Shown: in pieces, positions 1 to 64,000 of the stretch | Layout of the letters: every line of letters starts with the position of its first letter | Position numbering within the stretch: the stretch's first letter is position 1 | Source of the DNA: an uncultured Eubacteriales bacterium | Lineage (GTDB): Bacteria > Bacillota > Clostridia > Peptostreptococcales > Anaerovoracaceae | Length of the DNA: 64,000 bases | Reading direction: 5' to 3' | NCBI GenBank assembly: GCA_900315895.1 | Contig: ONAY01000011.1 | Coordinates: forward strand, 21,082 to 85,081 | Program-made: the position numbers and the translations under genes | The notes under the pieces: generated by a model | Seen by the model: only the letters and a program-made list of their open reading frames with translations | What the model was told of the DNA's origin: nothing | Database searches by the model: none

Positions 1-1
1 T

Positions 2-385
2 GAGGACGGGCACCTGAAAGACATGACAATAATTGACAGCTTTGATACGTCCGGCAGGAATCTTCGGCAGGGAGCGGTCATGGCGGTGGCTGATCATGAT
101 GCATTCCGCCTGACGGTGATGGCAGCCAGCAAAAGAAGCGGCAGATCTCCCGAGACGATAGAGATCCTGAATGATGTTGAAGGAGCAGGAACTTTAAGAC
201 ACGATGTCGTAATGATGAAAGAAAATGTGCACATTAGACCCGGTATGGAAACGATTTTGGCTTATGTTGCGTACAGTGAAGGCGATGATTTTCACGTCGT
301 ACCGCTTGAGGCAATAGGAAGTGAAAAGATAGAGTCAGGAAAGGGGTATTTATACGCTTTATCTTTCAGGGTCGGTTGGGCATGA
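2..385 (+). CDS. Unrecognised protein, C-terminal part (cut by window edge)
   Basis: The reading frame is already open at the left edge: seven sense codons precede the first ATG at 23. This is therefore most likely the last 127 residues of a longer protein rather than a complete gene. I do not recognise the family. The visible part alternates short hydrophobic and charged stretches, as in a beta-rich domain, and has no membrane segment. The stop lies 17 bp before the TTG start of the following membrane protein, on the same strand, so the two are probably cotranscribed and this may be an accessory part of the transport cluster that follows. That role is inference from position only. Confidence 0.5.
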   Translation, partial: EDGHLKDMTIIDSFDTSGRNLRQGAVMAVADHDAFRLTVMAASKRSGRSPETIEILNDVEGAGTLRHDVVMMKENVHIRPGMETILAYVAYSEGDDFHVVPLEAIGSEKIESGKGYLYALSFRVGWA

Positions 386-402
386 AACAGGAGGGATGAG
401 TA

Positions 403-1800
403 TTGAGTAAATATCTGTCTTTGGTCTGCCTTTACAATAAGGCGGCGTTCAGGAAGACAATACTTTTGGGAGCAACGATACCTTTAACGTTCGCGGCCAT
501 ATATGCTGTAAAGTTCCGGCTTATGGTACCGGGCGGGTCTTTCATGGTCATGGAGAGGACGTTAGGAGGCGCATGGACCGTGCTGGCTTTCGTGTTAATC
601 CTGGTGCTTTCAGTGACTGGGGCCATGAACTCGGTAAATGGCAAAAAAGCCTTGAAGGCTGCGCATTCCACCACGGGCTACACCATAAGAAGATTGTACA
701 TTTCCCCGCTGGCATCATACCTTACCATGTATGGATACTATTTGCTTATGATCGTGATCCTGTGGGGGGCAGCCATAGTTTCCGTTTTGGGGATCGGATA
801 CTTTGGAATGAGTGCCGCCGGAGCCGCGGATACGGATGCGAGGCTGGCCTTGGGAATACTAAGGACTGACATTGGCCACGCTCTTCTTCCCATTGCCCAT
901 CCTCAGGTACTGTTATTCAACATCGTTTCTGTACTGGCGCTGGCGGGGGACACCGCCAGATCCAGCTACCTGAGCTGGCACAATAGCAGACCCTCTGCCG
1001 GAATCCTGGTGGTATCTTTGGCCATGTTCGTGGTCTGGTCCTTCAAACTCAGCGACAGTTATCTGCTTATTGTGATCCTGGTGCTGTCCATGTACGTGGT
1101 GTTCCTTGTGGGGGACGTCATGGCCAGGGAGAAACATCCAAAGGGGGATCCTTTCCTGGTGAACAAATACGTTGGAATGGTGGACATGGACAGTACTGAG
1201 TTCGATGAAGATCTGCTGATGGCGGTAAACAGCAATTCCGGCACGATCGGCCAGGAAGGGGGAGAAACTGCTCATTTTGAAGATATTGAACATCACAAGA
1301 TAGATCTATTCTGTCTCAGAAGGAGATATCTTCCCATGGGGATCAACATGGAGAGAGCGGACTTTCTGCTTGGAGCGTGCATCTTTGTGGGGTTGGCAGG
1401 TAAGATCGCCTTTTACGGAAGTTTTTTTATGAAGCTCAGGGCCATCAACAACAGCCTGACCGGAGTGACCATCGATTCAGAAATGATGATGCCGTATTTC
1501 TGGGATCTTCAGAAACATGCCTATTACGGGTATCTGATTGCGATAATACTGGTGTTCTTCCTTCAGGCATACCTGAATTACAGCTATTACAACAAGGAGA
1601 CCAAGAGCGTATTTGTAATGAAGAGGCTGCCGGACAGAAAGGAATACGCCCGGACTATCTGGACATCTCCTGCTCTGGAGAGCTGCATGATAGTCATCAT
1701 CATGGCAGCCCATACGGTACTGGATATGATCCTGTACGTTTTTTTCACTCCCCATGTAGCCCTTCATCCCGACTATCTGATCAATTTACTGCCGTTTTAG
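403..1800 (+). CDS. Polytopic membrane protein, probable ABC transporter permease
   Basis: A 465-residue protein starting at TTG, chosen because GGAGGG lies just upstream and no in-frame ATG gives an equally complete first helix. About eight hydrophobic segments are visible (around residues 20-38, 55-73, 105-130, 165-180, 200-240, 325-345, 370-395, 430-455). A charged acidic cytoplasmic-type loop occupies residues 245-315. The next gene, 10 bp downstream, is an ABC ATPase, so this is most likely its membrane partner in an ABC-2-like system. The substrate cannot be read from the sequence. I cannot assign it to a named permease family. Confidence 0.65.
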   Translation: MSKYLSLVCLYNKAAFRKTILLGATIPLTFAAIYAVKFRLMVPGGSFMVMERTLGGAWTVLAFVLILVLSVTGAMNSVNGKKALKAAHSTTGYTIRRLYISPLASYLTMYGYYLLMIVILWGAAIVSVLGIGYFGMSAAGAADTDARLALGILRTDIGHALLPIAHPQVLLFNIVSVLALAGDTARSSYLSWHNSRPSAGILVVSLAMFVVWSFKLSDSYLLIVILVLSMYVVFLVGDVMAREKHPKGDPFLVNKYVGMVDMDSTEFDEDLLMAVNSNSGTIGQEGGETAHFEDIEHHKIDLFCLRRRYLPMGINMERADFLLGACIFVGLAGKIAFYGSFFMKLRAINNSLTGVTIDSEMMMPYFWDLQKHAYYGYLIAIILVFFLQAYLNYSYYNKETKSVFVMKRLPDRKEYARTIWTSPALESCMIVIIMAAHTVLDMILYVFFTPHVALHPDYLINLLPF

Positions 1801-1810
1801 GAGGTCAACC

Positions 1811-2533
1811 ATGATCGAATTAATAAACGTATCGAAGGAATATAAGAACAAGACGGCTCTCTCCAACTGCAGCATCCGGATTCCTGAGGGCCAGATCATC
1901 GGTCTTTTCGGTTCGAACGGAGCGGGCAAGACCACGCTGATGAAGTGCATAATGGGATTTCTTAAGTATGACGGAACGATCACCCTTGACGGGGAACCTA
2001 TCAATGAAAAAAACATATTCAGGCTTTCTTACGCCACAGGAGATCATTCATTCTTTCCGTCGGTCACCGCAGGCGATCACAAGGCTTTTTACAAGATGCA
2101 GTTCCCGCGGTTCGATGAACGGAGATATGACGCGCTGATGGAGTTTTTTGAACTTCCTTCAAAGAAAAAGATCAGCGAGTTCAGCCTGGGCCAGCAGAAC
2201 CAGTTTGAAGTGGTTCTGGCCATCAGCCAGGGGGCAGATTACGTGTTCATGGACGAGCCTTTTGCGGGGAATGATGTTTTTAACAGGGAAGATTTCTATG
2301 AGGTGCTTATCAGCGTTCTTAATGAGGACGAGACTGTGGTGATATCGACACACCTCATAGAAGAGATAGCTGATTACATAGACAGAGCCATCCTGATCCG
2401 CAGGGGTGAGATAATAGATGACCTGGACATTAATGAAGTAGAGGCCGGCGGCCGTTCGCTGATCCAGATCGTCAAGGAGAAATATGACTACAGGGCAGAC
2501 AGGATCAGGACAGCTGTGAATCAAATGAAATAG
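1811..2533 (+). CDS. ABC transporter ATP-binding protein
   Basis: A 240-residue nucleotide-binding subunit. Walker A is GSNGAGKTT at residues 34-42, Walker B is YVFMDEP at 144-150, and the switch histidine is H181 in STHL. The signature motif is divergent: SLGQQ at 125-129 instead of LSGGQ. Such variants occur in small ABC-2 exporters of the bacteriocin or antibiotic-resistance type. It starts 10 bp after the membrane protein with an AGGAGG-like site, and 20 bp before a large membrane-anchored protein, giving a compact three-gene cassette. It should energise transport by the upstream membrane protein; the direction and cargo are unknown. Confidence 0.85.
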   Translation: MIELINVSKEYKNKTALSNCSIRIPEGQIIGLFGSNGAGKTTLMKCIMGFLKYDGTITLDGEPINEKNIFRLSYATGDHSFFPSVTAGDHKAFYKMQFPRFDERRYDALMEFFELPSKKKISEFSLGQQNQFEVVLAISQGADYVFMDEPFAGNDVFNREDFYEVLISVLNEDETVVISTHLIEEIADYIDRAILIRRGEIIDDLDINEVEAGGRSLIQIVKEKYDYRADRIRTAVNQMK

Positions 2534-2553
2534 ATCTGCGCAGGGGGTATTTT

Positions 2554-4290
2554 ATGAAAAAGATTGGCATATTGTTCATGATGACAGCTCTGATATCTGC
2601 CGCGATCATAGTCTCGGGCTTTAAGCTCGTGAATGACCGGGTAGGAGGTGTTGTCCTTACAGAAGAGACGATCATGGGAAGCAGCACGGCCTGTGAGGGG
2701 TTATCTGCAGGTTTCAGGGCAGATTCATCTGAGGATCTCCACTGGATCAACAGCTATGATTTCAGCTCAGGAGAGACTGTTTCCAGCTTCAAAAGAGGCT
2801 TCATGGAGGTAAACGAGGAAACATCTGTATATGATGATATGCGTTTTGTCGGGTGGTCTGTGAAACCATTCTGCACCATGATAGAATATGGTCCTCTGGG
2901 GGATGTGGCATCTTCACGCGTACAGGATTTCTACCAAGAGATACAGGAAAGAGTGCTGACTTCCGGAATTCCGGAAGATGGTATGGTAAGACTTAAAGAT
3001 CTCTTGGATTATTACCCTGTAAGTTTCAGGTTTCAGTTCGGCACCAAGGTCTACAGCTCTGACGACATGCTGGATGGCCTGAAGATATTGGACCGGATGG
3101 GGAAACTGAAACATGAAAACACTTTGGCATATAACTCGACCATGAATCTGTTCGTTTGCTTTAATGAAATGTTCCGGATCCCGGTGATCGATAATGAGTA
3201 TCATAGATATAAGGTCACAAAGCTGGACAACTACGACAAAAAAACATCTCTCGGATATGAAACTGATATTGTGAGGGTCGATGAAAAAAACAGTGACTAT
3301 TATGAGTTTGACCCATTTATCGTTCTGCAGGAAGAGAATGTCATAGACGGTATTCAGTGGGAGCACCCGGATATTTTGTCCGGGTATTCATACGAGGCAG
3401 GCGAAGAAGTGGCTGACACAGAGAACAGGACCGCAGCTGATTACAAGTTAAAAAACAGACTGCTTTTCGTTGTGAACAACAGAACTGCCAAAGGGGAACC
3501 GGTGGATGTCTCACAGCTTCCGGAGGGATTTGGGATCTATGAACTTCCCATCGAGATATCACCGTCTGCCACCGTCAGGCGTGGAAAGAGAAGTGAAGGC
3601 ATGCGTAACCCGCTGCCTCACGCAGAACAACTGTCAATGGTCTGCCCGCTGGCCACGGAACATGAATATGTGGGGCTAAGTTTGTCCGGCGACCACAGGT
3701 GCCTGGCTGTATTTTATGTGCAGGAAGGCCGGATGAACGTTGAACTGCTGGATGCAGACCTGTGGGAGAGCAGGGGAAGGTTTGAATTGTTCGGTTCGGC
3801 GCAAAAAATCTCATATGCCTGGGGCGAAGATGGCAGTCTTGCAGTTACGGACAACGAAACAAACCTTGCAGTTTTATACAGGAAGGGAGACGGATCCTAT
3901 TCAGAACTGTACGGGGGCAGGATCGGAGGAGACTTGATAAGAGCGATGTTTGACGGGGGAACGGGATGGAAAGAAAACTCATATGCCGCAGTAAACTGCG
4001 GTTACGAACCCGGACTTGCGGTCGCAGTACAAGACGGAAAGGCTGTGCTGGTTCAGGATCTCATGGTAGGAGATGAGTCCCGGAGCATTAGGGTGCCTGC
4101 ACTGGAGTGTGTCGTGATCGACTCCGGTGGGGTGCTCTACCAGGGGATGCTCAAAAGCGATCTGTGCGACCTGAACTATGATCTTAGGGGAGACGAGCTG
4201 GAAAAGATTTTAAGAGACGAGGGAATCGTTGGATCGCTCTTGATCAGACCAGTGGAAAACGAGAACTGGGTGAAATGGGGTGCGGCATGA
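2554..4290 (+). CDS. Large membrane-anchored or secreted protein of unknown function
   Basis: 578 residues with an N-terminal hydrophobic segment (about residues 4-24) after MKK, which looks like a signal anchor or uncleaved signal peptide. The rest is soluble. Residues 360-520 contain repeated short blocks with alternating beta-like segments and GD/DG turns (for example AWGEDGSLAV and VAVQDGKAVLV), suggesting a beta-propeller-like domain, which is inference. It follows the ABC ATPase by 20 bp with GGGGGT upstream and belongs to the same cassette. Oddity: its last codons and stop lie inside a copy of the tRNA-Arg 3'-end repeat (4279-4296). The present C-terminus may therefore have been created by the insertion that brought the repeat. 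Function unknown. Confidence 0.6.
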   Translation: MKKIGILFMMTALISAAIIVSGFKLVNDRVGGVVLTEETIMGSSTACEGLSAGFRADSSEDLHWINSYDFSSGETVSSFKRGFMEVNEETSVYDDMRFVGWSVKPFCTMIEYGPLGDVASSRVQDFYQEIQERVLTSGIPEDGMVRLKDLLDYYPVSFRFQFGTKVYSSDDMLDGLKILDRMGKLKHENTLAYNSTMNLFVCFNEMFRIPVIDNEYHRYKVTKLDNYDKKTSLGYETDIVRVDEKNSDYYEFDPFIVLQEENVIDGIQWEHPDILSGYSYEAGEEVADTENRTAADYKLKNRLLFVVNNRTAKGEPVDVSQLPEGFGIYELPIEISPSATVRRGKRSEGMRNPLPHAEQLSMVCPLATEHEYVGLSLSGDHRCLAVFYVQEGRMNVELLDADLWESRGRFELFGSAQKISYAWGEDGSLAVTDNETNLAVLYRKGDGSYSELYGGRIGGDLIRAMFDGGTGWKENSYAAVNCGYEPGLAVAVQDGKAVLVQDLMVGDESRSIRVPALECVVIDSGGVLYQGMLKSDLCDLNYDLRGDELEKILRDEGIVGSLLIRPVENENWVKWGAA

Positions 4291-4431
4291 GGGACTTAGC
4301 AGCCATTCGCTTTGCTCATGTCTGCCGTTCTGCGCCGCCCCGTACGGGCGGCTTGAACCGCTCCCTACAGAAGTGTCCACCGGACACTTCTGCTTAACGG
4401 TCGCGCCCTTTCGGGTTCGAGTCCCTCATGG
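4279..4431. repeat. tRNA 3'-end-derived hairpin element next to tRNA-Arg
   Basis: Positions 4279-4296 exactly repeat 4482-4499, the 3' end of tRNA-Arg, in the same orientation. Positions 4414-4431 contain the T-arm sequence GGTTCGAGTCCCTCATG in the opposite orientation, so the element is bounded by inverted tRNA-like ends (11 bp: CATGAGGGACT and its complement). Inside are two strong hairpins: GCCGCCC/GGGCGGC near 4335-4355 and an 11-bp stem CAGAAGTGTCC/GGACACTTCTG near 4368-4392. No coding potential is seen. It may be an attachment-site scar or a small palindromic mobile repeat. Confidence 0.55.
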
Positions 4432-4442
4432 ATCTCGTTAGA

Positions 4443-4475
4443 TTAAAAAGAAGCAGTCCAAACGGACTGCTTCTT
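4443..4475 (-). terminator. Rho-independent terminator of tRNA-Arg
   Basis: Perfect 12-bp stem AAGAAGCAGTCC/GGACTGCTTCTT with a 4-nt loop. On the minus strand it is followed by a T run (TTTTTAATC), six bases after the CCA end of the tRNA. Confidence 0.85.
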
Positions 4476-4480
4476 TTCAA

Positions 4481-4557
4481 TGGTGCGGCATGAGGGACTC
4501 GAACCCCTAACCTTCGCATTCGTAGTGCGCTACTCTATCCAATTGAGCTAATGCCGC
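4481..4557 (-). tRNA. tRNA-Arg (anticodon ACG)
   Basis: Read on the minus strand, the cloverleaf is complete: 7-bp acceptor stem GCGGCAT/ATGCCGC, D-arm GCTC...GAGT, anticodon loop CTACGAA giving anticodon ACG (Arg, CGN codons after A34 to inosine), T-arm with GGTTCGAGTCC, discriminator A and an encoded CCA at 4481-4483. The outermost anticodon-stem pair appears to be G-A. It has its own promoter (4580-4608) and terminator (4443-4475), so it is a single-gene transcription unit. Confidence 0.95.
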
Positions 4558-4579
4558 ATGTGACTTTCGGCACCATATT

Positions 4580-4608
4580 ATTATACTTATAGGCGCCGAT
4601 TTTGTCAA
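4580..4608 (-). promoter_or_regulatory. Consensus promoter of tRNA-Arg
   Basis: On the minus strand, TTGACA (4603-4608) and TATAAT (4580-4585) are separated by exactly 17 bp, a perfect match to the housekeeping sigma-A consensus. It lies about 20 bp upstream of the tRNA 5' end. Between 4609 and 4781 I see no further gene or clear signal. Confidence 0.9.
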
Positions 4609-4781
4609 ATGGTATTTATCTTGTGTTATGTAATTAACGAATTATGAGCAAATCCATGTTTTTTGCGCCAAAGTGACATCAGGTGGAGGTAAAATCGACT
4701 GAAATGCTCATGAATTGCATATCAATCAAGAACAATCCGCCGGTCGGACCATATCCACAACTCGCAACGCAACCAATATTA

Positions 4782-5297
4782 TCAGTCAACTCTCTCCGGC
4801 TGAACTTCCACGTTGGCGGCGCGGGCGCCATTGGCGTATTCCATGAGGCCGGTGGCTACCAGGCGCCCGTTGGTATCGTTGTAAAGTTCGCCGCTGCAGG
4901 TGATGAAGCGGGCGCCGGCGTGGATGACCTGGCCCACGCAGGTCAGCTGATCGCCGAGGTTCACCTGGCTGATGAGCTTGACGTCGATGTCCACGGTGGG
5001 GCACCAGTGCCCCAGGAATGCGTAGGCGGCGTAGCCTGCGGTGTGGTCCAGGATGGAAGCCATGATGCCTCCGTGGAGGATGCCGATGTGGTTCATCTCC
5101 CATTTTTTTGCGGTCCAGCGGATGGTGACGGTGCCGCTCTCGTAATCGGAGGACACATAGTCGGGGTCCATCTGGGAATCGAAGTCGCCCATGTGGTCGT
5201 AGCGGTGCTCCTGAAGGTAGTTTCGGATGTACTCCACTTCCTCAGGGGTGGAAAGCCTCACTTTATCGGTGTGGCTTATTTTTGTTTCAATACTCAT
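4782..5297 (-). CDS. PaaI family (hotdog-fold) thioesterase
   Basis: 171 residues with the hotdog-fold PaaI pattern: HGGIMASILDHTAGYAAY about residues 73-90, then the strand VDIDVKLISQVNLGD. The HGG and the following Asp are the usual acyl-CoA thioesterase active-site elements. It would hydrolyse an acyl-CoA in the cytoplasm; the substrate is unknown. It is the last gene of a probable three-gene minus-strand operon, 23 bp after dsdA, with AAAGG upstream of the ATG. The link to D-serine breakdown is not obvious, so cotranscription may only be incidental. Confidence 0.85.
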   Translation of the reverse strand: MSIETKISHTDKVRLSTPEEVEYIRNYLQEHRYDHMGDFDSQMDPDYVSSDYESGTVTIRWTAKKWEMNHIGILHGGIMASILDHTAGYAAYAFLGHWCPTVDIDVKLISQVNLGDQLTCVGQVIHAGARFITCSGELYNDTNGRLVATGLMEYANGARAANVEVQPERVD

Positions 5298-5320
5298 CTA
5301 TCGTTTACCTTTCGCATAGT

Positions 5321-6574
5321 TTATTTACCCTTGTTGTAGTAACCCGCGGCTTCGTCCGCGGGGACCATGCTGCCTCCGGTGGCCCAGAGGATGTGGGTGC
5401 CGGGCTTTTTAACCAGGGAGGGGCCCTGGAAGGAAGCTGTGGAGGAGGGTTCGATGAAGATCCCTTCGCTGTCCTTCAGCTGTGCCAGGTAGGGGTAGAG
5501 CTCCTCGTCCTTGGCGGTGTAGCAGCCCTCCAGCATGTTTTTCATAAGGTCCGCCACAAGATATGAGGCGCGTCCTACGGCCAGCCCGTCGGCCGCTGTT
5601 TTTCCGTCCAGTCCGATGTCTGAGCAGGCGATATCGGAGCCCAGGCCTGACACCAGTGCCAGGGTCATGCAGGGAGCATGGGTGGGCTCTGCGAAATAGA
5701 TGTGGACGTTAGGACCGAACATGGTCTTGAGACCGAAGGCGATGCCGCCGGGAGCTCCGCCTACGCCGCAGGGGATGTAGACGTAGAGCTGATTTTCATC
5801 GTCCACCTTGATGCCGTTTGCCTCAAGCTGGGGCAAAAGCCTTTTGGCCGCCACTGAATAGCCGAGGAAAAGATCCAAGGACCCTTCATCGTCCACGAAG
5901 TGGCAGTATGGGTCACCCTCGGATGCTTTGCGGCCTTCAGCCACGGCGACCTGATAGTCCTGGGGATATTCGATGACTGTGACGCCGCGGGACCTGAGCA
6001 GGTCTTTTTTCCACTGGCGGGCGTCGGCGGACATGTGAACTGTGACCTTGAATCCCAGCTTGGCGGAGATGATCCCTATGGAGAGCCCCAGGTTTCCGGT
6101 GGATCCCACCTGAACTGAGTATTTGCCGAAGAGCTCTTTGAATCTGTCTTCCAGAAGTATGCTGTAGTCATCGGTCTCCTTCAGCATGCCGTTTTCCATG
6201 GCCACCTTCTCGGCGAACTTCAGCACCTCGTAGATGCCGCCTCTGGCCTTGACGGAGCCGGATACCTTGAGGTGGCTGTCCATCTTAAGGAAGAGCCTGC
6301 CTGGGAAGCTGCCGTTCTCGGCTTCCAGGACCTTTTTCATCCGGGGGATCTCCTTTAAGGGGGATTCGATGATGCCCTGGGTCTCAGCTGTTTCGGGGAA
6401 GGCCTTCAGAATGAAGGGCGCGAACCTTTTGAGCCTCGCCTCGGCGTCCTCAATGTCCTTTAAGCCGTAGGGGCAGGAGGGTTCGGCCTCGCAGTCCGGA
6501 TTGAGCCAGAAAACTTTTTCGTAGTCAGACATTGCGCGGATAATATCGCTGTTTTTAAGATCGTTTATGTTCAT
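5321..6574 (-). CDS. dsdA: D-serine ammonia-lyase (PLP)
   Basis: 417 residues, close to the usual 430-445 of DsdA. It converts D-serine to pyruvate and ammonia. The pyridoxal-phosphate lysine is K109 in SGSVKARGG. The glycine-rich phosphate-binding loop is seen in [11 protein letters not shown], and a second Gly-rich stretch is CGVGGAPGG. The N-terminal MNINDLK...IIRAM and the WLNP block are typical of DsdA rather than of L-serine or threonine dehydratases. The start is supported by GGAGG eight bases upstream. It lies 43 bp after the phosphoesterase gene and 23 bp before the thioesterase gene. No DsdC regulator or D-serine permease is adjacent. Confidence 0.9.
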
Positions 6575-6617
6575 GTTTTCCTCCGTAATGTGAATGGGCG
6601 GCTTGGGCGAGCTTTTC

Positions 6618-7187
6618 CTATTGTCCGTCAGCCCAGTTGAATAGTTCTCTCAAGTGTCCGGCTTTGGCCTTGCCCACGGGCTTTGAGACACCCTTCATGT
6701 AATCGTCGTATTTGAGGACTGTAGCCTCGAAGCCGTCCTCTCTGGTGTTCAGTATGGCAAAGGTCCCGCCGGACCTGTCTCTGGGCTTCGATATGCTTCC
6801 CGGATTCAGCAAAAGAAACCCGTCCACATCCACGTTTTCCGACCGGTGGGTGTGGCCAAAGATGGCGCCGGTGCAGTCGTATCTTGCGGCTGTCTCATAG
6901 ATATCTTCGTTGCTGTAACCCACGTTGTACATATTGCCGTGGGTCACGAAGAAGTCTCCCGCCTCGGTCTCCAGAATGGCGAACTCGTCTCTCGTGAAGG
7001 AGCGGTCGCAGTTTCCCTTGACGGCCACGGTCTCTATACCGAACATGTTGCCCAGCTTCACGGCATCCTCGTAGTAGTCGCCGCAGTGGACCAGGACGTC
7101 CAGGGGACCGGCTTTTTTTAGATTTCTTATGACGGCCTCAGCACGACTGAGGTCGTGGTGAGTATCGCTGATCACCAGTATTTTCAT
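6618..7187 (-). CDS. YfcE/MJ0936-type metallophosphoesterase
   Basis: 189-residue calcineurin-like phosphoesterase of the small YfcE type. Metal-binding motifs appear in order: DTHHD (residues 8-12), HCGDYYED (about 34-41), KGNCDR (about 58-63), THGNMY and GHTHRSE (about 111-117). This family hydrolyses phosphodiesters with Mn or Ni in the cytoplasm; the natural substrate is unknown. AGAGGAAAAC precedes the ATG. It is the first gene of the minus-strand group and is divergent from the AI-2E transporter gene at 7377. Confidence 0.9.
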
Positions 7188-7290
7188 GTTTTCCTCTTAT
7201 ATTGTAGAGTCTTATGGAGTGGCCCGGCGCGCATTATTAAAGGTAAATCACAGCGCAGTGCGGGCAGTTATGACTATATCACAAATCTAG

Positions 7291-7319
7291 TTCCCAGGCA
7301 AACGGCTTTATGATATAAT
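7291..7319 (+). promoter_or_regulatory. Promoter with extended -10 before the AI-2E/murB/rapZ unit
   Basis: TGATATAAT (7311-7319) gives an extended -10. TTCCCA (7291-7296), spaced 17 bp, is a weak -35. It lies about 58 bp upstream of the first ATG in the divergent intergenic region. Confidence 0.7.
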
Positions 7320-7376
7320 ATATCTGTTAAAGTAGCGCTCTGAACAAGCAGATGCTTATCTGCGGAGGGTCACAGC

Positions 7377-8684
7377 ATGGACAAGGAAACCAAAAAGTTC
7401 AGTATCAAATCTTGGAAAAAAGGCGGATATTTCAAGGCGGGACTCACCATATTCCTCGTGGGTCTGGCTCTGATCATCTGCCATTACTACATAAGCCATT
7501 TCGGTGTAGTAAAAGCAGGGTGGAACAATTTAAACAGCATACTCATGCCATTCTACATAGGACTGATCATGGCTTATCTCCTTTGCCCTATATACAACTG
7601 GGCGGTGGGCTGGCTTTTCAAACTGATCAAGACCAAGACCAAGACTCAGCCGAAGGCGCTGAAGCTTTCCAGAATATTCGGTACCGTGGTGGCTCTCGTC
7701 GTGATGTTTGCGGTGCTTACAGGCTTCGTGATGCTGATAATCCCCAATCTTTATGAAAGCATAGTCGGTTTGGTGGAAAGGATGCCCGGATATTTCGACC
7801 AGACCACCAAACTCATCGAAAACGGCGCCAATTCAGACAATCAGATAGTGCAGTACATCGCAGGCAACATGGAGAATCTGTCCGAGAAGATCACCGCCTG
7901 GTTCGAGGAGAAGGTGCTGCCGGCATCCACCGAGATAGTTTCCTTCGTATCCTCCAGAGTGGTGTCCACCATCAAGGGCGTAGTGAACTTCTTCGTGGCA
8001 ATGATCATCTGCGTATACATCCTTAACTCCAAGGAGAAGTTCATCGCACAGGGCAAAAAACTCATCCTGGCTATCTTCTCCAAGGAAAGGGCAGACAGAC
8101 TCTTTGAGCTTGGCAGGCTCACCAATACCACCTTCGGCGGATTCATCTCAGGTAAGGTCATCGATTCCATCATAATCGGCATCCTCTGCTACATACTGAT
8201 GAGGATACTGTCCATACCCATGGCGGTGCTGGTCTCAGTGATCATCGGTGTGACCAATGTGATCCCCTTCTTCGGACCCATCATCGGCGCGATCCCCTGT
8301 GCACTGCTCCTTGTGATCATCAACCCCATCGCGGCCCTCAAGTTCGTCGTAATGGCTCTGGCCCTTCAGACTGTGGACGGCAACATCATCGGACCCAAGA
8401 TCCTTGGCAAGACCACCAGGCTACAGAGCTTCTGGGTAATGTTCGCCATCATCGTCGGAGGCGGACTCTTCGGATTCCTGGGCATGATCCTGGGCGTGCC
8501 GCTGTTCGCAGTGATCTATACCTACTGTTCAAGAGCGGTGAACAATTCACTTAAAAAGAAAGATATTGAAACGAATACATTGACATATGAAGACTTCTCA
8601 AAATATGAGATAGATAAGGCGGAGGTCTTCGGAAAGGCAGCTGAACCATATGGAACTGATGGACCTGAAAAGAAAACTGAGTGA
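7377..8684 (+). CDS. AI-2E family transporter (YtvI/PerM-like membrane protein)
   Basis: 435-residue integral membrane protein. Hydrophobic segments occur near residues 22-42, 55-80, 98-125, 205-225, 260-300, 305-330 and 355-395. The conserved tail PFFGPIIGAIP followed by IGPKILGKTTRLQSFWV is diagnostic of the AI-2E/UPF0118 family. Members have been implicated in export of small molecules or in ion antiport; this one's substrate cannot be read from sequence. GGAGGG lies upstream of the ATG. The 3' end overlaps murB by 35 bp, so translation of the two is probably coupled. Confidence 0.9.
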   Translation: MDKETKKFSIKSWKKGGYFKAGLTIFLVGLALIICHYYISHFGVVKAGWNNLNSILMPFYIGLIMAYLLCPIYNWAVGWLFKLIKTKTKTQPKALKLSRIFGTVVALVVMFAVLTGFVMLIIPNLYESIVGLVERMPGYFDQTTKLIENGANSDNQIVQYIAGNMENLSEKITAWFEEKVLPASTEIVSFVSSRVVSTIKGVVNFFVAMIICVYILNSKEKFIAQGKKLILAIFSKERADRLFELGRLTNTTFGGFISGKVIDSIIIGILCYILMRILSIPMAVLVSVIIGVTNVIPFFGPIIGAIPCALLLVIINPIAALKFVVMALALQTVDGNIIGPKILGKTTRLQSFWVMFAIIVGGGLFGFLGMILGVPLFAVIYTYCSRAVNNSLKKKDIETNTLTYEDFSKYEIDKAEVFGKAAEPYGTDGPEKKTE

Positions 8685-9612
8685 GATATGTCCCTCCCTT
8701 GAAAACAGGATCAGGGAGAACGTACCCATGTCATCCTACTGCTCCTTTAGGGCAGGGGGATGCGCCGGACTTTTCATAGAACCCGCCACCGTGGAAGAAC
8801 TCAGGGCGGTCCTGGGGACAGTGACGGAGATGGGCATCCCTCACATCATCCTCGGAAACGGCACCAACACTCTTTTCGAAGACGGCACCTATGAAGGTGC
8901 AGTCATAAGGCTGGACAATTCCTCTGAGGATTTCGGAGGAATAGAGATATTCGTATCTCCCGAAGATGAGGACAATATCATCTTAAGGGCAGGAGCAGGG
9001 GCGCTTTTGGCCAAAGCATCAAAAATGGCGGCAGCGGAACCCTGGTCTGCCACAGGCATGGAAGGACTTTCGGGGATCCCCGGCTCCATAGGAGGCGCAG
9101 TATTCATGAACGCCGGAGCCTACGGATACGAGACAGGCAAGGTGCTCAAGTCAGTCCACGCCGTATCCTCGGATGGATCAGAGGAAAGGGACTTCACCAA
9201 GGATGAAGTGATGCCGGGATACAGGCACTCTTCCTTCATGGAAAACGGATACATCATTACTTCTGCAGAGTTCTCCCTTTTCAGGGATAAGCAGGAGGAT
9301 ATCCAGGACAGGATATCAGACTATACCAAGGCCCGCACTGAGAAGCAGCCCCTGAACTTCCCATCTGCCGGCTCCACCTTCAAGAGGCCCGAAGGCCATT
9401 TTGCAGGCAAACTCATAGAAGAGGCGGGGCTAAAAGGAACATCAGTGGGCGGCGCACAGGTATCTCAGCTTCACGCCGGGTTCGTGGTGAACACCGGAGG
9501 AGCCACGGCCACGGATATTTTGGACCTGATAGAGCTTGTGAAGGAAAGGGTCCTGGAGAATTCCGGAGTGACCCTTGAGCCTGAGGTCAGGATCATAAGG
9601 AGCGGCAGGTAG
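8650..9612 (+). CDS. murB: UDP-N-acetylenolpyruvoylglucosamine reductase
   Basis: 320 residues. FAD-dependent reduction of UDP-GlcNAc-enolpyruvate to UDP-MurNAc in peptidoglycan synthesis. The N-terminal FAD domain has ILGNGTNTLF and the conserved GMEGLSGIPGSIGGAVFMNA. The C-terminal domain has the proton-donor serine in SAGSTFKRP and the catalytic glutamate in LEPEVRII near the end. The start overlaps the AI-2E gene; an alternative ATG at 8659 is possible. It opens the conserved murB-PHP-rapZ-whiA neighbourhood of Gram-positives. Confidence 0.95.
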   Translation: MELMDLKRKLSEICPSLENRIRENVPMSSYCSFRAGGCAGLFIEPATVEELRAVLGTVTEMGIPHIILGNGTNTLFEDGTYEGAVIRLDNSSEDFGGIEIFVSPEDEDNIILRAGAGALLAKASKMAAAEPWSATGMEGLSGIPGSIGGAVFMNAGAYGYETGKVLKSVHAVSSDGSEERDFTKDEVMPGYRHSSFMENGYIITSAEFSLFRDKQEDIQDRISDYTKARTEKQPLNFPSAGSTFKRPEGHFAGKLIEEAGLKGTSVGGAQVSQLHAGFVVNTGGATATDILDLIELVKERVLENSGVTLEPEVRIIRSGR

Positions 9613-9616
9613 TAAA

Positions 9617-10363
9617 ATGACGGATAAGGTCGCAAAATATAAAATGCTGTGGGATCATCACACCCACACCACATACTCCCATGGAAAGGGAAGTATCCTG
9701 GACAACGTGAAGGCGGCCCATGAGAAGGGTCTTCAGTCCATTGCGATCACTGACCATGGGCCGGGGAATTTTTGCTACGGAATGAAGATGGAAAAGATCC
9801 CGGAGATGAGGGCGGACATAGAGGAGGCTATGAAGATCTATCCGGATGTGAAAGTCCTCCTTGGAGTGGAGGCCAACACGCTTCTCAGGGCACCCTATGT
9901 GGATATTTCAGATGATGACTGGAAGGATCTGGACATAGTGCTGGCGGGATTCCACTTCGCAGTACTGGGATGCGGAATGATCCCCAACAGGCTGGGCATC
10001 AGGAGCCAGAGTCTTTTGGTCCGGAATACGGACATGATCCTTAACACCCTGTATCACGCAGAGGAGCAGGGCCATCACATAGAGATACTGACCCATCCCG
10101 GGGACAAGGGCCCCTTCGATATCACAGAGATCGCAAAGGCCTGTGAGGATACGGGCACACTGATGGAGATAAACGGAAAGCACCCCCACCTGACCTCCGA
10201 TGAGATCAAGCTGGCTGCACCCTTCGACGTGAAGTTCGTCATAAGCTCAGACGCCCACATTCCGGGAAACGTGGGACTCTTCCGGCCACAGCTCACTAGA
10301 GCACTGGAGGCAGGCCTTGACCCGGAGAGGATCGTAAACATAGTACTTACAGAGGAGAAATAA
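9617..10363 (+). CDS. PHP-domain phosphoesterase (YcdX/HPr-like hydrolase family)
   Basis: 248 residues. Metal ligands of the PHP fold are visible: DHHTHTTYSHG (residues 14-24), ITDHG (about 45-49), the glutamate of GVEAN, and SSDAHIP near residue 210. It probably acts as a metal-dependent phosphatase in the cytoplasm; the substrate is unknown. It sits between murB (4-bp gap) and rapZ (1-bp overlap), an arrangement common in Clostridia. It is too small to be histidinol phosphatase with confidence or a PolC-type exonuclease. Confidence 0.85.
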   Translation: MTDKVAKYKMLWDHHTHTTYSHGKGSILDNVKAAHEKGLQSIAITDHGPGNFCYGMKMEKIPEMRADIEEAMKIYPDVKVLLGVEANTLLRAPYVDISDDDWKDLDIVLAGFHFAVLGCGMIPNRLGIRSQSLLVRNTDMILNTLYHAEEQGHHIEILTHPGDKGPFDITEIAKACEDTGTLMEINGKHPHLTSDEIKLAAPFDVKFVISSDAHIPGNVGLFRPQLTRALEAGLDPERIVNIVLTEEK

Positions 10364-11214
10364 TGGACATAACCATAATCACAGGACTGTCCGGCGCAGG
10401 AAAGACCAAGGCTTGCGACTGGTTCGAGGACAAGGGATACTATTGCATAGACAATATTCCGCCCACGCTGATCAAGAATTTCATCGAGCTCAGCATGACC
10501 GGCAAGAAAAAGATCCAGAAAGCTGCCTTCGTGGTGGACGTGAGAGGCGGGGCGTTTTTTAACGACCTTAAGAACGTTATTGCGGAGCTGAAGGCCATGG
10601 ACGACATAAACGTGAAGATCGTCTTCATTGAAGCTTCCGACCAGGTGCTGATCAGGCGATACAACGAGACCCGAAGGATGTACCCTGTGATAAACGGGCC
10701 AGTGACCAGGGACGCCATTGCCAACGAGAGGGAGATCTTGAGCGAGATCAGGGAGCAGGCTGACTATATAATCGACACATCCAGGACCAAGGTAGCCGAT
10801 TTCAACGCCGCCATGGAAAAGATCTTTTCCCAGGGCAAGGAGAAGCGTACCTTCGTGGTGAACATCTTTTCCTTCGGCTTCAAGAACGGCATCCCAACAG
10901 AGGCCGACTGGGTGGTGGACACCAGGTTCATTCCCAATCCTTTCTACGTGAATTCCCTCAAAAAACTCACGGGGAACAACAAAAAAGTGGAGTCATATGT
11001 TTTGCGCCCCAGCGTGACTACCACGTTCATAAACAGGTACATGGAGATCATGAGGATAATAATCCCTCATTATATAAAAGAAGGCAAGTACAGCCTGACC
11101 ATTGCGGTGGGCTGCACCGGAGGACATCACAGGTCTGTGGTCATCGCCAATGAATTCGCAAGGCTTTTCAGGGAAGAAGGAATGCGAGTCACCCTTGAAC
11201 ACAGAGACCTTTAG
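10363..11214 (+). CDS. rapZ: RNase adapter protein RapZ / YvcJ nucleotide-binding protein
   Basis: 283 residues, the normal length of the family. Walker A is GLSGAGKT at residues 8-15. The C-terminal domain carries the conserved GCTGGHHRSV that binds phosphate or amino-sugar in RapZ. In Gram-positives the homologue YvcJ binds and hydrolyses nucleotides and, in E. coli, RapZ senses GlcN6P. The ATG overlaps the stop of the PHP gene. In most Firmicutes yvcK and whiA follow directly. Here a BKACE-family gene takes the yvcK place. Confidence 0.95.
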   Translation: MDITIITGLSGAGKTKACDWFEDKGYYCIDNIPPTLIKNFIELSMTGKKKIQKAAFVVDVRGGAFFNDLKNVIAELKAMDDINVKIVFIEASDQVLIRRYNETRRMYPVINGPVTRDAIANEREILSEIREQADYIIDTSRTKVADFNAAMEKIFSQGKEKRTFVVNIFSFGFKNGIPTEADWVVDTRFIPNPFYVNSLKKLTGNNKKVESYVLRPSVTTTFINRYMEIMRIIIPHYIKEGKYSLTIAVGCTGGHHRSVVIANEFARLFREEGMRVTLEHRDL

Positions 11215-11223
11215 TGATATAAT
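11195..11223 (+). promoter_or_regulatory. Promoter of the BKACE gene, overlapping the rapZ 3' end
   Basis: TTGAAC (11195-11200) and an extended -10 TGATATAAT (11215-11223) are spaced 17 bp. It is followed by a leader with a hairpin-forming GGTGGCACAGA...TCTGCCGGTCACC (about 11227-11258) before the ATG at 11309. The gene can therefore be expressed apart from rapZ. Confidence 0.8.
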
Positions 11224-11308
11224 AATGGGTGGCACAGAATCGGCTCTGCCGGTCACCTATAAGTCAAATAACTAATATATAAAATTTCTTGTTGCAAAGG
11301 AGACAGAC

Positions 11309-12136
11309 ATGGAAAAACTCATTATCAGCTGCTGCATTTGCGGAGCAGAAGTAACCAAGGAAAACAACCCTGCCGTTCCCTACACCGTAGAAGAGATCGT
11401 AAGAGAGGCTAAGTCAGCTTATGACGCAGGCGCTGCTCTTATCCACCTTCACGTAAGATGGGATGACGGAACTCCCACACAGGACAAGGGTAGATTCCAG
11501 GAATGCGTAGACGCTATCAGGAAGGTTTGCCCGGACGTTATCATTCAGCCCTCAACCGGCGGAGCAGTGGGCATGACTGACCTTGAAAGACTGCAGTCCA
11601 CAGAGATCACTCCCACCCCCGAGATGGCTACTCTCGACTGCGGAACCTGCAACTTCGGCGGCGACGAGATCTTCATCAATACAGACAACACCATCGCCAA
11701 CTTCGGCGACATCATGAAGCAGAGAGGCATCAAGCCTGAGTGCGAAGTATTCGACAAGGGCATGATCGACCTGGCTCTCAAGGCTGCTAAGAAGGGTCAC
11801 ATCGACTATCCGATGCACTTCGACTTCGTTCTCGGCGTTCAGATGACAGCCACAGTAAGAGACCTGGTATTCATGGTTGGTTCCATTCCTCCGGGATCCA
11901 CTTGGACCGCTACCGGAATCGGCAAGACCTGCTGGGACATCGTTGCTGCGACCATCGCTATGGGCGGACACGTTCGTGTAGGATTCGAGGACAACGTTTA
12001 CATGTCCAAGGGAGTCCTTGCTAAGTCCAACGGCGAGATGGTAGAGAGAGTAGTTCAGATGGCTAAGCTCATGAACAGAGAGATCGCTACACCTGACGAA
12101 GCAAGACAGATCCTCGGCCTTAAGCCCAGACAGTAA
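11309..12136 (+). CDS. BKACE family beta-keto acid cleavage enzyme (3-keto-5-aminohexanoate cleavage type)
   Basis: 275 residues. Zinc-dependent condensation of a beta-keto acid with acetyl-CoA. The expected ligands are visible: the early glutamate in CGAEVTKE (about residue 14), the HLHVR histidines (about 46 and 48) and the late glutamate in VGFEDN (about 228). Kce itself acts in lysine fermentation, but BKACE members have many substrates, and no kamA, kamDE, kdd or kal gene is adjacent. The lysine role is therefore only a possibility. It has its own promoter and terminator, an AAAGGAGA site and a codon choice rich in GCT/GTT/GAC, which suggests high expression. It occupies the place of yvcK between rapZ and whiA. 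Confidence 0.85.
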   Translation: MEKLIISCCICGAEVTKENNPAVPYTVEEIVREAKSAYDAGAALIHLHVRWDDGTPTQDKGRFQECVDAIRKVCPDVIIQPSTGGAVGMTDLERLQSTEITPTPEMATLDCGTCNFGGDEIFINTDNTIANFGDIMKQRGIKPECEVFDKGMIDLALKAAKKGHIDYPMHFDFVLGVQMTATVRDLVFMVGSIPPGSTWTATGIGKTCWDIVAATIAMGGHVRVGFEDNVYMSKGVLAKSNGEMVERVVQMAKLMNREIATPDEARQILGLKPRQ

Positions 12137-12161
12137 ACCAAAACTAAAGGCGAAAGCCCTG

Positions 12162-12191
12162 AACCCCCTTCCAATCGGAGGGAGGTTTTTT
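12162..12191 (+). terminator. Terminator after the BKACE gene
   Basis: The stem formed by AACCCCCTTCC and GGAGGGAGGTT (a mismatch tolerated) with a 4-nt loop AATC is followed by TTTTTT, 25 bp after the stop. Confidence 0.75.
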
Positions 12192-12216
12192 GCTATGGGA
12201 AGGTTGCCCCGGACTC

Positions 12217-12231
12217 ATGTATACAATACAT
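12217..12231. promoter_or_regulatory. Inverted repeat ATGTAT-ACA-ATACAT upstream of whiA (possible operator)
   Basis: A perfect 6-3-6 inverted repeat 15 bp upstream of the predicted whiA -35. A related repeat, TTGTA-CAA-TACAA, overlaps the nagB -35 at 61480-61492 and shares the core TACAATACA. This suggests binding of the same or a related regulator. The regulator is not identified. Confidence 0.4.
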
Positions 12232-12245
12232 TTTGTGTGATGCGA

Positions 12246-12274
12246 TTGTATTTTTTATGCGTAAGTGGTAATAT
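12246..12274 (+). promoter_or_regulatory. Promoter of whiA
   Basis: TTGTAT (12246-12251), a 17-bp spacer, and TAATAT (12269-12274) preceded by TGG, giving an extended -10. The whiA ATG is 65 bp downstream. Confidence 0.6.
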
Positions 12275-12338
12275 TTAGTTACACGGAGACGGGAGTGTGT
12301 TGCAGATCTGCGACACATCCACTCACAAGGAGGGGATC

Positions 12339-13295
12339 ATGTCCTTTTCATCAGAAGCCAAAAACGAACTGGCAAGACTGAATATCGAGAAAAAGTGCTG
12401 CATGCTCTCAGAGATCGCAGCTTATATAAGGACGGCCGGGGATATCGAACTGGATAATGATAACAGCTACATGATAGACCTTCAGACGGACCAGGCCGCC
12501 ATCGCCAGACATCTCAAGAAGCTGATCAAAGAATATTTTTCTGTGGACTGTGACCTTGAGGTATACGAGGGAGGCGGAGTGGGCCGCAACCGTAAGACTT
12601 CCGCCAATAGTTACCATCTGATCCTGGGGCCTAAGGAAAGGGCCGACCAGATCCTTAGAGAGTGCGGCATAATAAGGATCAGAGAAGGCAGGGATTATCT
12701 CTACGACGGAATATATGACGAGCTCCTTAAAGCCAAGTGCGACAGGAAGGCTTACCTAAGAGGGGCCTTCCTGGGTACGGGGACCATGTCGGATCCCACC
12801 AAATCCTACCACCTGGAATTCGCCATCAGGACTGAGGGAGTGGCCAACGACCTGAAGAAGGTCATAAACTCCTTCACCGACATGCAGGCCAAGGTGGTGA
12901 AGAGGGGAAGCCGTTACGTGGTCTACATGAAGAAGGCGGACTACGTCTCCGACATGCTGGCCATCATGGGAGCCTCCGGCAGCATGCTGAAGATGGAGGA
13001 TATCAGAATCAAGAAGGGTCTTGTCAGTACCGCCAAGAGAGAGATCAACTGCGACTCCGCCAATTTAGACAGGGCAGTGGACACATCCCTCAGGCAGGTG
13101 GAGGCCATCAAGAAGATCGATCGGCTAAAGGGACTTAAGTTTCTGGATCCAAAGCTCAGAGAGGCCGCGATGCTCAGGCTTGAACACCCCGATGCGACCA
13201 TTGCAGCCCTGGGCGAGATGTGTGATCCGCCTCTCAAAAAATCCGGCATAAACGGACGCCTGAGAAAGATCGAGGATATCGCTTCAAGGATTTAG
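12339..13295 (+). CDS. whiA: DNA-binding protein WhiA
   Basis: 318 residues. The start was set at ATG 12339 (MSFSSEAKNEL), preceded by AAGGAGGGG, because WhiA proteins begin this way; an upstream in-frame GTG at 12297 lacks a site. The N-terminal two thirds is a LAGLIDADG homing-endonuclease-like fold (AYLRGAFLGTGTMSDP, about residues 144-159). The C-terminal part is a helix-turn-helix (LRLEHPDATIAALGEM...KSGINGRLRKI). WhiA controls division and metabolism genes in Gram-positives and sporulation in Streptomyces. It has its own promoter rather than being strictly linked to rapZ. Confidence 0.95.
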   Translation: MSFSSEAKNELARLNIEKKCCMLSEIAAYIRTAGDIELDNDNSYMIDLQTDQAAIARHLKKLIKEYFSVDCDLEVYEGGGVGRNRKTSANSYHLILGPKERADQILRECGIIRIREGRDYLYDGIYDELLKAKCDRKAYLRGAFLGTGTMSDPTKSYHLEFAIRTEGVANDLKKVINSFTDMQAKVVKRGSRYVVYMKKADYVSDMLAIMGASGSMLKMEDIRIKKGLVSTAKREINCDSANLDRAVDTSLRQVEAIKKIDRLKGLKFLDPKLREAAMLRLEHPDATIAALGEMCDPPLKKSGINGRLRKIEDIASRI

Positions 13296-13318
13296 CAGAA
13301 CAAACCTTGTATTAAATC

Positions 13319-13347
13319 TTGTACATAATTCTGGTTCATGATATAAT
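13319..13347 (+). promoter_or_regulatory. Promoter of the V-type ATP synthase operon
   Basis: TTGTAC (13319-13324), a 17-bp spacer and an extended -10 TGATATAAT (13339-13347). The 115-base leader that follows can form two hairpins, CAGAAG...CTTCTG and GCCGGG...CCCGGC (about 13377-13430), before the AAGGAG site of the first subunit. Confidence 0.75.
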
Positions 13348-13462
13348 AAAATTGCGAAGTATTTCAGCTTGAGACACAGAAGATGCCGATAATAAGCCTT
13401 CTGATAGCCGGGGCAGGACCCGGCTTGCGTTTTAAGATTGGTACTCTGAAAGGAGAAATATT

Positions 13463-13775
13463 GTGTTTAACGAAGAATTGACCGCCATCAGGAAGGCCGA
13501 GGAAGACTCCGATTCCATGAAGAGGGAAGCGAAGCTTGAAGCCAGGAAAATGGTGGAGCAGGCCAAGGCTGAGGCAGAGAAGATCATATCCGATGCAGAG
13601 GATGAGGGGAACAAGACCTACAATTCTCTCATCCAGGAAGGCATGAACGAGGCCGACCAGGAATATGACGAAGCCATGGAACAGGCCCGGGTGGACGCCA
13701 AAGAGATGGCAGAGAAAGCCGAAACCAAAAAAGATAAAGTCATAGATTACATTGTGGAAAGGATAGTGAGATCCG

Positions 13776-13789
<14 letters not shown>
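13463..13789 (+). CDS. V-type ATP synthase peripheral-stalk subunit H (G/H type)
   Basis: 108 residues, almost entirely a charged helical coiled coil rich in Ala, Glu and Lys (residues 8-95), as in the stalk subunit that pairs with subunit E. It starts at GTG 13463 with AAAGGAGAAAT upstream. Its 3' end overlaps subunit I by 14 bp. It opens the operon H-I-K-E-C-F-A-B-D, a standard clostridial order. Assignment rests on position and coiled-coil character as sequence in this subunit is poorly conserved. Confidence 0.85.
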
Positions 13790-16248
<2,459 letters not shown>

Positions 16249-16316
16249 GGACTGAAGCCACGTAACTCGCGCAAAAAATCCAGCGGCAGACGCCGCGGTG
16301 AATCAGAGGAATTACC

Positions 16317-16882
16317 ATGAGCATAGATAAAATCACATCGACGATCCTGGCCGAAGCTGAGTCTGAAAAGGAAAGACTTCTGGCTGAAGCTAAGGAACAG
16401 TGTGACCAGATCATCAAGGAGGCCCGCGAAAAGGCTGAAGGGATCTCTCAGAACATGGTGAAGAAGGGCAACGAAGAGAAGGAAAAGATCATCGAAAGAC
16501 GCCGCTCCGTTGCATCCATCGACGCCAAGAAGATAATTCTGGAGAAGAAGCAGGAGATCCTTGATCAGTGCTTCACGGGAGCCATCGACAGGATAATCAA
16601 TCTCCCCAGAGAAGAGTACATAGATTATCTTGTAAAGGTCGGAGTCAACTCCGAAATGTATGGCGGTCTGCTCACATTCAATCAGAAAGAACACGATTCC
16701 AGTACGGAGACTTTCCGTATTCGGAGAGATTCGAACTGAACCCTGAGTCGGAGCCTATGACGGGCGGATTCTGGATCAGATACCGTCTGACATACGCCGA
16801 CAACACCGTGGGAACGCAGATCGATATGATCCGTCCCAAGATAGCGGGAGAGGTATCCAGGGAACTGTTCGGGGAGGAGTGA
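16317..16882 (+). pseudogene. ntpE: V-type ATP synthase subunit E, interrupted by a -1 frameshift
   Basis: The first frame (from ATG 16317) gives the N-terminal coiled coil and start of the globular domain, then diverges and stops at 16739 after 140 residues. The expected C-terminal domain (FELNPESEPMTGGFW ... EVSRELFGEE) continues in another frame to 16882. One missing base between about 16690 and 16735 would join the two into about 188 residues, the normal size. The subunit is a peripheral-stalk component that pairs with subunit H, and all other subunits are intact. A sequencing error, or a very recent mutation, is more likely than an old pseudogene. I see no slippery heptamer that would suggest programmed frameshifting. 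Confidence 0.85.
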
Positions 16883-16883
16883 C

Positions 16884-17807
16884 ATGGCAAGTGACTATAT
16901 TTTCCCATGCGTCGTAGTAAGGTCCATGGAAACGGATCTTTTGACACATGAGGAGATCCTCAAACTTACTGAGCTCCGCACAGTGCAGGATATCATGAAC
17001 GTCCTGGCTCTCCACGGTTACGGAGACGGGACGGAACTGGAGAACCCCAGGGAATTCGAGGGGATACTTTCGGCGAACCTGGAAGCCACCTACAAGGAGG
17101 TCTACAGCGTCATCTCCGACGAGAGCGAACTTAACTTCCTGAAATATCCCAACGATTACCACAATCTGAAGGTGCTTCTCAAGGCTGAGTTTCTTGGGAC
17201 CGACGGGTCCGGCCTTCTCATGGATTCAGGATCCATCCCAAAGGAAGAGATGGCTGAAATGGTCAGGAAGAGAGAATTCCTGGGCATGACAGTGGAGATG
17301 AGAGGCGCGGTGGAGGATGCCATCGAGCAGTTCGCCAGATCCCAGGATCCCCAGGAGATAGATATCCGCCTGGACAGAGCATGCTACAAGGATATGTATC
17401 AGGCTGCTGAGGAGTCCGGCAATGACTTTCTCAAGGGTTACGTCAGGATGCTGATCGATACTCTCAATGTCAACGCCTTCGTGAGACTCAAGGAAGTGGG
17501 TAAACCCGCAGCATTCTTCAAGAGAGTTTTCCTGGAGGGAGGCGATCTTGACGAGAGCGGAGTCGAGCGTGAAGCTTCCAACGTTCTTACCAAGGTAGGG
17601 CCAAAGGGCGTGGAGAAGTACCTTGAGGACCAGAGGATGGACTACGTGAAGGATGCACTTTACGTGCCCTTCGGCATAGAGCCCATAGTCGGCTATCTCA
17701 GAGCAAAAGAGGCCGAGGTGAAAGACCTCAGGATGATCCTGACCGGCAAGGTGTCCGGAATGGATGGTGAGGCCATAAAAGAAAGGCTGAGGGAGACTTA
17801 TGTATAA
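16884..17807 (+). CDS. ntpC: V-type ATP synthase subunit C (d-like)
   Basis: 307 residues. All-helical socket subunit that links the central stalk to the c-ring. Recognised by the block NDYHNLKVLLKAEFLG (about residues 91-106), the N-terminal DYIFPCVVVRSME, and its position between E and F. GGGGAGGAG precedes the ATG. The ATG lies two bases after the stop of the frameshifted subunit E, and the 3' end overlaps subunit F by 8 bp. Confidence 0.9.
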   Translation: MASDYIFPCVVVRSMETDLLTHEEILKLTELRTVQDIMNVLALHGYGDGTELENPREFEGILSANLEATYKEVYSVISDESELNFLKYPNDYHNLKVLLKAEFLGTDGSGLLMDSGSIPKEEMAEMVRKREFLGMTVEMRGAVEDAIEQFARSQDPQEIDIRLDRACYKDMYQAAEESGNDFLKGYVRMLIDTLNVNAFVRLKEVGKPAAFFKRVFLEGGDLDESGVEREASNVLTKVGPKGVEKYLEDQRMDYVKDALYVPFGIEPIVGYLRAKEAEVKDLRMILTGKVSGMDGEAIKERLRETYV

Positions 17808-18123
17808 GATCGGAGTAATTGGGGACAGAGAATCGGTCCTGGGCTTCAAAGCCGTGGGTCTGGATGTTTTCCCGACGGATGATCCCTCGGAAGCCAGAAA
17901 GATCCTAAAAAGGATAGCAAAGGAAGACTTCGCCATAATATATGTAACAGAGCAGATCTACCAGTACATGCTGGATGAAGTCGAAGAATACAACGACCAG
18001 AGACTTCCGGCGATAATACCCATCCCCGGCAAGGAAGGAACTCTCGGCATCGGAATGACATCAGTCAAGAAGTCAGTGGAGAGAGCGGTCGGAGCAGATA
18101 TACTCTTTGGAGGTGACAATTAA
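17800..18123 (+). CDS. ntpF: V-type ATP synthase subunit F (central stalk)
   Basis: 107 residues with the Rossmann-like start [20 protein letters not shown] and the conserved [12 protein letters not shown] (about residues 47-58). It is part of the rotating central stalk with subunit D. It overlaps subunit C by 8 bp upstream and shares a TAATG junction with subunit A, indicating tight translational coupling. Confidence 0.93.
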
Positions 18124-19928
18124 TGAGCCAGGGAAAAGTGTTTAAGATTTCCGGCCCCCTCGTAGTTGCGTCGGGAATGGAAGAAGCGAACATGTATGAC
18201 GTGGTCCGCGTGGGCGAGCAGGGCCTCATCGGCGAGATCATAGAGATGAGAGGCGACCGCGCTTCCATCCAGGTATATGAGGAGACTGCGGGCATCGGCC
18301 CCGGAGCACCTGTTGAATCCACAGGCGCGCCCCTTTCGGTGGAACTGGGACCCGGACTGATGGAGACCATTTATGACGGTATCCAGAGACCCCTCGAGGA
18401 GATGGTGAAGCAGGTAGGACCCAATATCACCAGAGGTATCAAGGTACCGCCCCTTGACAGGGAGAAAAAATGGAAGTTCGTGCCTACAGTGAAGGTCGGT
18501 GACGAAGTTGAGTCCGGCGATGTCATCGGTACGGTTGACGAGACCGTGCTGGTGGTCCACAAGATCATGGTGCCCTATGGGATCAAGGGTACGGTAGAGT
18601 GGATCGAAGAGGGCGAGTACACCATCGAAGAAAAGGTGGCAGGCATCAGGCTCACCCAGGATCTCCCGGCGGAAAACATGAAAGCCGGAGACCTTAAAGA
18701 GCTCACCATGATGCAGAAATGGCCTGTAAGACGCGGCAGACCCTACAAGGAGAAACTTACTCCCGATGTTCCGCTGATCACGGGACAGCGAGTGATAGAC
18801 ACCATGTTCCCCATTGCCAAGGGCGGAGTTGCAGCCGTACCCGGACCCTTCGGTTCCGGTAAGACGGTGGTTCAGCACCAGCTGGCAAAGTGGGCGGACG
18901 CAGACGTGGTCGTATACATCGGATGCGGCGAGCGTGGAAACGAGATGACCGACGTACTCATGGAGTTCCCGGAACTGAAGGACCCCAGATCAGGAGAGTC
19001 CCTGATGAAGCGTACAGTGCTCATCGCCAACACCTCCGACATGCCGGTAGCTGCTCGTGAGGCTTCCGTATATACAGGTATCACCATAGCTGAATATTTC
19101 AGAGACATGGGCTACTCTGTAGCTCTCATGGCAGACTCCACATCCAGATGGGCAGAGGCCCTTCGTGAGATGTCCGGAAGACTTGAGGAAATGCCCGGTG
19201 AAGAGGGATATCCCGCATACCTGGCCTCCCGTCTGGCACAGTTCTATGAGAGAGCAGGACGCACCATTTCAATCGGTAAGGAGGGACGCCCCGGGGCGCT
19301 GAGCGTAATCGGAGCCGTATCCCCTCCGGGAGGAGATATTTCAGAGCCGGTATCCCAGGCGACCTTAAGGATTGTCAAGGTGTTCTGGTGTCTGGATTCA
19401 TCACTGGCTTACGCCAGACACTTCCCGGCCATCAACTGGCTTCAGTCATACTCACTTTATGTAGATAAGCTTGAGAGATGGTACAACGAAAACGTTGCAG
19501 CAGACTTCCCGAAGATGAGGGCCAAGACCCTTCACCTTCTTCAGGAAGAGGCCGAACTCAACGAGATCGTACAGCTGGTAGGTGTGGACTCCCTGTCTTT
19601 TGAGGACAGAATGAAACTTGAAGTCTGCAAGTCCATAAGGGAGGACTACCTCCACCAGAACGCTTTCCACGAGGTGGACACCTACAGCTCCATGAACAAG
19701 CAGTACAAGCTTCTGAAGCTGATCCTCAACTATTACGATCTCTGCCAGGAAGCTATCAAGAAGGGCGCATCCTTCCAGAAGCTGGTAGTCCTTCCTGAGA
19801 GAGAGGACATCGGAAGATTCAAGTACATCGAAGAGGACAAGGTCGACGCTTCCTATGATGAGCTCATGGGAAGGATCACAGAGGACATAAGAGAGCTTAC
19901 ACAGAAGGAGGCAGAAGAGGATGATTAA
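18123..19928 (+). CDS. ntpA: V-type ATP synthase catalytic subunit A
   Basis: 601 residues. Catalytic subunit. P-loop GPFGSGKTV at residues 241-249 preceded by the non-homologous insert characteristic of A subunits (about 115-185). The catalytic glutamate is in GCGERGNEM, and the block [16 protein letters not shown] is conserved. TGGAGGTGA precedes the ATG. The 3' end overlaps subunit B by 8 bp. The enzyme may either make ATP or, as in many fermenters, hydrolyse it to pump sodium; the sequence does not decide. Confidence 0.98.
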
Positions 19929-21309
19929 AGAATACAGAACGATCAGTGAAGTCGTAGGACCTCTGATGCTGGTCCGTGACGTGGAAGACGTCACATACGA
20001 CGAGCTGGGAGAGATACTTCTTCCCTCCGGAGAAGTCAGGCTCTGCAAGGTGCTTGAGATAGACGGACATAACGCTCTGGTCCAGCTCTTCGAAGCGTCC
20101 ACCGGAATCAACCTTAAGGAATCAACTGTAAGGTTCCTGGGTCACGGTACGGAGCTTGCCGTATCAAAGGACATGCTCGGAAGAGTATTCGACGGAATGG
20201 GAAGACCCACAGACGGCGGTCCGGATATCATTCCGGAAAAGATGCTTGATATCAACGGACTTCCCATGAACCCGGCAGCCCGTGACTATCCTGCAGAATT
20301 CATTCAGACAGGCGTATCCGCCATCGATGGACTGAACACTCTGGTAAGAGGCCAGAAGCTTCCCATCTTCTCCGCATCCGGACTTCCCCATGCGGAGCTG
20401 GCGGCACAGATAGCCAGACAGGCTAAGGTAATAGGTGCCGACGCAGGCAATTTCGCTGTAGTTTTCGCAGCCATAGGTATCACCTATGAAGAGGCTGAAT
20501 TCTTCGCCAGCGACTTCAGACGCACAGGGGCCATCGACAGAACGGTAATGTTCATGAACCTGGCCAATGACCCTGCGGTAGAGCGTATCGCGACGCCCAG
20601 AATGGCCCTTACGGCCGCTGAGTATCTGGCATTCGACCTGGGCATGCACGTTCTGGTAATCATGACGGATATCACCAACTATGCAGAGGCTCTTCGTGAG
20701 GTATCCGCTGCTAAGAAGGAGGTACCCGGAAGAAGAGGATATCCCGGATATCTTTACACCGACCTTGCGACCCTCTATGAGAGAGCGGGAAGGAAGAAGG
20801 GAAGCGCAGGATCCATCACCATGATCCCGATCCTGACCATGCCTGAAGAGGATAAGACCCACCCGATCCCGGACCTTACCGGATACATCACTGAGGGTCA
20901 GATAATCCTCTCCCGTGACCTTTACCGTAAAGCCATCCAGCCGCCCATCGACGTGCTGCCTTCGCTTTCCAGGTTAAAGGACAAGGGAATCGGCAAGGGC
21001 AAGACCCGTGAAGATCACGCAGATACCATGAACCAGCTCTTTGCGGCATATGCCAAGGGAAAGGAAAACCTGGAACTGGTGGCGATCCTCGGAGAATCCG
21101 CCCTTTCAGAGATCGACCTTAAATATGCAGAATTCTCCCAGGAATTCGAAAGAAGATACGTATCTCAGGGTTACGAGACAGACAGGTCCATCGAAGAGAC
21201 GCTGAATCTGGGCTGGGATCTTTTGAGGATACTTCCCAGATCCGAACTTAAGCGTATCAAGGACCAGTATCTGGATCAGTATTACGGAGAAAAAACTGAC
21301 GCTGAGTAA
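19921..21309 (+). CDS. ntpB: V-type ATP synthase regulatory subunit B
   Basis: 462 residues. Non-catalytic nucleotide-binding subunit. In place of a P-loop it has [19 protein letters not shown] (about residues 143-161), typical of B subunits. [15 protein letters not shown] and [18 protein letters not shown] are strongly conserved. AAGGAGG lies upstream, within the end of subunit A. It is followed by subunit D after 14 bp. Confidence 0.98.
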
Positions 21310-21323
21310 GCGGAGGAGGCAAC

Positions 21324-22088
21324 ATGGAAAGATTAAATGTCAATCCAACCAGAATGATGCTCTCTACGCTGAAGAAGCGTTTGGCCACATCCGTCAGAGG
21401 ACACAAGCTCCTCAAGGATAAACGTGACGAGCTCATGAAGGAGTTCCTGGAACTGGCAAGACAGAACAAGGAGCTCAGGGACGAGGTGGAGAAACAGCTC
21501 ATGTCGGTCTACGGCAGCTTTTCCATCGCATCCGCAGTCATGAGCAAGGAAAACCTTGAAGAGGCTCTGATGTATCCCAAGCAGGGCGTAGAACTTGAAG
21601 TAGGCAATCAGAACGTCATGAGCGTCAACGTGCCGGTGTTCAAGTTCAAGACCACAGCGGAGGATCCCACGGATATCTATCCCTATGGATATGCGGATAC
21701 CTCCGGAGAACTGGACCTGGCTCTGGATGATCTGTCCGGGATCTTCCCCCTGATGCTGCAGCTTGCGGCCAAGGAGAAGGAAGCCCAGATGCTGGCTGCG
21801 GAGCTGGAGCGTACCAGAAGAAGGGTAAACGCCCTGGAGTACGTGAAGATCCCTCAGCTGGAGATGACCATCAGATACATCAGGATGAAGCTTGATGAAA
21901 ATGAGAGAGGCAACCAGACCCGACTCATGAAGGTCAAGGATATGATCCTCAATGAAGCCATCAAAGAGAGACGTGACCGTTACGAAAAGGCGTACAGCGA
22001 GAGCGTCAGCCCCGGCGAGAAGGCCAGGGCAAAGAGAGAGGCTGCGGAATTTGAGACCAGCAGCAAAAGACCTGCAGGCGGCAACTGA
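21324..22088 (+). CDS. ntpD: V-type ATP synthase subunit D (central stalk)
   Basis: 254 residues, long N- and C-terminal helices forming the rotor shaft. The block [27 protein letters not shown] (starting at residue 5) is diagnostic, as is [17 protein letters not shown] in the C-terminal helix. The C-terminal tail after residue 225 is Lys/Arg/Glu-rich and somewhat longer than in the shortest family members. CGGAGGAGG precedes the ATG. It is the last operon gene and is followed by a terminator. Confidence 0.96.
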
Positions 22089-22123
22089 TGCGGCTTGAAG
22101 GGAGAGCAAAAAATATAAGTACT

Positions 22124-22163
22124 TCATGGAGGTGGGGGATCACTCACCTCCATTGAGTTTTTT
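22124..22163 (+). terminator. Terminator of the V-type ATP synthase operon
   Basis: Perfect 9-bp stem ATGGAGGTG/CACCTCCAT with a 10-base loop, followed by GAGTTTTTT, 36 bp after the last stop. Confidence 0.8.
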
Positions 22164-22178
22164 ACGAGAGATCTGATC

Positions 22179-23531
22179 ATGGAAAAAGGAAAGGTAGTAA
22201 AACTTCATATTGAGGATATGAGCTCCGAGGGGAGCGGCATAGGCAGGTCCGATGGACAGGTGGTGTTCGTGGAGAACTGCGTAAAAGGCGACACCGTAAA
22301 GGCCAGGATCACGAAGGCCAAGAAGAACTATGCCCTGGCGGAGTGCCTGGAGATAGTAGAGCCATCAGGATCGAGGATCCATGGTTTTTGCCCCTACGCT
22401 AAAGAGTGCGGAGGTTGCCCCTTAGGAGATATGGAATATGAGGCTCAGCTTGAGATCAAGGAAGGCTGGGTCAGAGACAAACTGGAGAGGATAGGGGGCC
22501 TTCAGGCGCCGGTGGTGAGACCCATCATCGGAATGGAGGAACCCTTCAGATACAGAAATAAGGCTGAATTCAAGGTGGGACCCATGGGGGAGGTGGGATT
22601 TTTTGCGCGGAAGTCCCACAGAGTCATAGACTGCCCCGACTGCAGGATCCAGAGGCAGGAGATCATGGGCGTGGCAGATGGACTTAGACAGTACCTGGCT
22701 GAATTCGGCAATGGTGCAGGGATCAAGGGCATGACGGTCAAGATGTCCTTCGGAACAGGGGAGATGATGGCTATTCTGGAGGCCAGATCCGATGACGTAC
22801 CCTATCTGGAAGAGCTCTGCGGGTACATGAATGAAGGCTCGGGATACAATCTGGAGAGCATATTCATAAATGAGGAATTGGTGGCCGGAAGATCGGTAAT
22901 AAGCGATGAGATGGAGGGGCTCAAATTCGAGATCTCCAGGGATTCTTTTTACCAGGTGAACCCTGCACAGACCGCAAAACTTTACGGGAAAGCCGTGGAA
23001 TATGCGGATGTGAAGGAGGGGCATACCGTTCTGGATCTCTACTGCGGAGTGGGTACCATAGGCTTGTTTGCGGCGAGGACCGTGGGGAACGACGGACTGG
23101 TACTGGGCATCGAGACAGTGAAACAAGCGGTGCTGGACGCTAACCGCAATTCGGTGATAAACGGCATAGTATGCACCAGATATATCCAGGGAAAAGCCGA
23201 GGAGGAGCTTCCGGCGGTACTGGGCATCAGGCCCAAAATGGGTTATGATGGGGAAAACAGACTGGTGGAAAAGGAGCCTGTGATCAGGATCAGCCATGCA
23301 GATGTGGCCTTTGTGGACCCTCCCCGGGCCGGATGTGAGGAGACACTGCTGGAGGCAGTAGCAGAAGCCGGACCGGACAGGATCGTCTACGTTTCATGCG
23401 ATCCTGCAACCCTTGCAAGAGATGTGAAGTATCTGGAGGAGAGGGGATATTGCTTTGTGGAGGCCCAGCCCGTGGACATGTTCTGTCATACAGGGCATGT
23501 GGAAACGGTTGTATTGATGACGCGAGTTTAA
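22179..23531 (+). CDS. rlmD: 23S rRNA (uracil-5-)-methyltransferase, RlmD/RumA family
   Basis: 450 residues. An N-terminal TRAM domain (about residues 1-58) is followed by Fe-S cysteines in GFCPYAKECGGCPLG. The SAM-binding motif is LDLYCGVGTIGLFAA (about 286-300). The PPRAG block and the catalytic cysteine in VSCDPATLARD are near residues 380-410. It methylates a uridine in 23S rRNA (U1939 or U747 type; bacteria with one copy may differ). Its 3' end, encoding DMFCHTGHVETVVLMTRV, is where an accessory region begins, with displaced copies of such tails at 24060-24119 and 24796-24902. The gene itself is intact. Confidence 0.93.
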   Translation: MEKGKVVKLHIEDMSSEGSGIGRSDGQVVFVENCVKGDTVKARITKAKKNYALAECLEIVEPSGSRIHGFCPYAKECGGCPLGDMEYEAQLEIKEGWVRDKLERIGGLQAPVVRPIIGMEEPFRYRNKAEFKVGPMGEVGFFARKSHRVIDCPDCRIQRQEIMGVADGLRQYLAEFGNGAGIKGMTVKMSFGTGEMMAILEARSDDVPYLEELCGYMNEGSGYNLESIFINEELVAGRSVISDEMEGLKFEISRDSFYQVNPAQTAKLYGKAVEYADVKEGHTVLDLYCGVGTIGLFAARTVGNDGLVLGIETVKQAVLDANRNSVINGIVCTRYIQGKAEEELPAVLGIRPKMGYDGENRLVEKEPVIRISHADVAFVDPPRAGCEETLLEAVAEAGPDRIVYVSCDPATLARDVKYLEERGYCFVEAQPVDMFCHTGHVETVVLMTRV

Positions 23532-23569
23532 TATGTAATTAATCAGAGTGGAAACGGAGGGTTTGTGCA

Positions 23570-23965
23570 ATGGGTGTTTTAAGAAGTAAAAAACAACCGG
23601 AATTGACAGAAGCGCAAAAGAAAATCAACAAGCTATGGGAAATGTATGATTCGGGGAAACTTGCGGAGACAGATTACAGCACATTTGTTTTGTGTGAATA
23701 TGAGAGCGGTGTAAACGGCGAAGGACACAGCGGATGGTTTTTCAATATAGAAAACACAGAAGGAAAAGAAGCAATCAACAAAATCCTTTATGCTTTGGAA
23801 GAAGTATTGCCAACCCATTTGTATGACAATCTCAATAAAGCATTTCGTTCATACGGCACGGAAGACGAAGAAGACGTTTGTGACTCGGCAGATAATTACT
23901 TCTATGAACATGAACAAGTAATACTCGAGTATTTGCAAGGAGTCGCAAATCGCCTTGATTTATAA
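23570..23965 (+). CDS. DUF4375/DMP19-like small protein, accessory
   Basis: 131 residues, acidic, with no signal or membrane segment. The pattern YSTFVLCEYESGVNGEGHSGWF and the C-terminal helices resemble DUF4375 (DMP19-like) proteins, which often occur near toxin or immunity genes; this assignment is from memory and moderate. Codon use (AAA, AAT, TTG, CAA) is clearly AT-richer than that of the V-ATPase and rlmD genes, a sign of recent transfer. CGGAGG precedes the ATG. It lies between the true rlmD 3' end and the first displaced rlmD tail. Confidence 0.6.
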   Translation: MGVLRSKKQPELTEAQKKINKLWEMYDSGKLAETDYSTFVLCEYESGVNGEGHSGWFFNIENTEGKEAINKILYALEEVLPTHLYDNLNKAFRSYGTEDEEDVCDSADNYFYEHEQVILEYLQGVANRLDL

Positions 23966-23973
23966 TCTGTAAT

Positions 23974-23993
23974 ATCAACGCCGTTGCCTCGAC
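23974..23993 (-). repeat. Inverted copy of an rlmD-tail sequence
   Basis: Read on the minus strand this 20-mer matches 24814-24833 (plus strand) at 18 of 20 positions and would encode VEATAL. This is like the HVETVVL end of the methyltransferase. Confidence 0.5.
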
Positions 23994-24011
23994 CATTTTG
24001 GAAAGTGGAAA

Positions 24012-24119
24012 CTTCTCCACGAGGATGGACGAGCAATCAGCGTAAATAGACACCGTTCTATTCACGCTATTGTCCCAAGGCACGTGGAGACAGTTACGTT
24101 GATCACTCGAGCCGGGTAG
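24012..24119 (+). repeat. Displaced rlmD 3'-end remnant, copy R1
   Basis: The codons at 24072-24119 read V P R H V E T V T L I T R A G stop, a good match to the C-terminus of RlmD-type proteins. It has no upstream gene body. The surrounding 105-108 bp are an imperfect direct repeat of 24797-24902; the last 44 bp (24060-24103 against 24846-24889) differ at only four positions. It lies between two accessory genes. Confidence 0.65.
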
Positions 24120-24157
24120 AGTGTACAGAATTGGTAATTGTGTATGGAGAGCAGACA

Positions 24158-24730
24158 ATGAAATGCGTTCCGGATTATTTAGAAAAGTATGCTTATGATA
24201 TAAGCACCAAAAAAGATAAAGTCACTTTCAAGTTAAAGTGTACTTGTGGCTGCCAATCTTTTGACGTATTAAAAAATCATTATACAGCCGAAGAAGAACG
24301 ATTGGTCTTCGAATATGAAAAGAGTTTGCCAAGAACAGGGTGGCATTCAATATACTGTGGTATAGACGCAAATGGAAACCAATATAGCTATATCAAGATT
24401 CTCGGCTTATTCAAAAAATATGTGAAGTACCCAAAAGCGCCATACTTTGTGGGGATCGAAGTGATAAAGGCTATCTGTAAAAATTGTAAAAATGAGATCA
24501 TTGTTTTTGACAACAGATTACACGGTCTCTCATCCATCTCTGATATATCAGAAGAAGAACGAAACTATCTTCCCCATTTTGACATAGGAGACGGTAAATC
24601 GGGAAAAGTTGTCATGGTATTGGAACAAGACGGAAACGAAGAAAATGAACCGCAACTGTTTACCGGAATCCAAATTTACATTGATGCGGGTAATAAAAGA
24701 AGGTTGTTCTATGGTCAGGAGACAGATTAA
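24158..24730 (+). CDS. Cysteine-rich, probable zinc-binding accessory protein
   Basis: 190 residues from ATG 24158 (MKCVPDYL), preceded by GGAGAG; an in-frame TTG 27 bases further up has no site. It has a CxCxC motif (CTCGC, about residues 28-32) and a later CKNC (about 111-114), so a zinc-ribbon-like or CpXC-like fold is plausible. I do not recognise a named family with certainty. Codon use is very AT-rich compared with the core genes. It is enclosed between the two ~105-bp repeats carrying rlmD tails. An orphan immunity-type role is a guess from context. Confidence 0.55.
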   Translation: MKCVPDYLEKYAYDISTKKDKVTFKLKCTCGCQSFDVLKNHYTAEEERLVFEYEKSLPRTGWHSIYCGIDANGNQYSYIKILGLFKKYVKYPKAPYFVGIEVIKAICKNCKNEIIVFDNRLHGLSSISDISEEERNYLPHFDIGDGKSGKVVMVLEQDGNEENEPQLFTGIQIYIDAGNKRRLFYGQETD

Positions 24731-24795
24731 AACTTTTAAAACCATTGTTTTTCCTCATATTGAGACTTAATACTAACTAATATGTGATCAACGGC

Positions 24796-24902
24796 ATGTT
24801 CTTTACGAGGCGGGTCGAGACAACAGCGTTGATAACGGCATTTTTATTCACGATATTGTCCCAAGGCACGTGGAGACGATTGCGTTGATGACAAAGAAAT
24901 AA
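24796..24902 (+). repeat. Displaced rlmD 3'-end remnants, copy R2 (two tails)
   Basis: Two tails lie back to back. The codons at 24796-24837 read M F F T R R V E T T A L I T. The codons at 24858-24902 read V P R H V E T I A L M T K K stop. Both resemble the end of RlmD (DMFxHTxHVETVVLMT). Positions 24797-24902 form the second copy of the ~105-bp direct repeat, the first being at 24012-24119. Confidence 0.65.
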
Positions 24903-24928
24903 TCAAATCGAAATTTGTAGAGGTGAGC

Positions 24929-25453
24929 ATGATGTTGGAATTACTGAAAGCGAGATTTTTAGAACACAAGGAACTTCATCAGGATTTGGAATGGTTTGAG
25001 GTAGAGCGTAGGCTGCACGAGGCTCCCACCGCCATCGCGGTCCTGCAAAAGATGGAGGAAAGCGGCGGTGAGCCGGACACCATCGGCTATGACGACAAAA
25101 CGGGAAAGCTTATTTTCTGTGACTGCGCAAAGGAGTCCCCTTCCGGGCGTAGAAGCCTGTGCTATGACGAAAAAGCTTTGCAAGGGCGCACTAAAAACCC
25201 GCCTTCAGGTAGCGCAGAACAGAAGGCGAAAGAGATCGGCGTTTCGATGATGACAGAGGAGCTTTATCGTAGATTGCAAAGTCTCGGCTCATTTGATCTG
25301 AAAACGTCAAGCTGGATCGCTACGCCGGATGATATCCGCAGTAAGGGCGGGGCGCTGTTCTGCGAACGGCGCTATGATACCGTGTTCACTTTTCACAACG
25401 GCGCGGATTCCTACTATTCTGTGCGCGGTTTCAGAGGATATATTCTTATTTGA
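24929..25453 (+). CDS. DUF4256 family protein
   Basis: 174 residues from ATG 24929 (AGAGGTGA just upstream; GTG 24923 is the alternative). The family pattern is clear: HQDLEWFEVERRL, EESGGEPDTIGYD, CDCAKESPSGRRSLCYD, then ELYRRLQSLGSFDLKTSSW and the C-terminal GGALFCERRYDTVF...YYSVRGFRG. DUF4256 proteins are common single-gene cytoplasmic proteins of Firmicutes and Bacteroidetes with no known function. Composition is more GC-balanced than the two preceding accessory genes, so it may have a separate origin. It follows directly after the last rlmD tail. Confidence 0.88.
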   Translation: MMLELLKARFLEHKELHQDLEWFEVERRLHEAPTAIAVLQKMEESGGEPDTIGYDDKTGKLIFCDCAKESPSGRRSLCYDEKALQGRTKNPPSGSAEQKAKEIGVSMMTEELYRRLQSLGSFDLKTSSWIATPDDIRSKGGALFCERRYDTVFTFHNGADSYYSVRGFRGYILI

Positions 25454-25578
25454 GTACGGACTCAATAGTAAAATCGCTGCGGTTTCATGGACTGTAGAAT
25501 TGACTACTTCCGGGTTTCCGATCCGGAAATCGTTTTGTACAAAGGAAGATAGATCCCGAGGCGGGGGAGGTATTATGG

Positions 25579-26058
25579 ATGAGAGTGGGAAAGAAGAAAG
25601 TTTTAAAAGTCATAATTTGCATATTGTTGCTTTTCGTTGTGATCAACGCATGCTGGTATGTCTGGCGCATGGTGAAATACGAGCCTTTCACGAAGGGGAT
25701 GGAAAAGTCTGAAATTCCTGAATTTTTGGTACCGCGATATTATTCTATGGATGCCGATGGCTACGACTATAGTGTAAAATATCCGGACTACCTTTCATTT
25801 ACAGGAAATCTCTGCGTGGGATTGCCTACAACTGATGAGAATGTTTTCACGGATTTTCTCATCATATGGCCGAAACTGTTTGGCGAGTACGAGTATGGTG
25901 TATCACTCAATGCAGAGGGTGAGACTTATCAGATCTATATCAACTCGGATGGCAGTCCCGTTGATCCCCGGTACAGCGAAATTGTGAATGAATATAAAGA
26001 TACCATAGATGACCTGCTCTCAAGAGCAAAAGAAATGTGGGATATTGATCGGTCTTGA
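25579..26058 (+). CDS. Small membrane-anchored protein of unknown function
   Basis: 159 residues with a basic N-terminus (MRVGKKKVLK) and one hydrophobic segment (about residues 9-28). The remainder, mostly acidic, would be outside the membrane. GGGGGAGG lies 8 bp before the ATG; an overlapping ATG four bases upstream is in another frame. No family recognised. It lies between the rlmD-linked accessory genes and an ABC transporter pair and may belong to the same variable region. Confidence 0.5.
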   Translation: MRVGKKKVLKVIICILLLFVVINACWYVWRMVKYEPFTKGMEKSEIPEFLVPRYYSMDADGYDYSVKYPDYLSFTGNLCVGLPTTDENVFTDFLIIWPKLFGEYEYGVSLNAEGETYQIYINSDGSPVDPRYSEIVNEYKDTIDDLLSRAKEMWDIDRS

Positions 26059-26165
26059 CGCAACCAAACTTTACAAAACACCAATAATTCTGTAATGTGT
26101 GGTTGGTAGATATTGACGCAACCGCAGACTACAATATTCGTATAAATCAAATTTTGGAGGTTGCC

Positions 26166-26888
26166 ATGAATATTGTAGAGGTACAGGATCTTGTAAAGAA
26201 GTATCCTGCATTTGAACTAAAGGATGTGTCCTTCGGCCTTGAGAGCGGAAGGATCACAGGCTTTATCGGCAGAAACGGCGCAGGCAAGACCACAACGATC
26301 AAGGCGATGCTGAACTTGATCCATCCTGATTCCGGAGATGTTCGATATTTTGGAAGTCCTCTCCTAAAAAGTGAGGCGGACATCAAGAAGCGCATCGGCT
26401 ATTCCACGGGTACGGTCAGCTGGTATCCGAGAAAGAGGATAAGAGACATTGTAAGTATCGTAAAAAGGTTTTATGATACATGGGATGAGGCTGCATATAG
26501 AAAGTACCTGGATCTCTTCGCCTTGGACGAAATGAAAACACCCCTGGAGCTGTCCGAGGGCATGAAGGTGAAGCTGAACCTGCTGCTGGCGCTCTCCCAT
26601 AGGTCTGAGGTACTGATCCTGGACGAGCCCACCAGCGGTCTGGATCCCTTCTCCAGAAACGAGCTTCTTGAGATCTTTGAAGATCTGAAGAAGGAGGGCG
26701 TGGCCGTATTTTTCTCCACACACATCATATCGGATATCGAGAAGTGTGCGGACGACATAATCTATATCTCAAAGGGCAGAATAGTTGCGGCTATGGACAA
26801 GGATGCCTTTATCCGGCAGTATTCGGAAGAGGGAGAGACCCTTGAGGAAACTATGCTCAGGCTGGAAGGAGGTGTGGACCATGACTAA
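26166..26888 (+). CDS. ABC transporter ATP-binding protein
   Basis: 240 residues from ATG 26166, preceded by TTTTGGAGG; the longer upstream frame has no site. Walker A GRNGAGKTT at 35-43, signature LSEGM at 129-133 (divergent from LSGGQ), Walker B ILDEPTSGLD at 151-160, H186 switch. This is the small ATPase type paired with ABC2_membrane_5 permeases in Firmicutes. Its 3' end overlaps the permease by 8 bp. The same unit encodes an XRE-AbrB regulator, so the transporter is probably controlled locally. Confidence 0.88.
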   Translation: MNIVEVQDLVKKYPAFELKDVSFGLESGRITGFIGRNGAGKTTTIKAMLNLIHPDSGDVRYFGSPLLKSEADIKKRIGYSTGTVSWYPRKRIRDIVSIVKRFYDTWDEAAYRKYLDLFALDEMKTPLELSEGMKVKLNLLLALSHRSEVLILDEPTSGLDPFSRNELLEIFEDLKKEGVAVFFSTHIISDIEKCADDIIYISKGRIVAAMDKDAFIRQYSEEGETLEETMLRLEGGVDHD

Positions 26889-27534
26889 CGCACTCCTTAA
26901 AGAAATGAAGCTCAGCGCATCCATACTCTCATATCTTTTCATAGCTTTTGGCTTGATGTTTCTTGTGCCGGGCTATCCCATACTCTGCGGAGCCTTCTTT
27001 GTGTCGCTGGGACTTTTCCAGAGTTTTCAGTGGGCCAGGGAAGCTAATGACATTGTATTTTCCTCCTTGCTTCCAATAGCAAAGAGGGATGTGGTCGTGG
27101 CAAAATACTTGTTTGTCTGCATGATCGAAGGCTGCGGGATAATTTTGATGGGTATCTCGGTTATCCTCAGAATGACCGTATTCGCAGACTCTGACATATA
27201 TAGAAGCAATGCATTGATGAATGCCAACCTGTTTGCGTTAGGCGTGGCCTTCGTGATATTCGGCATCTTCAACTGGATATTCGTAGGGGGCTTTTTCAAA
27301 ACAGCATATAAGTTCGCAGGCCCATTCGTCAGATTCATCATCGTGGCCTTCGTGATCATATTCTTGGCTGAAGCTGTGCATCATGTGCCTGGTCTGGAAT
27401 TCATGAACGCTTTTGGCACGGATCATATGGGATCTCAGTTGATCTCGCTGGCGGCGGGTGTTTTGATATATATGGCATTGACCATCTTATCATGCAGGAA
27501 GGCATGTAAGGATTTCGAAGAAATAGATCTATAG
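26881..27534 (+). CDS. ABC-2 type permease (ABC2_membrane_5-like)
   Basis: 217 residues from ATG 26881, inside the end of the ATPase gene with GGAGG upstream; earlier in-frame starts would overlap the ATPase by about 100 bp. Six hydrophobic segments (about 13-32, 35-50, 77-95, 117-135, 145-165, 190-207). The block SLLPIAKRDVVVAKYLFV is typical of these permeases. It pairs with the upstream ATPase to form an exporter, probably of a peptide or lipid-active compound; the substrate is not visible. Confidence 0.82.
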   Translation: MTNALLKEMKLSASILSYLFIAFGLMFLVPGYPILCGAFFVSLGLFQSFQWAREANDIVFSSLLPIAKRDVVVAKYLFVCMIEGCGIILMGISVILRMTVFADSDIYRSNALMNANLFALGVAFVIFGIFNWIFVGGFFKTAYKFAGPFVRFIIVAFVIIFLAEAVHHVPGLEFMNAFGTDHMGSQLISLAAGVLIYMALTILSCRKACKDFEEIDL

Positions 27535-27544
27535 GGGGAGAGAG

Positions 27545-27982
27545 ATGCTTAAAGATAATCTTGTAATGCTTCGCAACATCCATGGATTTTCTCAGGAAGC
27601 GGTGGCGGAAAAAATAGGCATTTCAAGGCAGGCCTATGCAAAATGGGAGACCGGTGCCACCGTCCCTGATATTGAGAAATGCAATCTTCTGGCTGAGATG
27701 TACGGGACCTCCATTGACAGTCTGGTAAAGACTGAACCTGTGGAAGGGGTGGGTATACTGCCTCCCGCACCGAAGGGGAAGAACATATGGGGGTCTGTGG
27801 CCATAAATGACAGAGGGCAGATCGTCATTCCGAAGGGCGCCAGAGATATGTTCGGCTTGACGGGAGGGCAGCGCCTGATCGTTCTAAGCGATGAATACGG
27901 GATCGCCCTGATACCGGATGAAGCTTTCATGGCCAATATGAATAAGGCCATGGAGAACATGAATAGAAATGTCGAAGAATAG
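27545..27982 (+). CDS. XRE-type HTH regulator fused to an AbrB/SpoVT DNA-binding domain
   Basis: 145 residues. Residues 1-60 are a Cro/C1-type helix-turn-helix (GFSQEAVAEKIGISRQAYAKWE). Residues 80-125 are an AbrB-like swapped-hairpin domain (AINDRGQIVIPKGARDMFGL). A short linker with PPAP joins them. AbrB domains usually mediate dimerisation and DNA binding, so the protein carries two DNA-binding modules. It starts 10 bp after the permease with GGGGGAGAG, and is likely the local regulator of the transporter operon. Confidence 0.88.
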   Translation: MLKDNLVMLRNIHGFSQEAVAEKIGISRQAYAKWETGATVPDIEKCNLLAEMYGTSIDSLVKTEPVEGVGILPPAPKGKNIWGSVAINDRGQIVIPKGARDMFGLTGGQRLIVLSDEYGIALIPDEAFMANMNKAMENMNRNVEE

Positions 27983-27985
27983 TAA

Positions 27986-29143
27986 ATGAGCAAAAAAATC
28001 ATAGCAGTAAATGCCGAACCAAAAGAGAAAAAAGTAGAATATCTGGAACTGATCTATGATCTGATATTCGTATACATAGTTGGGCGCAACAATTCCCTTT
28101 TGCAGCATATCGAGGGAGGATTCGTGTCCGGAGGAGTGTTCTTGGGATACCTTCTGGGGACACTGGCCATAATACAGATCTGGAACTTTTCCACCTTCTA
28201 TATCAACCACTATGGCAGAAACGGAGTGAGGGATCATGTATTCCTTTTTCTGAACATGTTCCTGCTGTACTTCATGGGTGAAGCCACGGACATCGCTTGG
28301 CAGTCTACGTTCTACATGTACTCCGCATCCTGGGCATTGATCCTCATAAATATTGGGATCCAGTATCTGATCGAGATCAGAAATCACAGAGATGAACCGG
28401 GAACGGTGGTGTTTCTAAAGCAGTATGCGGTCACGTTATTTGTGGAGGCAGGCCTGGTCGGGGTGCATATGTTGGTTTATACGTTTTCCGGCGCATCTAT
28501 TGCATATGTACCCATCATTTTCGGCATCGTAGCCATGCGCATCCGAGGCAAGAAGGATATGTTGGTGCCGGTTGATTTTCCGCATCTCTCGGAGAGAGCC
28601 ATGCTGTACGTGGTATTCACCTTCGGAGAGATGATCATAGTCCTTGCGACATACTTCAGAGGTGAGTTCACGCTGAACTCATTGTATTTCTCCACCATGG
28701 CCTTTATTATCGTCATAGGACTTCTTCTGAGCTACGGCCTGATGTACAACCGGCTGCTGGACAGGGAGAGGGACACGGACGGCACAGAATACATGTTTTT
28801 CCATGTCTTCCTCATATTCTCCTTAAATAACATTTCGGCGTCTCTGGAGTTCATGAGGGAGGAAGAGGTGTCGCTTGTGCCTAAGACAGTTTTCCTTGTG
28901 ATATCCTTTGTGCTGTACTTCGTATTTCTCTTCCTTCTTGGGAAGTACAACAGAGCAAAATACACATTCAGCAGTAAGTTTATCTTAGTCATGGCTTTGG
29001 TGACAGCAGGATTCGCAGCCCTGATGATCCTATTAAGACAAAACATGTACTTAAACATTGCGTTGAGTGCAGTATATGTTTTTGGAATATTTCTTACCCT
29101 GTATCTTTTATACAAGAAAAATGGGGAGCAGGATCATATTTGA
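27986..29143 (+). CDS. Low temperature requirement protein A (LtrA) family membrane protein
   Basis: 385 residues with about ten to twelve hydrophobic helices. The N-terminal signature VEYLELIYDLIFVYIVGRNN (from about residue 15) is the LtrA hallmark, and PVDFPHLSERAMLYVVFTFGEMIIV (around 195) is the second conserved block. LtrA was named from a Listeria mutant; the molecular function is unknown. It starts 3 bp after the regulator without a clear ribosome binding site, so it may depend on translation of the upstream gene. Confidence 0.85.
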   Translation: MSKKIIAVNAEPKEKKVEYLELIYDLIFVYIVGRNNSLLQHIEGGFVSGGVFLGYLLGTLAIIQIWNFSTFYINHYGRNGVRDHVFLFLNMFLLYFMGEATDIAWQSTFYMYSASWALILINIGIQYLIEIRNHRDEPGTVVFLKQYAVTLFVEAGLVGVHMLVYTFSGASIAYVPIIFGIVAMRIRGKKDMLVPVDFPHLSERAMLYVVFTFGEMIIVLATYFRGEFTLNSLYFSTMAFIIVIGLLLSYGLMYNRLLDRERDTDGTEYMFFHVFLIFSLNNISASLEFMREEEVSLVPKTVFLVISFVLYFVFLFLLGKYNRAKYTFSSKFILVMALVTAGFAALMILLRQNMYLNIALSAVYVFGIFLTLYLLYKKNGEQDHI

Positions 29144-29191
29144 TGCAGCTGAACTTAAGGAATGGCAGTGACAACTAGGGAGGACTTTGGG

Positions 29192-29674
29192 ATGAAAAAA
29201 CTAATAGATCAGCTTAACGTAGATCTTTCGGATATTTATGACAAGTACATGAGCAGGGTCAACAACGTTGCTTCATTGTTCATTGATTATGACATTCCGG
29301 AGCCATCAGAGTCAGACCTTGGAAAGAAGCCGGAAGATCCGGAGGGAGTCATAAATAACGGCATTGGCGACTGGCTCATGGAGTGTTCCTTCGATGACCG
29401 GGCAGTGCTAAGAGACATGGTGCAGAAAGAAACTGATGACCTTGGGCCCGATGAAGCAGGGGTGATGGCCATGGAGACCCTGGGCGGCAAGCTTGCAGAC
29501 AGGATCATGGAGCTTATCAACGATTGCAAAGGCGAGGTCTTTATGCTCACTGAAAAAGGCGCGGATAAGTATTATCCGGACTGGTATATCATATACTATG
29601 ATATGATCGGGATGATACATCTGAGGGAGCCTGAGGAGTGCTGGGCCCTGATCTGTGCCAACTGGAGCGACTAG
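29192..29674 (+). CDS. Unrecognised cytoplasmic protein
   Basis: 160 residues from ATG 29192, preceded by GGGAGG; an ATG 30 bases upstream in frame has no site. Acidic, helical, no signal or membrane segment. The middle part (CSFDDRAVLRDMVQKETDDLG) and the tail (YPDWYIIYYDMIGMIHLREPEEC) are not known to me. It is co-oriented with LtrA and the AlkD-like gene (21 bp downstream), so it is likely in the same transcript. Confidence 0.5.
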   Translation: MKKLIDQLNVDLSDIYDKYMSRVNNVASLFIDYDIPEPSESDLGKKPEDPEGVINNGIGDWLMECSFDDRAVLRDMVQKETDDLGPDEAGVMAMETLGGKLADRIMELINDCKGEVFMLTEKGADKYYPDWYIIYYDMIGMIHLREPEECWALICANWSD

Positions 29675-29695
29675 TTCCTCCAAAGGAGAATGCCG

Positions 29696-30400
29696 ATGAA
29701 TGAAAAGAAAAACAAGGTCGCTTCGGAACTCTTCGAAATGAGAGATCCCAAGTACGCTGAGGGACAAAGGAATATAATACCTACGGTTGATCCCGAAAGG
29801 ATCATAGGCGTGAGGACGCCGGCCCTTAGGGACTATGCCAAGGTCCTCAGCAAAGAGGAGGGGGTCAAGGTTTTTCTCGCAGATCTGCCTCATGGATTTT
29901 TTGATGAGGATCAGGTCCATGCCTTCGTGATATCTCTTGAGAAGGATTTCAACAAGTGTGCGGAGGAGGTGGAGACCTTTCTACCCTACATCGATAACTG
30001 GGCCACCTGCGACCAGATGTCTCCCAAAGTCTTCAAAAGGACTCCGGAGAAACTTCTGCCTTACATCAACAGGTGGATCGCATCCGATAAGACATACACC
30101 ATACGTTTCGGTATCAAGATGCTTATGGAACATTTCCTGGGAGACAGGTTCAGCACGGAGTATCCGGACATGGTTACAAACGTACAGTCTGATGAGTATT
30201 ATGTGAACATGATGCGGGCCTGGTATTTTGCTACAGCTCTTGCTAAGCAGTACGAGGCGGTGATCCCATATATCGAGGAAAAGCGACTGGATGACTGGAC
30301 CCATAACAAGGCCATCCAGAAGAGCATAGAAAGCTATAGAATTACCGATGAACAGAAGGCGTACCTCAGGACACTGAAGGTCGCAAAACATAATAAATAA
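29696..30400 (+). CDS. DNA alkylation repair protein, AlkD-like
   Basis: 234 residues from ATG 29696: AAGGAG is 7 bases upstream of it but only one base from the ATG at 29690. All-helical HEAT-like repeats with the family blocks GVRTPALRDYAK (about 37-48), IDNWATCDQMSPKVFK (about 100-115) and YFATALAKQYEAVIPYIE. AlkD-type proteins are glycosylases that remove bulky or cationic alkyl bases; some relatives have lost activity. The W/D in NWATCD corresponds to the conserved active-site cleft. Confidence 0.85.
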   Translation: MNEKKNKVASELFEMRDPKYAEGQRNIIPTVDPERIIGVRTPALRDYAKVLSKEEGVKVFLADLPHGFFDEDQVHAFVISLEKDFNKCAEEVETFLPYIDNWATCDQMSPKVFKRTPEKLLPYINRWIASDKTYTIRFGIKMLMEHFLGDRFSTEYPDMVTNVQSDEYYVNMMRAWYFATALAKQYEAVIPYIEEKRLDDWTHNKAIQKSIESYRITDEQKAYLRTLKVAKHNK

Positions 30401-30423
30401 AGTATTGATTCGGAGAAGGCAAG

Positions 30424-30915
30424 ATGAAAACAGCAGTCGTATATTATTCATTGGAGGGAAATACCAGATACGCAGCCGAAAAGGTGGCTGATGCCCTTGA
30501 GGCAGACATCATCGAACTCGTTCCCAAGAAGGCATACCCCGACCGGGGATTCAAAAAATTCTTCTGGGGCGGAAAGGCTGCGACCATGAAGGATAAGCCG
30601 GAGCTTGAACCCTACGGTTTCGATTCCTCGAAATATGATCTCGTAGTACTCTGCACCCCGGTCTGGGCAGGGACATTCACACCGCCCCTTAGGACATTCC
30701 TCTCAGAAAATGATTTAAGTTCTAAGCGTGTGGCGGTCGTGGCCTCCAGCAGCGGCGGGAGCGCAGAGAAGTGCATATCGCGCCTTATGGAGGCGGCCGG
30801 AGCATCATCAATTGCGGCTCAGGTGAGTCTGGTGGATCCAAAGGCAAGACCTTCTGAAGAGAATGAAAAACTTCTGAATGATTTCATAGACGAACTTGGG
30901 AGGCAAAAGGTATGA
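30424..30915 (+). CDS. Flavodoxin family protein
   Basis: 163 residues. The FMN phosphate-binding loop is near the N-terminus (VYYSLEGNTRYAAEKVA, residues 5-21). A flavodoxin-like CTPVWAGTFTPPLRTFL (about 77-93) lines the isoalloxazine. It is longer than classical short-chain flavodoxin and closer to the flavodoxin_4/WrbA-like small reductases. GGAGAAGGC precedes the ATG. The stop overlaps the ATG of corA by 4 bp. Confidence 0.85.
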   Translation: MKTAVVYYSLEGNTRYAAEKVADALEADIIELVPKKAYPDRGFKKFFWGGKAATMKDKPELEPYGFDSSKYDLVVLCTPVWAGTFTPPLRTFLSENDLSSKRVAVVASSSGGSAEKCISRLMEAAGASSIAAQVSLVDPKARPSEENEKLLNDFIDELGRQKV

Positions 30916-31829
30916 TTTTTTACAAGATCGGTAGCACCCTGGAGGAATGCAGCCAGGAAGAGGCATTAAATAATATTCCCTTCGTTGCGGTGCTGAACTC
31001 TTTAGAATGGAACGACAGAGAAGACAGCTTCGATATGGGAATAGAGATGGAAATGCAGCTTTCATCCATCACGGCTACGAGGGCTGAGGTGAACTATGAT
31101 TCCCTTACAGGAACTTTTTATCTCCCTAATCGGAACGATCCCTCTGCACCCGGTGAGGGTTTTGCATTTGCTCTGGATGAGAAGGGCATCGTCTTCGTGG
31201 ATGACGGAGATGCGGCTCTTTCCATAATACAGAGGGTGAAGAGGACCAAGAAGTGGAAGCTGCCTTCACTGGAAAGGTTTCTTTATGATTTTCTGGAGCA
31301 GATCATTCACGATGACGCCTATATGCTCAACCGTTACGAGCTTGAACTGAACCAGCTGGAGGACAAGCTTCGGGAGACGGATTCACAGGAGATCATCCTG
31401 AGACTAAATGAGATACTTGGCAGCATCAGGGATCTTAGAATGCACTATGAACAGCTTATGGATCTGGGCCAGGAACTGGAGGAGAACGAAAACAGCTTCT
31501 TCAGCGCAGACAATCTCAGGTACTTCCATCTGTTCACTGCACGCATTGCGATCCTCAGGGATACGGCAGCCTCAGTCAGAGACTACATTGTACAGCTAAG
31601 GGATTACTATGAATCACAGATGGGGCTCAAGCAGAACCGGATCATGACTCTCCTTACGGTGATCACATCCATATTTCTGCCGCTTACTCTCATAACGGGA
31701 TGGTATGGGATGAACTTCAAACACATGCCTGAACTGGAGTGGCCCTGGGCATACCCGGCACTTCTTGGAGTATTTGCGGTCATCACCATAGGCTGTATTA
31801 TCTTTTTCAAGAAGAAAAAATGGATGTAA
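30912..31829 (+). CDS. CorA family divalent cation transporter
   Basis: 305 residues. A long cytoplasmic N-terminal domain (about 1-245, with coiled coil from 135) is followed by two C-terminal helices. The GMN selectivity signature sits between them in GWYGMNFKHMPEL (about residue 270), and the tail FFKKKKWM is basic. It should mediate passive magnesium (or cobalt/nickel) uptake as a pentamer. It is coupled to the flavodoxin gene by an ATGA overlap; a functional link is not evident. Confidence 0.92.
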   Translation: MIFYKIGSTLEECSQEEALNNIPFVAVLNSLEWNDREDSFDMGIEMEMQLSSITATRAEVNYDSLTGTFYLPNRNDPSAPGEGFAFALDEKGIVFVDDGDAALSIIQRVKRTKKWKLPSLERFLYDFLEQIIHDDAYMLNRYELELNQLEDKLRETDSQEIILRLNEILGSIRDLRMHYEQLMDLGQELEENENSFFSADNLRYFHLFTARIAILRDTAASVRDYIVQLRDYYESQMGLKQNRIMTLLTVITSIFLPLTLITGWYGMNFKHMPELEWPWAYPALLGVFAVITIGCIIFFKKKKWM

Positions 31830-31880
31830 GTCTCTGGCCTGAGGATCAAAACAAGGGCGGACAAAGCGTTAGCATAAGGT

Positions 31881-31917
31881 AAAAAAACGGCCGTGGGACA
31901 TTGGGTCCCACGGCTGT
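31881..31917 (-). terminator. Terminator of the AIM24 gene
   Basis: On the minus strand the stem ACAGCCGTGGGAC/GTCCCACGGCCGT with a 5-base loop is followed by TTTTTTT. It is shared with, but less suited to, the convergent corA side. Confidence 0.85.
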
Positions 31918-31944
31918 GATTCATTTGAACTTAAACCGTCTTCA

Positions 31945-32640
31945 TCAGTTGCTGGATGAGGGCAGATAGGGTGCGAGAACGCCGGCCAGGTTCCTTGCGT
32001 TACGGGTCTGGATAAGAACTTTGCCGTAGCCGTGGAACTCGTTGACAAGACCCTCACCTGATTTAAATCCGATGGCGCCTGAAGCGATCCTGATGTTGTA
32101 GTCCAGGTTCGCATCCCATGCCACTACATGTTCGTTGTCGATCACCAGGGGCTTGTCCTCAGTTACCTGTAACTCGATCATGTCAGCAAAGGCATTGACA
32201 AGGAGGTCACCTGTTCCGGCAGTTTCCATGATGAAGAATCCGCCTGTTCCTCCCAGCAGTGCTTTGCCTGCGCTCTGGGACACCAGATTGTATGTAACGG
32301 TATCATCGCAGGCCAGGAATGCGCCGGTATTAAGCCTGTACTGTCTTGTTCCGACTTCCAGTTTGCGGATGACGCCGGAAACAGCCGGTGCGATTCCGAT
32401 CCTGCCGTGTTCAGCAGTTCCATGTGCATAGGTGATGAACATGCTCTCGCCGGAAACTATGGACTTGGCAGCGGCCTTAAGAAGTCCGCCCAGTCCCTTG
32501 GAATTGGAATTGGTCTTTCCTTCAAGTTCCACATCCTGCATATAGACCATTGAGCCACGCTCGAGTTTGATGGTCTCGCCTCTTCCGAGTTCAACTTCTG
32601 CCAATGGGTTATCAGTATCGCCGATAAGGGTAAATTTCAT
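31945..32640 (-). CDS. TIGR00266/AIM24 family protein
   Basis: 231 residues, entirely beta-strand-like with the family's glycine-rich patterns: GSMVYMQDVELEGKTNS (about 29-45), GLGGLLKAAAKSIVSGESMF (about 50-69), GTGGFFIMETAGTGDLLVNAFG-like (about 130-150) and YGKVLIQTRN near the end. AIM24-like proteins have a double-stranded beta-helix and unknown function. AGGAGGC lies upstream. A single-gene unit on the minus strand, divergent from the polysaccharide block. Confidence 0.88.
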   Translation of the reverse strand: MKFTLIGDTDNPLAEVELGRGETIKLERGSMVYMQDVELEGKTNSNSKGLGGLLKAAAKSIVSGESMFITYAHGTAEHGRIGIAPAVSGVIRKLEVGTRQYRLNTGAFLACDDTVTYNLVSQSAGKALLGGTGGFFIMETAGTGDLLVNAFADMIELQVTEDKPLVIDNEHVVAWDANLDYNIRIASGAIGFKSGEGLVNEFHGYGKVLIQTRNARNLAGVLAPYLPSSSN

Positions 32641-32806
32641 ATAATGCCTCCTTGAAAACTCTAATATAAAGAAAAAATAACACTAATAATTATATATTAT
32701 TATCATTAATTTTACAATATTTATGAGAGACAACTCTGCCTTTCTGTACAAAAATCCTCTTTCCCTCAATTTGTGGTAGTTTTAGGTATTTATTATGGAT
32801 AAAATG

Positions 32807-32880
32807 TGATATAATAACAAAAAAGTATAGGCACATGACAGACATGTGCTGTGAATGTTTTGAGTAGGTCCCATGGGACC
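32807..32880 (+). promoter_or_regulatory. Extended -10 promoter and structured leader of the first polysaccharide block
   Basis: TGATATAAT at 32807-32815 gives an extended -10; the -35 is weak (TATTTA at 32787). The leader then contains a 7-bp hairpin GCACATG/CATGTGC (32831-32849) and a perfect 14-bp palindrome GGTCCCATGGGACC (32867-32880), before AGAGG and the ATG at 32901. No riboswitch class is recognised. The AT-rich region 32641-32800 holds no gene. Confidence 0.55.
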
Positions 32881-32900
32881 GGGCTGAGAGGCACTGAAAT

Positions 32901-34298
32901 ATGTCCCCACAAACAACTGAAATTTATAGCAAAAAATATGCTTTAAGATACGGATTCGCCTTTATTGAGACGGTCATCGTTACCGTGATGTTCGCCAAGG
33001 TGTGGTACGACTTCGTAGTGGTACACAACCAGACCAACCACCTGACCGGCCTTGGAAACTTGGGAATGGCCTTCGGTATATATCTGATCATAGTCATGTT
33101 TTTCATGAAGAAGCTGGGAGGATATACCATCGGAGTCAATCGCAAGATGGTGATCCTGGCCTCACAGGTGTCTGCACTGTTTTGCGCAGACTTCGTAGAG
33201 ATCTTCATATCCATGGCCACCACCGGACAGTTCAGGTTCGGATTCATGTTCTTCAGACAGTATGCGGTTCTCTGGGCTGTGCAGTCTCTGATCACCGCAG
33301 TGCTCTCATACTTCATGGTGGACATCTACCGCAAGGTGGTACCGCCCTTAAGACTTCTGGAGATCCACGGCGAGCACAGGAACACCCTTTCGGAGAAACT
33401 CAACGAGCTGGTATATAAGTACAGGGTGGTGAAGTCCCTTCCGGCCACACTTCCCATGGATGAATTAATAAGTGAGATGGAAGATGTGGATGCAGTGCTT
33501 CTCAACGACCTGCCTTCCACGGATAAGAATCATCTGCTTAAGAAATGTTTTGAGCTGGATAAGAGGGTGTATCTGACACCGAAGCTCTCCGACATAATGG
33601 TGCGCAACTCCGAGGATCTTAACCTGGTGGATACGCCAATATATCTTTTCAGAAACAGCGGGATACCCAGGTGGAAGCTGGCGGTGAAGAGGCTCTTCGA
33701 CATAGTCTCAAGCGCTTTGGTGCTGGTCATTCTGAGCCCCATATTCGCTGTCATAGCATACCTGATCCACCACGAGGACGGGGGACCGGTATTCTTCAGA
33801 CAGGAGCGAGTGACCCAGAACGGAAGGCGCTTCATGATCCTGAAATTCCGCTCCATGATAGTGGACGCCGAGAAGGACGGAAGACCTCACCCGGCAGGGG
33901 AGGATGACCCCAGGATCACGAAGATAGGCAAGTTCATCCGTAAGACCAGGATCGACGAGTTCCCCCAGCTTGTGAACATCATCAAGGGAGACATGTCCGT
34001 GGTAGGTCCCAGACCCGAGAGATGGGAACACGTGGAGAAGTACACTGAGGACATCCCCGAGTTCAAACTAAGACTCAAGGCAAAGGCAGGTCTTACGGGA
34101 CTGGCACAGGTCTACGGCAAGTACAATACATCTGCCCTGGACAAGCTCAAGATGGACCTGATGTATATAGAGAATTTCTCACTTTTTATGGACGTGCAGA
34201 TACTGTTTGAGACTTTGAGAGTCCTCTTCCAGGGAGAGAGCACGGAAGGCTTCACTGAAGAGGCCACCAACGTTATGCACGATTACGAAGGACTGTAG
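32901..34298 (+). CDS. Polyprenyl-phosphate sugar-1-phosphate transferase (WbaP/CpsE type)
   Basis: 465 residues. About four N-terminal membrane helices (15-145), a central Rossmann-like part, then a fifth hydrophobic segment (about 265-290) leading into the C-terminal bacterial sugar transferase domain: FFRQERVTQNGRRFMILKFRS, TRIDEFPQLVNIIKGDMSVVGPRPER (about 345-375). It starts polysaccharide assembly by moving sugar-1-phosphate from a UDP-sugar to undecaprenyl phosphate. It opens the first block and is followed by a GT4 transferase after 10 bp. A second, shorter transferase of this superfamily lies at 47647. Confidence 0.92.
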   Translation: MSPQTTEIYSKKYALRYGFAFIETVIVTVMFAKVWYDFVVVHNQTNHLTGLGNLGMAFGIYLIIVMFFMKKLGGYTIGVNRKMVILASQVSALFCADFVEIFISMATTGQFRFGFMFFRQYAVLWAVQSLITAVLSYFMVDIYRKVVPPLRLLEIHGEHRNTLSEKLNELVYKYRVVKSLPATLPMDELISEMEDVDAVLLNDLPSTDKNHLLKKCFELDKRVYLTPKLSDIMVRNSEDLNLVDTPIYLFRNSGIPRWKLAVKRLFDIVSSALVLVILSPIFAVIAYLIHHEDGGPVFFRQERVTQNGRRFMILKFRSMIVDAEKDGRPHPAGEDDPRITKIGKFIRKTRIDEFPQLVNIIKGDMSVVGPRPERWEHVEKYTEDIPEFKLRLKAKAGLTGLAQVYGKYNTSALDKLKMDLMYIENFSLFMDVQILFETLRVLFQGESTEGFTEEATNVMHDYEGL

Positions 34299-34308
34299 AG
34301 AATCAACT

Positions 34309-35538
34309 ATGGCAGACAAAAAAGTTTTGATAATCAACTTTTATGCAGGAAGCCCCAGCTATGGCATGGTCTTTCGCCACTACTACCTGGCAAGGGAGTG
34401 GGCCAAGGCAGGGATCGATACGACGATCCTGGCCAGCAGCTTTTCACATCTCAGAAAGGTCAATGTGGAGATCGAACAGGACCTTCAGGAGACTGAAGTG
34501 GAGGGCGTGAAGTTCTCCTGGATCAAGGAGAACTCCTACGTCGGAAACGGGCTGGGCAGATTCAAGGCCATGATGGACTTCTCCTGGAAGATCCGCCGCA
34601 TGGCGGGGAAGATCGCCGAGAAATATAAGCCCGACGTGATCATCGCATCCTGCACCAATCCCATAGATACCTACGCGGCCCAGAAGATCGCAAAACTCTC
34701 CGGAGCCAAGCTGATCCACGAGGTGAGGGACCTGTGGCCTCTGACACTGGAATTGATGTACGGCTTCAGCAAGCTCCATCCTCTGTGCGTGGCCATGCAG
34801 GCGGCGGAGAACTCCTTCCTGAAACATTCAGATTACGTTGTATCCGTCCTTCCGAATTCCAAGGATTACATGGTGTCCCACGGGATGGCCCCTGAGAAGT
34901 TCAGGTTCATCCCTAATGGCATAGCGGAGGAGGAATGGGTTGACACCCCGGAGGCCCCTGAGAGCATCGCCGGCGTATTCAGAGATCTGAAGGAACAGGG
35001 CAAGTTCATCATCGGATTCATGGGAAGCCACACCGATTCATATTCGCTTTCCTACCTGATCGACGCAGTGCAAAAAATGGGCGACCCAGGTGTCTGCGCA
35101 GTCTTCGTAGGGAGAGGAAGAGAAAAGGCCCGATTCATTGAGATGTCCAAGAGATCCATGGCGGATAACTTCATCTTCCTGGATCCGGTGGAAAAGAGAT
35201 ACATTCCTGCCATAGCTCATGAGATGGATGTGCTCTACGTGGCAGGCAAGAGGCAGAACATATTCAAGTACGGAGTGGCCATGAACAAGATGTTTGACTC
35301 CATGATGTCCGGCCGCCCCATACTGTATGCCATAGATGCTCCCAACAACTATATCTCAGAGTATAACTGCGGCATTAGCTGTGAACCTGAGAACTCAGAT
35401 GCTCTTATGGAAGGCATCACAAAACTCAGGGAGATGACAGAGGCTGAAAGGGAAAAGATGGGAGAGAACGGAAGACAGGCCGTTCTTGAACATTTCACCT
35501 ACAGGACCATTGCGGAACAGTTCAGAGAACTGTTCTAG
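34309..35538 (+). CDS. Glycosyltransferase family 4 (WbuB-like)
   Basis: 409 residues. GT-B fold: an N-terminal acceptor domain beginning VLIINFYAGSPSYGMVFRHYYLAREW and a C-terminal donor domain with FIIGFMGSHTDSYSLSYL and the glutamate-containing block YGVAMNKMFDSMMSGRPILYA. The N-terminal pattern resembles WbuB/L-fucosamine transferases, but the donor cannot be deduced. It transfers a sugar from a nucleotide donor to the lipid-linked intermediate at the inner membrane face. Probably cotranscribed with the initiating transferase 10 bp upstream. Confidence 0.87.
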   Translation: MADKKVLIINFYAGSPSYGMVFRHYYLAREWAKAGIDTTILASSFSHLRKVNVEIEQDLQETEVEGVKFSWIKENSYVGNGLGRFKAMMDFSWKIRRMAGKIAEKYKPDVIIASCTNPIDTYAAQKIAKLSGAKLIHEVRDLWPLTLELMYGFSKLHPLCVAMQAAENSFLKHSDYVVSVLPNSKDYMVSHGMAPEKFRFIPNGIAEEEWVDTPEAPESIAGVFRDLKEQGKFIIGFMGSHTDSYSLSYLIDAVQKMGDPGVCAVFVGRGREKARFIEMSKRSMADNFIFLDPVEKRYIPAIAHEMDVLYVAGKRQNIFKYGVAMNKMFDSMMSGRPILYAIDAPNNYISEYNCGISCEPENSDALMEGITKLREMTEAEREKMGENGRQAVLEHFTYRTIAEQFRELF

Positions 35539-35553
35539 ATGGCATCAAGACAG

Positions 35554-35582
35554 TTGCGGGGACGGAAGTTTTTTGCTATAAT
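35554..35582 (+). promoter_or_regulatory. Promoter of the UDP-sugar dehydrogenase gene
   Basis: TTGCGG (35554-35559), a 17-bp spacer and TGCTATAAT (35574-35582), an extended -10. The ATG at 35635 is about 50 bp downstream. Confidence 0.7.
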
Positions 35583-35634
35583 ATATCGGCTTTAAATGTC
35601 GATCATGAACATAGATCAAGAGGAGAATGATCAA

Positions 35635-36960
35635 ATGCAATTCAACAATATTTATCAGGGACTGATCAACGGAACAGAGAAACTTGCCCTCGTGGGCCTT
35701 GGCTACGTGGGAATGCCTATCGCAGTGGAATTCGCCAAGCATGTGAACGTCATCGGATTTGACATCAACGAGAAGCGCGTCAACGAGTACGCTAACGGTA
35801 TCGATTCCACCAACGAAGTGGGAGATGCCATAAAGAACACCACAGTGGACTTCACAGCAGATCCCACACGTCTCAAGGAAGCAAGATTCATCATCGTTGC
35901 GGTTCCCACACCTGTAAATCAGGACACTACACCTGACCTTCGTCCGGTCCAGGGAGCATCCAGGACAGTTGGACAGAACCTTACACCGGGAAGCATCGTA
36001 GTGTTCGAATCCACAGTATATCCCGGAGTCACCGAGGACGTCTGCGTACCCATCATCGAGAAGGAAAGCGGCCTCAAGTGCGGAGTTGACTGGAAGATCG
36101 GATACAGCCCGGAAAGGATCAACCCCGGTGACCGCGTCCACACGCTGACCAACATCCGCAAGATCGTATCCGGCATGGATGAGGAATCCGCCAGAGAGAT
36201 CAAAAAAGTTTACGACATCGTGATCAAGGCAGGCACAGTTCCCGTTTCGACCATCAAGACTGCAGAAGCGGTCAAGGTCGTAGAGAACAGCCAGCGCGAC
36301 ATAAATATCGCTTTCATGAACGAGATCGCCATGATCTGCGACAAGATGGGGATCGATACAGACGAAGTGCTCTACGGCATGAATTCCAAGTGGAACGCAC
36401 TGGGCTTCAAGCCGGGCCTGGTAGGCGGACACTGCATCGGAGTCGACCCGTACTATCTGACAAACGCTGCTGAGATGCTGGGATATCACTCACAGATCAT
36501 CTTAAACGGCCGCAAGGTCAACGACAGCATGGGCGGTTACGTTGCAGACGCAGCCATCAAGCAGATGATCGAGGCTGGACTTGCACCCAAGAAGGCTACA
36601 GTAGTCATCTGGGGAATCACCTTCAAGGAGAACTGCCCGGATACACGTAACAGCAAGGTGGTTGACATCATCAACCGTCTTAAGGAGTATGACATCGTGC
36701 CCTACGTGGCAGATTCCTGGGCTGACGCAGATGTGGCAAAGAAGGAGTACGGAGTTGATCTGGTGCCCTTCGATGAACTGCCTAAGGCTGACTGCCTCAT
36801 CGTAGCCGTGGGACATAACGAGTTCCGCTCTATGTCCATGAGACAGCTCAAGGACAAGTTCAAGGAAGGCCCCGATGAGGAGAAGGTCCTCATCGACGTC
36901 AAGAGCCTCTACAGGATGGACGAGCTCAAGGCTTCAGGCATGAGATGGTGGAGACTGTAG
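35635..36960 (+). CDS. UDP-N-acetylhexosamine 6-dehydrogenase (WbpA/TviB type)
   Basis: 441 residues from ATG 35635, preceded by GAGGAG; the in-frame ATG at 35596 has no site. NAD-binding GLGYVG at residues 21-26. The catalytic cysteine is in GGHCIGVDPYYL (about 265). The C-terminal substrate domain has GITFKENCPDTRNSKVVDII. The NAD-dependent four-electron oxidation of UDP-GlcNAc or UDP-GalNAc gives the uronic acid. The TviB/WbpA clade is suggested by VAVPTPVNQDTTPDL and by the presence of WbpB, E, D and I homologues in the second block. It has its own promoter and terminator. Confidence 0.9.
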   Translation: MQFNNIYQGLINGTEKLALVGLGYVGMPIAVEFAKHVNVIGFDINEKRVNEYANGIDSTNEVGDAIKNTTVDFTADPTRLKEARFIIVAVPTPVNQDTTPDLRPVQGASRTVGQNLTPGSIVVFESTVYPGVTEDVCVPIIEKESGLKCGVDWKIGYSPERINPGDRVHTLTNIRKIVSGMDEESAREIKKVYDIVIKAGTVPVSTIKTAEAVKVVENSQRDINIAFMNEIAMICDKMGIDTDEVLYGMNSKWNALGFKPGLVGGHCIGVDPYYLTNAAEMLGYHSQIILNGRKVNDSMGGYVADAAIKQMIEAGLAPKKATVVIWGITFKENCPDTRNSKVVDIINRLKEYDIVPYVADSWADADVAKKEYGVDLVPFDELPKADCLIVAVGHNEFRSMSMRQLKDKFKEGPDEEKVLIDVKSLYRMDELKASGMRWWRL

Positions 36961-36991
36961 GTTTCTGATACAAGAATAAAAAGATCATTTT

Positions 36992-37026
36992 AACCCGGAA
37001 GAGGGCAAACCTTTTCCGGGTTTTTC
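36992..37026 (+). terminator. Terminator of the first polysaccharide block
   Basis: Stem AACCCGGAA/TTCCGGGTT followed by TTTTTC, 32 bp after the dehydrogenase stop. Confidence 0.85.
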
Positions 37027-37087
37027 TATGAGAAAACTATGCCTAAATCCTGTTCTTATGTGTTACAATCAATCAGGGAGGATCACC

Positions 37088-37774
37088 ATGAAGGAACTGA
37101 TCGTTGAAGGTAAGAATATTACTATATACCCATCCGCTTCACAGGACGCGCCATTTGTCTGGCTGAATGTCTACGACGGAAAGGGCCTTGAGGAGCATGA
37201 GAGACTTAAAGAGATCGGCGCTCCGGATCACACTCTGATCGCAGTGGGAGGCGTGGATTACGACAATGACCTGTCACCATGGCCGGCACCGGCAGTGTTC
37301 AAAGGACAAGAGGACTTTGCAGGCGGTGCAGACGAATATCTTAAACTCCTCACCGGTAAGATAATGCCGGAGGTAGCAGAGATCCTGGACTCTGAACTGG
37401 GTCTGAGACCGGCATACAAAGCACTTGCAGGATATTCTATGGGAGGACTTTTCACACTGTACGCTATGATCAAGACCGGGGTCTTCAAAAGATTCGTATC
37501 TGCATCAGGGTCACTGTGGTACCCGGGATTTTTTGAAAAAATGAAGGACGCAGAGTTTCCGGCCGAGCCGGAAGCTGTGTACATTTCCCTGGGAGGCAAG
37601 GAATCGAAGACTAATAACCCTGTGATGGCTCAGGTGGAGACCAGGACGAGAGCGGTGAGAAATCTGCTTTATGAAAGGGGAGTAGAGGTGACCTTGGAAA
37701 TGAATCCGGGAAACCACTTCCGCGAGCCCGACATGAGAACTGCAAAAGGCATCAAATGGATCCTGGAGAGGTGA
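37088..37774 (+). CDS. Alpha/beta hydrolase, Fes/esterase-D-like
   Basis: 228 residues from ATG 37088, preceded by GGGAGG; an ATG at 37028 overlaps the terminator and has no site. The nucleophile elbow is GYSMGG (about residues 118-123), and a late histidine in NPGNHF (about 210) could complete the triad. SASGSLWYPGF is typical of the esterase family that includes ferric-enterobactin esterase-like and YbbA proteins. No signal peptide is present, so it is cytoplasmic. Substrate unknown. It is followed at 2 bp by the AlkZ-related gene. Confidence 0.83.
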   Translation: MKELIVEGKNITIYPSASQDAPFVWLNVYDGKGLEEHERLKEIGAPDHTLIAVGGVDYDNDLSPWPAPAVFKGQEDFAGGADEYLKLLTGKIMPEVAEILDSELGLRPAYKALAGYSMGGLFTLYAMIKTGVFKRFVSASGSLWYPGFFEKMKDAEFPAEPEAVYISLGGKESKTNNPVMAQVETRTRAVRNLLYERGVEVTLEMNPGNHFREPDMRTAKGIKWILER

Positions 37775-37776
37775 GT

Positions 37777-38469
37777 ATGAAGAAACGTTTCAAGACTGTA
37801 AGAACTAAAAAAGATCTGATCGAACTGGTTAACGATATCGGTTTCCTGCCGTTTTTCAGGAATCCAATAGAGGGGTTCTCTCTGGAGGATATCGCTTCCC
37901 CAAAAGCCTGGTACGACCCGGATTGGACCAACGGGATCAAGTGGCCCTGCTGGCAGTGGAAGGGAGAGGTGACCTGGGACCACGAGCTGGCCTACGCTAA
38001 GCTTTTTAGGGACAAGGCCGGTTTCGTTAGTTTGGAGTGGCTGGCGGATCTCTGTAATTACAGGCGTGACGGTTACGAATTCGAAGAGCGCTATGGCGAG
38101 GGACTGGCCCCGCATTCAGACAAGGAGGTCGTGGAGCTTCTGAGGGAGGCCGGACCCATGTTCACCAAGGAGATCAAGCAGGCCCTCGGGTATCGGAAGG
38201 GCGGCCGCAAAGGATTCGAGACCATCATCACCAGACTTCAGATGGAGACCTACGTGACGGTTACTGATTTCGAAAAGCAGGTAGCCAAGGACGGTACGGA
38301 GTACGGCTGGGGCGTGGGCCGCTACGCCCTGACAGAAGACTGGTGGGGCGAAGAGGCACTGGACCCTCAGGGGCTTGAACCGGAAGAGTCGCTGGAAAGT
38401 ATTTTGCGCAAGCTAAAGTGTGTACTGCCCGACGTGAGCGAGGCGGATATCAGGAAATTTTTAAAATAG
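37777..38469 (+). CDS. AlkZ-related winged-helix protein
   Basis: 230 residues from ATG 37777 (MKKRFKTVRTKKDL), with GAGAGG upstream. The pattern GFLPFF, GFSLEDI, WQWKG, YAKLFRDKAGFVSLEW and NYRRDGYEFEERY is that of a Firmicutes family annotated as AlkZ-related. The second half (FTKEIKQALGYRKGGRKGFETIITRLQ) resembles the winged-helix part of the AlkZ/YcaQ cross-link glycosylases. Whether it has glycosylase activity is not known. The family assignment is from memory. It is between the esterase and a NimA-like gene in one probable operon. Confidence 0.7.
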   Translation: MKKRFKTVRTKKDLIELVNDIGFLPFFRNPIEGFSLEDIASPKAWYDPDWTNGIKWPCWQWKGEVTWDHELAYAKLFRDKAGFVSLEWLADLCNYRRDGYEFEERYGEGLAPHSDKEVVELLREAGPMFTKEIKQALGYRKGGRKGFETIITRLQMETYVTVTDFEKQVAKDGTEYGWGVGRYALTEDWWGEEALDPQGLEPEESLESILRKLKCVLPDVSEADIRKFLK

Positions 38470-38478
38470 GTGGTATAA

Positions 38479-38949
38479 ATGAGACGAAAGGACAGAGAGG
38501 TCAGCGATCGCGCTGAGATCATTGAGATCATGAAGACTTGCGATGTATGCAGGTTAGGCATGGTGGATGAGGAAGGATTCGCATACATGGTGCCTTTGAA
38601 TTTTGGACTGGAAGCGAACGATGAGCATATAACGCTCTACTTCCACAGTGCGAAAGACGGGCACAAAATTGATCTGATGAAGAGGAAACCAGACGTAGCT
38701 TTTGAGATGGACTGCGGTCATGAGCTGGTATTCAATGAGGCGACAGGACACTGCACAATGAACTTTCAAAGCGTCATGGGACGCGGAAAGATAAGTTTCA
38801 TAGATGATCCGGAGGAAAAGTTCAGAGCGATGACGATCCTGACGGACGGATACCATGAGACACATTTCCAGTTCAACCCGAAGGCTATGCCCGTTACGGC
38901 AGTCTACAAGTTGGACGTGGAGACCATGACGGCCAAGAGAAAAGCGTAG
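38479..38949 (+). CDS. Pyridoxamine 5'-phosphate oxidase family protein (NimA-like)
   Basis: 156 residues. Split-barrel flavin-binding fold: MRRKDREVSDRAEIIEIM start, RLGMVDEEGFAYMVPLNFGLE (about 31-51), FHSAKDGHKIDLMKR (about 61-75) and VMGRGKI (about 100). Members bind FMN, F420 or haem; some NimA proteins give resistance to nitroimidazoles, but most have unknown roles. It follows the AlkZ-related gene by 9 bp. Confidence 0.87.
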   Translation: MRRKDREVSDRAEIIEIMKTCDVCRLGMVDEEGFAYMVPLNFGLEANDEHITLYFHSAKDGHKIDLMKRKPDVAFEMDCGHELVFNEATGHCTMNFQSVMGRGKISFIDDPEEKFRAMTILTDGYHETHFQFNPKAMPVTAVYKLDVETMTAKRKA

Positions 38950-38956
38950 AATTGGC

Positions 38957-38986
38957 TTGAGAGCGGCCGGGGGTTTTTGATATAAT
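38957..38986 (+). promoter_or_regulatory. Promoter of deoD
   Basis: TTGAGA (38957-38962), an 18-bp spacer and an extended -10 TGATATAAT (38978-38986), about 70 bp before the ATG of deoD. Confidence 0.75.
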
Positions 38987-39055
38987 TATACGGTTGGATG
39001 CCATTGGCTCATCCATGACTTATAACGCAAAACATTCAGGAAGGAAGGATCATAT

Positions 39056-39784
39056 ATGGAAATCAAAGAAAGCATCAGCGCATGCATATCACAGAAGGAC
39101 GAGATCGCCAAAGTCGTGCTCATGCCAGGAGACCCTCTTCGCGCAAAGGCTGTGGCGGACAACTATATGACAGACGTGGTCTGCTTCAACGATACCAGGA
39201 ACATGCTGGGATTCACCGGAACTTACAAGGGTAAGAGGATCTCAGTCATGGGTTCAGGCATGGGGATCCCGTCAATGTGCCTCTACGCTCACGAACTCTA
39301 CACCCAGTTCGGAGTGGACGCCATCATCAGGATCGGCTCCGCCGGCGGACTGGACATGGGAGTTGAAGCCAAGGACATAGTCATTGCCATGGCTGCTTCA
39401 TCCAACTCTAATTCAGGAAATGCCTATGGCATTCCCGGACAGCTGGCTGCCTGCGCGGACTACGACATGCTGGAAGAGGCAGTAAGGCTTGCCAAGGAAA
39501 AAGGCTGCAACTACAAGGTAGGCAAGGTCTACAGCTCCGACTTCTTCTACTATCCTCAGGCTGGCCTCAATGAGAGACTGAGAGACCTGGGACACTTGGC
39601 AGTTGAAATGGAGTCTGCAGGACTCTACTGGACAGCCTGCGGAGATGGCAAAAAGGCCTTGACGGTGCTTTCGATCTCCGACCATCTGTTCAAGCCCATC
39701 GCACTGACCGCTGAGGAGCGCCAGAACAGCTTCACAGACATGATGGAGATCGCCCTGGACACTGCGTGGAAGTTCACGGAGTAA
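39056..39784 (+). CDS. deoD: Purine-nucleoside phosphorylase, DeoD type
   Basis: 242 residues, slightly over the usual 235. The conserved VLMPGDPLRAKAVADNY (about 22-38), IRIGSAGGL (about 86-94), VEMESAGLYW (about 183-192) and SISDHLF (about 206-212, with the catalytic Asp) are all present. It phosphorolyses purine (deoxy)nucleosides to base plus (deoxy)ribose-1-phosphate in the cytoplasm as a hexamer. AGGAAGGAAGG precedes the ATG. It is followed immediately by the remnant of an amidohydrolase gene. Confidence 0.95.
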   Translation: MEIKESISACISQKDEIAKVVLMPGDPLRAKAVADNYMTDVVCFNDTRNMLGFTGTYKGKRISVMGSGMGIPSMCLYAHELYTQFGVDAIIRIGSAGGLDMGVEAKDIVIAMAASSNSNSGNAYGIPGQLAACADYDMLEEAVRLAKEKGCNYKVGKVYSSDFFYYPQAGLNERLRDLGHLAVEMESAGLYWTACGDGKKALTVLSISDHLFKPIALTAEERQNSFTDMMEIALDTAWKFTE

Positions 39785-39785
39785 G

Positions 39786-39941
39786 ATGGACGTACAGCAT
39801 AAGCCCATGAAGGTGGATGAGAAGAAGCCCGACCACAACCCGGGAGGAATCTCATACGTATACGTAAACGGAAGCCCGGTCATCGCCGGTGGTGAGTACT
39901 TAGGCGGCGTGCGCCAGGGAGTTGTAGTGCTCAAAAAATAA
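39786..39941 (+). pseudogene. C-terminal remnant of an N-acyl-D-amino-acid deacylase-like amidohydrolase
   Basis: A 51-codon open frame beginning one base after the deoD stop. Residues 15-51 (PDHNPGGISYVYVNGSPV, then GEYLGGVRQGVVVLKK) match the C-terminal strand region of D-aminoacylase/deacylase-type amidohydrolases, which pack at the end of the ~500-residue enzyme. The catalytic barrel is missing. This is therefore the last tenth of a deleted gene, fused next to deoD, unless the short frame was kept for another use. Confidence 0.65.
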
Positions 39942-39961
39942 TATTGGCTGATGAAACAGCA

Positions 39962-39987
39962 GGCCCCCGGGGACATCCCCGGGGGCC
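39962..39987. terminator. GC-rich hairpin between convergent genes
   Basis: Twelve-base-pair perfect stem GGCCCCCGGGGA/TCCCCGGGGGCC. The T runs are short on both sides (GTTTGGG on plus), so it is a probable shared terminator for deoD (plus) and the Na/Pi transporter (minus). Confidence 0.6.
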
Positions 39988-39994
39988 GTTTGGG

Positions 39995-41749
39995 TTACAG
40001 AACGTATTTCTTTTTAAATTCGCTGAAGTATCTTTGGAAATCCTCATCGGACCTGTAGTCATGTTGAATGTGGTACTCATGTGCTTCGGTACCGTTGGGA
40101 CTGGATTCTATGATGTCCACTGCAACGTTTGAACAGTGATCGGATATCCTCTCATAGTCTGTTAGAAGGTCATTGAATACAAATCCGTTCTCAAGAGTGC
40201 ACTCCTGACGGCTCACTCTGGCTATATGGTTGGCCTTGATCTCGTCGCAGAGATCGTCGATGACTTCCTCAAGGGGATCGATCCTCATGGCCAGCTGAGT
40301 ATCGTTTTCTACGAAGGCTTTGATGGTCATATCGGTGATCTCATCGATGGCATCTTCCAGAACTCTGAGTTCCTTATCGGCGCTGTTGGAGAAAACAAGT
40401 TTTTTGCTGTGGATCTCTTCCACGGCCTCGCCGATGTTTTTTGCGTGGTCAGAGATCCTTTCGAAGTCGGAGAGGACTCTCAGATACTTGCTTACGTCTC
40501 TGGACTGATCATCATCCAAGGTAGCATTAGTGATCTTAAACAGGTATGTGCCCAGCTTATCTTCGTATCTGTCCAGGACTCCTTCGAGGTCGAAGACTTT
40601 CTTCAGTTTGTCTCTGCTGAAGTCACGTCTCACATCCACTGCGGAAGAGACGCTTTCCAGGGCCTTGGCAGCCATGGAGTCTATGACTGTTTTGCTCTGG
40701 GTAAGGGCCAGGGCAGGGTGGGTCAGGAATCTGGATTCCAGCCTGTCCATATCGGCCTGCTCTGCGGCAGCCTCTTCGCTTTCGGGGAAGATGGCGCAAA
40801 CTATTCTTTCAAGCATACCGATGGCCGGCGACAGAACGGTGACTACTGCCAGCCTGTAGAGGGTGTTCACAAGGGCGACGCCCACCATGGTCATGATGCT
40901 CTGCATGAAGCCGAAGCCGATGATCGCATTGAGAATGTAGAAGACTATTCCGACTATGATGGCGCCAAGCACATCGATTATCAGGTATACGAAGGCAGTG
41001 CGCTTACCGTTGACACTGGCGCCGAGAGCGCTGAGCATAACGGGGACAGAAGCACCGATACCTATACCCATGATGATGGGGAAGGCCATGTCGAACTCCA
41101 CGGCACCGGTCATGGCCAGGGCCTGGAGAATACCTACTGCAGCGCTGGCGCTCTGGATCACTGCGGTGATCAGAAGTCCGGCCAGGACGCCCAGAACGGG
41201 ATTGGTGAAGCTGGTAAGCATATGAATGAACCGGGGATCTTCTCTTAAGGGCTCGATGGCTCCGGACATCGTGCTCATCCCGTACATCAGCACCGCGAAT
41301 CCCATCATGATGCCGCCCACGTTCTTGGAAGTCGTCTTGCCTGAGAACATCCAGAGGGCGATACCGATCAGGGCTACCACGCCGGTCAGCACTTCAGTGC
41401 TGAAGAAGGATGCCACTCCCGATCCGCCTAAGCTGTTCAAGGCCAGGATCCAGCCGGTGATGCTGGTGCCTAGGATCGCTCCAAGCACCACTCCGATGGC
41501 CTGTCTTACCTTCATCATGCCGGAGTTTACGAAGCCCACCACCATGACTGATGTGGCGGATGATGACTGGATAACTGCGGTGACTCCCGTACCCAGCAAA
41601 ACACCTTTTATCGGGTTTCCTGCCAGTTTGTACAGGACCATTTCCATCTTGCTGCCTGCAACTTTTTTGAGGGAATCTCCCATTACGGACATTCCGAAGA
41701 GAAAGCAGGCTACACCGCCCAAAAGTGATATTATATTAGTAAAATCCAT
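39995..41749 (-). CDS. Na/Pi cotransporter family protein with C-terminal PhoU-like domain
   Basis: 584 residues. Two inverted repeats of the NptA type: TAVIQSSSATSVMVVGFVNSG (about 56-76) and TAVIQSASAAVGILQALAMTG (about 196-216), with eight or so membrane helices to residue 320. A PhoU-like helical domain follows (about 370-560). The family is described as sodium-dependent phosphate transporters; direction and ion in this branch are not certain. Its leader carries a probable manganese riboswitch and a terminator (41786-41905), unusual for this family. Confidence 0.9.
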   Translation of the reverse strand: MDFTNIISLLGGVACFLFGMSVMGDSLKKVAGSKMEMVLYKLAGNPIKGVLLGTGVTAVIQSSSATSVMVVGFVNSGMMKVRQAIGVVLGAILGTSITGWILALNSLGGSGVASFFSTEVLTGVVALIGIALWMFSGKTTSKNVGGIMMGFAVLMYGMSTMSGAIEPLREDPRFIHMLTSFTNPVLGVLAGLLITAVIQSASAAVGILQALAMTGAVEFDMAFPIIMGIGIGASVPVMLSALGASVNGKRTAFVYLIIDVLGAIIVGIVFYILNAIIGFGFMQSIMTMVGVALVNTLYRLAVVTVLSPAIGMLERIVCAIFPESEEAAAEQADMDRLESRFLTHPALALTQSKTVIDSMAAKALESVSSAVDVRRDFSRDKLKKVFDLEGVLDRYEDKLGTYLFKITNATLDDDQSRDVSKYLRVLSDFERISDHAKNIGEAVEEIHSKKLVFSNSADKELRVLEDAIDEITDMTIKAFVENDTQLAMRIDPLEEVIDDLCDEIKANHIARVSRQECTLENGFVFNDLLTDYERISDHCSNVAVDIIESSPNGTEAHEYHIQHDYRSDEDFQRYFSEFKKKYVL

Positions 41750-41785
41750 ACTGTTGCAGAACCTCCATTATCTGCTGTTATCTAC

Positions 41786-41822
41786 AAAAAAAGACTCACA
41801 CCGCAAAATACGGCGAAAGTCT
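41786..41822 (-). terminator. Riboswitch-linked terminator upstream of the Na/Pi transporter
   Basis: Minus-strand hairpin AGACTTTCGCC...GGTGTGAGTCT followed by TTTTTTT, 36 bases before the start codon. Its 5' arm overlaps the 3' end of the aptamer (GCGAGACT), the usual expression-platform arrangement. Confidence 0.75.
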
Positions 41823-41905
41823 CGCTACTTCGAACATATTCCGGGGCAGATGTCCCGTATTGACGAAATATGTCACGCATTTCTGCGCAAGCTACTCCCT
41901 AATCT
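41818..41905 (-). promoter_or_regulatory. Probable yybP-ykoY (Mn2+) riboswitch aptamer
   Basis: On the minus strand the leader contains AGGGAGTAGC near its 5' end, the junction CGTCAATACG, a stem CATATT/AATATG, and GTAGCGAGACT at its 3' end. These match the conserved loops of yybP-ykoY aptamers (GGGGAGUAG and GCAAGACC) and the segment between. The P1 stem is weaker than usual. Family knowledge: Mn2+ binding normally turns expression on, usually for Mn exporters. Here the controlled gene is the Na/Pi-type transporter. Confidence 0.7.
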
Positions 41906-41914
41906 ACCTATATC

Positions 41915-41944
41915 AATAAAACATAAACTACTTTATATGTCAAG
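41915..41944 (-). promoter_or_regulatory. Promoter of the riboswitch-controlled Na/Pi transporter
   Basis: On the minus strand TTGACA (41939-41944) is followed after 18 bp by TTTATT (41915-41920), placing the RNA start just ahead of the aptamer. Confidence 0.6.
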
Positions 41945-41952
41945 TTTTAATG

Positions 41953-41961
41953 TGGTATAAT
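41953..41961 (+). promoter_or_regulatory. Extended -10 promoter of the lipoprotein gene
   Basis: TGGTATAAT at 41953-41961, with only a weak -35 upstream (TTATAT at 41933). The ATG is at 42018. The region is divergent with the riboswitch promoter. Confidence 0.6.
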
Positions 41962-42017
41962 AAGTCGAAAACCCGGGTTAGACCGGCAGTGTTTAGTACA
42001 AAGAAAGGGAAAGAGCG

Positions 42018-42638
42018 ATGAAGAAGCTTTTAGTCATTTTGATTGCAGTATTTATGATATTTGGAACCGCGGCCTGCGGAGGAAATTCAGGCGGAAGCGA
42101 TACACCTGCTCCCGCAGGGGATTTTGACTTTGAAGCCTGTAAGACCATAGGAGATCTTATGGCATTGAACGCTGAGGACTCCCAGTGGGGCAGCCACGAT
42201 CTGGAGTTCACTTACGGTTTCCAGTTAAATGGCTCATACTATAGGGCAAAGGCTGAGATGACCTCAGAGCAGCAGGACGCACTTTTTAATATCGATTATT
42301 CGGATCAGGACTACGAAGAACAGGAGAGGGCGATCATCTCTGAGTTCGAGATCACAGAGAGACAGGAACTGGACACTCTGATCCTCAGTCAGGAACAGCT
42401 GGACGGCCTTAAAGGAAAGACCGGTCAGGATCTTCTTAATGAAGGATGGACCACCGGATATGGGTACAACCTGGCAGCAGGCGAGTTCTGGATGTACAAC
42501 GGCCCCTTCGTATATGCTGTAGTATTCGACGGAGATTTCAGCGACATGGATGACATTGAGGACGAAGAGGAATTTATCAAGGATCTCAAGGTGAAATCAG
42601 CCGAGTTCATGTCCATGGGAGACGTTACCAACTGGTAA
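42018..42638 (+). CDS. Putative lipoprotein of unknown function
   Basis: 206 residues. Signal peptide MKKLLVILIAVFMIFGTAAC with Cys20 followed by GG fits a lipoprotein signal (TAAC lipobox), so it should be anchored to the outer face of the cell membrane. A Gly/Ser/Pro linker (about 21-35) precedes an acidic domain ending DDIEDEEEFIKDLKVKSAEF. No family recognised. AAAGGGA is upstream of the ATG. A single-gene unit between the Na/Pi transporter and a convergent TauE gene. Confidence 0.75.
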   Translation: MKKLLVILIAVFMIFGTAACGGNSGGSDTPAPAGDFDFEACKTIGDLMALNAEDSQWGSHDLEFTYGFQLNGSYYRAKAEMTSEQQDALFNIDYSDQDYEEQERAIISEFEITERQELDTLILSQEQLDGLKGKTGQDLLNEGWTTGYGYNLAAGEFWMYNGPFVYAVVFDGDFSDMDDIEDEEEFIKDLKVKSAEFMSMGDVTNW

Positions 42639-42659
42639 GGCTTGAAACAACAAATACGA

Positions 42660-42692
42660 AAAATCAAAAGCGGGTCGCAGATACCCGCTTCT
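42660..42692 (-). terminator. Bidirectional terminator between lipoprotein and TauE genes
   Basis: Stem AGCGGGT/ACCCGCT (42669-42689). On the minus strand it is followed by TTTTGATTTTT, and on the plus strand by the weaker TCTTGCTATTTTTT. Confidence 0.7.
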
Positions 42693-42694
42693 TG

Positions 42695-43552
42695 CTATTT
42701 TTTGATGAGAGTTATTACCGCGATCAGAATGACTCCTATGAGCAGGAGGTTCAGCACAGTGGCGTTTATGGAGATGGCCAGTATGGTGCCGATGAACGCG
42801 GTGACGCAGCCTGCGGTGACGGCGGAGACCGCAAGTTTTTTGTTGTAACGTCTGCGGCGCACCACGTTGATGCCGCCGGTGACCACTGAGATGGGTACGC
42901 TGCCGAGAAGCAGGGTGAGCACGGCGATGGGGGACATGCCCAGAAGCATGAGGACAGTGGTGGTAAAAGGTTTTGCGGGAATGCCCAGCATGTTGGTGAA
43001 GCCGAAGATCAGCGTGAGGATACCCATGACAGCCAGCTTCCAGCCTGTAAGGGCAGTAGCTGTTCCGGGGGCGCCGGAGCTTAAGATCATCCTTATGACC
43101 ATGGCCGCCACAGCTGCGATTAGGAGGATGACAAGAGCCTTCCTTATGACCTCACCGTCCATTTTGCCCACGGCGCGGGACCCGAAGAAGCTGCCGATGG
43201 CCAGGGTCACCATGAATACCAGAAGTGTCACGGTGTCCACCGGCGGGGCGTTTCTGAGATAGAGGAAGGCTATGAAGGCACCGGGCACGATGCCGGAGGT
43301 GATCAGGCAGTCCGGAAGGGTTTCCGGGTCGGCCAGCTTGAGCTTCCTCACCACTATGGTGTTCATGACGAAATCCGATATTCCTATGGTGCAGAGAAAG
43401 TATACGATGGCTTCCGCAACCATGGTCCCTCTCAGACTTCCCCGTTCAAGAGCAAAAGATCTGCGGTCCCTGAGCGCATCTCTCAGAATGGATACCGCGT
43501 AGATAGTGCCTGCCGCAAGAAATGCGGCTCCGATGATATGTTGAATAGACAT
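42695..43552 (-). CDS. Sulfite exporter TauE/SafE family membrane protein
   Basis: 285 residues with about eight hydrophobic helices arranged as two repeats. The first repeat has AIVYFLCTIGISDFVMNTIV, and the second has GILTLIFGFTNMLGIPAKPF followed by LGSVPISVVTGG. The family carries anions such as sulfite or organosulfonates; the substrate is not known here. It lies 6 bp after pcp on the minus strand and ends at a shared terminator. Confidence 0.85.
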   Translation of the reverse strand: MSIQHIIGAAFLAAGTIYAVSILRDALRDRRSFALERGSLRGTMVAEAIVYFLCTIGISDFVMNTIVVRKLKLADPETLPDCLITSGIVPGAFIAFLYLRNAPPVDTVTLLVFMVTLAIGSFFGSRAVGKMDGEVIRKALVILLIAAVAAMVIRMILSSGAPGTATALTGWKLAVMGILTLIFGFTNMLGIPAKPFTTTVLMLLGMSPIAVLTLLLGSVPISVVTGGINVVRRRRYNKKLAVSAVTAGCVTAFIGTILAISINATVLNLLLIGVILIAVITLIKK

Positions 43553-43558
43553 AGTTGA

Positions 43559-44170
43559 TCACCTGATGCATTTTATGGCTTCTTCCACCGCAGCTGCCAT
43601 TTGCTCTACAGTCAGGGAGAAGGGCTGGGGCTCAGGCCTTGAAGCGGCCTGGTCCGGGGTGATGGGCAGGTGGATGAAGCCCACTTGAGTATCGGTTTCC
43701 GTGAAGCGCTCCAGAAGGGAGTAGAAAAGGTCGTTACAGACGAAGGTCCCCGCTGAATAGGATACTGAGGAAGGGATGCCAGCATCTCTCATGGCCTGTG
43801 CCATATCCCAAACGGGAAGCTTAGTGAAGATCCCGTCGGGACCGCCTGGGACGATCTCCTCATTCATGGGCTCCAACCCGGCGTTGTCGGGGATCCGGGC
43901 ATTCTTGAGATTGATCCCGATCTTCTCTGGGGTCACTTCCTTGCGGCCCTCTGCCTGACCGAGACAGAGGATAACGTCCGGTTCAAATTTCAGGGCGGAG
44001 TCTATGACAGACTTCGCTGCGAACCCGAAGATCACCGGGACCTCCATCTTAATTATCCTGAAATCGCCGATGGCATCGGGAAGTGATATCAGGGTCAGGA
44101 GGGAGGAGTTCATCTTCTCGCCTTCGAAGGGCTCAAAGGCTGTTAATAGGAGTTTTTTCATATGTTTCAT
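43559..44170 (-). CDS. pcp: Pyroglutamyl-peptidase I
   Basis: 203 residues. A cysteine peptidase that removes N-terminal pyroglutamate in the cytoplasm. The catalytic triad is readable as the glutamate in GQAEGRKEVTPEKIG (about residue 75-90), the cysteine in SAGTFVCNDLFY (about 144) and the histidine in VGFIHLP (about 167). ATG 44161 (MKKLLLTAFEPFEG) is an alternative start and fits the ribosome-binding-site spacing better. First gene of a two-gene unit with the TauE transporter, a link that may only be transcriptional. Confidence 0.92.
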   Translation of the reverse strand: MKHMKKLLLTAFEPFEGEKMNSSLLTLISLPDAIGDFRIIKMEVPVIFGFAAKSVIDSALKFEPDVILCLGQAEGRKEVTPEKIGINLKNARIPDNAGLEPMNEEIVPGGPDGIFTKLPVWDMAQAMRDAGIPSSVSYSAGTFVCNDLFYSLLERFTETDTQVGFIHLPITPDQAASRPEPQPFSLTVEQMAAAVEEAIKCIR

Positions 44171-44261
44171 GTCCTTTCGGCACTGTGTTTCAGGGGATAT
44201 TTTACAGTTTCAGAGGCCTTTAGGCAAGTGCCGGATGCACCCTTACAAAAGTATTATTTCC

Positions 44262-44290
44262 TTGTATATAATACTATTCTTTGATATAAT
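44262..44290 (+). promoter_or_regulatory. Promoter of the second polysaccharide block
   Basis: TTGTAT (44262-44267), a 17-bp spacer and an extended -10 TGATATAAT (44282-44290), 48 bp upstream of the first ATG. The nearest GGAGGAG is 25 bases from that ATG, so the ribosome binding site of the first gene is weak. Confidence 0.75.
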
Positions 44291-44337
44291 AAAATGAAAA
44301 ATTATGTGGAGGAGACTGCCCTTAAGGCAAATTACTG

Positions 44338-46341
44338 ATGATAAAAAGAGAAAACAAAGCGAAAGCCAAATCACTGCAGCATTGGCAGATCATAGCCGGA
44401 TTCCTGGTGGTCTATGACATATTTGCCACCTCGGGATCGTATTTTGCTGCGCTCCTTCTCAGGTCCGACCTGAGGATCAATGCCATTCCGGGCACATATT
44501 TCAATGCCTGGCTCAGGCTCATGCCTGTGTACGTGATATTTTGCATAGTCATCTTCGTTCTGTTCAATCTGTACCGGAGCATCTGGCGGTTCGCCAGCTA
44601 TGCGGAGCTCCTGAGGGTGACTGAGGCCAACCTGATAACCATGGTCTTCCACTTCGTGGCGGTGACCATAGTCATAAGACACCTGTCCCCCAGCTATACC
44701 AGAATGCCTTTCTCATACTATGTTATGGGCGCGGTGTTCCAGCTGATACTGGTGCTTGGCATACGATTCGCCTACCGGTTCGTGGAGCTTCTCACCAAGG
44801 CCAGCGAGGCCTCCAAGAAGAACGGCGACCGGATCATGATAATCGGAGCAGGTGAGAACGGAAGCGCCCTGATCAGGGACGTGAACAAGAGCAGAGAGTA
44901 CAACGGCAAGGTAGTCTGCTTCATCGATGACAATCCCAACAAGTGGAACAGGTACATCGAAGGAGTGCCGGTGGTAGGCGACCGGAACGACATCCTTCTT
45001 AACGTCAAAAAATACAACGTAAACAAGATATATCTGGCCATACCCAGCGCCACACGCCAGGCAAGGCGAGATATCCTGAACATCTGCAAGGAGACGGACT
45101 GCGAATTGAAGAACATTCCCGGAATGTATCAGTTCGTAAACGATGAAGTCACAGTAAACGATCTTAAGGACGTAGATATCGAAGACCTTCTGGGTCGCGA
45201 TCCCGTAAGGATGAACATGAGCGAGGTCTTCGACGGCATCAGAAACAAGGTGGTCCTGGTCACCGGCGGAGGCGGAAGCATAGGTTCTGAGCTCTGCAGG
45301 CAGGTGGCCGCCCACGGACCCAAACAGCTCATAATATTCGATGTGTATGAGAACACCACTTACGAGATACAGCTGGAGCTCAGAGAGAAGTATCCCAGTC
45401 TGGACCTGGTGGTGCTCATCGGATCGGTGAGAGATTCCAGAAAGATGTACGAGGTGTTCAGCACCTATCATCCCGATATCGTCTATCACGCAGCTGCCCA
45501 CAAGCACGTGCCCCTCATGGAGAACAGTCCCTGCGAGGCCATCAAGAACAACGTGCTTGGCACATACAACACTGCCTATGCAGCCATGGCCAGCCGCTGC
45601 GAGAAGTTCATCCTGATCTCCACAGACAAGGCGGTGAATCCCACCAACATCATGGGAGCATCCAAGAGAATGTGCGAGATGGTCATCCAATGCTTCGACG
45701 AAAAGATCAGATCCGGCAGGCAGCAGGACCTTTTCAGGCTCCTGGACAGGCAGGGGTGGTACGGCTCTCTCTACGATGAGGAGGAAGCATCTAACCTTAA
45801 GAATATCTGTACAGAATTTGCTGCGGTGAGATTCGGGAACGTTCTGGGAAGCCATGGCTCCGTGATCCCCATCTTCAAAAAACAGATCGAGCACGGCGGT
45901 CCCGTGACAGTAACCCATCCGGACATCATCAGATACTTCATGACCATCCCCGAAGCGGTGAGTCTGGTGATGCTGGCAGGCACCTACGCCACAGGAGGAG
46001 AGATCTTCGTTCTTGACATGGGAGACCCGGTCAAGATCGTGGATCTTGCCAATAACCTCATAAGACTGTCGGGACTTAAACCCGATGTAGATATCAAGAT
46101 AGAATATACCGGATTGAGAGAGGGTGAGAAGCTCTTCGAGGAGAAGCTCATGTCAGAGGAGGGCCTTTCAAAGACCGCCAGCGACAGGATCTTCATCGGA
46201 AAGCCCGTGGCCTTCGACAAGGACGAGTTCCTTAACAAGCTCATGGCTCTCATGGATACGGCCTTTGCCAACGAGGAGAAAAAACTTCTCCTTCAGGTAG
46301 AGGATATAGTCACCACCTATCACCCTGCAAGGAAGAATTGA
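44338..46341 (+). CDS. Membrane UDP-N-acetylglucosamine 4,6-dehydratase (PglF/WbpM/CapD type)
   Basis: 667 residues. Four N-terminal membrane helices (about 18-140), a first Rossmann domain (IMIIGAGENGSALIRDV, about 165), then the catalytic SDR domain with VLVTGGGGSIGSELCRQ (about 303-319), NVLGTYNTAYAA and STDKAVNPTNIMGASKR (about 430). It removes water from UDP-GlcNAc to give the 4-keto-6-deoxy sugar. The adjacent aminotransferase (19 bp downstream) is the natural next step to a 4-amino-4,6-dideoxy sugar. It opens the second block behind its own promoter. In the absence of a PglD-like acetyltransferase, the end product is left open. Confidence 0.92.
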   Translation: MIKRENKAKAKSLQHWQIIAGFLVVYDIFATSGSYFAALLLRSDLRINAIPGTYFNAWLRLMPVYVIFCIVIFVLFNLYRSIWRFASYAELLRVTEANLITMVFHFVAVTIVIRHLSPSYTRMPFSYYVMGAVFQLILVLGIRFAYRFVELLTKASEASKKNGDRIMIIGAGENGSALIRDVNKSREYNGKVVCFIDDNPNKWNRYIEGVPVVGDRNDILLNVKKYNVNKIYLAIPSATRQARRDILNICKETDCELKNIPGMYQFVNDEVTVNDLKDVDIEDLLGRDPVRMNMSEVFDGIRNKVVLVTGGGGSIGSELCRQVAAHGPKQLIIFDVYENTTYEIQLELREKYPSLDLVVLIGSVRDSRKMYEVFSTYHPDIVYHAAAHKHVPLMENSPCEAIKNNVLGTYNTAYAAMASRCEKFILISTDKAVNPTNIMGASKRMCEMVIQCFDEKIRSGRQQDLFRLLDRQGWYGSLYDEEEASNLKNICTEFAAVRFGNVLGSHGSVIPIFKKQIEHGGPVTVTHPDIIRYFMTIPEAVSLVMLAGTYATGGEIFVLDMGDPVKIVDLANNLIRLSGLKPDVDIKIEYTGLREGEKLFEEKLMSEEGLSKTASDRIFIGKPVAFDKDEFLNKLMALMDTAFANEEKKLLLQVEDIVTTYHPARKN

Positions 46342-46360
46342 ACGGCAACAAGGAAATAAT

Positions 46361-47620
46361 ATGGAACAGAGAAAGATACCCTTCAGCCCGCCGGACATAA
46401 CCGAGGCTGAGATCAACGAAGTGGTGGACGCCTTAAAGTCAGGCTGGATCACCACAGGACCGAAGACAAAAGAACTGGAACGCCGGGTGGCTCAGCGCTG
46501 CGGGACCAAGAAGGCAGTCTGCCTGAACTCAAATACAGCCTGCGCAGAGATGACCCTGAGGATCCTGGGCATAGGCCCGGGGGACGAGGTGATAGTTCCG
46601 GCATATACATATACCGCAAGCGCCTCGGTCGCAAGTCATGTGGGGGCCACCATCGTTCCCATCGACTGCGAGAAGGGCAAATTCACCTGGGATCTCAGAA
46701 AACTTGAGGCTGCCATCAATGAGAAGACTAAGGTAATCGTGCCTGTGGATCTTTTCGGCATCCCGGCGGACTATGACAGCATACTTGAGATCGTGGAATC
46801 CAAGAAGCATCTTTTCAGGCCATCCCAGAACAGGCCGGAGGGACAGCCTCTGGACAGGACTGGCTTCGGCGAGAAGCTTCAGACCCTCATCGGAAGACAG
46901 GTGATAATGGTGGACGGAGCCCACTCCTTCGGCGGAAGCTACCACGGCAAGCCGGTGGGATCTTTTGCGGACTTCACCAACTTCAGCTTCCACGCGGTCA
47001 AGAACCTGACTACCGCAGAGGGCGGGGCAGTGACCTGGAGAGATATCCCGGGTCTGGATGACGAAGAGCTTTATCATCTTTACATGCTCTACTCCCTCCA
47101 TGGACAGAGCAAGGACGCTCTTCAGAAGACACAGCTGGGCAGCTGGGAGTACGATATCGCCGCCCCCTGGTTCAAGTGCAACATGACGGACGTTCACGCT
47201 GCCATAGGCTTGGCTCAGATGAGAAGGTATGACGACATCCTTCTCAGGAGAAAGCACATGATCGAAAAATACAACGAAGCTTTCAGGGATCTTCCCATGG
47301 AACTTCCCGTGCATTATACAGATGACTATCAGTCCTCCGGTCACCTTTATCCGATAAGGCTCATAGGCAAGACCAGGACTGAGGCCAGCGACTTCATTGT
47401 TAAGCTGGCGGAGAGGGGAGTGGCCTCTAACGTACACTACAAGCCCCTTCCGCTCCACACGGGATATCAGGCCATGGGTCTGGACCCTAAGGATTTTCCG
47501 AACTGCGTAGAGCAGTATTCCAACATGGTCACCCTGCCTCTTCATACTGTGATGACAGATGAGGATCAGGACTATGTGATCGAATGCGTCAAGGATGCCT
47601 ATAAAGAGCTTTTTGAATAA
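46361..47620 (+). CDS. DegT/DnrJ/EryC1 family PLP aminotransferase (PglE/WcfR-like)
   Basis: 419 residues. PLP lysine K214 in SFHAVKNLTTAEGG. VDGAHSFGG (about 184-192) holds the conserved Asp. An insert around 145-180 (rich in basic residues) is seen in the longer members. It would aminate the C4 ketone made by the preceding dehydratase. It is directly followed by a small sugar transferase, the same order as in routes to AAT-galactose or bacillosamine. Which epimer is made cannot be deduced. Confidence 0.88.
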   Translation: MEQRKIPFSPPDITEAEINEVVDALKSGWITTGPKTKELERRVAQRCGTKKAVCLNSNTACAEMTLRILGIGPGDEVIVPAYTYTASASVASHVGATIVPIDCEKGKFTWDLRKLEAAINEKTKVIVPVDLFGIPADYDSILEIVESKKHLFRPSQNRPEGQPLDRTGFGEKLQTLIGRQVIMVDGAHSFGGSYHGKPVGSFADFTNFSFHAVKNLTTAEGGAVTWRDIPGLDDEELYHLYMLYSLHGQSKDALQKTQLGSWEYDIAAPWFKCNMTDVHAAIGLAQMRRYDDILLRRKHMIEKYNEAFRDLPMELPVHYTDDYQSSGHLYPIRLIGKTRTEASDFIVKLAERGVASNVHYKPLPLHTGYQAMGLDPKDFPNCVEQYSNMVTLPLHTVMTDEDQDYVIECVKDAYKELFE

Positions 47621-47646
47621 AAGCTTTCAAAAGAGGAAAAGGATAA

Positions 47647-48369
47647 TTGAGACGAGAACTTAACTTGAGAAAATGGTATCGTCTTCCCAAGTGGGAGGAC
47701 CTTCCTGATAATCTTAGAACTGACGAGGTCAGACCATACTACGACGCCCTTTCGAAACACAGGGGAGGTCTTGTGGTGAAGCGTGCATTCGATATAGTGG
47801 CCGGCTGCGTCACTTTTGTGGTGCTCGCCATTCCCATGGGAGTGATGGCGGTGATGATCAAAAAAGATTCTGAGGGACCGGTTTTCTACCGTCAGGAGAG
47901 AGTCACGGCCTACGGCGGCAAATTCCGCATCCACAAGTTCCGCACCATGGTGAACAACGCGGATAAGCTCGGGACAGCTGTGACCGTAAGCGGCGACAGC
48001 AGGATCACCAAGGTGGGAGCTAAGCTGAGAGACCACAGGCTGGACGAATTCCCCCAGGTGCTGGATGTGCTCTTAGGGGACATGTCCTTCGTGGGAACGA
48101 GGCCGGAGGCGGTGAAATACGTGGAGAGATATACTCCTGAAATGATGGCTACACTTCTCCTTCCGGCGGGGATAACGTCGGAGGCCTCGGTGAAATTCAA
48201 GGATGAGGCGGAGCTTCTGGAGAATGCGGAGAACGCCGACGAGACCTATGTCAAAGAGATCCTTCCCAAGAAAATGGAGATAAACCTTAGGGCAGTGAGA
48301 GAATTCAGCCTGGGAAGAGACTTCAGAACATTGCTGGGCACTGTGCTCGAGGTATTTTTAAAGAAATGA
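47647..48369 (+). CDS. Initiating sugar transferase, short form (PglC/WcfS-like)
   Basis: 240 residues, TTG start at 47647 with GAGGAAAAGG upstream. One N-terminal membrane segment (about 45-70) after a charged stretch, then the conserved domain: FYRQERVTAYGGKFRIHKFRTM and RLDEFPQVLDVLLGDMSFVGTRPE (about 125-155). It transfers a phosphosugar, probably the diamino-trideoxy sugar made by the two upstream enzymes, to undecaprenyl phosphate. It is a second initiating transferase in the window, different from the long one at 32901. Its stop overlaps the next gene by 4 bp. Confidence 0.9.
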   Translation: MRRELNLRKWYRLPKWEDLPDNLRTDEVRPYYDALSKHRGGLVVKRAFDIVAGCVTFVVLAIPMGVMAVMIKKDSEGPVFYRQERVTAYGGKFRIHKFRTMVNNADKLGTAVTVSGDSRITKVGAKLRDHRLDEFPQVLDVLLGDMSFVGTRPEAVKYVERYTPEMMATLLLPAGITSEASVKFKDEAELLENAENADETYVKEILPKKMEINLRAVREFSLGRDFRTLLGTVLEVFLKK

Positions 48370-49643
48370 TGGATATTTCGAACTTCAAAAGAGCATGGAT
48401 ATTATCGGACTGTGAGCCCCTTCCCGTGGATGATGATCCAAGGCTCATGAGGGCAGGCCTTCTGGCGGAGTACCTGTCCAAAAAGGGCTGGAAGGTGACC
48501 TGGTTCGCCCCGGGCTTCGACCACGGCAAGAAGACCGACCGCTTCGATTCCACTGAGGAGATAGAGGTGAACTCGAACGAGAAGCTCATAGCTCTTCATT
48601 CACCTGTCACATATTCCAGGAACACATCGCCCAAGAGAGTGCTTTTTTACAAGCGCCTTTCGGGGGAGCTCAAAAAATACTTTAAAAAAGAGCCCCTGCC
48701 GTACGTGATATTTTGCTCCTGGCCCACCCAGACCTTTGCGAAGGAAGCCCTGGAATACGCCAAGAAAGCCGGCGTTCCGGTGGTGCTGGACGTGCGAGAT
48801 CTCTGGCCGGACATCTTCACCAGGGTATTTCCCAAGAGCCTGCAGGGACCTGCCAAACTTGCGCTTTTGCCCTCCATAAACGGCGCAAAAAAGCTCTTCA
48901 GGCAGGCTGATGCCATCACTGCGGTAACTCCCGGCGCACTGAAGTGGGGACTGGAGAAGGCAGGACGGCCCGGCGGCCCCATGGACAGGGTGATATACAT
49001 AGGCTACGAGGACGGCGAGACATCTGAAGAGGGAATGGAGCAGGCCTTAGAGGCCTGGAGATCCATGGGTATCACAGAGGATACCTTCAACTTCACCTAT
49101 TTCGGGACCTTCAGCATGAGCACCCTGGACCTGGAGACTGTGATCAAAGCCTTCAGGGAGATCGCAGATAGCAGGCAGGATGTGAGGCTCCTTCTGATAG
49201 GCGCGGGAGATGCTGAAGGGAAATTCAGAGAAGCAGCAGGGGACTGTGACAAGATAGTATTCCCCGGCTGGTGCTCCAACGTTCAGATAAGATCAGCACT
49301 GAAACTCAGCAATGTGGGACTCTATCCCTTCAGAAATCTGGAGGATTTCAGGGATGCCTTCGGAAACAAGATAATCGGCTATATGGCAGCTGAGCTTCCC
49401 GTGATGTCTTCCCTTGAGGGATTCTCAAAGGCATACATGGAGCAGTACGGTACAGGACGGACGTATAGTGAAGGAGATGTATCGTCGGCTAAGGAAGTCA
49501 TGTTGAGCTTCCTTAGTGATGAAGAAAAGAACCGGGCCATGGGCCGGAGAGGATACCAAAGATTCAAAGAGGACTTCGACATGCAGGTGGTGAACCGCAG
49601 GCTGGAGGAACTCTTTACGGAACTTATAGAGGGTATTTTATGA
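48366..49643 (+). CDS. Glycosyltransferase family 4
   Basis: 425 residues. GT-B fold. The acceptor domain has DPRLMRAGLLAEYLSKKGW (about 22-40) and VVLDVRDLWPDIFTRVFP (about 140-157). The donor domain has FTYFGTFSMSTLDLETV and GAGDAEGKFREAA. VRDLWPD is shared with WbuB-like transferases. It overlaps both neighbours by 4 bp (sugar transferase upstream, UDP-GlcNAc 2-epimerase downstream), so it is translationally coupled. Confidence 0.87.
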   Translation: MMDISNFKRAWILSDCEPLPVDDDPRLMRAGLLAEYLSKKGWKVTWFAPGFDHGKKTDRFDSTEEIEVNSNEKLIALHSPVTYSRNTSPKRVLFYKRLSGELKKYFKKEPLPYVIFCSWPTQTFAKEALEYAKKAGVPVVLDVRDLWPDIFTRVFPKSLQGPAKLALLPSINGAKKLFRQADAITAVTPGALKWGLEKAGRPGGPMDRVIYIGYEDGETSEEGMEQALEAWRSMGITEDTFNFTYFGTFSMSTLDLETVIKAFREIADSRQDVRLLLIGAGDAEGKFREAAGDCDKIVFPGWCSNVQIRSALKLSNVGLYPFRNLEDFRDAFGNKIIGYMAAELPVMSSLEGFSKAYMEQYGTGRTYSEGDVSSAKEVMLSFLSDEEKNRAMGRRGYQRFKEDFDMQVVNRRLEELFTELIEGIL

Positions 49644-50728
49644 GAAAAGTAGTAAGCGTGGTAGGAGCGAGGCCACAGTTCATCAAACTGTCGGCGGTCT
49701 CACCGGAACTGAGAAAAGAATATGACGAAGTGATAGTCCACACCGGGCAGCACTTCGACTACAACATGAGCGAGCAGTTTTTTGAGGAACTGGAGATACC
49801 TCATCCGGACTATAACCTGGGGATCTCCGGAGGCTCACACGCTGTGATGACCGGGACCATAATGATGGATATCGAGAAGGTCCTGATCCAGGAAAAGCCG
49901 GATTGGCTCATGATATACGGAGATACCAACTCCACACTGGCTGCAGCCATAGCAGGAGCTAAGCTGCACATTCCCATCTGCCACGTGGAAGCGGGGACCA
50001 GGACTCATTCCATGACCAATCCCGAGGAGATAAACAGGGTCTGTGCTGACCATGTATCCACCCTTCTTCTGGCGGTCACGGAGGAGGACTACGCCAACCT
50101 GGAACTGGAGAACCTGGGTGACAGGGCGGTGATCGTAGGGAATACCATGTATGATGCCTTTGTGAAGAACAGCATGAAGAGGCAGCCTTCGGACTTCACT
50201 CTGACCAGACTGGACGGTTCAGGGGAGGTCAGCGTACCTGAAGAGTACTACTACATGACCTGCCACAGGGAGGAGAACACCAACGACGACGAGTCCCTGA
50301 ACGGCATCTTAAGAGCCATGAACAGTCTGGATGCGCCCACCATCTACCCGGTGCATCCCAGAAACAAACAGAGAGCCCTCAGGCTGAATGAGCAGTATGG
50401 ATATGAGAACGTTATCCTCTGCGAGCCTGTGGGATATCTGGAGAGCGCTTGCCTTGTCAGGAACGCCAAGAAGATAGTCACTGACTCAGGCGGACTTCAG
50501 ACGGAAGCGTTCTTTGCCGAGAAAAAGTGCGTGACGGTGCTGGACTTCGTGGTATGGCCCGCCACCATGGTATCCAACAGAAACGAACTGGCCAGACCGA
50601 ATGAGAAGGACATACTGGAGAAGCTTTCTCACCGGCAGATCATCGATCCTGAGTACAAGCCCTTCGGCGACGGGCACGCTGCCAAAAGGATCGTGGAGGC
50701 CCTGCTTAAGTACGATCAGAACAGATGA
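49640..50728 (+). CDS. UDP-N-acetylglucosamine 2-epimerase, non-hydrolysing (WecB/WbpI type)
   Basis: 362 residues. Conserved GARPQFIKLS (about 7-16), HTGQHFDYNMS (about 34-44), IYGDTNSTLAAAIAG (about 92-106), EAGTRTHSMTNPEEINR (about 116-132) and the ligand block TDSGGLQTEAFFA (about 277-289). Two readings are possible: WecB (UDP-GlcNAc to UDP-ManNAc) or WbpI (UDP-GlcNAc3NAcA to UDP-ManNAc3NAcA). The presence of WbpA, B, D and E homologues favours WbpI. It overlaps neighbours by 4 bp on each side. Confidence 0.9.
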   Translation: MRKVVSVVGARPQFIKLSAVSPELRKEYDEVIVHTGQHFDYNMSEQFFEELEIPHPDYNLGISGGSHAVMTGTIMMDIEKVLIQEKPDWLMIYGDTNSTLAAAIAGAKLHIPICHVEAGTRTHSMTNPEEINRVCADHVSTLLLAVTEEDYANLELENLGDRAVIVGNTMYDAFVKNSMKRQPSDFTLTRLDGSGEVSVPEEYYYMTCHREENTNDDESLNGILRAMNSLDAPTIYPVHPRNKQRALRLNEQYGYENVILCEPVGYLESACLVRNAKKIVTDSGGLQTEAFFAEKKCVTVLDFVVWPATMVSNRNELARPNEKDILEKLSHRQIIDPEYKPFGDGHAAKRIVEALLKYDQNR

Positions 50729-51841
50729 AGATACTATACATAACATTCGCTGATTTTAATATTAAGACTTCCGGCTCTTCGGTGAGACCTCAGAAGATAT
50801 ATGAAGCCTTTCTCAAGAACGGCCACCAGGTGATATTGGTCAAGGGCGACGACTTCATCACTCACGATAATTCGGGGCACGAAAAAAGCGTTGCCGAGGC
50901 CAATGCCTGGCTTGATCATAACACCCCGGACATCTGCTACGTGGAAAACGCCACACATCCTCTTTTTCTGAAGGAGGACCGCAGGCTCATCAAAAGAGTA
51001 CACGACATGGGAGTGCCGGGGGATATTTCTACAGGGACTTCTACTATAGATATCCCGAGATGTACGGCCCGGGAGAAGGGCTGAGGAACAAGCTGATCTA
51101 CCACTACACTCTGCCTCTCTTCAAGAGGGACGAGAAGTTCGTGGCGAAATATGCGGACATCCTGTACATGCCGTCCCGTGCGGCCTGCGGAGTGATCCCT
51201 CATCCGGATCCCAGAAAACTTCCTCCTGCAGGGGAGATCATGGACCCGCCGGTGCCGGAGAGCAGAATGAGCCTCTACATAGGCGGCATCGCCACAGGCT
51301 ACGGATTCGGTGACATGCTTGAGGCCTACGATATCTTAAACGGCCGGGGGATGGCGAATAACCTCTAACTGTGGTGTGCAGGGCAGCGGAACTCCCCTTG
51401 ATCGGCAAGACCGAGGAGGAGCTCATAAAGGAGCATCCATATCTCACCATAGCCCACGCCTCCGGGGAAGAGTTGAACAAGTACTACGATCAGGCTGCAG
51501 TCTGCATGGTGCCCAAGGAGAACGATCCGTATAACGATCTGGCGGTCAGCGTCAAGCTCTATGAATATTTTTCACACGGAAAACCCTTCATCGCAAGACC
51601 CGGCAAGGCTTCGGTGGGACTTTTTAAGGACAGCGGCGCGGCGATCTTCGCCAAGGATTACACCATAGAGGCCATGGCTGAGGCTGTGAGGGACTTCTTC
51701 AAGGATCCTGAGAGGATGAAGGAGATGCACCAGGCGGCCCTGAGATTCATAAGTGAAGGCAATACGTGGGAGGACAGAGCAAAACAGATCTGTCACGACC
51801 TTTCAAACATATCAGAGAAAAGAGGAAAGAAAATTGGCTGA
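50725..51841 (+). pseudogene. Glycosyltransferase (GT4-like), broken by two -1 frameshifts
   Basis: The protein continues through three frames: from ATG 50725 to about 51020, then about 51020 to 51366, then from there to the stop at 51841. The first switch falls at a run of five G (51018-51022) in GTGCCGGGGGAT; one more G restores GYFYRDFYYRYPE. The second falls at about 51364, where one more base restores NNL-LTVVCRAAE. Restored length would be about 372 residues. The C-terminal part has KENDPYNDLAVSVKLYEYFSHGKPF, the donor-site block of GT4-like enzymes. Both shifts need one extra base. Its neighbours are intact and its start overlaps the 2-epimerase by 4 bp. Confidence 0.82.
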
Positions 51842-52418
51842 CAAAGATTATTTCGTTCACGAATCATCTTATGTGGACGACGGAGTGGAAATAGGACAGG
51901 GTACCAAGGTATGGCATTTCTGCCACATCCAGAAGGGTGCAGTGATAGGTGAGAAGTGCTCTCTGGGACAAAACGTAAACGTGTCCAACAACGTGCACAT
52001 CGGAAACGGCGTAAAGATCCAGAACAACGTTTCCGTGTACGAAGGCGTGACACTTGAGGACAATGTTTTTTGCGGTCCCTCCATGGTGTTCACCAATGAC
52101 CTGACACCGAGAGCAAGATTCCCCAAGGGAAGCGCCGGATACAAGAAGACAGTGGTGCATCACGATGCCACCATCGGAGCCAACGCCACCGTCGTCTGCG
52201 GCCACGACATAGGGGAGTTCGCAACCATTGCATCAGGTGCAGTGGTCACGAAGAACGTGGAGCCCCACGCCCTCATGGCGGGAGTTCCGGCCAAAAGGAT
52301 CGGATGGGTCTGCGAGTGCGGACAGGTCCTCAGGGAAAAGGACGGCTTTTATTTCTGCCCGGACTGCGGCAGGCGTTATGAATATACCGGCATTGCATTA
52401 AAGGAAAAGAACGAGTAA
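51834..52418 (+). CDS. UDP-sugar N-acetyltransferase (WbpD/WlbB type)
   Basis: 194 residues from TTG 51834, with AGAGGAAAG upstream; the longer frame runs inside the broken glycosyltransferase. Left-handed beta-helix hexapeptides from about residue 10 to 155 (KVWHFCHIQKGAVIGEKCSLGQNVNV, then NNVHIGNGVKIQNNV), followed by the AGVPAKRIGWVCECG block. A C-terminal zinc-ribbon-like CEC...CPDC is seen, as in many WlbB homologues. It acetylates the 3-amino group of UDP-GlcNAc3NA. Followed 13 bp later by the oxidoreductase. Confidence 0.88.
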   Translation: MADKDYFVHESSYVDDGVEIGQGTKVWHFCHIQKGAVIGEKCSLGQNVNVSNNVHIGNGVKIQNNVSVYEGVTLEDNVFCGPSMVFTNDLTPRARFPKGSAGYKKTVVHHDATIGANATVVCGHDIGEFATIASGAVVTKNVEPHALMAGVPAKRIGWVCECGQVLREKDGFYFCPDCGRRYEYTGIALKEKNE

Positions 52419-52431
52419 AAGGAGCTAATAA

Positions 52432-53508
52432 ATGAAATACGCACTTATAGGATGCGGCAGGATCGCAGTGAACCACGTTAAAGCATGCGACAATAACGGA
52501 CTGGAGTTCGTTGCAGCCTGTGATACGGTACCCGAAAACATCGATATCCTCTTCGGCAAGCAGATGCCCAAGGATGCGGATAAGATCGCAAGATATAAGG
52601 ATTACAAGGTGATGCTGGAAGAGCATCCCGAGATAGAGCTGGCAGCTATCGCCACACCCTCCGGTGACCACGCAGAGATCGCCAAGTATCTCATAAATCA
52701 CGGAGTAAACGTCATAATCGAGAAGCCCATGTCCATGAACATGAAGGACGCTGACGAGATCGTGCGTCTGGCCGAAGAGAAGGACGTGGTGGTATCGGCC
52801 TGCCACCAGAACCGCTTCAACATCGCGGTACAGGAGACCAAGAAGGCTCTGGACGAGGGCCGCTTCGGAACTCTGAGCCACGGCTCCATCCACGTAAGAT
52901 GGAACAGAAACAAGGGCTATTACGATCAGGCTCCATGGAGAGGGACCTGGGCAGAGGACGGCGGATGCCTCATGAATCAGTGCATCCACGGCATCGACCT
53001 TCTCAGATGGCTCATGGGCGGCGAAGTGGATACAGTTTACGGCGTGACCCGTCAGCAGTTCCACCACTATCTGGAGGCTGAGGACGTAGGAATGGCAGTG
53101 GTCACCTTCAAGAACGGCGCAGTAGCCACCATCGAGGGAACCACCAACGTTTATCCCAAGAATCTGGAAGAGACCCTCTATCTCTTCGGTGAGAACGGAA
53201 CAGTTAAGATCGGCGGCACCTCCACAAACAACATCGACGTTTGGGATTTCGCCGATGAGACCGAGGCTGACAAGGAGAACAAAGGCTTCCAGGAGCAGAC
53301 CTCCAATGTCTACGGTAACGGCCACACCAGCCTTTATGCCGACGTGATCGATGCCATCAAGAATCACCGCAAGCCCTACGTGGACGCAAAAGCAGGCAGA
53401 AACGGCCTGGAGATGGTCCTTGCCATCTATAAGTCCATGAAGACCGGACAGCCCGTGAAGCTTCCCCTTGAGGACTTTGCTTCAACGGATATGGATGGCA
53501 CCTTCTAA
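52432..53508 (+). CDS. Gfo/Idh/MocA family oxidoreductase (WbpB/WlbA type)
   Basis: 358 residues. NAD-binding IGCGRIAVNHV (about 5-15) and the conserved EKPMSMN (about 97-103, with the catalytic Lys). HGSIHVRWNRNKGYYDQAPWRGTW and DDGG-like EDGGCLMNQCIHGIDLLRW (about 178-196) are typical of WlbA. It oxidises C3 of UDP-GlcNAcA using NAD. Its partner transaminase is the next gene but one ORF-like stretch away (70 bp downstream), which matches the WbpB/WbpE or WlbA/WlbC coupling. AAGGAG is upstream of the ATG. Confidence 0.9.
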   Translation: MKYALIGCGRIAVNHVKACDNNGLEFVAACDTVPENIDILFGKQMPKDADKIARYKDYKVMLEEHPEIELAAIATPSGDHAEIAKYLINHGVNVIIEKPMSMNMKDADEIVRLAEEKDVVVSACHQNRFNIAVQETKKALDEGRFGTLSHGSIHVRWNRNKGYYDQAPWRGTWAEDGGCLMNQCIHGIDLLRWLMGGEVDTVYGVTRQQFHHYLEAEDVGMAVVTFKNGAVATIEGTTNVYPKNLEETLYLFGENGTVKIGGTSTNNIDVWDFADETEADKENKGFQEQTSNVYGNGHTSLYADVIDAIKNHRKPYVDAKAGRNGLEMVLAIYKSMKTGQPVKLPLEDFASTDMDGTF

Positions 53509-53577
53509 AGGGTGTTTTGCCCCATTACAGGGGGCGCAAAAAACTTAATTCACAAATTACGAATATTAGGAGATCAT

Positions 53578-54705
53578 ATGGAATTCAGAGATCTAAAGAA
53601 ACAGTATCAGGTACTCAAGTCTAAGATAGACGCTTCGGTCCAGGACGTGTGCTCAAGGGCAGCCTTCATCGGAGGAAGCAACGTCAAGGAACTTGAACGT
53701 GACCTTGCAGAGTACGTAGGAGTCAAGCACTGCGTATCCTGCGCCAACGGAACCGATGCTCTCCAGCTTGCACTTATGGCCTGGGGAATAGGAAAGGGAG
53801 ATCTGGTATTCGTACCGGACTTCACATATTTCTCATCAGGAGAGGTGGTGAGCGCAGTGGGCGCCACACCGCTTTTCGTGGACGTGGACAGAAGATCATA
53901 CAACCTGGATCCTTCCAGACTTGAAGAGGCCATTGAGAAGGTCCTCAAGGAAGGAGAGTATGCGCCCAAGGCAGTCATCGCCGTGGACCTCTTCGGACTT
54001 CCCGCAGACATGCCGGCCATCAGAGCCATCTGCGACAAGTACGGCCTGCTCCTTCTGGAGGACGGAGCACAGGGCTTCGGCGGAGAGATCAACGGCAGAA
54101 GAGCCTGCTCCTTCGGAGACATCTCAACCACCAGCTTTTTCCCGGCAAAGCCTCTTGGCTGCTATGGAGATGGCGGCGCCATCTTTACTGATAACGACGA
54201 GTGGGCAGAGCTTCTCAGATCCTACGCCGTTCACGGCAAGGGAAGCTCCAAGTATGACAATATCAGAATAGGCATGAACAGCAGACTGGACACTCTCCAG
54301 GCCGCAGTTCTTCAGGAGAAGTTCAGAGCTTTCAAGGATTATGAGGTGGAGGACATCAACAAGGTGGCAGCCATCTACGACGAGCTTCTCAAGGACACCT
54401 CTCTGGTGCTTCCCGAAGTCAAGGAAGGCTTCATGTCATCCTGGGCTCAGTACACCGTTCAGCTTCCTCTGGGAACGGACAGAGCGGCCCTTCAGGCGGC
54501 CCTCAAGGAGAGAGGCATCCCCACAATGATCTATTACATCAAGCCCATGCACACTCAGGGAGCCTTCGAGGGCACCTACAGCGCAGTGGCTGACTGTCCG
54601 GTGACGGACGAGATCTGCGATACAGTTCTCAGCCTTCCCATGGATCCCTACAAGAATGAAGAGGATCTTAAGCAGGTTGCAGAGGAACTCAAAAAACTCA
54701 TATGA
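53578..54705 (+). CDS. DegT/DnrJ family UDP-3-keto sugar aminotransferase (WbpE/WlbC type)
   Basis: 375 residues from ATG 53578, preceded by AGGAG; the in-frame ATG at 53512 lacks a site. PLP lysine K191 in FFPAKPLGCYGDGG; LEDGAQGFGG (about 160-169) has the conserved Asp. MEFRDLKKQYQVLKSKIDAS at the N-terminus is the WlbC/WbpE pattern. It installs the 3-amino group using glutamate. Its 3' end overlaps the polymerase-like gene by 4 bp. Confidence 0.9.
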   Translation: MEFRDLKKQYQVLKSKIDASVQDVCSRAAFIGGSNVKELERDLAEYVGVKHCVSCANGTDALQLALMAWGIGKGDLVFVPDFTYFSSGEVVSAVGATPLFVDVDRRSYNLDPSRLEEAIEKVLKEGEYAPKAVIAVDLFGLPADMPAIRAICDKYGLLLLEDGAQGFGGEINGRRACSFGDISTTSFFPAKPLGCYGDGGAIFTDNDEWAELLRSYAVHGKGSSKYDNIRIGMNSRLDTLQAAVLQEKFRAFKDYEVEDINKVAAIYDELLKDTSLVLPEVKEGFMSSWAQYTVQLPLGTDRAALQAALKERGIPTMIYYIKPMHTQGAFEGTYSAVADCPVTDEICDTVLSLPMDPYKNEEDLKQVAEELKKLI

Positions 54706-55790
54706 AGATACTTAAGATCGGCTACATTCCGGCCATGAAGATCGTCTTCTCCGACAGCAGCTTAAACTACGCTCTTGAGAGACAAAGGATCGAGGACATA
54801 CAGCTCTTCGGGATCAGCTACATCAAGAACCTGGTGATCATATTCGGGATCCCCATCGTGTCCTATATAACCTTCGCTTTCGCGTGGGCGAGCAAAGAAT
54901 TCAAGTGGATTGCTCTGGCACTGGTGATGTTCATAGCCTCCGGTATCACCCAGACCTATGACTTCTCCAAGAGCCCCATGGTCTTCCATCTCTTCGTGTT
55001 CATGCTGATGATCATATACTTCAGGAAGGGTGTCAAAAACGTGGTGATGATAGGCTTCGGATTAGCCATGGCAGCGATCCTGATCGTGATGTACAGAGCC
55101 ACAGGCTTTGACTCATCCCTGGCTAACATTTACGGAGGCATCACAGGAAGGACCATCTTCACTCAGTTCGGAGTTCTGGCCTATCACATGGAATACTTCG
55201 GCAAGATCGGAGGCTTCCTTGGAGGAAGGAGCCTGTCACCATCCATACTCAGGCTCATTGGGCAAGACCCCGCTTCACACTTGAGAAGCAGCAAGGTGAT
55301 CATGGGATTCTATGGATCAAGAAGCGTGTATGACGGAACAGCAGGAGTAATGAATACCAACTTCGTGGGAGAAGCCTACGCCAACTTCGGCTGGGCCGGA
55401 GTGGTATTCTCCATAGTCTGGGTAGGACTGGTGATCAGTATGCTGTTCTACCTGATAGTCAAGATCAAAAAGACTCCGGCTACCATAGCCTTCCTTGCGG
55501 TCATGACCAAGACCTTGGGAGCTATGTCACAGGGTGGATTCTTCGACTTCATATACAGCTTTTCAACCATCGTTACCATCCTTGGATTCCTGTTCATCAT
55601 CTATTTCAGTAATATAATGGGATTGTTTACAGGCAAAAGGAAAAAGGAAAAGGTAGCTGCAGAGCCCCGTGGCGCATTTGATGAGCAGGGTCCTGTTCAG
55701 CTTGCTTCAGCTCCCGGCGCAGTGGAAATACCTATGGAAACAGGTGAGAATATCTCACCTATAATTGAGGATACTGTAAAAAATGAATAG
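54702..55790 (+). CDS. Oligosaccharide repeat-unit polymerase (Wzy-like), N-terminus apparently missing
   Basis: 362 residues with about eight hydrophobic helices (first at 44-62). The start MKILKIGYIPAMKIVF resembles the middle of Wzy-type polymerases, where KIGYIP follows roughly 130-150 residues of membrane helices. FGWAGVVFSIVWVG (about 222-235) is the usual late block. The 5' end overlaps the aminotransferase by 4 bp, so the missing part is not present in another frame. The C-terminal 60 residues are an unusual Pro/Glu-rich cytoplasmic tail (GAFDEQGPVQLASAPGAVE). It may be an authentic short form or a deletion. Expected to polymerise repeat units outside the membrane. Confidence 0.7.
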   Translation: MKILKIGYIPAMKIVFSDSSLNYALERQRIEDIQLFGISYIKNLVIIFGIPIVSYITFAFAWASKEFKWIALALVMFIASGITQTYDFSKSPMVFHLFVFMLMIIYFRKGVKNVVMIGFGLAMAAILIVMYRATGFDSSLANIYGGITGRTIFTQFGVLAYHMEYFGKIGGFLGGRSLSPSILRLIGQDPASHLRSSKVIMGFYGSRSVYDGTAGVMNTNFVGEAYANFGWAGVVFSIVWVGLVISMLFYLIVKIKKTPATIAFLAVMTKTLGAMSQGGFFDFIYSFSTIVTILGFLFIIYFSNIMGLFTGKRKKEKVAAEPRGAFDEQGPVQLASAPGAVEIPMETGENISPIIEDTVKNE

Positions 55791-56868
55791 AACGATCAAA
55801 GTCTGTCACTTTACAAGCGTACACAGACAGGAGGATGTGCGTATCTTTCACAAGGAATGCGCATCTCTTGCCGCAGCAGGTTACGACACTTATCTGGTAA
55901 CCTGCGGACCCCAATATGAAAAATTCGGTGTCCATATGGCAGGAATAGGTGACAGAGATCCGGGCAAGCTGGGACGCATTCTTAAGACCGCCAAACGAGT
56001 GTATAATGCGGCTGTTGAGATCGATGCGGACATCTACCATTTCCACGATCCTGAGCTTTTGCCCTATGGACTAAAACTAAAGAGAAAAGGTAAGACTGTT
56101 ATTTTTGACTGCCACGAGGATATTCCCGGCCAGATCAAGGACAAGGAGTGGATACCGGGTTTCCTCAGAAAAACCATATCGTGGTTCTATAGACAGTATG
56201 AAACTCATGCCCTAAAACACTTCGATGCCGCGATCGTGGCTGAGCCTATAATCGAGAGCAAGTTTAAGGGAAGAGCAAAAAATCTTGTATTGATCCAAAA
56301 CTTCCCCAAACTGGATGATATCGTTTTCCATCCGGGATCTTTTGCTGAAAGAGAGCCTATAGTCTGCTACGCAGGCGGTATCAGTGAAAACCGCGGCGAG
56401 AACATAATGCGTTCAGCAATGAAAGGTGTGGACGGAAAGCTTGTTATTGCGGGGGACCACGAGATCAAAGAAGAAGACAACGTAAGCTATGTCGGAAGAC
56501 TTGACCGAGCGGATCTAAATGATCTTTATGGAAGATCAGTAGTAGGGCTCTGCGTACTTAAGCCAATTGAGAACTACTACTATGCCCAGCCCACGAAATT
56601 ATACGAGTATATGCTGGCGGGCATACCATATATCTGCTCCGATTTCCCCGGATGGAGAAAGCTCTCGGAAGAAAGCAGATGCGGCATATGTGTCGATCCT
56701 TCTGATATAGACGGGATCAGAGCTGCTATTAAAGATTTGTTGAATGATAGAGAAAAGGCACAGAAAATGGGCGTCAGCGGACATGATTATGTGCTTGAAA
56801 ACTGCACATGGTCCGGCGAGGAGAAGATCCTGCTGGATACATATAAGGCTTTGGAACCTAAAGCATAG
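55783..56868 (+). CDS. Glycosyltransferase family 4
   Basis: 361 residues. N-terminal VCHFTSVHRQEDVRIFHKEC (residues 6-25), DIYHFHDPELLPYGLKLKRKG and FDCHEDIPGQI are typical of the GT4 subgroup found in capsular clusters. The donor domain has VCYAGGISENRGENIMRSA and YYYAQPTKLYEYMLAGIPYICSDF. Codon choice is somewhat more AT-rich than the preceding genes (CTTAAG, GATGAT), as in the next gene, hinting at different ancestry within the block. Overlaps the polymerase by 8 bp. Confidence 0.87.
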   Translation: MNRTIKVCHFTSVHRQEDVRIFHKECASLAAAGYDTYLVTCGPQYEKFGVHMAGIGDRDPGKLGRILKTAKRVYNAAVEIDADIYHFHDPELLPYGLKLKRKGKTVIFDCHEDIPGQIKDKEWIPGFLRKTISWFYRQYETHALKHFDAAIVAEPIIESKFKGRAKNLVLIQNFPKLDDIVFHPGSFAEREPIVCYAGGISENRGENIMRSAMKGVDGKLVIAGDHEIKEEDNVSYVGRLDRADLNDLYGRSVVGLCVLKPIENYYYAQPTKLYEYMLAGIPYICSDFPGWRKLSEESRCGICVDPSDIDGIRAAIKDLLNDREKAQKMGVSGHDYVLENCTWSGEEKILLDTYKALEPKA

Positions 56869-56897
56869 GGCTGAAGTTGGACCGGTAAAGTAAAAAG

Positions 56898-58052
56898 ATG
56901 TTCGTTCTCATAGTATCAAACGGTTATCCTACAACAGAAAGCAAGCGTGGAATTTTCGCCATGGATCAGGCAAAGGCGCTTAAGACCGCAGGCCATAAGG
57001 TGGCATTTATTGCTATGGATCTGAGGTCCATAAGGAGGAGAAGGCCTTTAGGATATCAAAGACTCAATGTGGAAGGCATCGATGTATTTACGGTAAGCCT
57101 TCCCCTGGGCAGAGTATCCGGTAGATTACCGGACGCGGTGGCCGCGGCAGGTATAAGGTTTGCGTATAAAAAAGTGGTCTCCGAATTAGGAAGGCCGGAT
57201 ATTATCCACGCTCATTTCTACGATATGGGCATAGTCGCCGGGGTCATAAGCAAGGAAAACAACATTCCCCTGGTGATCACAGAGCACTTTTCCGGCCTCA
57301 ACAATGATGAAATTTCGGAAAAATTGCGCAATGCTGCCGTCAAAAGCTATTCCAATGCGGATGAGCTGATCGCTGTGAGCAGGGAGTTTGCCGGAAAGCT
57401 TCATAATAATACGGGCTTTGACTTTAGGATCGTTTCAAATATCGTTGACATGGATGCTTTCAGCGACATATGCCCCGCCGAAAGAGATCCGGGAGATCGC
57501 GCATTCTCTTTCATATCAGTTGGCAACTTGCGGCCCATAAAGGGTCATCGTGATCTGCTTGAGGCCTTTAGTACAGCTTCAAGGGAAAGTGCGGTTGAAA
57601 TGGAACTGACCATAGTAGGGCAGGGACCGGAGCGTGAATCCTTGGAAAGGCAGGCCGGGGACCTGGGCATTTCAGACAAGGTCTTTTTCAAAGGGCAGCT
57701 TGACCGTAGGGAAATTGCAGAACTGTACAGAAGCTGCGACGCATTCGTTCTTCTGTCCAGGGCGGAGACCTTTGGAGTGGCTTACATTGAAGCCATGGCT
57801 GCCGGATTGCCGGTCATCGCCACAGCCTGCGGCGGACCGAATGAATTCGTGAATGAATCCAATGGCATAATGGTTCCAGTGGGCGATAAAGAAGCATATG
57901 TCAAAGCGTTTCTCGATATGGCAGAGAATGCCGGAAAATACGACAGCGAAAAGATAAGAAAAGATATCATAAACAGGTTTTCTCCCGAAATAATAGCAGA
58001 AGAACTGGATAAGATATATGAAGATGCGATTCTTAGGCGCAGAGGGTCATGA
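56898..58052 (+). CDS. Glycosyltransferase family 4
   Basis: 384 residues. The start SNGYPTTESKRGIFAMDQAKAL (about 7-28) and DIIHAHFYDMGIVAG mark the acceptor domain. FISVGNLRPIKGHRDLLEAF and the block FVLLSRAETFGVAYIEAMAAGLPVIATACGG (about 287-317, containing the EX7E-like donor site) mark the donor domain. AAAGTAAAAAG precedes the ATG without a strong ribosome binding site. Three bases separate it from the flippase. Confidence 0.88.
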   Translation: MFVLIVSNGYPTTESKRGIFAMDQAKALKTAGHKVAFIAMDLRSIRRRRPLGYQRLNVEGIDVFTVSLPLGRVSGRLPDAVAAAGIRFAYKKVVSELGRPDIIHAHFYDMGIVAGVISKENNIPLVITEHFSGLNNDEISEKLRNAAVKSYSNADELIAVSREFAGKLHNNTGFDFRIVSNIVDMDAFSDICPAERDPGDRAFSFISVGNLRPIKGHRDLLEAFSTASRESAVEMELTIVGQGPERESLERQAGDLGISDKVFFKGQLDRREIAELYRSCDAFVLLSRAETFGVAYIEAMAAGLPVIATACGGPNEFVNESNGIMVPVGDKEAYVKAFLDMAENAGKYDSEKIRKDIINRFSPEIIAEELDKIYEDAILRRRGS

Positions 58053-58055
58053 TAT

Positions 58056-59501
58056 ATGGCGGATAGTAACGTAACACTAAAAGAATTCGTAAAGAGCAGC
58101 GCGATCCTTACGGTGGCAAATGTCATCCTTAAGGCGATGAATTTTTTCCTGCTGCCCTTGTATACGAAGTATCTGGCTCCCGCTGACATAGGTATCTCGG
58201 ATTCCGTGACCAATCTGATGTCATTCATATACCCGATATTGGTATTGGGCTTCGACTCGGCTTTCAGCGCTTTTTATTTTGCGAAGGAGGACCCTGCCCG
58301 CTGCCACAAGGTATATCGTATAGTCAGGCGGGTGACCTTTGTATCCAGCGCGTTTATGATCCTGATACTCATTCTTTCAGGACGCATATCATACTGGCTC
58401 TTCGGGACCGATGCATACAGGATCGCAGTCATCATTGCGGCGTTCACGGTAGTATTCGAACTTTGGACCCTGTCTGATGCTCTGGATGTAAGGCTGGAGA
58501 ACAGGATGACGATCTATGGGCTCATAACGGTGGTCACCTCCGCTGTAATGCTGGGATCCAATATCCTGCTGGTCGCAGTACTTAAACAGGGTTACATATC
58601 TCTGATCGTAAGCGCCTGCCTTGCCAATTTTGTCCGCATGGTAATGTTCAGAGCAGCTGCCGGCAGGAAGGAAAGGACTCTTTTCGACAGGGAACTGTTC
58701 AGAGAGATGATCAGATATGCGCTGCCCATGGTGCCTATGGTGGTAGTGGGCTGGGTGCTGACGTTTTCGGACAGATATATTTTGCTCTACTTTTGGGATG
58801 AGAGCGTCGTGGGGCTTTACGGGATAGCCCAGAGATTCGCCAATGTATTGAATATCGTTGTGTCCAGCGTGGCCATAGCCTTTACGACCTTTGCCTTTTC
58901 CAATGTGGAAGGGGATGGCGCCAAGGAGAAGTACCGCATGGTGCTAAACTATGTGTTCATAACGCTCCAGATCATGGTAATATTCATCGCGACCTTCGCG
59001 AGACCCATAATAGAGATAATGACGGAGCCGGCCTATCATGATGCGTACGTGCTGGTTCAGCCGTTGATGTACGGGCAGCTTCTGTACTGCATATCAACCA
59101 TAATAAGGTATGGGTTCGCCTATACAAAAAAATCATATCTAAACCTGATCCCTACCGGAGCGGCAGCTATACTGAACGTGGTCCTGAATTTTATTCTGGT
59201 ACCGAAGTACGGAGCTTATGCCGCGACTCTCACCACCCTTGTGAGTTATCTGGTAATGACGGTCTTGGTGGAGATACTTTCAAACAAGGTCTATCCTTGC
59301 AGGTATGATATAGGAAAGATATTTATCGTAATGGCAGTGGGATACGTCCTGTCCTACGTGACAAGGGACATGAACTATATAGTTCAGATCGCATCCTTCC
59401 TGGTTCAGGCCGCTGCCATGTTTGCGATATTCAGAAATGAGATAAATGCGGTCCTTAAGATCGCGTCGTCTGTCCTTCGTAAGAGGATAGGCAATAGATG
59501 A
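58056..59501 (+). CDS. Polysaccharide flippase (Wzx/MATE-like)
   Basis: 481 residues, about 12-14 membrane helices across the whole length, with the N-terminal LKEFVKSSAILTVANVILKAMNFFLLPLYT pattern of PST-type flippases and LILYFWDE-like RYILLYFWDESVVGLYGIAQRFANVLN (about 245). It would move the lipid-linked repeat unit to the outer face. It completes the Wzx/Wzy route with the polymerase at 54702. It is separated by 3 bp from the glycosyltransferase upstream and 20 bp from the cell-wall protein. Confidence 0.9.
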   Translation: MADSNVTLKEFVKSSAILTVANVILKAMNFFLLPLYTKYLAPADIGISDSVTNLMSFIYPILVLGFDSAFSAFYFAKEDPARCHKVYRIVRRVTFVSSAFMILILILSGRISYWLFGTDAYRIAVIIAAFTVVFELWTLSDALDVRLENRMTIYGLITVVTSAVMLGSNILLVAVLKQGYISLIVSACLANFVRMVMFRAAAGRKERTLFDRELFREMIRYALPMVPMVVVGWVLTFSDRYILLYFWDESVVGLYGIAQRFANVLNIVVSSVAIAFTTFAFSNVEGDGAKEKYRMVLNYVFITLQIMVIFIATFARPIIEIMTEPAYHDAYVLVQPLMYGQLLYCISTIIRYGFAYTKKSYLNLIPTGAAAILNVVLNFILVPKYGAYAATLTTLVSYLVMTVLVEILSNKVYPCRYDIGKIFIVMAVGYVLSYVTRDMNYIVQIASFLVQAAAMFAIFRNEINAVLKIASSVLRKRIGNR

Positions 59502-59521
59502 GTTGATGTGAGGCAAAAAAT

Positions 59522-61396
59522 ATGAGTAAAGGATTAATGAAGAAAAGCAGTTTAAGCAAGCAGATCCTGAAGGCTTTATTCGTGTCAGTCCTGGCCCTTA
59601 CAATGGTAGCCGGGACCTTCGCGGCACCGGCCGGGGCTTTCGCAGATCAGGAGAAAGGTGTGGAGATAGGGGAAGCCCTGTCCATTCCGATGGGAGGCGA
59701 TGCGGATCGTCCCATGGATAATACTCCGAAGGACACTCCTGAGGAGACTCTGAAGATCCAGGTGTACGAGGACTATACCAAGGCCTATGAGGTGCTGAAT
59801 ATGGTGAACGCCGAAAGGCAGAAGGCGGGAGTCGCCCCTCTCATCATGGACGAGAGCCTGTTGGATTCCGCCATGCACAGGGCAGCCGAGACCATTATCA
59901 TGTGGTCCCACGGACGCCCGGACGGGACTCTGTGCTTCACCATAACTGGAACGTTGCCATTCGGGGAGAACATCGCCCTCTTTGCGAATACATCCCAGAA
60001 TGTAATGAATATGTGGATGAACTCAGATGGACATAGGGGAAATATTCTGAATCCCGAGTATGGGGGAATTGGTGTGGGAGTCGTCAAGTACAACGGAGCA
60101 TACTATTGGGTGCAGTGCTTCAGTACCACGAGCCAGACAGTTGACTGCACCAAGCCTTCGGACGGAAACAACGTGAGAGCCATCAACATGCCCTACAATA
60201 CCATCACGGATCCGTCCATGAACAACACCCAGGTCACCTTCAGTTTCAGCATCTCACCCTCAAACAAGACACTGGTCATAGGTGAGAGCAGAGACCTTAC
60301 TCTCAAGATGGACAGCGTCACCTTCCTGGACGGAGAGGGCAGCGTGTACTGGAGATCCAGCGATGAATCCGTTGCTACAGTGGATGCTAACGGCGTGGTG
60401 AGAGGGATCGCTCCCGGTAAGACTGTAATTACCGCCTCCTCCAGATCTCTGGACAGAAAGAGCTTATCTCTCAACGTGACCATTGTCCCCGAAAACGTAA
60501 GGATATACGGATCAGGCAGGGTGGAGACCTCCATCGAGGCCGCCAAGAAGCTTAAGACAAAGCTTGGAGTAAGCAAGTTCGATTCAGTGGTGGTGGCCAG
60601 CGGCATGAGCTATGCCGATGCCCTTTCGGGAAGCTGGCTGGGCGCAGTGAAGTCCGCTCCAATACTTCTGGTGGACTCCAAGAGCGCATCGAAGGTCGCT
60701 CAGTATGTAAAAGACAACCTTTCAGAGGATGGTACGGTATACATCCTGGGCGGAACAGGTGCAGTGCCTGAATCAACTGAAGATCTGTTCGAGGGCCTGA
60801 ATGTCAAGCGTCTGGCCGGAACTTCCAGATATGACACCAATCTTGCAATTCTGAATGAGACAGATACCGAAGGCCTTGACCTTCTGGTATGTTCAGGTGC
60901 AGGTTATCCGGACGCTCTCTCTGTATCATCCGTAGGCAAGCCCATCATGCTGGTGGGGAATGAGCTTACTGAAGAGCAGACCGCTTATCTGGAATCCGTC
61001 ACCTTTGACAAGATATATGTCATAGGAGGAACGGGAGTGATCTCTTCAGATATGGTCAACAGTCTGACGGAATATGCCAATGTTACCAGGGTGGGAGGCA
61101 AGGATCGTTTCGCCACTTCTCTGGGGGTGGCCAATACATTCTTCCCGGGACACCACGACTACATGATGATGGTCTACGCCATGAACTTCCCCGATGGGCT
61201 TTCAGGCGGAGCGCTGGCCTATCAGTACGATGCGCCTGTGATCCTGGCCACGTCGTCCAACACATCCGCCGCCGCATCCTACAGAGGAAGCGCAGGAGTT
61301 GCAAGGAGCATCACCATGGGAGGACCCGGACTCATTTCGGATAATGCCATCTTCACCGCCATGGGAAATACCAGCCCCATTCAGGTGAATAAGTGA
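59522..61396 (+). CDS. Secreted CAP-domain protein with Ig-like domain and three CWB2 cell-wall-binding repeats
   Basis: 624 residues. Signal peptide about 1-41 (positive start, hydrophobic 18-36, FAAPAGAFA cleavage region). CAP/SCP domain about 90-203 (NMVNAERQKAGVAPL, SHGRPDG, GENIALF, GHRGNILNPEYGGIGVGVV). Bacterial Ig-like BIG2 domain about 230-325. Three CWB2 repeats from about 327 to the end, each opening with a R-x-x-G-x-x-R-x-x-T pattern (RIYGSGRVET, RLAGTSRYDT, RVGGKDRFAT). CWB2 repeats in C. difficile bind an anionic cell-wall polymer. Ends the polysaccharide block and has a terminator. Confidence 0.93.
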   Translation: MSKGLMKKSSLSKQILKALFVSVLALTMVAGTFAAPAGAFADQEKGVEIGEALSIPMGGDADRPMDNTPKDTPEETLKIQVYEDYTKAYEVLNMVNAERQKAGVAPLIMDESLLDSAMHRAAETIIMWSHGRPDGTLCFTITGTLPFGENIALFANTSQNVMNMWMNSDGHRGNILNPEYGGIGVGVVKYNGAYYWVQCFSTTSQTVDCTKPSDGNNVRAINMPYNTITDPSMNNTQVTFSFSISPSNKTLVIGESRDLTLKMDSVTFLDGEGSVYWRSSDESVATVDANGVVRGIAPGKTVITASSRSLDRKSLSLNVTIVPENVRIYGSGRVETSIEAAKKLKTKLGVSKFDSVVVASGMSYADALSGSWLGAVKSAPILLVDSKSASKVAQYVKDNLSEDGTVYILGGTGAVPESTEDLFEGLNVKRLAGTSRYDTNLAILNETDTEGLDLLVCSGAGYPDALSVSSVGKPIMLVGNELTEEQTAYLESVTFDKIYVIGGTGVISSDMVNSLTEYANVTRVGGKDRFATSLGVANTFFPGHHDYMMMVYAMNFPDGLSGGALAYQYDAPVILATSSNTSAAASYRGSAGVARSITMGGPGLISDNAIFTAMGNTSPIQVNK

Positions 61397-61414
61397 AATA
61401 CTATATGATAAGGA

Positions 61415-61440
61415 TCGCCGCGGACATCGCGGCGGTTTTT
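61415..61440 (+). terminator. Terminator after the CWB2 protein gene
   Basis: Stem CGCCGCG/CGCGGCG with a GACAT loop followed by GTTTTT, 20 bp after the stop. Confidence 0.88.
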
Positions 61441-61479
61441 GCGTATCACAGAATATATGGATATAAATTGTATTTTTTG

Positions 61480-61508
61480 TTGTACAATACAATATACTGT
61501 GATATAAT
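61480..61508 (+). promoter_or_regulatory. nagB promoter with an overlapping inverted repeat
   Basis: TTGTAC (61480-61485), a 17-bp spacer and an extended -10 TGATATAAT (61500-61508). The inverted repeat TTGTA-CAA-TACAA (61480-61492) covers the -35, as expected for a repressor site. It is related to the repeat upstream of whiA (12217-12231). Confidence 0.7.
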
Positions 61509-61554
61509 TAATCGGTAATTTTGGAAACAAATCCATTCATATAGGAGGATAAAT

Positions 61555-62298
61555 ATGTTTAGTATCAAAGTAAGTGATACTTATGAAGAAGTATCAAAGG
61601 CAGCAGCAGAAATAATGCTGGACGTAGTAAAGGGAAAAGAGAAGCCTATTCTCGGCCTTGCAACAGGAAGCTCCCCGGTAGGTCTCTACCAGGAAATGAT
61701 CAAGGATCACAAGGAGAACGGCACATCCTACAAGGACATCATCACATTCAATCTTGATGAGTACTGCGGGATCCCCAAGGATCATGAGCAGAGCTACTGG
61801 ACATTCATGCACGAGAATCTTTTCAACGAGCTTGACTGCCCCGAGGAGAACATTCACGTTCCCGCAGGAAACCTTGAGGACGAGGAGCAGGCCTGCGTAG
61901 ACTACGAGACAGAACTTGCAAAATACACAGTTGACGTACAGGTACTTGGAATCGGCTCTGACGGTCACATCGCCTTCAACGAGCCCGGAACTCCCTTTGA
62001 CTCCCTGACACACCTGATGGAGCTCACAGAGCAGACCAGAAGAGACAATGCCAGATTCTTCCTTGATGAGAACGGACAGCCAGACATGGATCAGGTTCCC
62101 AAGTTCGCCATCACTCAGGGACTTGCCAGCATCATGAGAGCCAAGAAGATCATCATGATCGCAACAGGCCTCAACAAGGCTGACGCTGTATACGGAATGC
62201 TCAAGGGACCCAAGACTGAGGATTGTCCCGCTTCCATCCTTCAGGATCATCCGGAAGTATACGTGTTCCTGGACAAGGACGCCGCAAGCAAACTTTGA
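61555..62298 (+). CDS. nagB: Glucosamine-6-phosphate deaminase
   Basis: 247 residues. Converts GlcN6P to fructose-6-phosphate and ammonia. LGLATGSSPVGLYQEM (about 37-52) binds the phosphate. The catalytic Asp is in FNLDEYCG (about 66-73), and LGIGSDGHIAFNEPG (about 131-145) contains the active-site His and Glu. The family allosteric loop for GlcNAc6P cannot be judged by eye. AGGAGG is upstream. It has its own promoter and terminator, and is followed by glmM. Confidence 0.95.
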   Translation: MFSIKVSDTYEEVSKAAAEIMLDVVKGKEKPILGLATGSSPVGLYQEMIKDHKENGTSYKDIITFNLDEYCGIPKDHEQSYWTFMHENLFNELDCPEENIHVPAGNLEDEEQACVDYETELAKYTVDVQVLGIGSDGHIAFNEPGTPFDSLTHLMELTEQTRRDNARFFLDENGQPDMDQVPKFAITQGLASIMRAKKIIMIATGLNKADAVYGMLKGPKTEDCPASILQDHPEVYVFLDKDAASKL

Positions 62299-62308
62299 TT
62301 TAACATCC

Positions 62309-62344
62309 CGGGCCGCGAAATGCGGCCCGTGCACTGTATTTTTT
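62309..62344 (+). terminator. Terminator between nagB and glmM
   Basis: Stem CGGGCCGC/GCGGCCCG with GAAAT loop, then TGCACTGTATTTTTT. It lies just before the glmM ribosome binding site, so glmM may be partly transcribed by read-through; no clear separate promoter is seen. Confidence 0.75.
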
Positions 62345-62364
62345 GAGAAAAAGAGGACATAAAT

Positions 62365-63720
62365 ATGGGTAAATATTTTGGAACAGACGGCTTCAGAGGA
62401 GAGGCAAACAAGGCCCTCACCGCTGAGAAGGCCTTTCAGGTAGGAAGATACATCGGCTGGTACTATGGCCAGAAGCATGAGGATCAGAGAGCACGCATCA
62501 TAATCGGAAAGGATACCAGACGTTCCAGCTATATGCTGGAGCATGCCCTGGCTGCAGGTATCACAAGCTCCGGCTCAGACGCATGCCTCATGGGTGTCAC
62601 CACTACACCTTCGGTAAGCTACGTATGCAGGACGGATGACTTTGACTGCGGTGTGATGATCTCCGCATCCCATAATCCGTTCTATGATAATGGTATCAAG
62701 ATCATGAGGGCCAACGGTCAGAAGATCGAACCTGAGATCGAGGAAAAGATCGAGGCCTACATCGACGGCGAGATCGGTGAACTTCCTCTGGCTGAGCGCG
62801 AAGCCATCGGCCGCGTCACGGATTATTCCGCAGGCCGCAACAGATACATAGGCTACCTCATGACCATACCCACCAAGGGATTCAACGGCTACAAGGTAGG
62901 GCTTGACTGCGCTAACGGCGCATCCTGGAACATCGCCAGAGCTGTCTATGAGGCACTTGGCGCAAAGGTATACGTCATGGGTAACGAGCCCGACGGTCTG
63001 AATATCAACGATAACTGCGGCTCCACGCATATCGGCAGGCTGCAAGAATTCGTAAAGGAAAAAGGACTTAACGTGGGATTCGCCTACGACGGAGATGCCG
63101 ACAGATGTATCGCAGTGGATGAGAACGGTGAAGAGGTCAACGGTGACCAGGTCATGTTCCTCTGCGGCAAGTTCCTTAAGGAGAGGGGACAGCTGGACGG
63201 AAACACCATCGTAACCACCATCATGAGCAACATGGGACTCTACAAGGCCTGCGAAGCCATCGGCGTCAGAACTGAGAAGACTAACGTAGGTGACAAGTAT
63301 GTCGCTGAGAACATGATGCAGAACGGTTTCGTCCTTGGCGGCGAGCAGTCCGGACACATCATCTTCGGCAAGTACGCTACCACAGGCGACGGTATCCTCA
63401 CCAGCCTCATGATAATGATGACCATGCTTGAGAAGAAGATGCCTCTTTCGATGCTGGCAAACGAGATGAAGATGTATCCTCAGTGCCTTAAGAACATCGT
63501 GGTCAAGGACAAGGAAGCTGCCCAGAAGGACGAAGTGGTCCTCAAAGAAGTGGACAGAGTAAACCACGAACTGGAAGGAAACGGAAGGATCCTGCTCCGC
63601 GCATCCGGCACCGAGCCCAAGATTAGAGTCATGGTTGAGGCCACCTCTGATGAGACAGCTGAGAAGTACGTGGATCAGCTGATCGAAGTGATCAAAGAGA
63701 GAGGGCTGGCGGCTGAATAA
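62365..63720 (+). CDS. glmM: Phosphoglucosamine mutase
   Basis: 451 residues, the standard length. Start MGKYFGTDGFRGEANK; phosphoserine loop ISASHNPFYDNGIKIM (about 98-113, catalytic Ser in SASHN); metal loop AYDGDADRC (about 239-247); sugar loop GGEQSGHII (about 325-333); phosphate loop RASGTEPKIRVM (about 412-423). Makes GlcN-1-phosphate for UDP-GlcNAc, the precursor of peptidoglycan and of the UDP-sugars made by the polysaccharide block. GAGG is upstream of the ATG. Confidence 0.96.
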   Translation: MGKYFGTDGFRGEANKALTAEKAFQVGRYIGWYYGQKHEDQRARIIIGKDTRRSSYMLEHALAAGITSSGSDACLMGVTTTPSVSYVCRTDDFDCGVMISASHNPFYDNGIKIMRANGQKIEPEIEEKIEAYIDGEIGELPLAEREAIGRVTDYSAGRNRYIGYLMTIPTKGFNGYKVGLDCANGASWNIARAVYEALGAKVYVMGNEPDGLNINDNCGSTHIGRLQEFVKEKGLNVGFAYDGDADRCIAVDENGEEVNGDQVMFLCGKFLKERGQLDGNTIVTTIMSNMGLYKACEAIGVRTEKTNVGDKYVAENMMQNGFVLGGEQSGHIIFGKYATTGDGILTSLMIMMTMLEKKMPLSMLANEMKMYPQCLKNIVVKDKEAAQKDEVVLKEVDRVNHELEGNGRILLRASGTEPKIRVMVEATSDETAEKYVDQLIEVIKERGLAAE

Positions 63721-63743
63721 ATACATTCCCCCAAAAATAAAGC

Positions 63744-63774
63744 ATCCGGGATCGAGAGATCCCGGATCTTTTTA
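63744..63774 (+). terminator. Terminator of glmM
   Basis: Perfect 10-bp stem ATCCGGGATC/GATCCCGGAT, loop GAGA, followed by CTTTTTAT. Confidence 0.9.
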
Positions 63775-63792
63775 TAGCAGAGAGGAAAGCTA

Positions 63793-63845
63793 TTGACATA
63801 CCTAGATAATCAAGGTATAATTCAGATACATAGATGACCGAGGTA
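63793..63845 (+). promoter_or_regulatory. Consensus promoter with two operator-like repeats before a PadR gene
   Basis: TTGACA (63793-63798), 17 bp, TATAAT (63816-63821). Two 19-bp imperfect direct repeats of the form TAC-TAGAT-A-C-AGGTA lie at 63799-63817 (between -35 and -10) and 63827-63845 (just after -10), 28 bp apart. Each has TACCT/AGGTA-like inverted ends. This fits autorepression by the PadR protein encoded downstream. Confidence 0.75.
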
Positions 63846-63895
63846 TTTTGTACTTAGGGATCTGAATCTTGGATCATTTGGCCGGAGGTAATGTA

Positions 63896-64000
63896 ATGGT
63901 AAGCGATAAGGGACTTTTGGGCGGAACGACGATGCTGCTTCTTCTGTCGCTTTTGAGCGAGAAGGACTGCTATGGATACGAGATCATCAAGGAACTCAGG
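63896..64000 (+). CDS. PadR family transcriptional regulator, N-terminal part (cut by window edge)
   Basis: The first 35 residues are visible from ATG 63896, with GGAGG eight bases upstream. MLLLLSLLSEKDCYGYEIIKEL is the start of the PadR winged helix (helix 1 ending in YGYEIIKEL). PadR regulators typically repress their own gene and an adjacent transporter or detoxification gene, and are released by small molecules. The rest lies outside the window. Confidence 0.88.
   Translation, partial: MVSDKGLLGGTTMLLLLSLLSEKDCYGYEIIKELR

Follow-up and report, generated by a model that had tools for sequence, protein, structure and literature searches.

The window analysed here, by which we mean the whole 64-kb stretch and not only the rlmD interval, carries an intact rlmD gene followed on the same strand by small genes, among which sequences resembling the rlmD 3' end recur. 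The features of this region are as follows.

22179..23531, + strand: rlmD (23S rRNA uracil-5-methyltransferase), intact, the anchor gene; open frame, Pfam tRNA_U5-meth_tr and TRAM
23499..23521, + strand: putative attachment core at the rlmD 3' end, coding VETVVLMT; matrix score 26.7; homology to G001 and G005 ends within it
23570..23965, + strand: 131-aa cargo of cassette 1; DMP19-like match, weak and slightly under the Pfam cut-off; GC 0.39
23974..23993, - strand: putative inverted half-site opening unit 1; 18/20 to 24814-24833 inverted
24057..24079, - strand: putative P-type (left) half-site at junction 1, repeating the core in inverted orientation; 12/23 at gap 4
24084..24106, + strand: tail core of junction 1; matrix score 16.6
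24131..24730, + strand: 199-aa cargo of cassette 2, starting at TTG, with an ATG in frame at 24158; GC 0.36
24814..24836, + strand: putative extra degenerate half-site within unit 2; matrix score 9.4, alone inside the null
24843..24865, - strand: putative left (P-type) half-site of junction 2; 13/23 at gap 4
24870..24892, + strand: tail core of junction 2; matrix score 22.4; G001 alignment
24923..25453, + strand: cargo of cassette 3, a DUF4256 protein starting at GTG; Pfam E 3.6e-78; GC 0.51
25579..26058, + strand: 159-aa ORF in the variable interval, membership uncertain; no tail 3' of it
26097..26888, + strand: ABC transporter ATPase, conserved far flank outside the cassettes; 75% aa identity to G005; DNA synteny from 26060

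Each of the two closed intervals of the window holds one ORF of at least 70 aa, and neither ORF belongs to a conjugation or phage structural family. No Pfam family was found for the 199-aa cargo at E 0.001, and no homologue of the 159-aa ORF at E 1e-6 in the other loci, while a homologue of the DUF4256 protein (69% aa identity) sits in the rlmD array of another genome, G254. The initial annotation had described the cargo as AT-rich, which is true of the first two genes when compared with rlmD (GC 0.53) and the window (0.51), and untrue of the DUF4256 gene. It had also reported that no integrase is present; indeed, the four ORFs tested in the interval from rlmD to the ABC gene show no match to any integrase family in Pfam, and the genome itself (87% complete) contains no match to the resolvase family PF00239.

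To look for tails, we scored the window against a position-weight matrix covering the 23-nt core and built from 29 distinct tails of other genomes. Its top three places were the rlmD core, 24870-24892 and 24084-24106, all above the best score (14.6) in twenty 64-kb first-order Markov sequences. Three recurrences of the rlmD tail had been claimed, and the latter two of these places sustain that claim; the third, at 24814-24836, is not significant alone, since its score lies within the null and below that of an unrelated place at 12041 (9.9). The paired direct repeats are real: 24013-24106 and 24799-24892 are identical at 72 of 94 positions (77%), the next best pairing in the window reaching 44 of 94, and their final 44 bp (24063-24106 and 24849-24892) differ at five positions instead of the four first counted. 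The inverted 20-mer was likewise recovered at 18 of 20 positions, against runners-up of 14 on that strand and 16 on the other; a similar counterpart lies within the repeat unit of the second array described below (L003:1456-1475), and the likeliest reading of the 20-mer is a recombinase half-site in inverted orientation, not an insertion of its own. As for the left half-sites, matches as good at gap 4 are reached by 0.6% of window positions for junction 1 and by 0.2% for junction 2.

Alignment of the region 3' of rlmD across genomes, proposed together with the tails as a check, placed homology breaks at the core and different genes in the interval in two relatives of the same genus. Against G001, homology is lost at 23503, inside the first core, and is back around the end of the third, where 24886-24922 matches, at 84%, the 37 bp that follow directly on the G001 rlmD core; against G005, it is lost at 23509 and synteny is back at 26060, with genes unrelated to those of the window between G005 rlmD and its ABC gene. 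A DNA search of six same-genus genomes with the window repeat unit gave no match (the seven genomes of the genus are drafts of 56-220 contigs), and no fully empty site was found among the genomes compared, G001 carrying another gene there.

The genome has a second rlmD-family gene, which is followed by a second tail array (C5); this contains the unit in a third copy and has GNAT, NUDIX and TfoX genes as cargo. At C5 16297-16384 a tail is preceded by 88 bp from the 3' end of a gene for a large serine recombinase (LSR), the last 11 bp of this piece lying in the core. The piece shares 93% identity with the 3' end of an open LSR frame of 580 codons on a viral contig, with Resolvase, Recombinase and Zn-ribbon domains, and a remnant of the same type occurs in another genus (G021; 85% over 86 bp). 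Only this 3'-end piece is present on C5 and the remainder of the gene is missing: at the second array, the integrase has been lost. Among the mechanisms that the initial annotation had put forward, a lost integrase is thereby borne out for the second array, and the units of the window are compatible with loss or with action in trans. The TfoX cargo DNA of C5 is 88% identical to that of G079, versus 69-72% for the alignable parts of the adjoining rlmD paralogue.

In 46 isolated sites, which include a few rlmD ends cut by contig edges (L232, L238), the dyad of core and inverted half-site appears at gap 4 only (0.432 versus 0.205-0.314 at the other gaps from 0 to 20), and in the 42 sites outside this genome it reaches 0.435 versus 0.259 (sd 0.014) in 2000 shuffles; the small control set of six rlmD ends peaks elsewhere, at gap 11 (0.370). 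Extra tails behind rlmD numbered 12 on the same strand and 0 on the opposite one, in the 211 kb behind the 38 rlmD genes that could be parsed among 58 loci, the 20 loci that failed the rlmD-end parser being left out and 9 of the 38 ending within 500 bp of rlmD. This count speaks of strand asymmetry and not of prevalence, since five loci (L163, L166, L168, L175, L176) were selected for isolated tails and two (W, L021) are of this genome; one of the 12 matches (L196) is seemingly in a second rlmD-like gene, and the regex missed the window core at 24084. Open reading frames in 33 closed intervals run mostly along rlmD (73, with 9 against). As an exact pattern the window-type half-site is rare (6 places, 5 of 349 family genomes). 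A looser tail pattern (at least 161 of 296 family genomes) was tried as a marker and gives no prevalence figure because it is not specific, many matches falling in rlmD genes or in a VETIFLMT protein unrelated to them.

Elsewhere, serine recombinase genes either occupy the space from rlmD to such a tail or have their own end within the tail. LSR frames whose end is the core were found in L173, L165, L180 and Streptococcus phage Javan105, the integrase of which has a terminal DNDKQVECVVLM and a core at the gene 3' end; by regex, core-ending LSR frames occur in 4 of 28 viral stretches. Relatives also carry compact cassettes of 1.2-4.6 kb with a serine recombinase of about 308 aa. One of these, of about 2.7 kb with a 308-aa recombinase, lies in rlmD of G513 and, nearly identical, on a viral contig (L240), where its host site is an isolated, window-type tail core. 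The two copies (L240 3916-6567 and G513, L269 reversed, 6692-9389) are 98.2% identical, differing by one gap and 3 mismatches, and the exact match sets in 3 nt ahead of the core; on the left, one copy borders rlmD and the other a dyad-type arm. The arms of the window are of another type than the left arm of the compact cassettes, AAATAGCCTAA, and come without a recombinase: by motif regex, which served to recognise recombinases throughout the closed-interval survey, none of 8 closed intervals of the window type (two being the window's own) has one, type counts that contain duplicates (L166, L233, L237) because dyad sites score on both strands. The 10 AAATAGCCTAA intervals comprise 9 distinct ones, since the cassette of L240 and that of the first L269 unit are one and the same; six of the 10 (three in L269, and L271, L273 and L277, the last with a 269-aa frame) were found through the recombinase search and four (L163, L240, L243, L250) through tail patterns. 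The cassettes of relatives share a leader of about 255 bp, conserved at fixed positions, in which the core is followed by 3-4 repeated half-sites, mostly near 150, 180, 210 and 250 nt further on; the loci L280-L285 in this count were found by the leader pattern itself, and the count was repeated without them. As an exact pattern the leader repeat finds little, with 3 of 391 genomes of the class matched, and the window cassettes have no such leader.

The homology breaks at the cores, the dyad junctions, the second array, the LSR remnant, the recombinase-bearing relatives and the one cassette present both at rlmD and at an isolated core uphold the notion of an insertion hot spot anchored in rlmD. 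Against it count the genome without a PF00239 match, the recombinase-free intervals and unmatched left arms of the window type, the leader missing from the window cassettes, the rarity of the window-type half-site, the one claimed tail within noise, the few control rlmD ends with their peak at another gap, and the want of a fully empty site among draft genomes. We consider it probable, at roughly 0.87, that the rlmD 3' end is the attB of serine integrases, that the stacked tails are leftover junctions and that the window holds integrase-less relics or passengers; the array looks like the worn trace of serine-integrase elements docking at rlmD. Integration would split the site, and rlmD would stay whole because the incoming right half-site of the element codes an equivalent C-terminus. 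The other junction, made of the left half-site of the element and an rlmD-like tail core, would be displaced downstream, where it may serve as a target in turn, so that serial integration could yield stacked cassettes, each with a tail at its end. The integrase genes would since have gone from this genome, and what is left, namely cassettes 1 and 2 between the tails and, after the final tail, the DUF4256 gene, may be relics without an integrase or passengers that were formerly mobilised in trans. The array is taken as relic or passenger rather than as an autonomous element because no serine integrase was found in the interval or in the 87%-complete genome. The order of events is inferred, as are the past mobility of these cassettes and the enzyme that would have acted on the window arm type.

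Cargo might instead have been swapped through the repeated tails by ordinary recombination, with no site-specific enzyme, as the repetition of tails and units and the genome lacking PF00239 would allow. Yet the cores are only 23 nt long and the units 77% identical, the breakpoints are located in the core, the junction dyads keep a single fixed gap, and recombinase genes elsewhere end in or adjoin the same junctions, which makes such homologous capture improbable. Still less likely is an integron-like origin, in which the units of about 130 bp would be folded sites of attC type mobilised by a tyrosine integrase. Small same-strand genes, the GNAT/NUDIX/TfoX cargo of C5, the terminal inverted half-sites and the four PF00589 proteins encoded by the genome recall integrons, and single-stranded DNA of unit 1 folds well (z -3.3); however, on the given strand the fold is inconsistent across the three copies (unit 2, z -1.7; C5 unit, z +0.9), the four interval ORFs are of no integrase family, and the sister array has an LSR 3'-end remnant. 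Explaining the repeats as regulatory or RNA elements, or as a chance resemblance to the rlmD end, appears hardly credible. They do lie between genes and the leader of relatives is conserved at fixed positions, but no Rfam match was obtained at gathering thresholds (window 21000-30000; five leader loci), none of the 6 pairs predicted in the leader alignment has changes on both sides, and the repeat and two core scores exceed the null. A promoter role of the repeats could go along with an attachment role.

Beyond docking at rlmD, it is conceivable, at somewhat less than even odds, that Clostridia have an integron-like cassette system on rlmD paralogues, with a shared leader, some cassettes carrying a compact recombinase without zinc ribbon and others consisting of arms only and moved in trans, of which the window would be a worn, non-autonomous end. 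Here rlmD would be the fixed platform, perhaps the promoter too, and arrays would grow because each tail makes a new target. The leader half-sites might bind the recombinase or a partner and so control integration, and the gene after the leader would be read in the direction of rlmD.

Tandem arrays at an rRNA methyltransferase gene are familiar from SCC, in which serine recombinases (Ccr) target the 3' end of rlmH, the arrays are bounded by repeated site ends and some members have no recombinase. The window differs in gene, enzyme family (Ccr) and site, its target being rlmD and its genome being without a PF00239 match. Integrase-less integron cassette arrays, too, are small same-strand genes parted by sites with no enzyme; in contrast, sites of the window type fold inconsistently and come with traces of serine, not tyrosine, recombinases. 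With serine-integrase elements the window shares the insertion in the rlmD 3' end and a repeated core at the far junction; a far junction in the 3' end of an integrase gene is represented by the remnant in the C5 sister array, and the left arms of the window match no LSR 3' end found. That rlmD/rumA is a serine-integrase target is already published for streptococci, and two reports (PMC4701971, PMC5053989) bear out the rumA-type integration sites mentioned in the initial annotation. In the first of these, serine-integrase ICEs insert at the end of rumA, with the same target gene and end, a direct repeat in rumA and the integrase gene, and a reciprocal exchange of 3' parts; those elements are conjugative and have their own integrase, unlike the single-gene, integrase-less cassettes of the window (PMC4701971). 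The S. suis rum hot spot likewise gathers multiple elements at the rum 3' end by tandem accretion with decay to defective ICEs, these being ICEs, prophages and tandem mobile elements as opposed to the short gene cassettes here (PMC5053989). Javan105 and the Erysipelothrix prophage phiEr670, which is flanked by rlmD (PMC12785378), differ in being whole prophages.

In the literature searched, which comprised few subscription papers and no bioRxiv preprints, none of the titles and abstract openings listed described recombinase-less single-gene arrays behind rlmD, cassettes of 1.2-4.6 kb with a serine recombinase of about 308 aa, or the shared leader of about 255 bp. In uncultured gut Clostridia, a docking site known for large mobile elements would also gather small genes one by one into ordered arrays. 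Should the compact recombinase cassettes and their leader hold up, they would form a serine-recombinase counterpart of integrons, accessory genes could be discovered by screening the sequence 3' of rlmD, and the small recombinase, its site being defined, might be usable in genetic tools. With regard to anti-phage cargo, the three window proteins tested gave no PADLOC match (E 0.01); among seven other cargo proteins, the RhuM/Fic protein of C5 matches the candidate family PDC-S23, and there were two weaker matches.

The 3′ end of rlmD is, with high confidence, an insertion hot spot, as the initial annotation had proposed; this reading holds on the breaks in homology at the attachment sequences, on a second array and on the occurrence of the same cassette in two contexts. 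The 23-nt attachment sequence (core) recurs twice behind the gene, and the three copies in the window have the top three core scores in 64 kb under a matrix trained on other genomes.

22179-23531, rlmD, open and complete
23499-23521, core (23 nt) in the last codons of rlmD
24084-24106, second core, in the orientation of the rlmD core
24870-24892, third core, in the orientation of the rlmD core

The second and third cores each terminate a related unit, and the two units are identical at 72 of 94 positions. Between the cores are two genes, of 131 and 199 aa, and a DUF4256 gene, with a homologue (69% aa) within the array of genome G254, comes behind the last core. The inverted 20-mer reported at 23974-23993 was confirmed (18/20). 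The window's genome yielded no match to PF00239 (resolvase) and four to PF00589 (tyrosine-integrase family).

Alignment with G001, of the same genus, spans rlmD up to 23503, a point within the core, and the 37 bp directly after the G001 core match 24886-24922 (84%), directly after the third core. Since the alignment stops in the first core and resumes after the third, both cassettes of the window are bounded by cores. G001 carries a different gene behind a post-core leader, presumably beta-lactamase-like by our own reading of the sequence; the G001, G006 and G004 contigs stop less than 500 bp from rlmD. In G005, also of this genus, rlmD matches the window as far as 23509, and alignment starts again at 26060 with the ABC transporter region. 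The interval between them holds one tail (a core copy resembling the rlmD end, without the gene body), a gene that we take to be GNAT-like, and one that is TfoX-like (34% aa to the TfoX of contig C5); no alignment was found between these interval genes and those of the window.

The first unit in rlmD of genome G513 and a unit on viral contig L240 are 98.2% identical over 2698 columns (3 mismatches and one gap), with identical recombinase genes (927/927). Exact identity starts 3 nt ahead of the core, left of which lie rlmD in G513 and a different sequence with a dyad arm in L240, whose unit stands behind a dyad-type core resembling the window's; the alignment ends at the far core. This shows rlmD and an isolated window-type core alike to be targets, which accounts for the stacking of cassettes.

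A third copy of the unit is located on C5, another contig of the window's genome, in a row of small genes immediately behind a second rlmD-family gene (stretch L021). These genes comprise RhuM/Fic, two without a family, GNAT, a weak metallopeptidase match (below the cut-off), one without a family, TfoX_N and NUDIX.

L021:16374, 16557, 16599, 16629 and 17828, tails, matrix scores 14.3-37.2
L021:18399, tail, matrix score 6.3

RFEFRVDYDAEAGGKVLLNEND precedes the first of these tails (L021:16374) in frame. Viral contig L280 carries an open frame of 580 codons that encodes Resolvase, Recombinase and zinc-ribbon domains, and C5 16297-16384 (88 bp, the last 11 in the core) is 93% identical to the 3′ end of this frame. 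The two sequences diverge upstream of 16297, so the remainder of the large serine recombinase (LSR) gene is missing from C5; G021, of another genus, retains a remnant of the C5 type (85% over 86 bp). The initial annotation had left the insertion mechanism open, and a lost integrase, one of its candidates, is borne out for the C5 array by this 88-bp LSR 3′-end remnant, which is direct evidence for it.

LSR frames also terminate in the core in G289, G008 and G088, in Streptococcus phage Javan105, and in 4 of 28 viral stretches searched by regular expression (L236, L241, L249, L255). Compact elements between rlmD and a tail have a serine recombinase of 308-310 aa as their sole gene in G603 (1303 bp core to core) and G412 (1200 bp), those of L243 and L250 hold a recombinase and one further gene, and G513 has three units in tandem, each with its own recombinase. 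The L250 enzyme has Resolvase and Recombinase domains, and a domain search gave no zinc-ribbon match in it; the ~308-aa protein ends about where the zinc ribbon would start (L269 of G513, L271 of G603, L273 of G412, L250, L243, L240). A compact recombinase gene occurs in 10/10 closed intervals of 1.2-4.6 kb with the AAATAGCCTAA arm, nine of them distinct and six located by searching for the recombinase, and in 0/8 with the window-type dyad arm. We infer recombinase activity for the compact enzyme; a relative, 52% identical, adjoins the Javan105 LSR, so the compact enzyme could also be a helper.

At 46 isolated tails the left 23 nt resemble the core's reverse complement only at gap 4 (0.432; 0.205-0.314 at other gaps from 0 to 20); six rlmD ends gave 0.261 at gap 4 and at most 0.370, at gap 11. 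For 42 sites outside the window's genome the gap-4 value was 0.435 versus 0.259 when shuffled (sd 0.014, maximum 0.301; 2000 shuffles). An inverted half-site is thus a part of isolated tails (12/23 and 13/23 at the window junctions), as it should be if a site-specific recombinase formed these junctions. Left of tails in L192 (3000-3133) and L228 (tail 873, reversed), stacked decayed pieces like the upstream rlmD end (MFPHT, DMFSHT; DIFPYT, VDLF) suggest nested integration scars.

In G254 each of four cores is followed by a half-site repeated four or five times (GGTTGAG...TTTAGATGT). At other loci, a matrix of 11 distinct repeats from this locus gave 92 matches in the 34.7 kb that follow cores versus 33 in 2,221 kb elsewhere, with at least one repeat in 42/94 post-core stretches and at least two in 29/94. 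Excluding loci found by the repeat pattern, the counts were 76 in 32.4 kb versus 29 in 2,168 kb, 38/88 and 25/88, and offsets concentrated at 150-159, 180-189, 210-219 and 250-259. No base pair was changed on both sides in a 17-leader alignment, no Rfam match was obtained in five leader-bearing loci, and the leader is absent from the window cassettes; the C5 leader is a degenerate form (84% over 134 bp to a G079 leader). The ~255-bp leader, 30-400 nt after the core in L170, L178, L201, L217, L269, L280 and others, combines a conserved GGgAACatATC block with 3-4 copies of the half-site, placed at stereotyped offsets, and is common to elements with different recombinases.

The principle is already known, given the precedents in print: rumA is a target of single serine integrases, with one end's repeat in rumA, the other's in the integrase gene, and 3′ parts exchanged (PMC4701971), rum is a hot spot with tandem accretion and defective ICEs (PMC5053989), and a prophage adjoins rlmD (PMC12785378). 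The literature searched gave no description of recombinase-less single-gene arrays, compact cassettes or the leader, which hints that these may be novel, and the wider cassette system around the window array merits its own survey.

With respect to cargo, the TfoX_N gene of C5 has a DNA identity of 76-88% to those of G079, G289 and G254, all of them located behind rlmD-family genes or cores; for G079 the gene shares 88%, and the neighbouring rlmD paralogue, where it can be aligned, 69-72%. Among the ORFs of 33 closed intervals, some of which have none, 73 point in the direction of rlmD and 9 are opposed. The RhuM and Fic domain protein at L021:13586-14530 matches the PADLOC candidate family PDC-S23 (E 1.4e-126), and relatives are present in several other retrieved loci. 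A direct-repeat run of 53-bp spacing, based on TTGACCCA/TGGGTCA, lies at L021:9173-9529, upstream of a 484-aa gene that we read as nucleotidase-like. An unusual C-terminus, HVETVCCLYHQKKD(F/Y)ISV.YEPK, is nearly alike on different rlmD paralogues of different genomes, namely the RlmD of G005 (L125) and G067 (L207) and the second paralogue of G006 (L127), as would be expected if integration had swapped C-termini.
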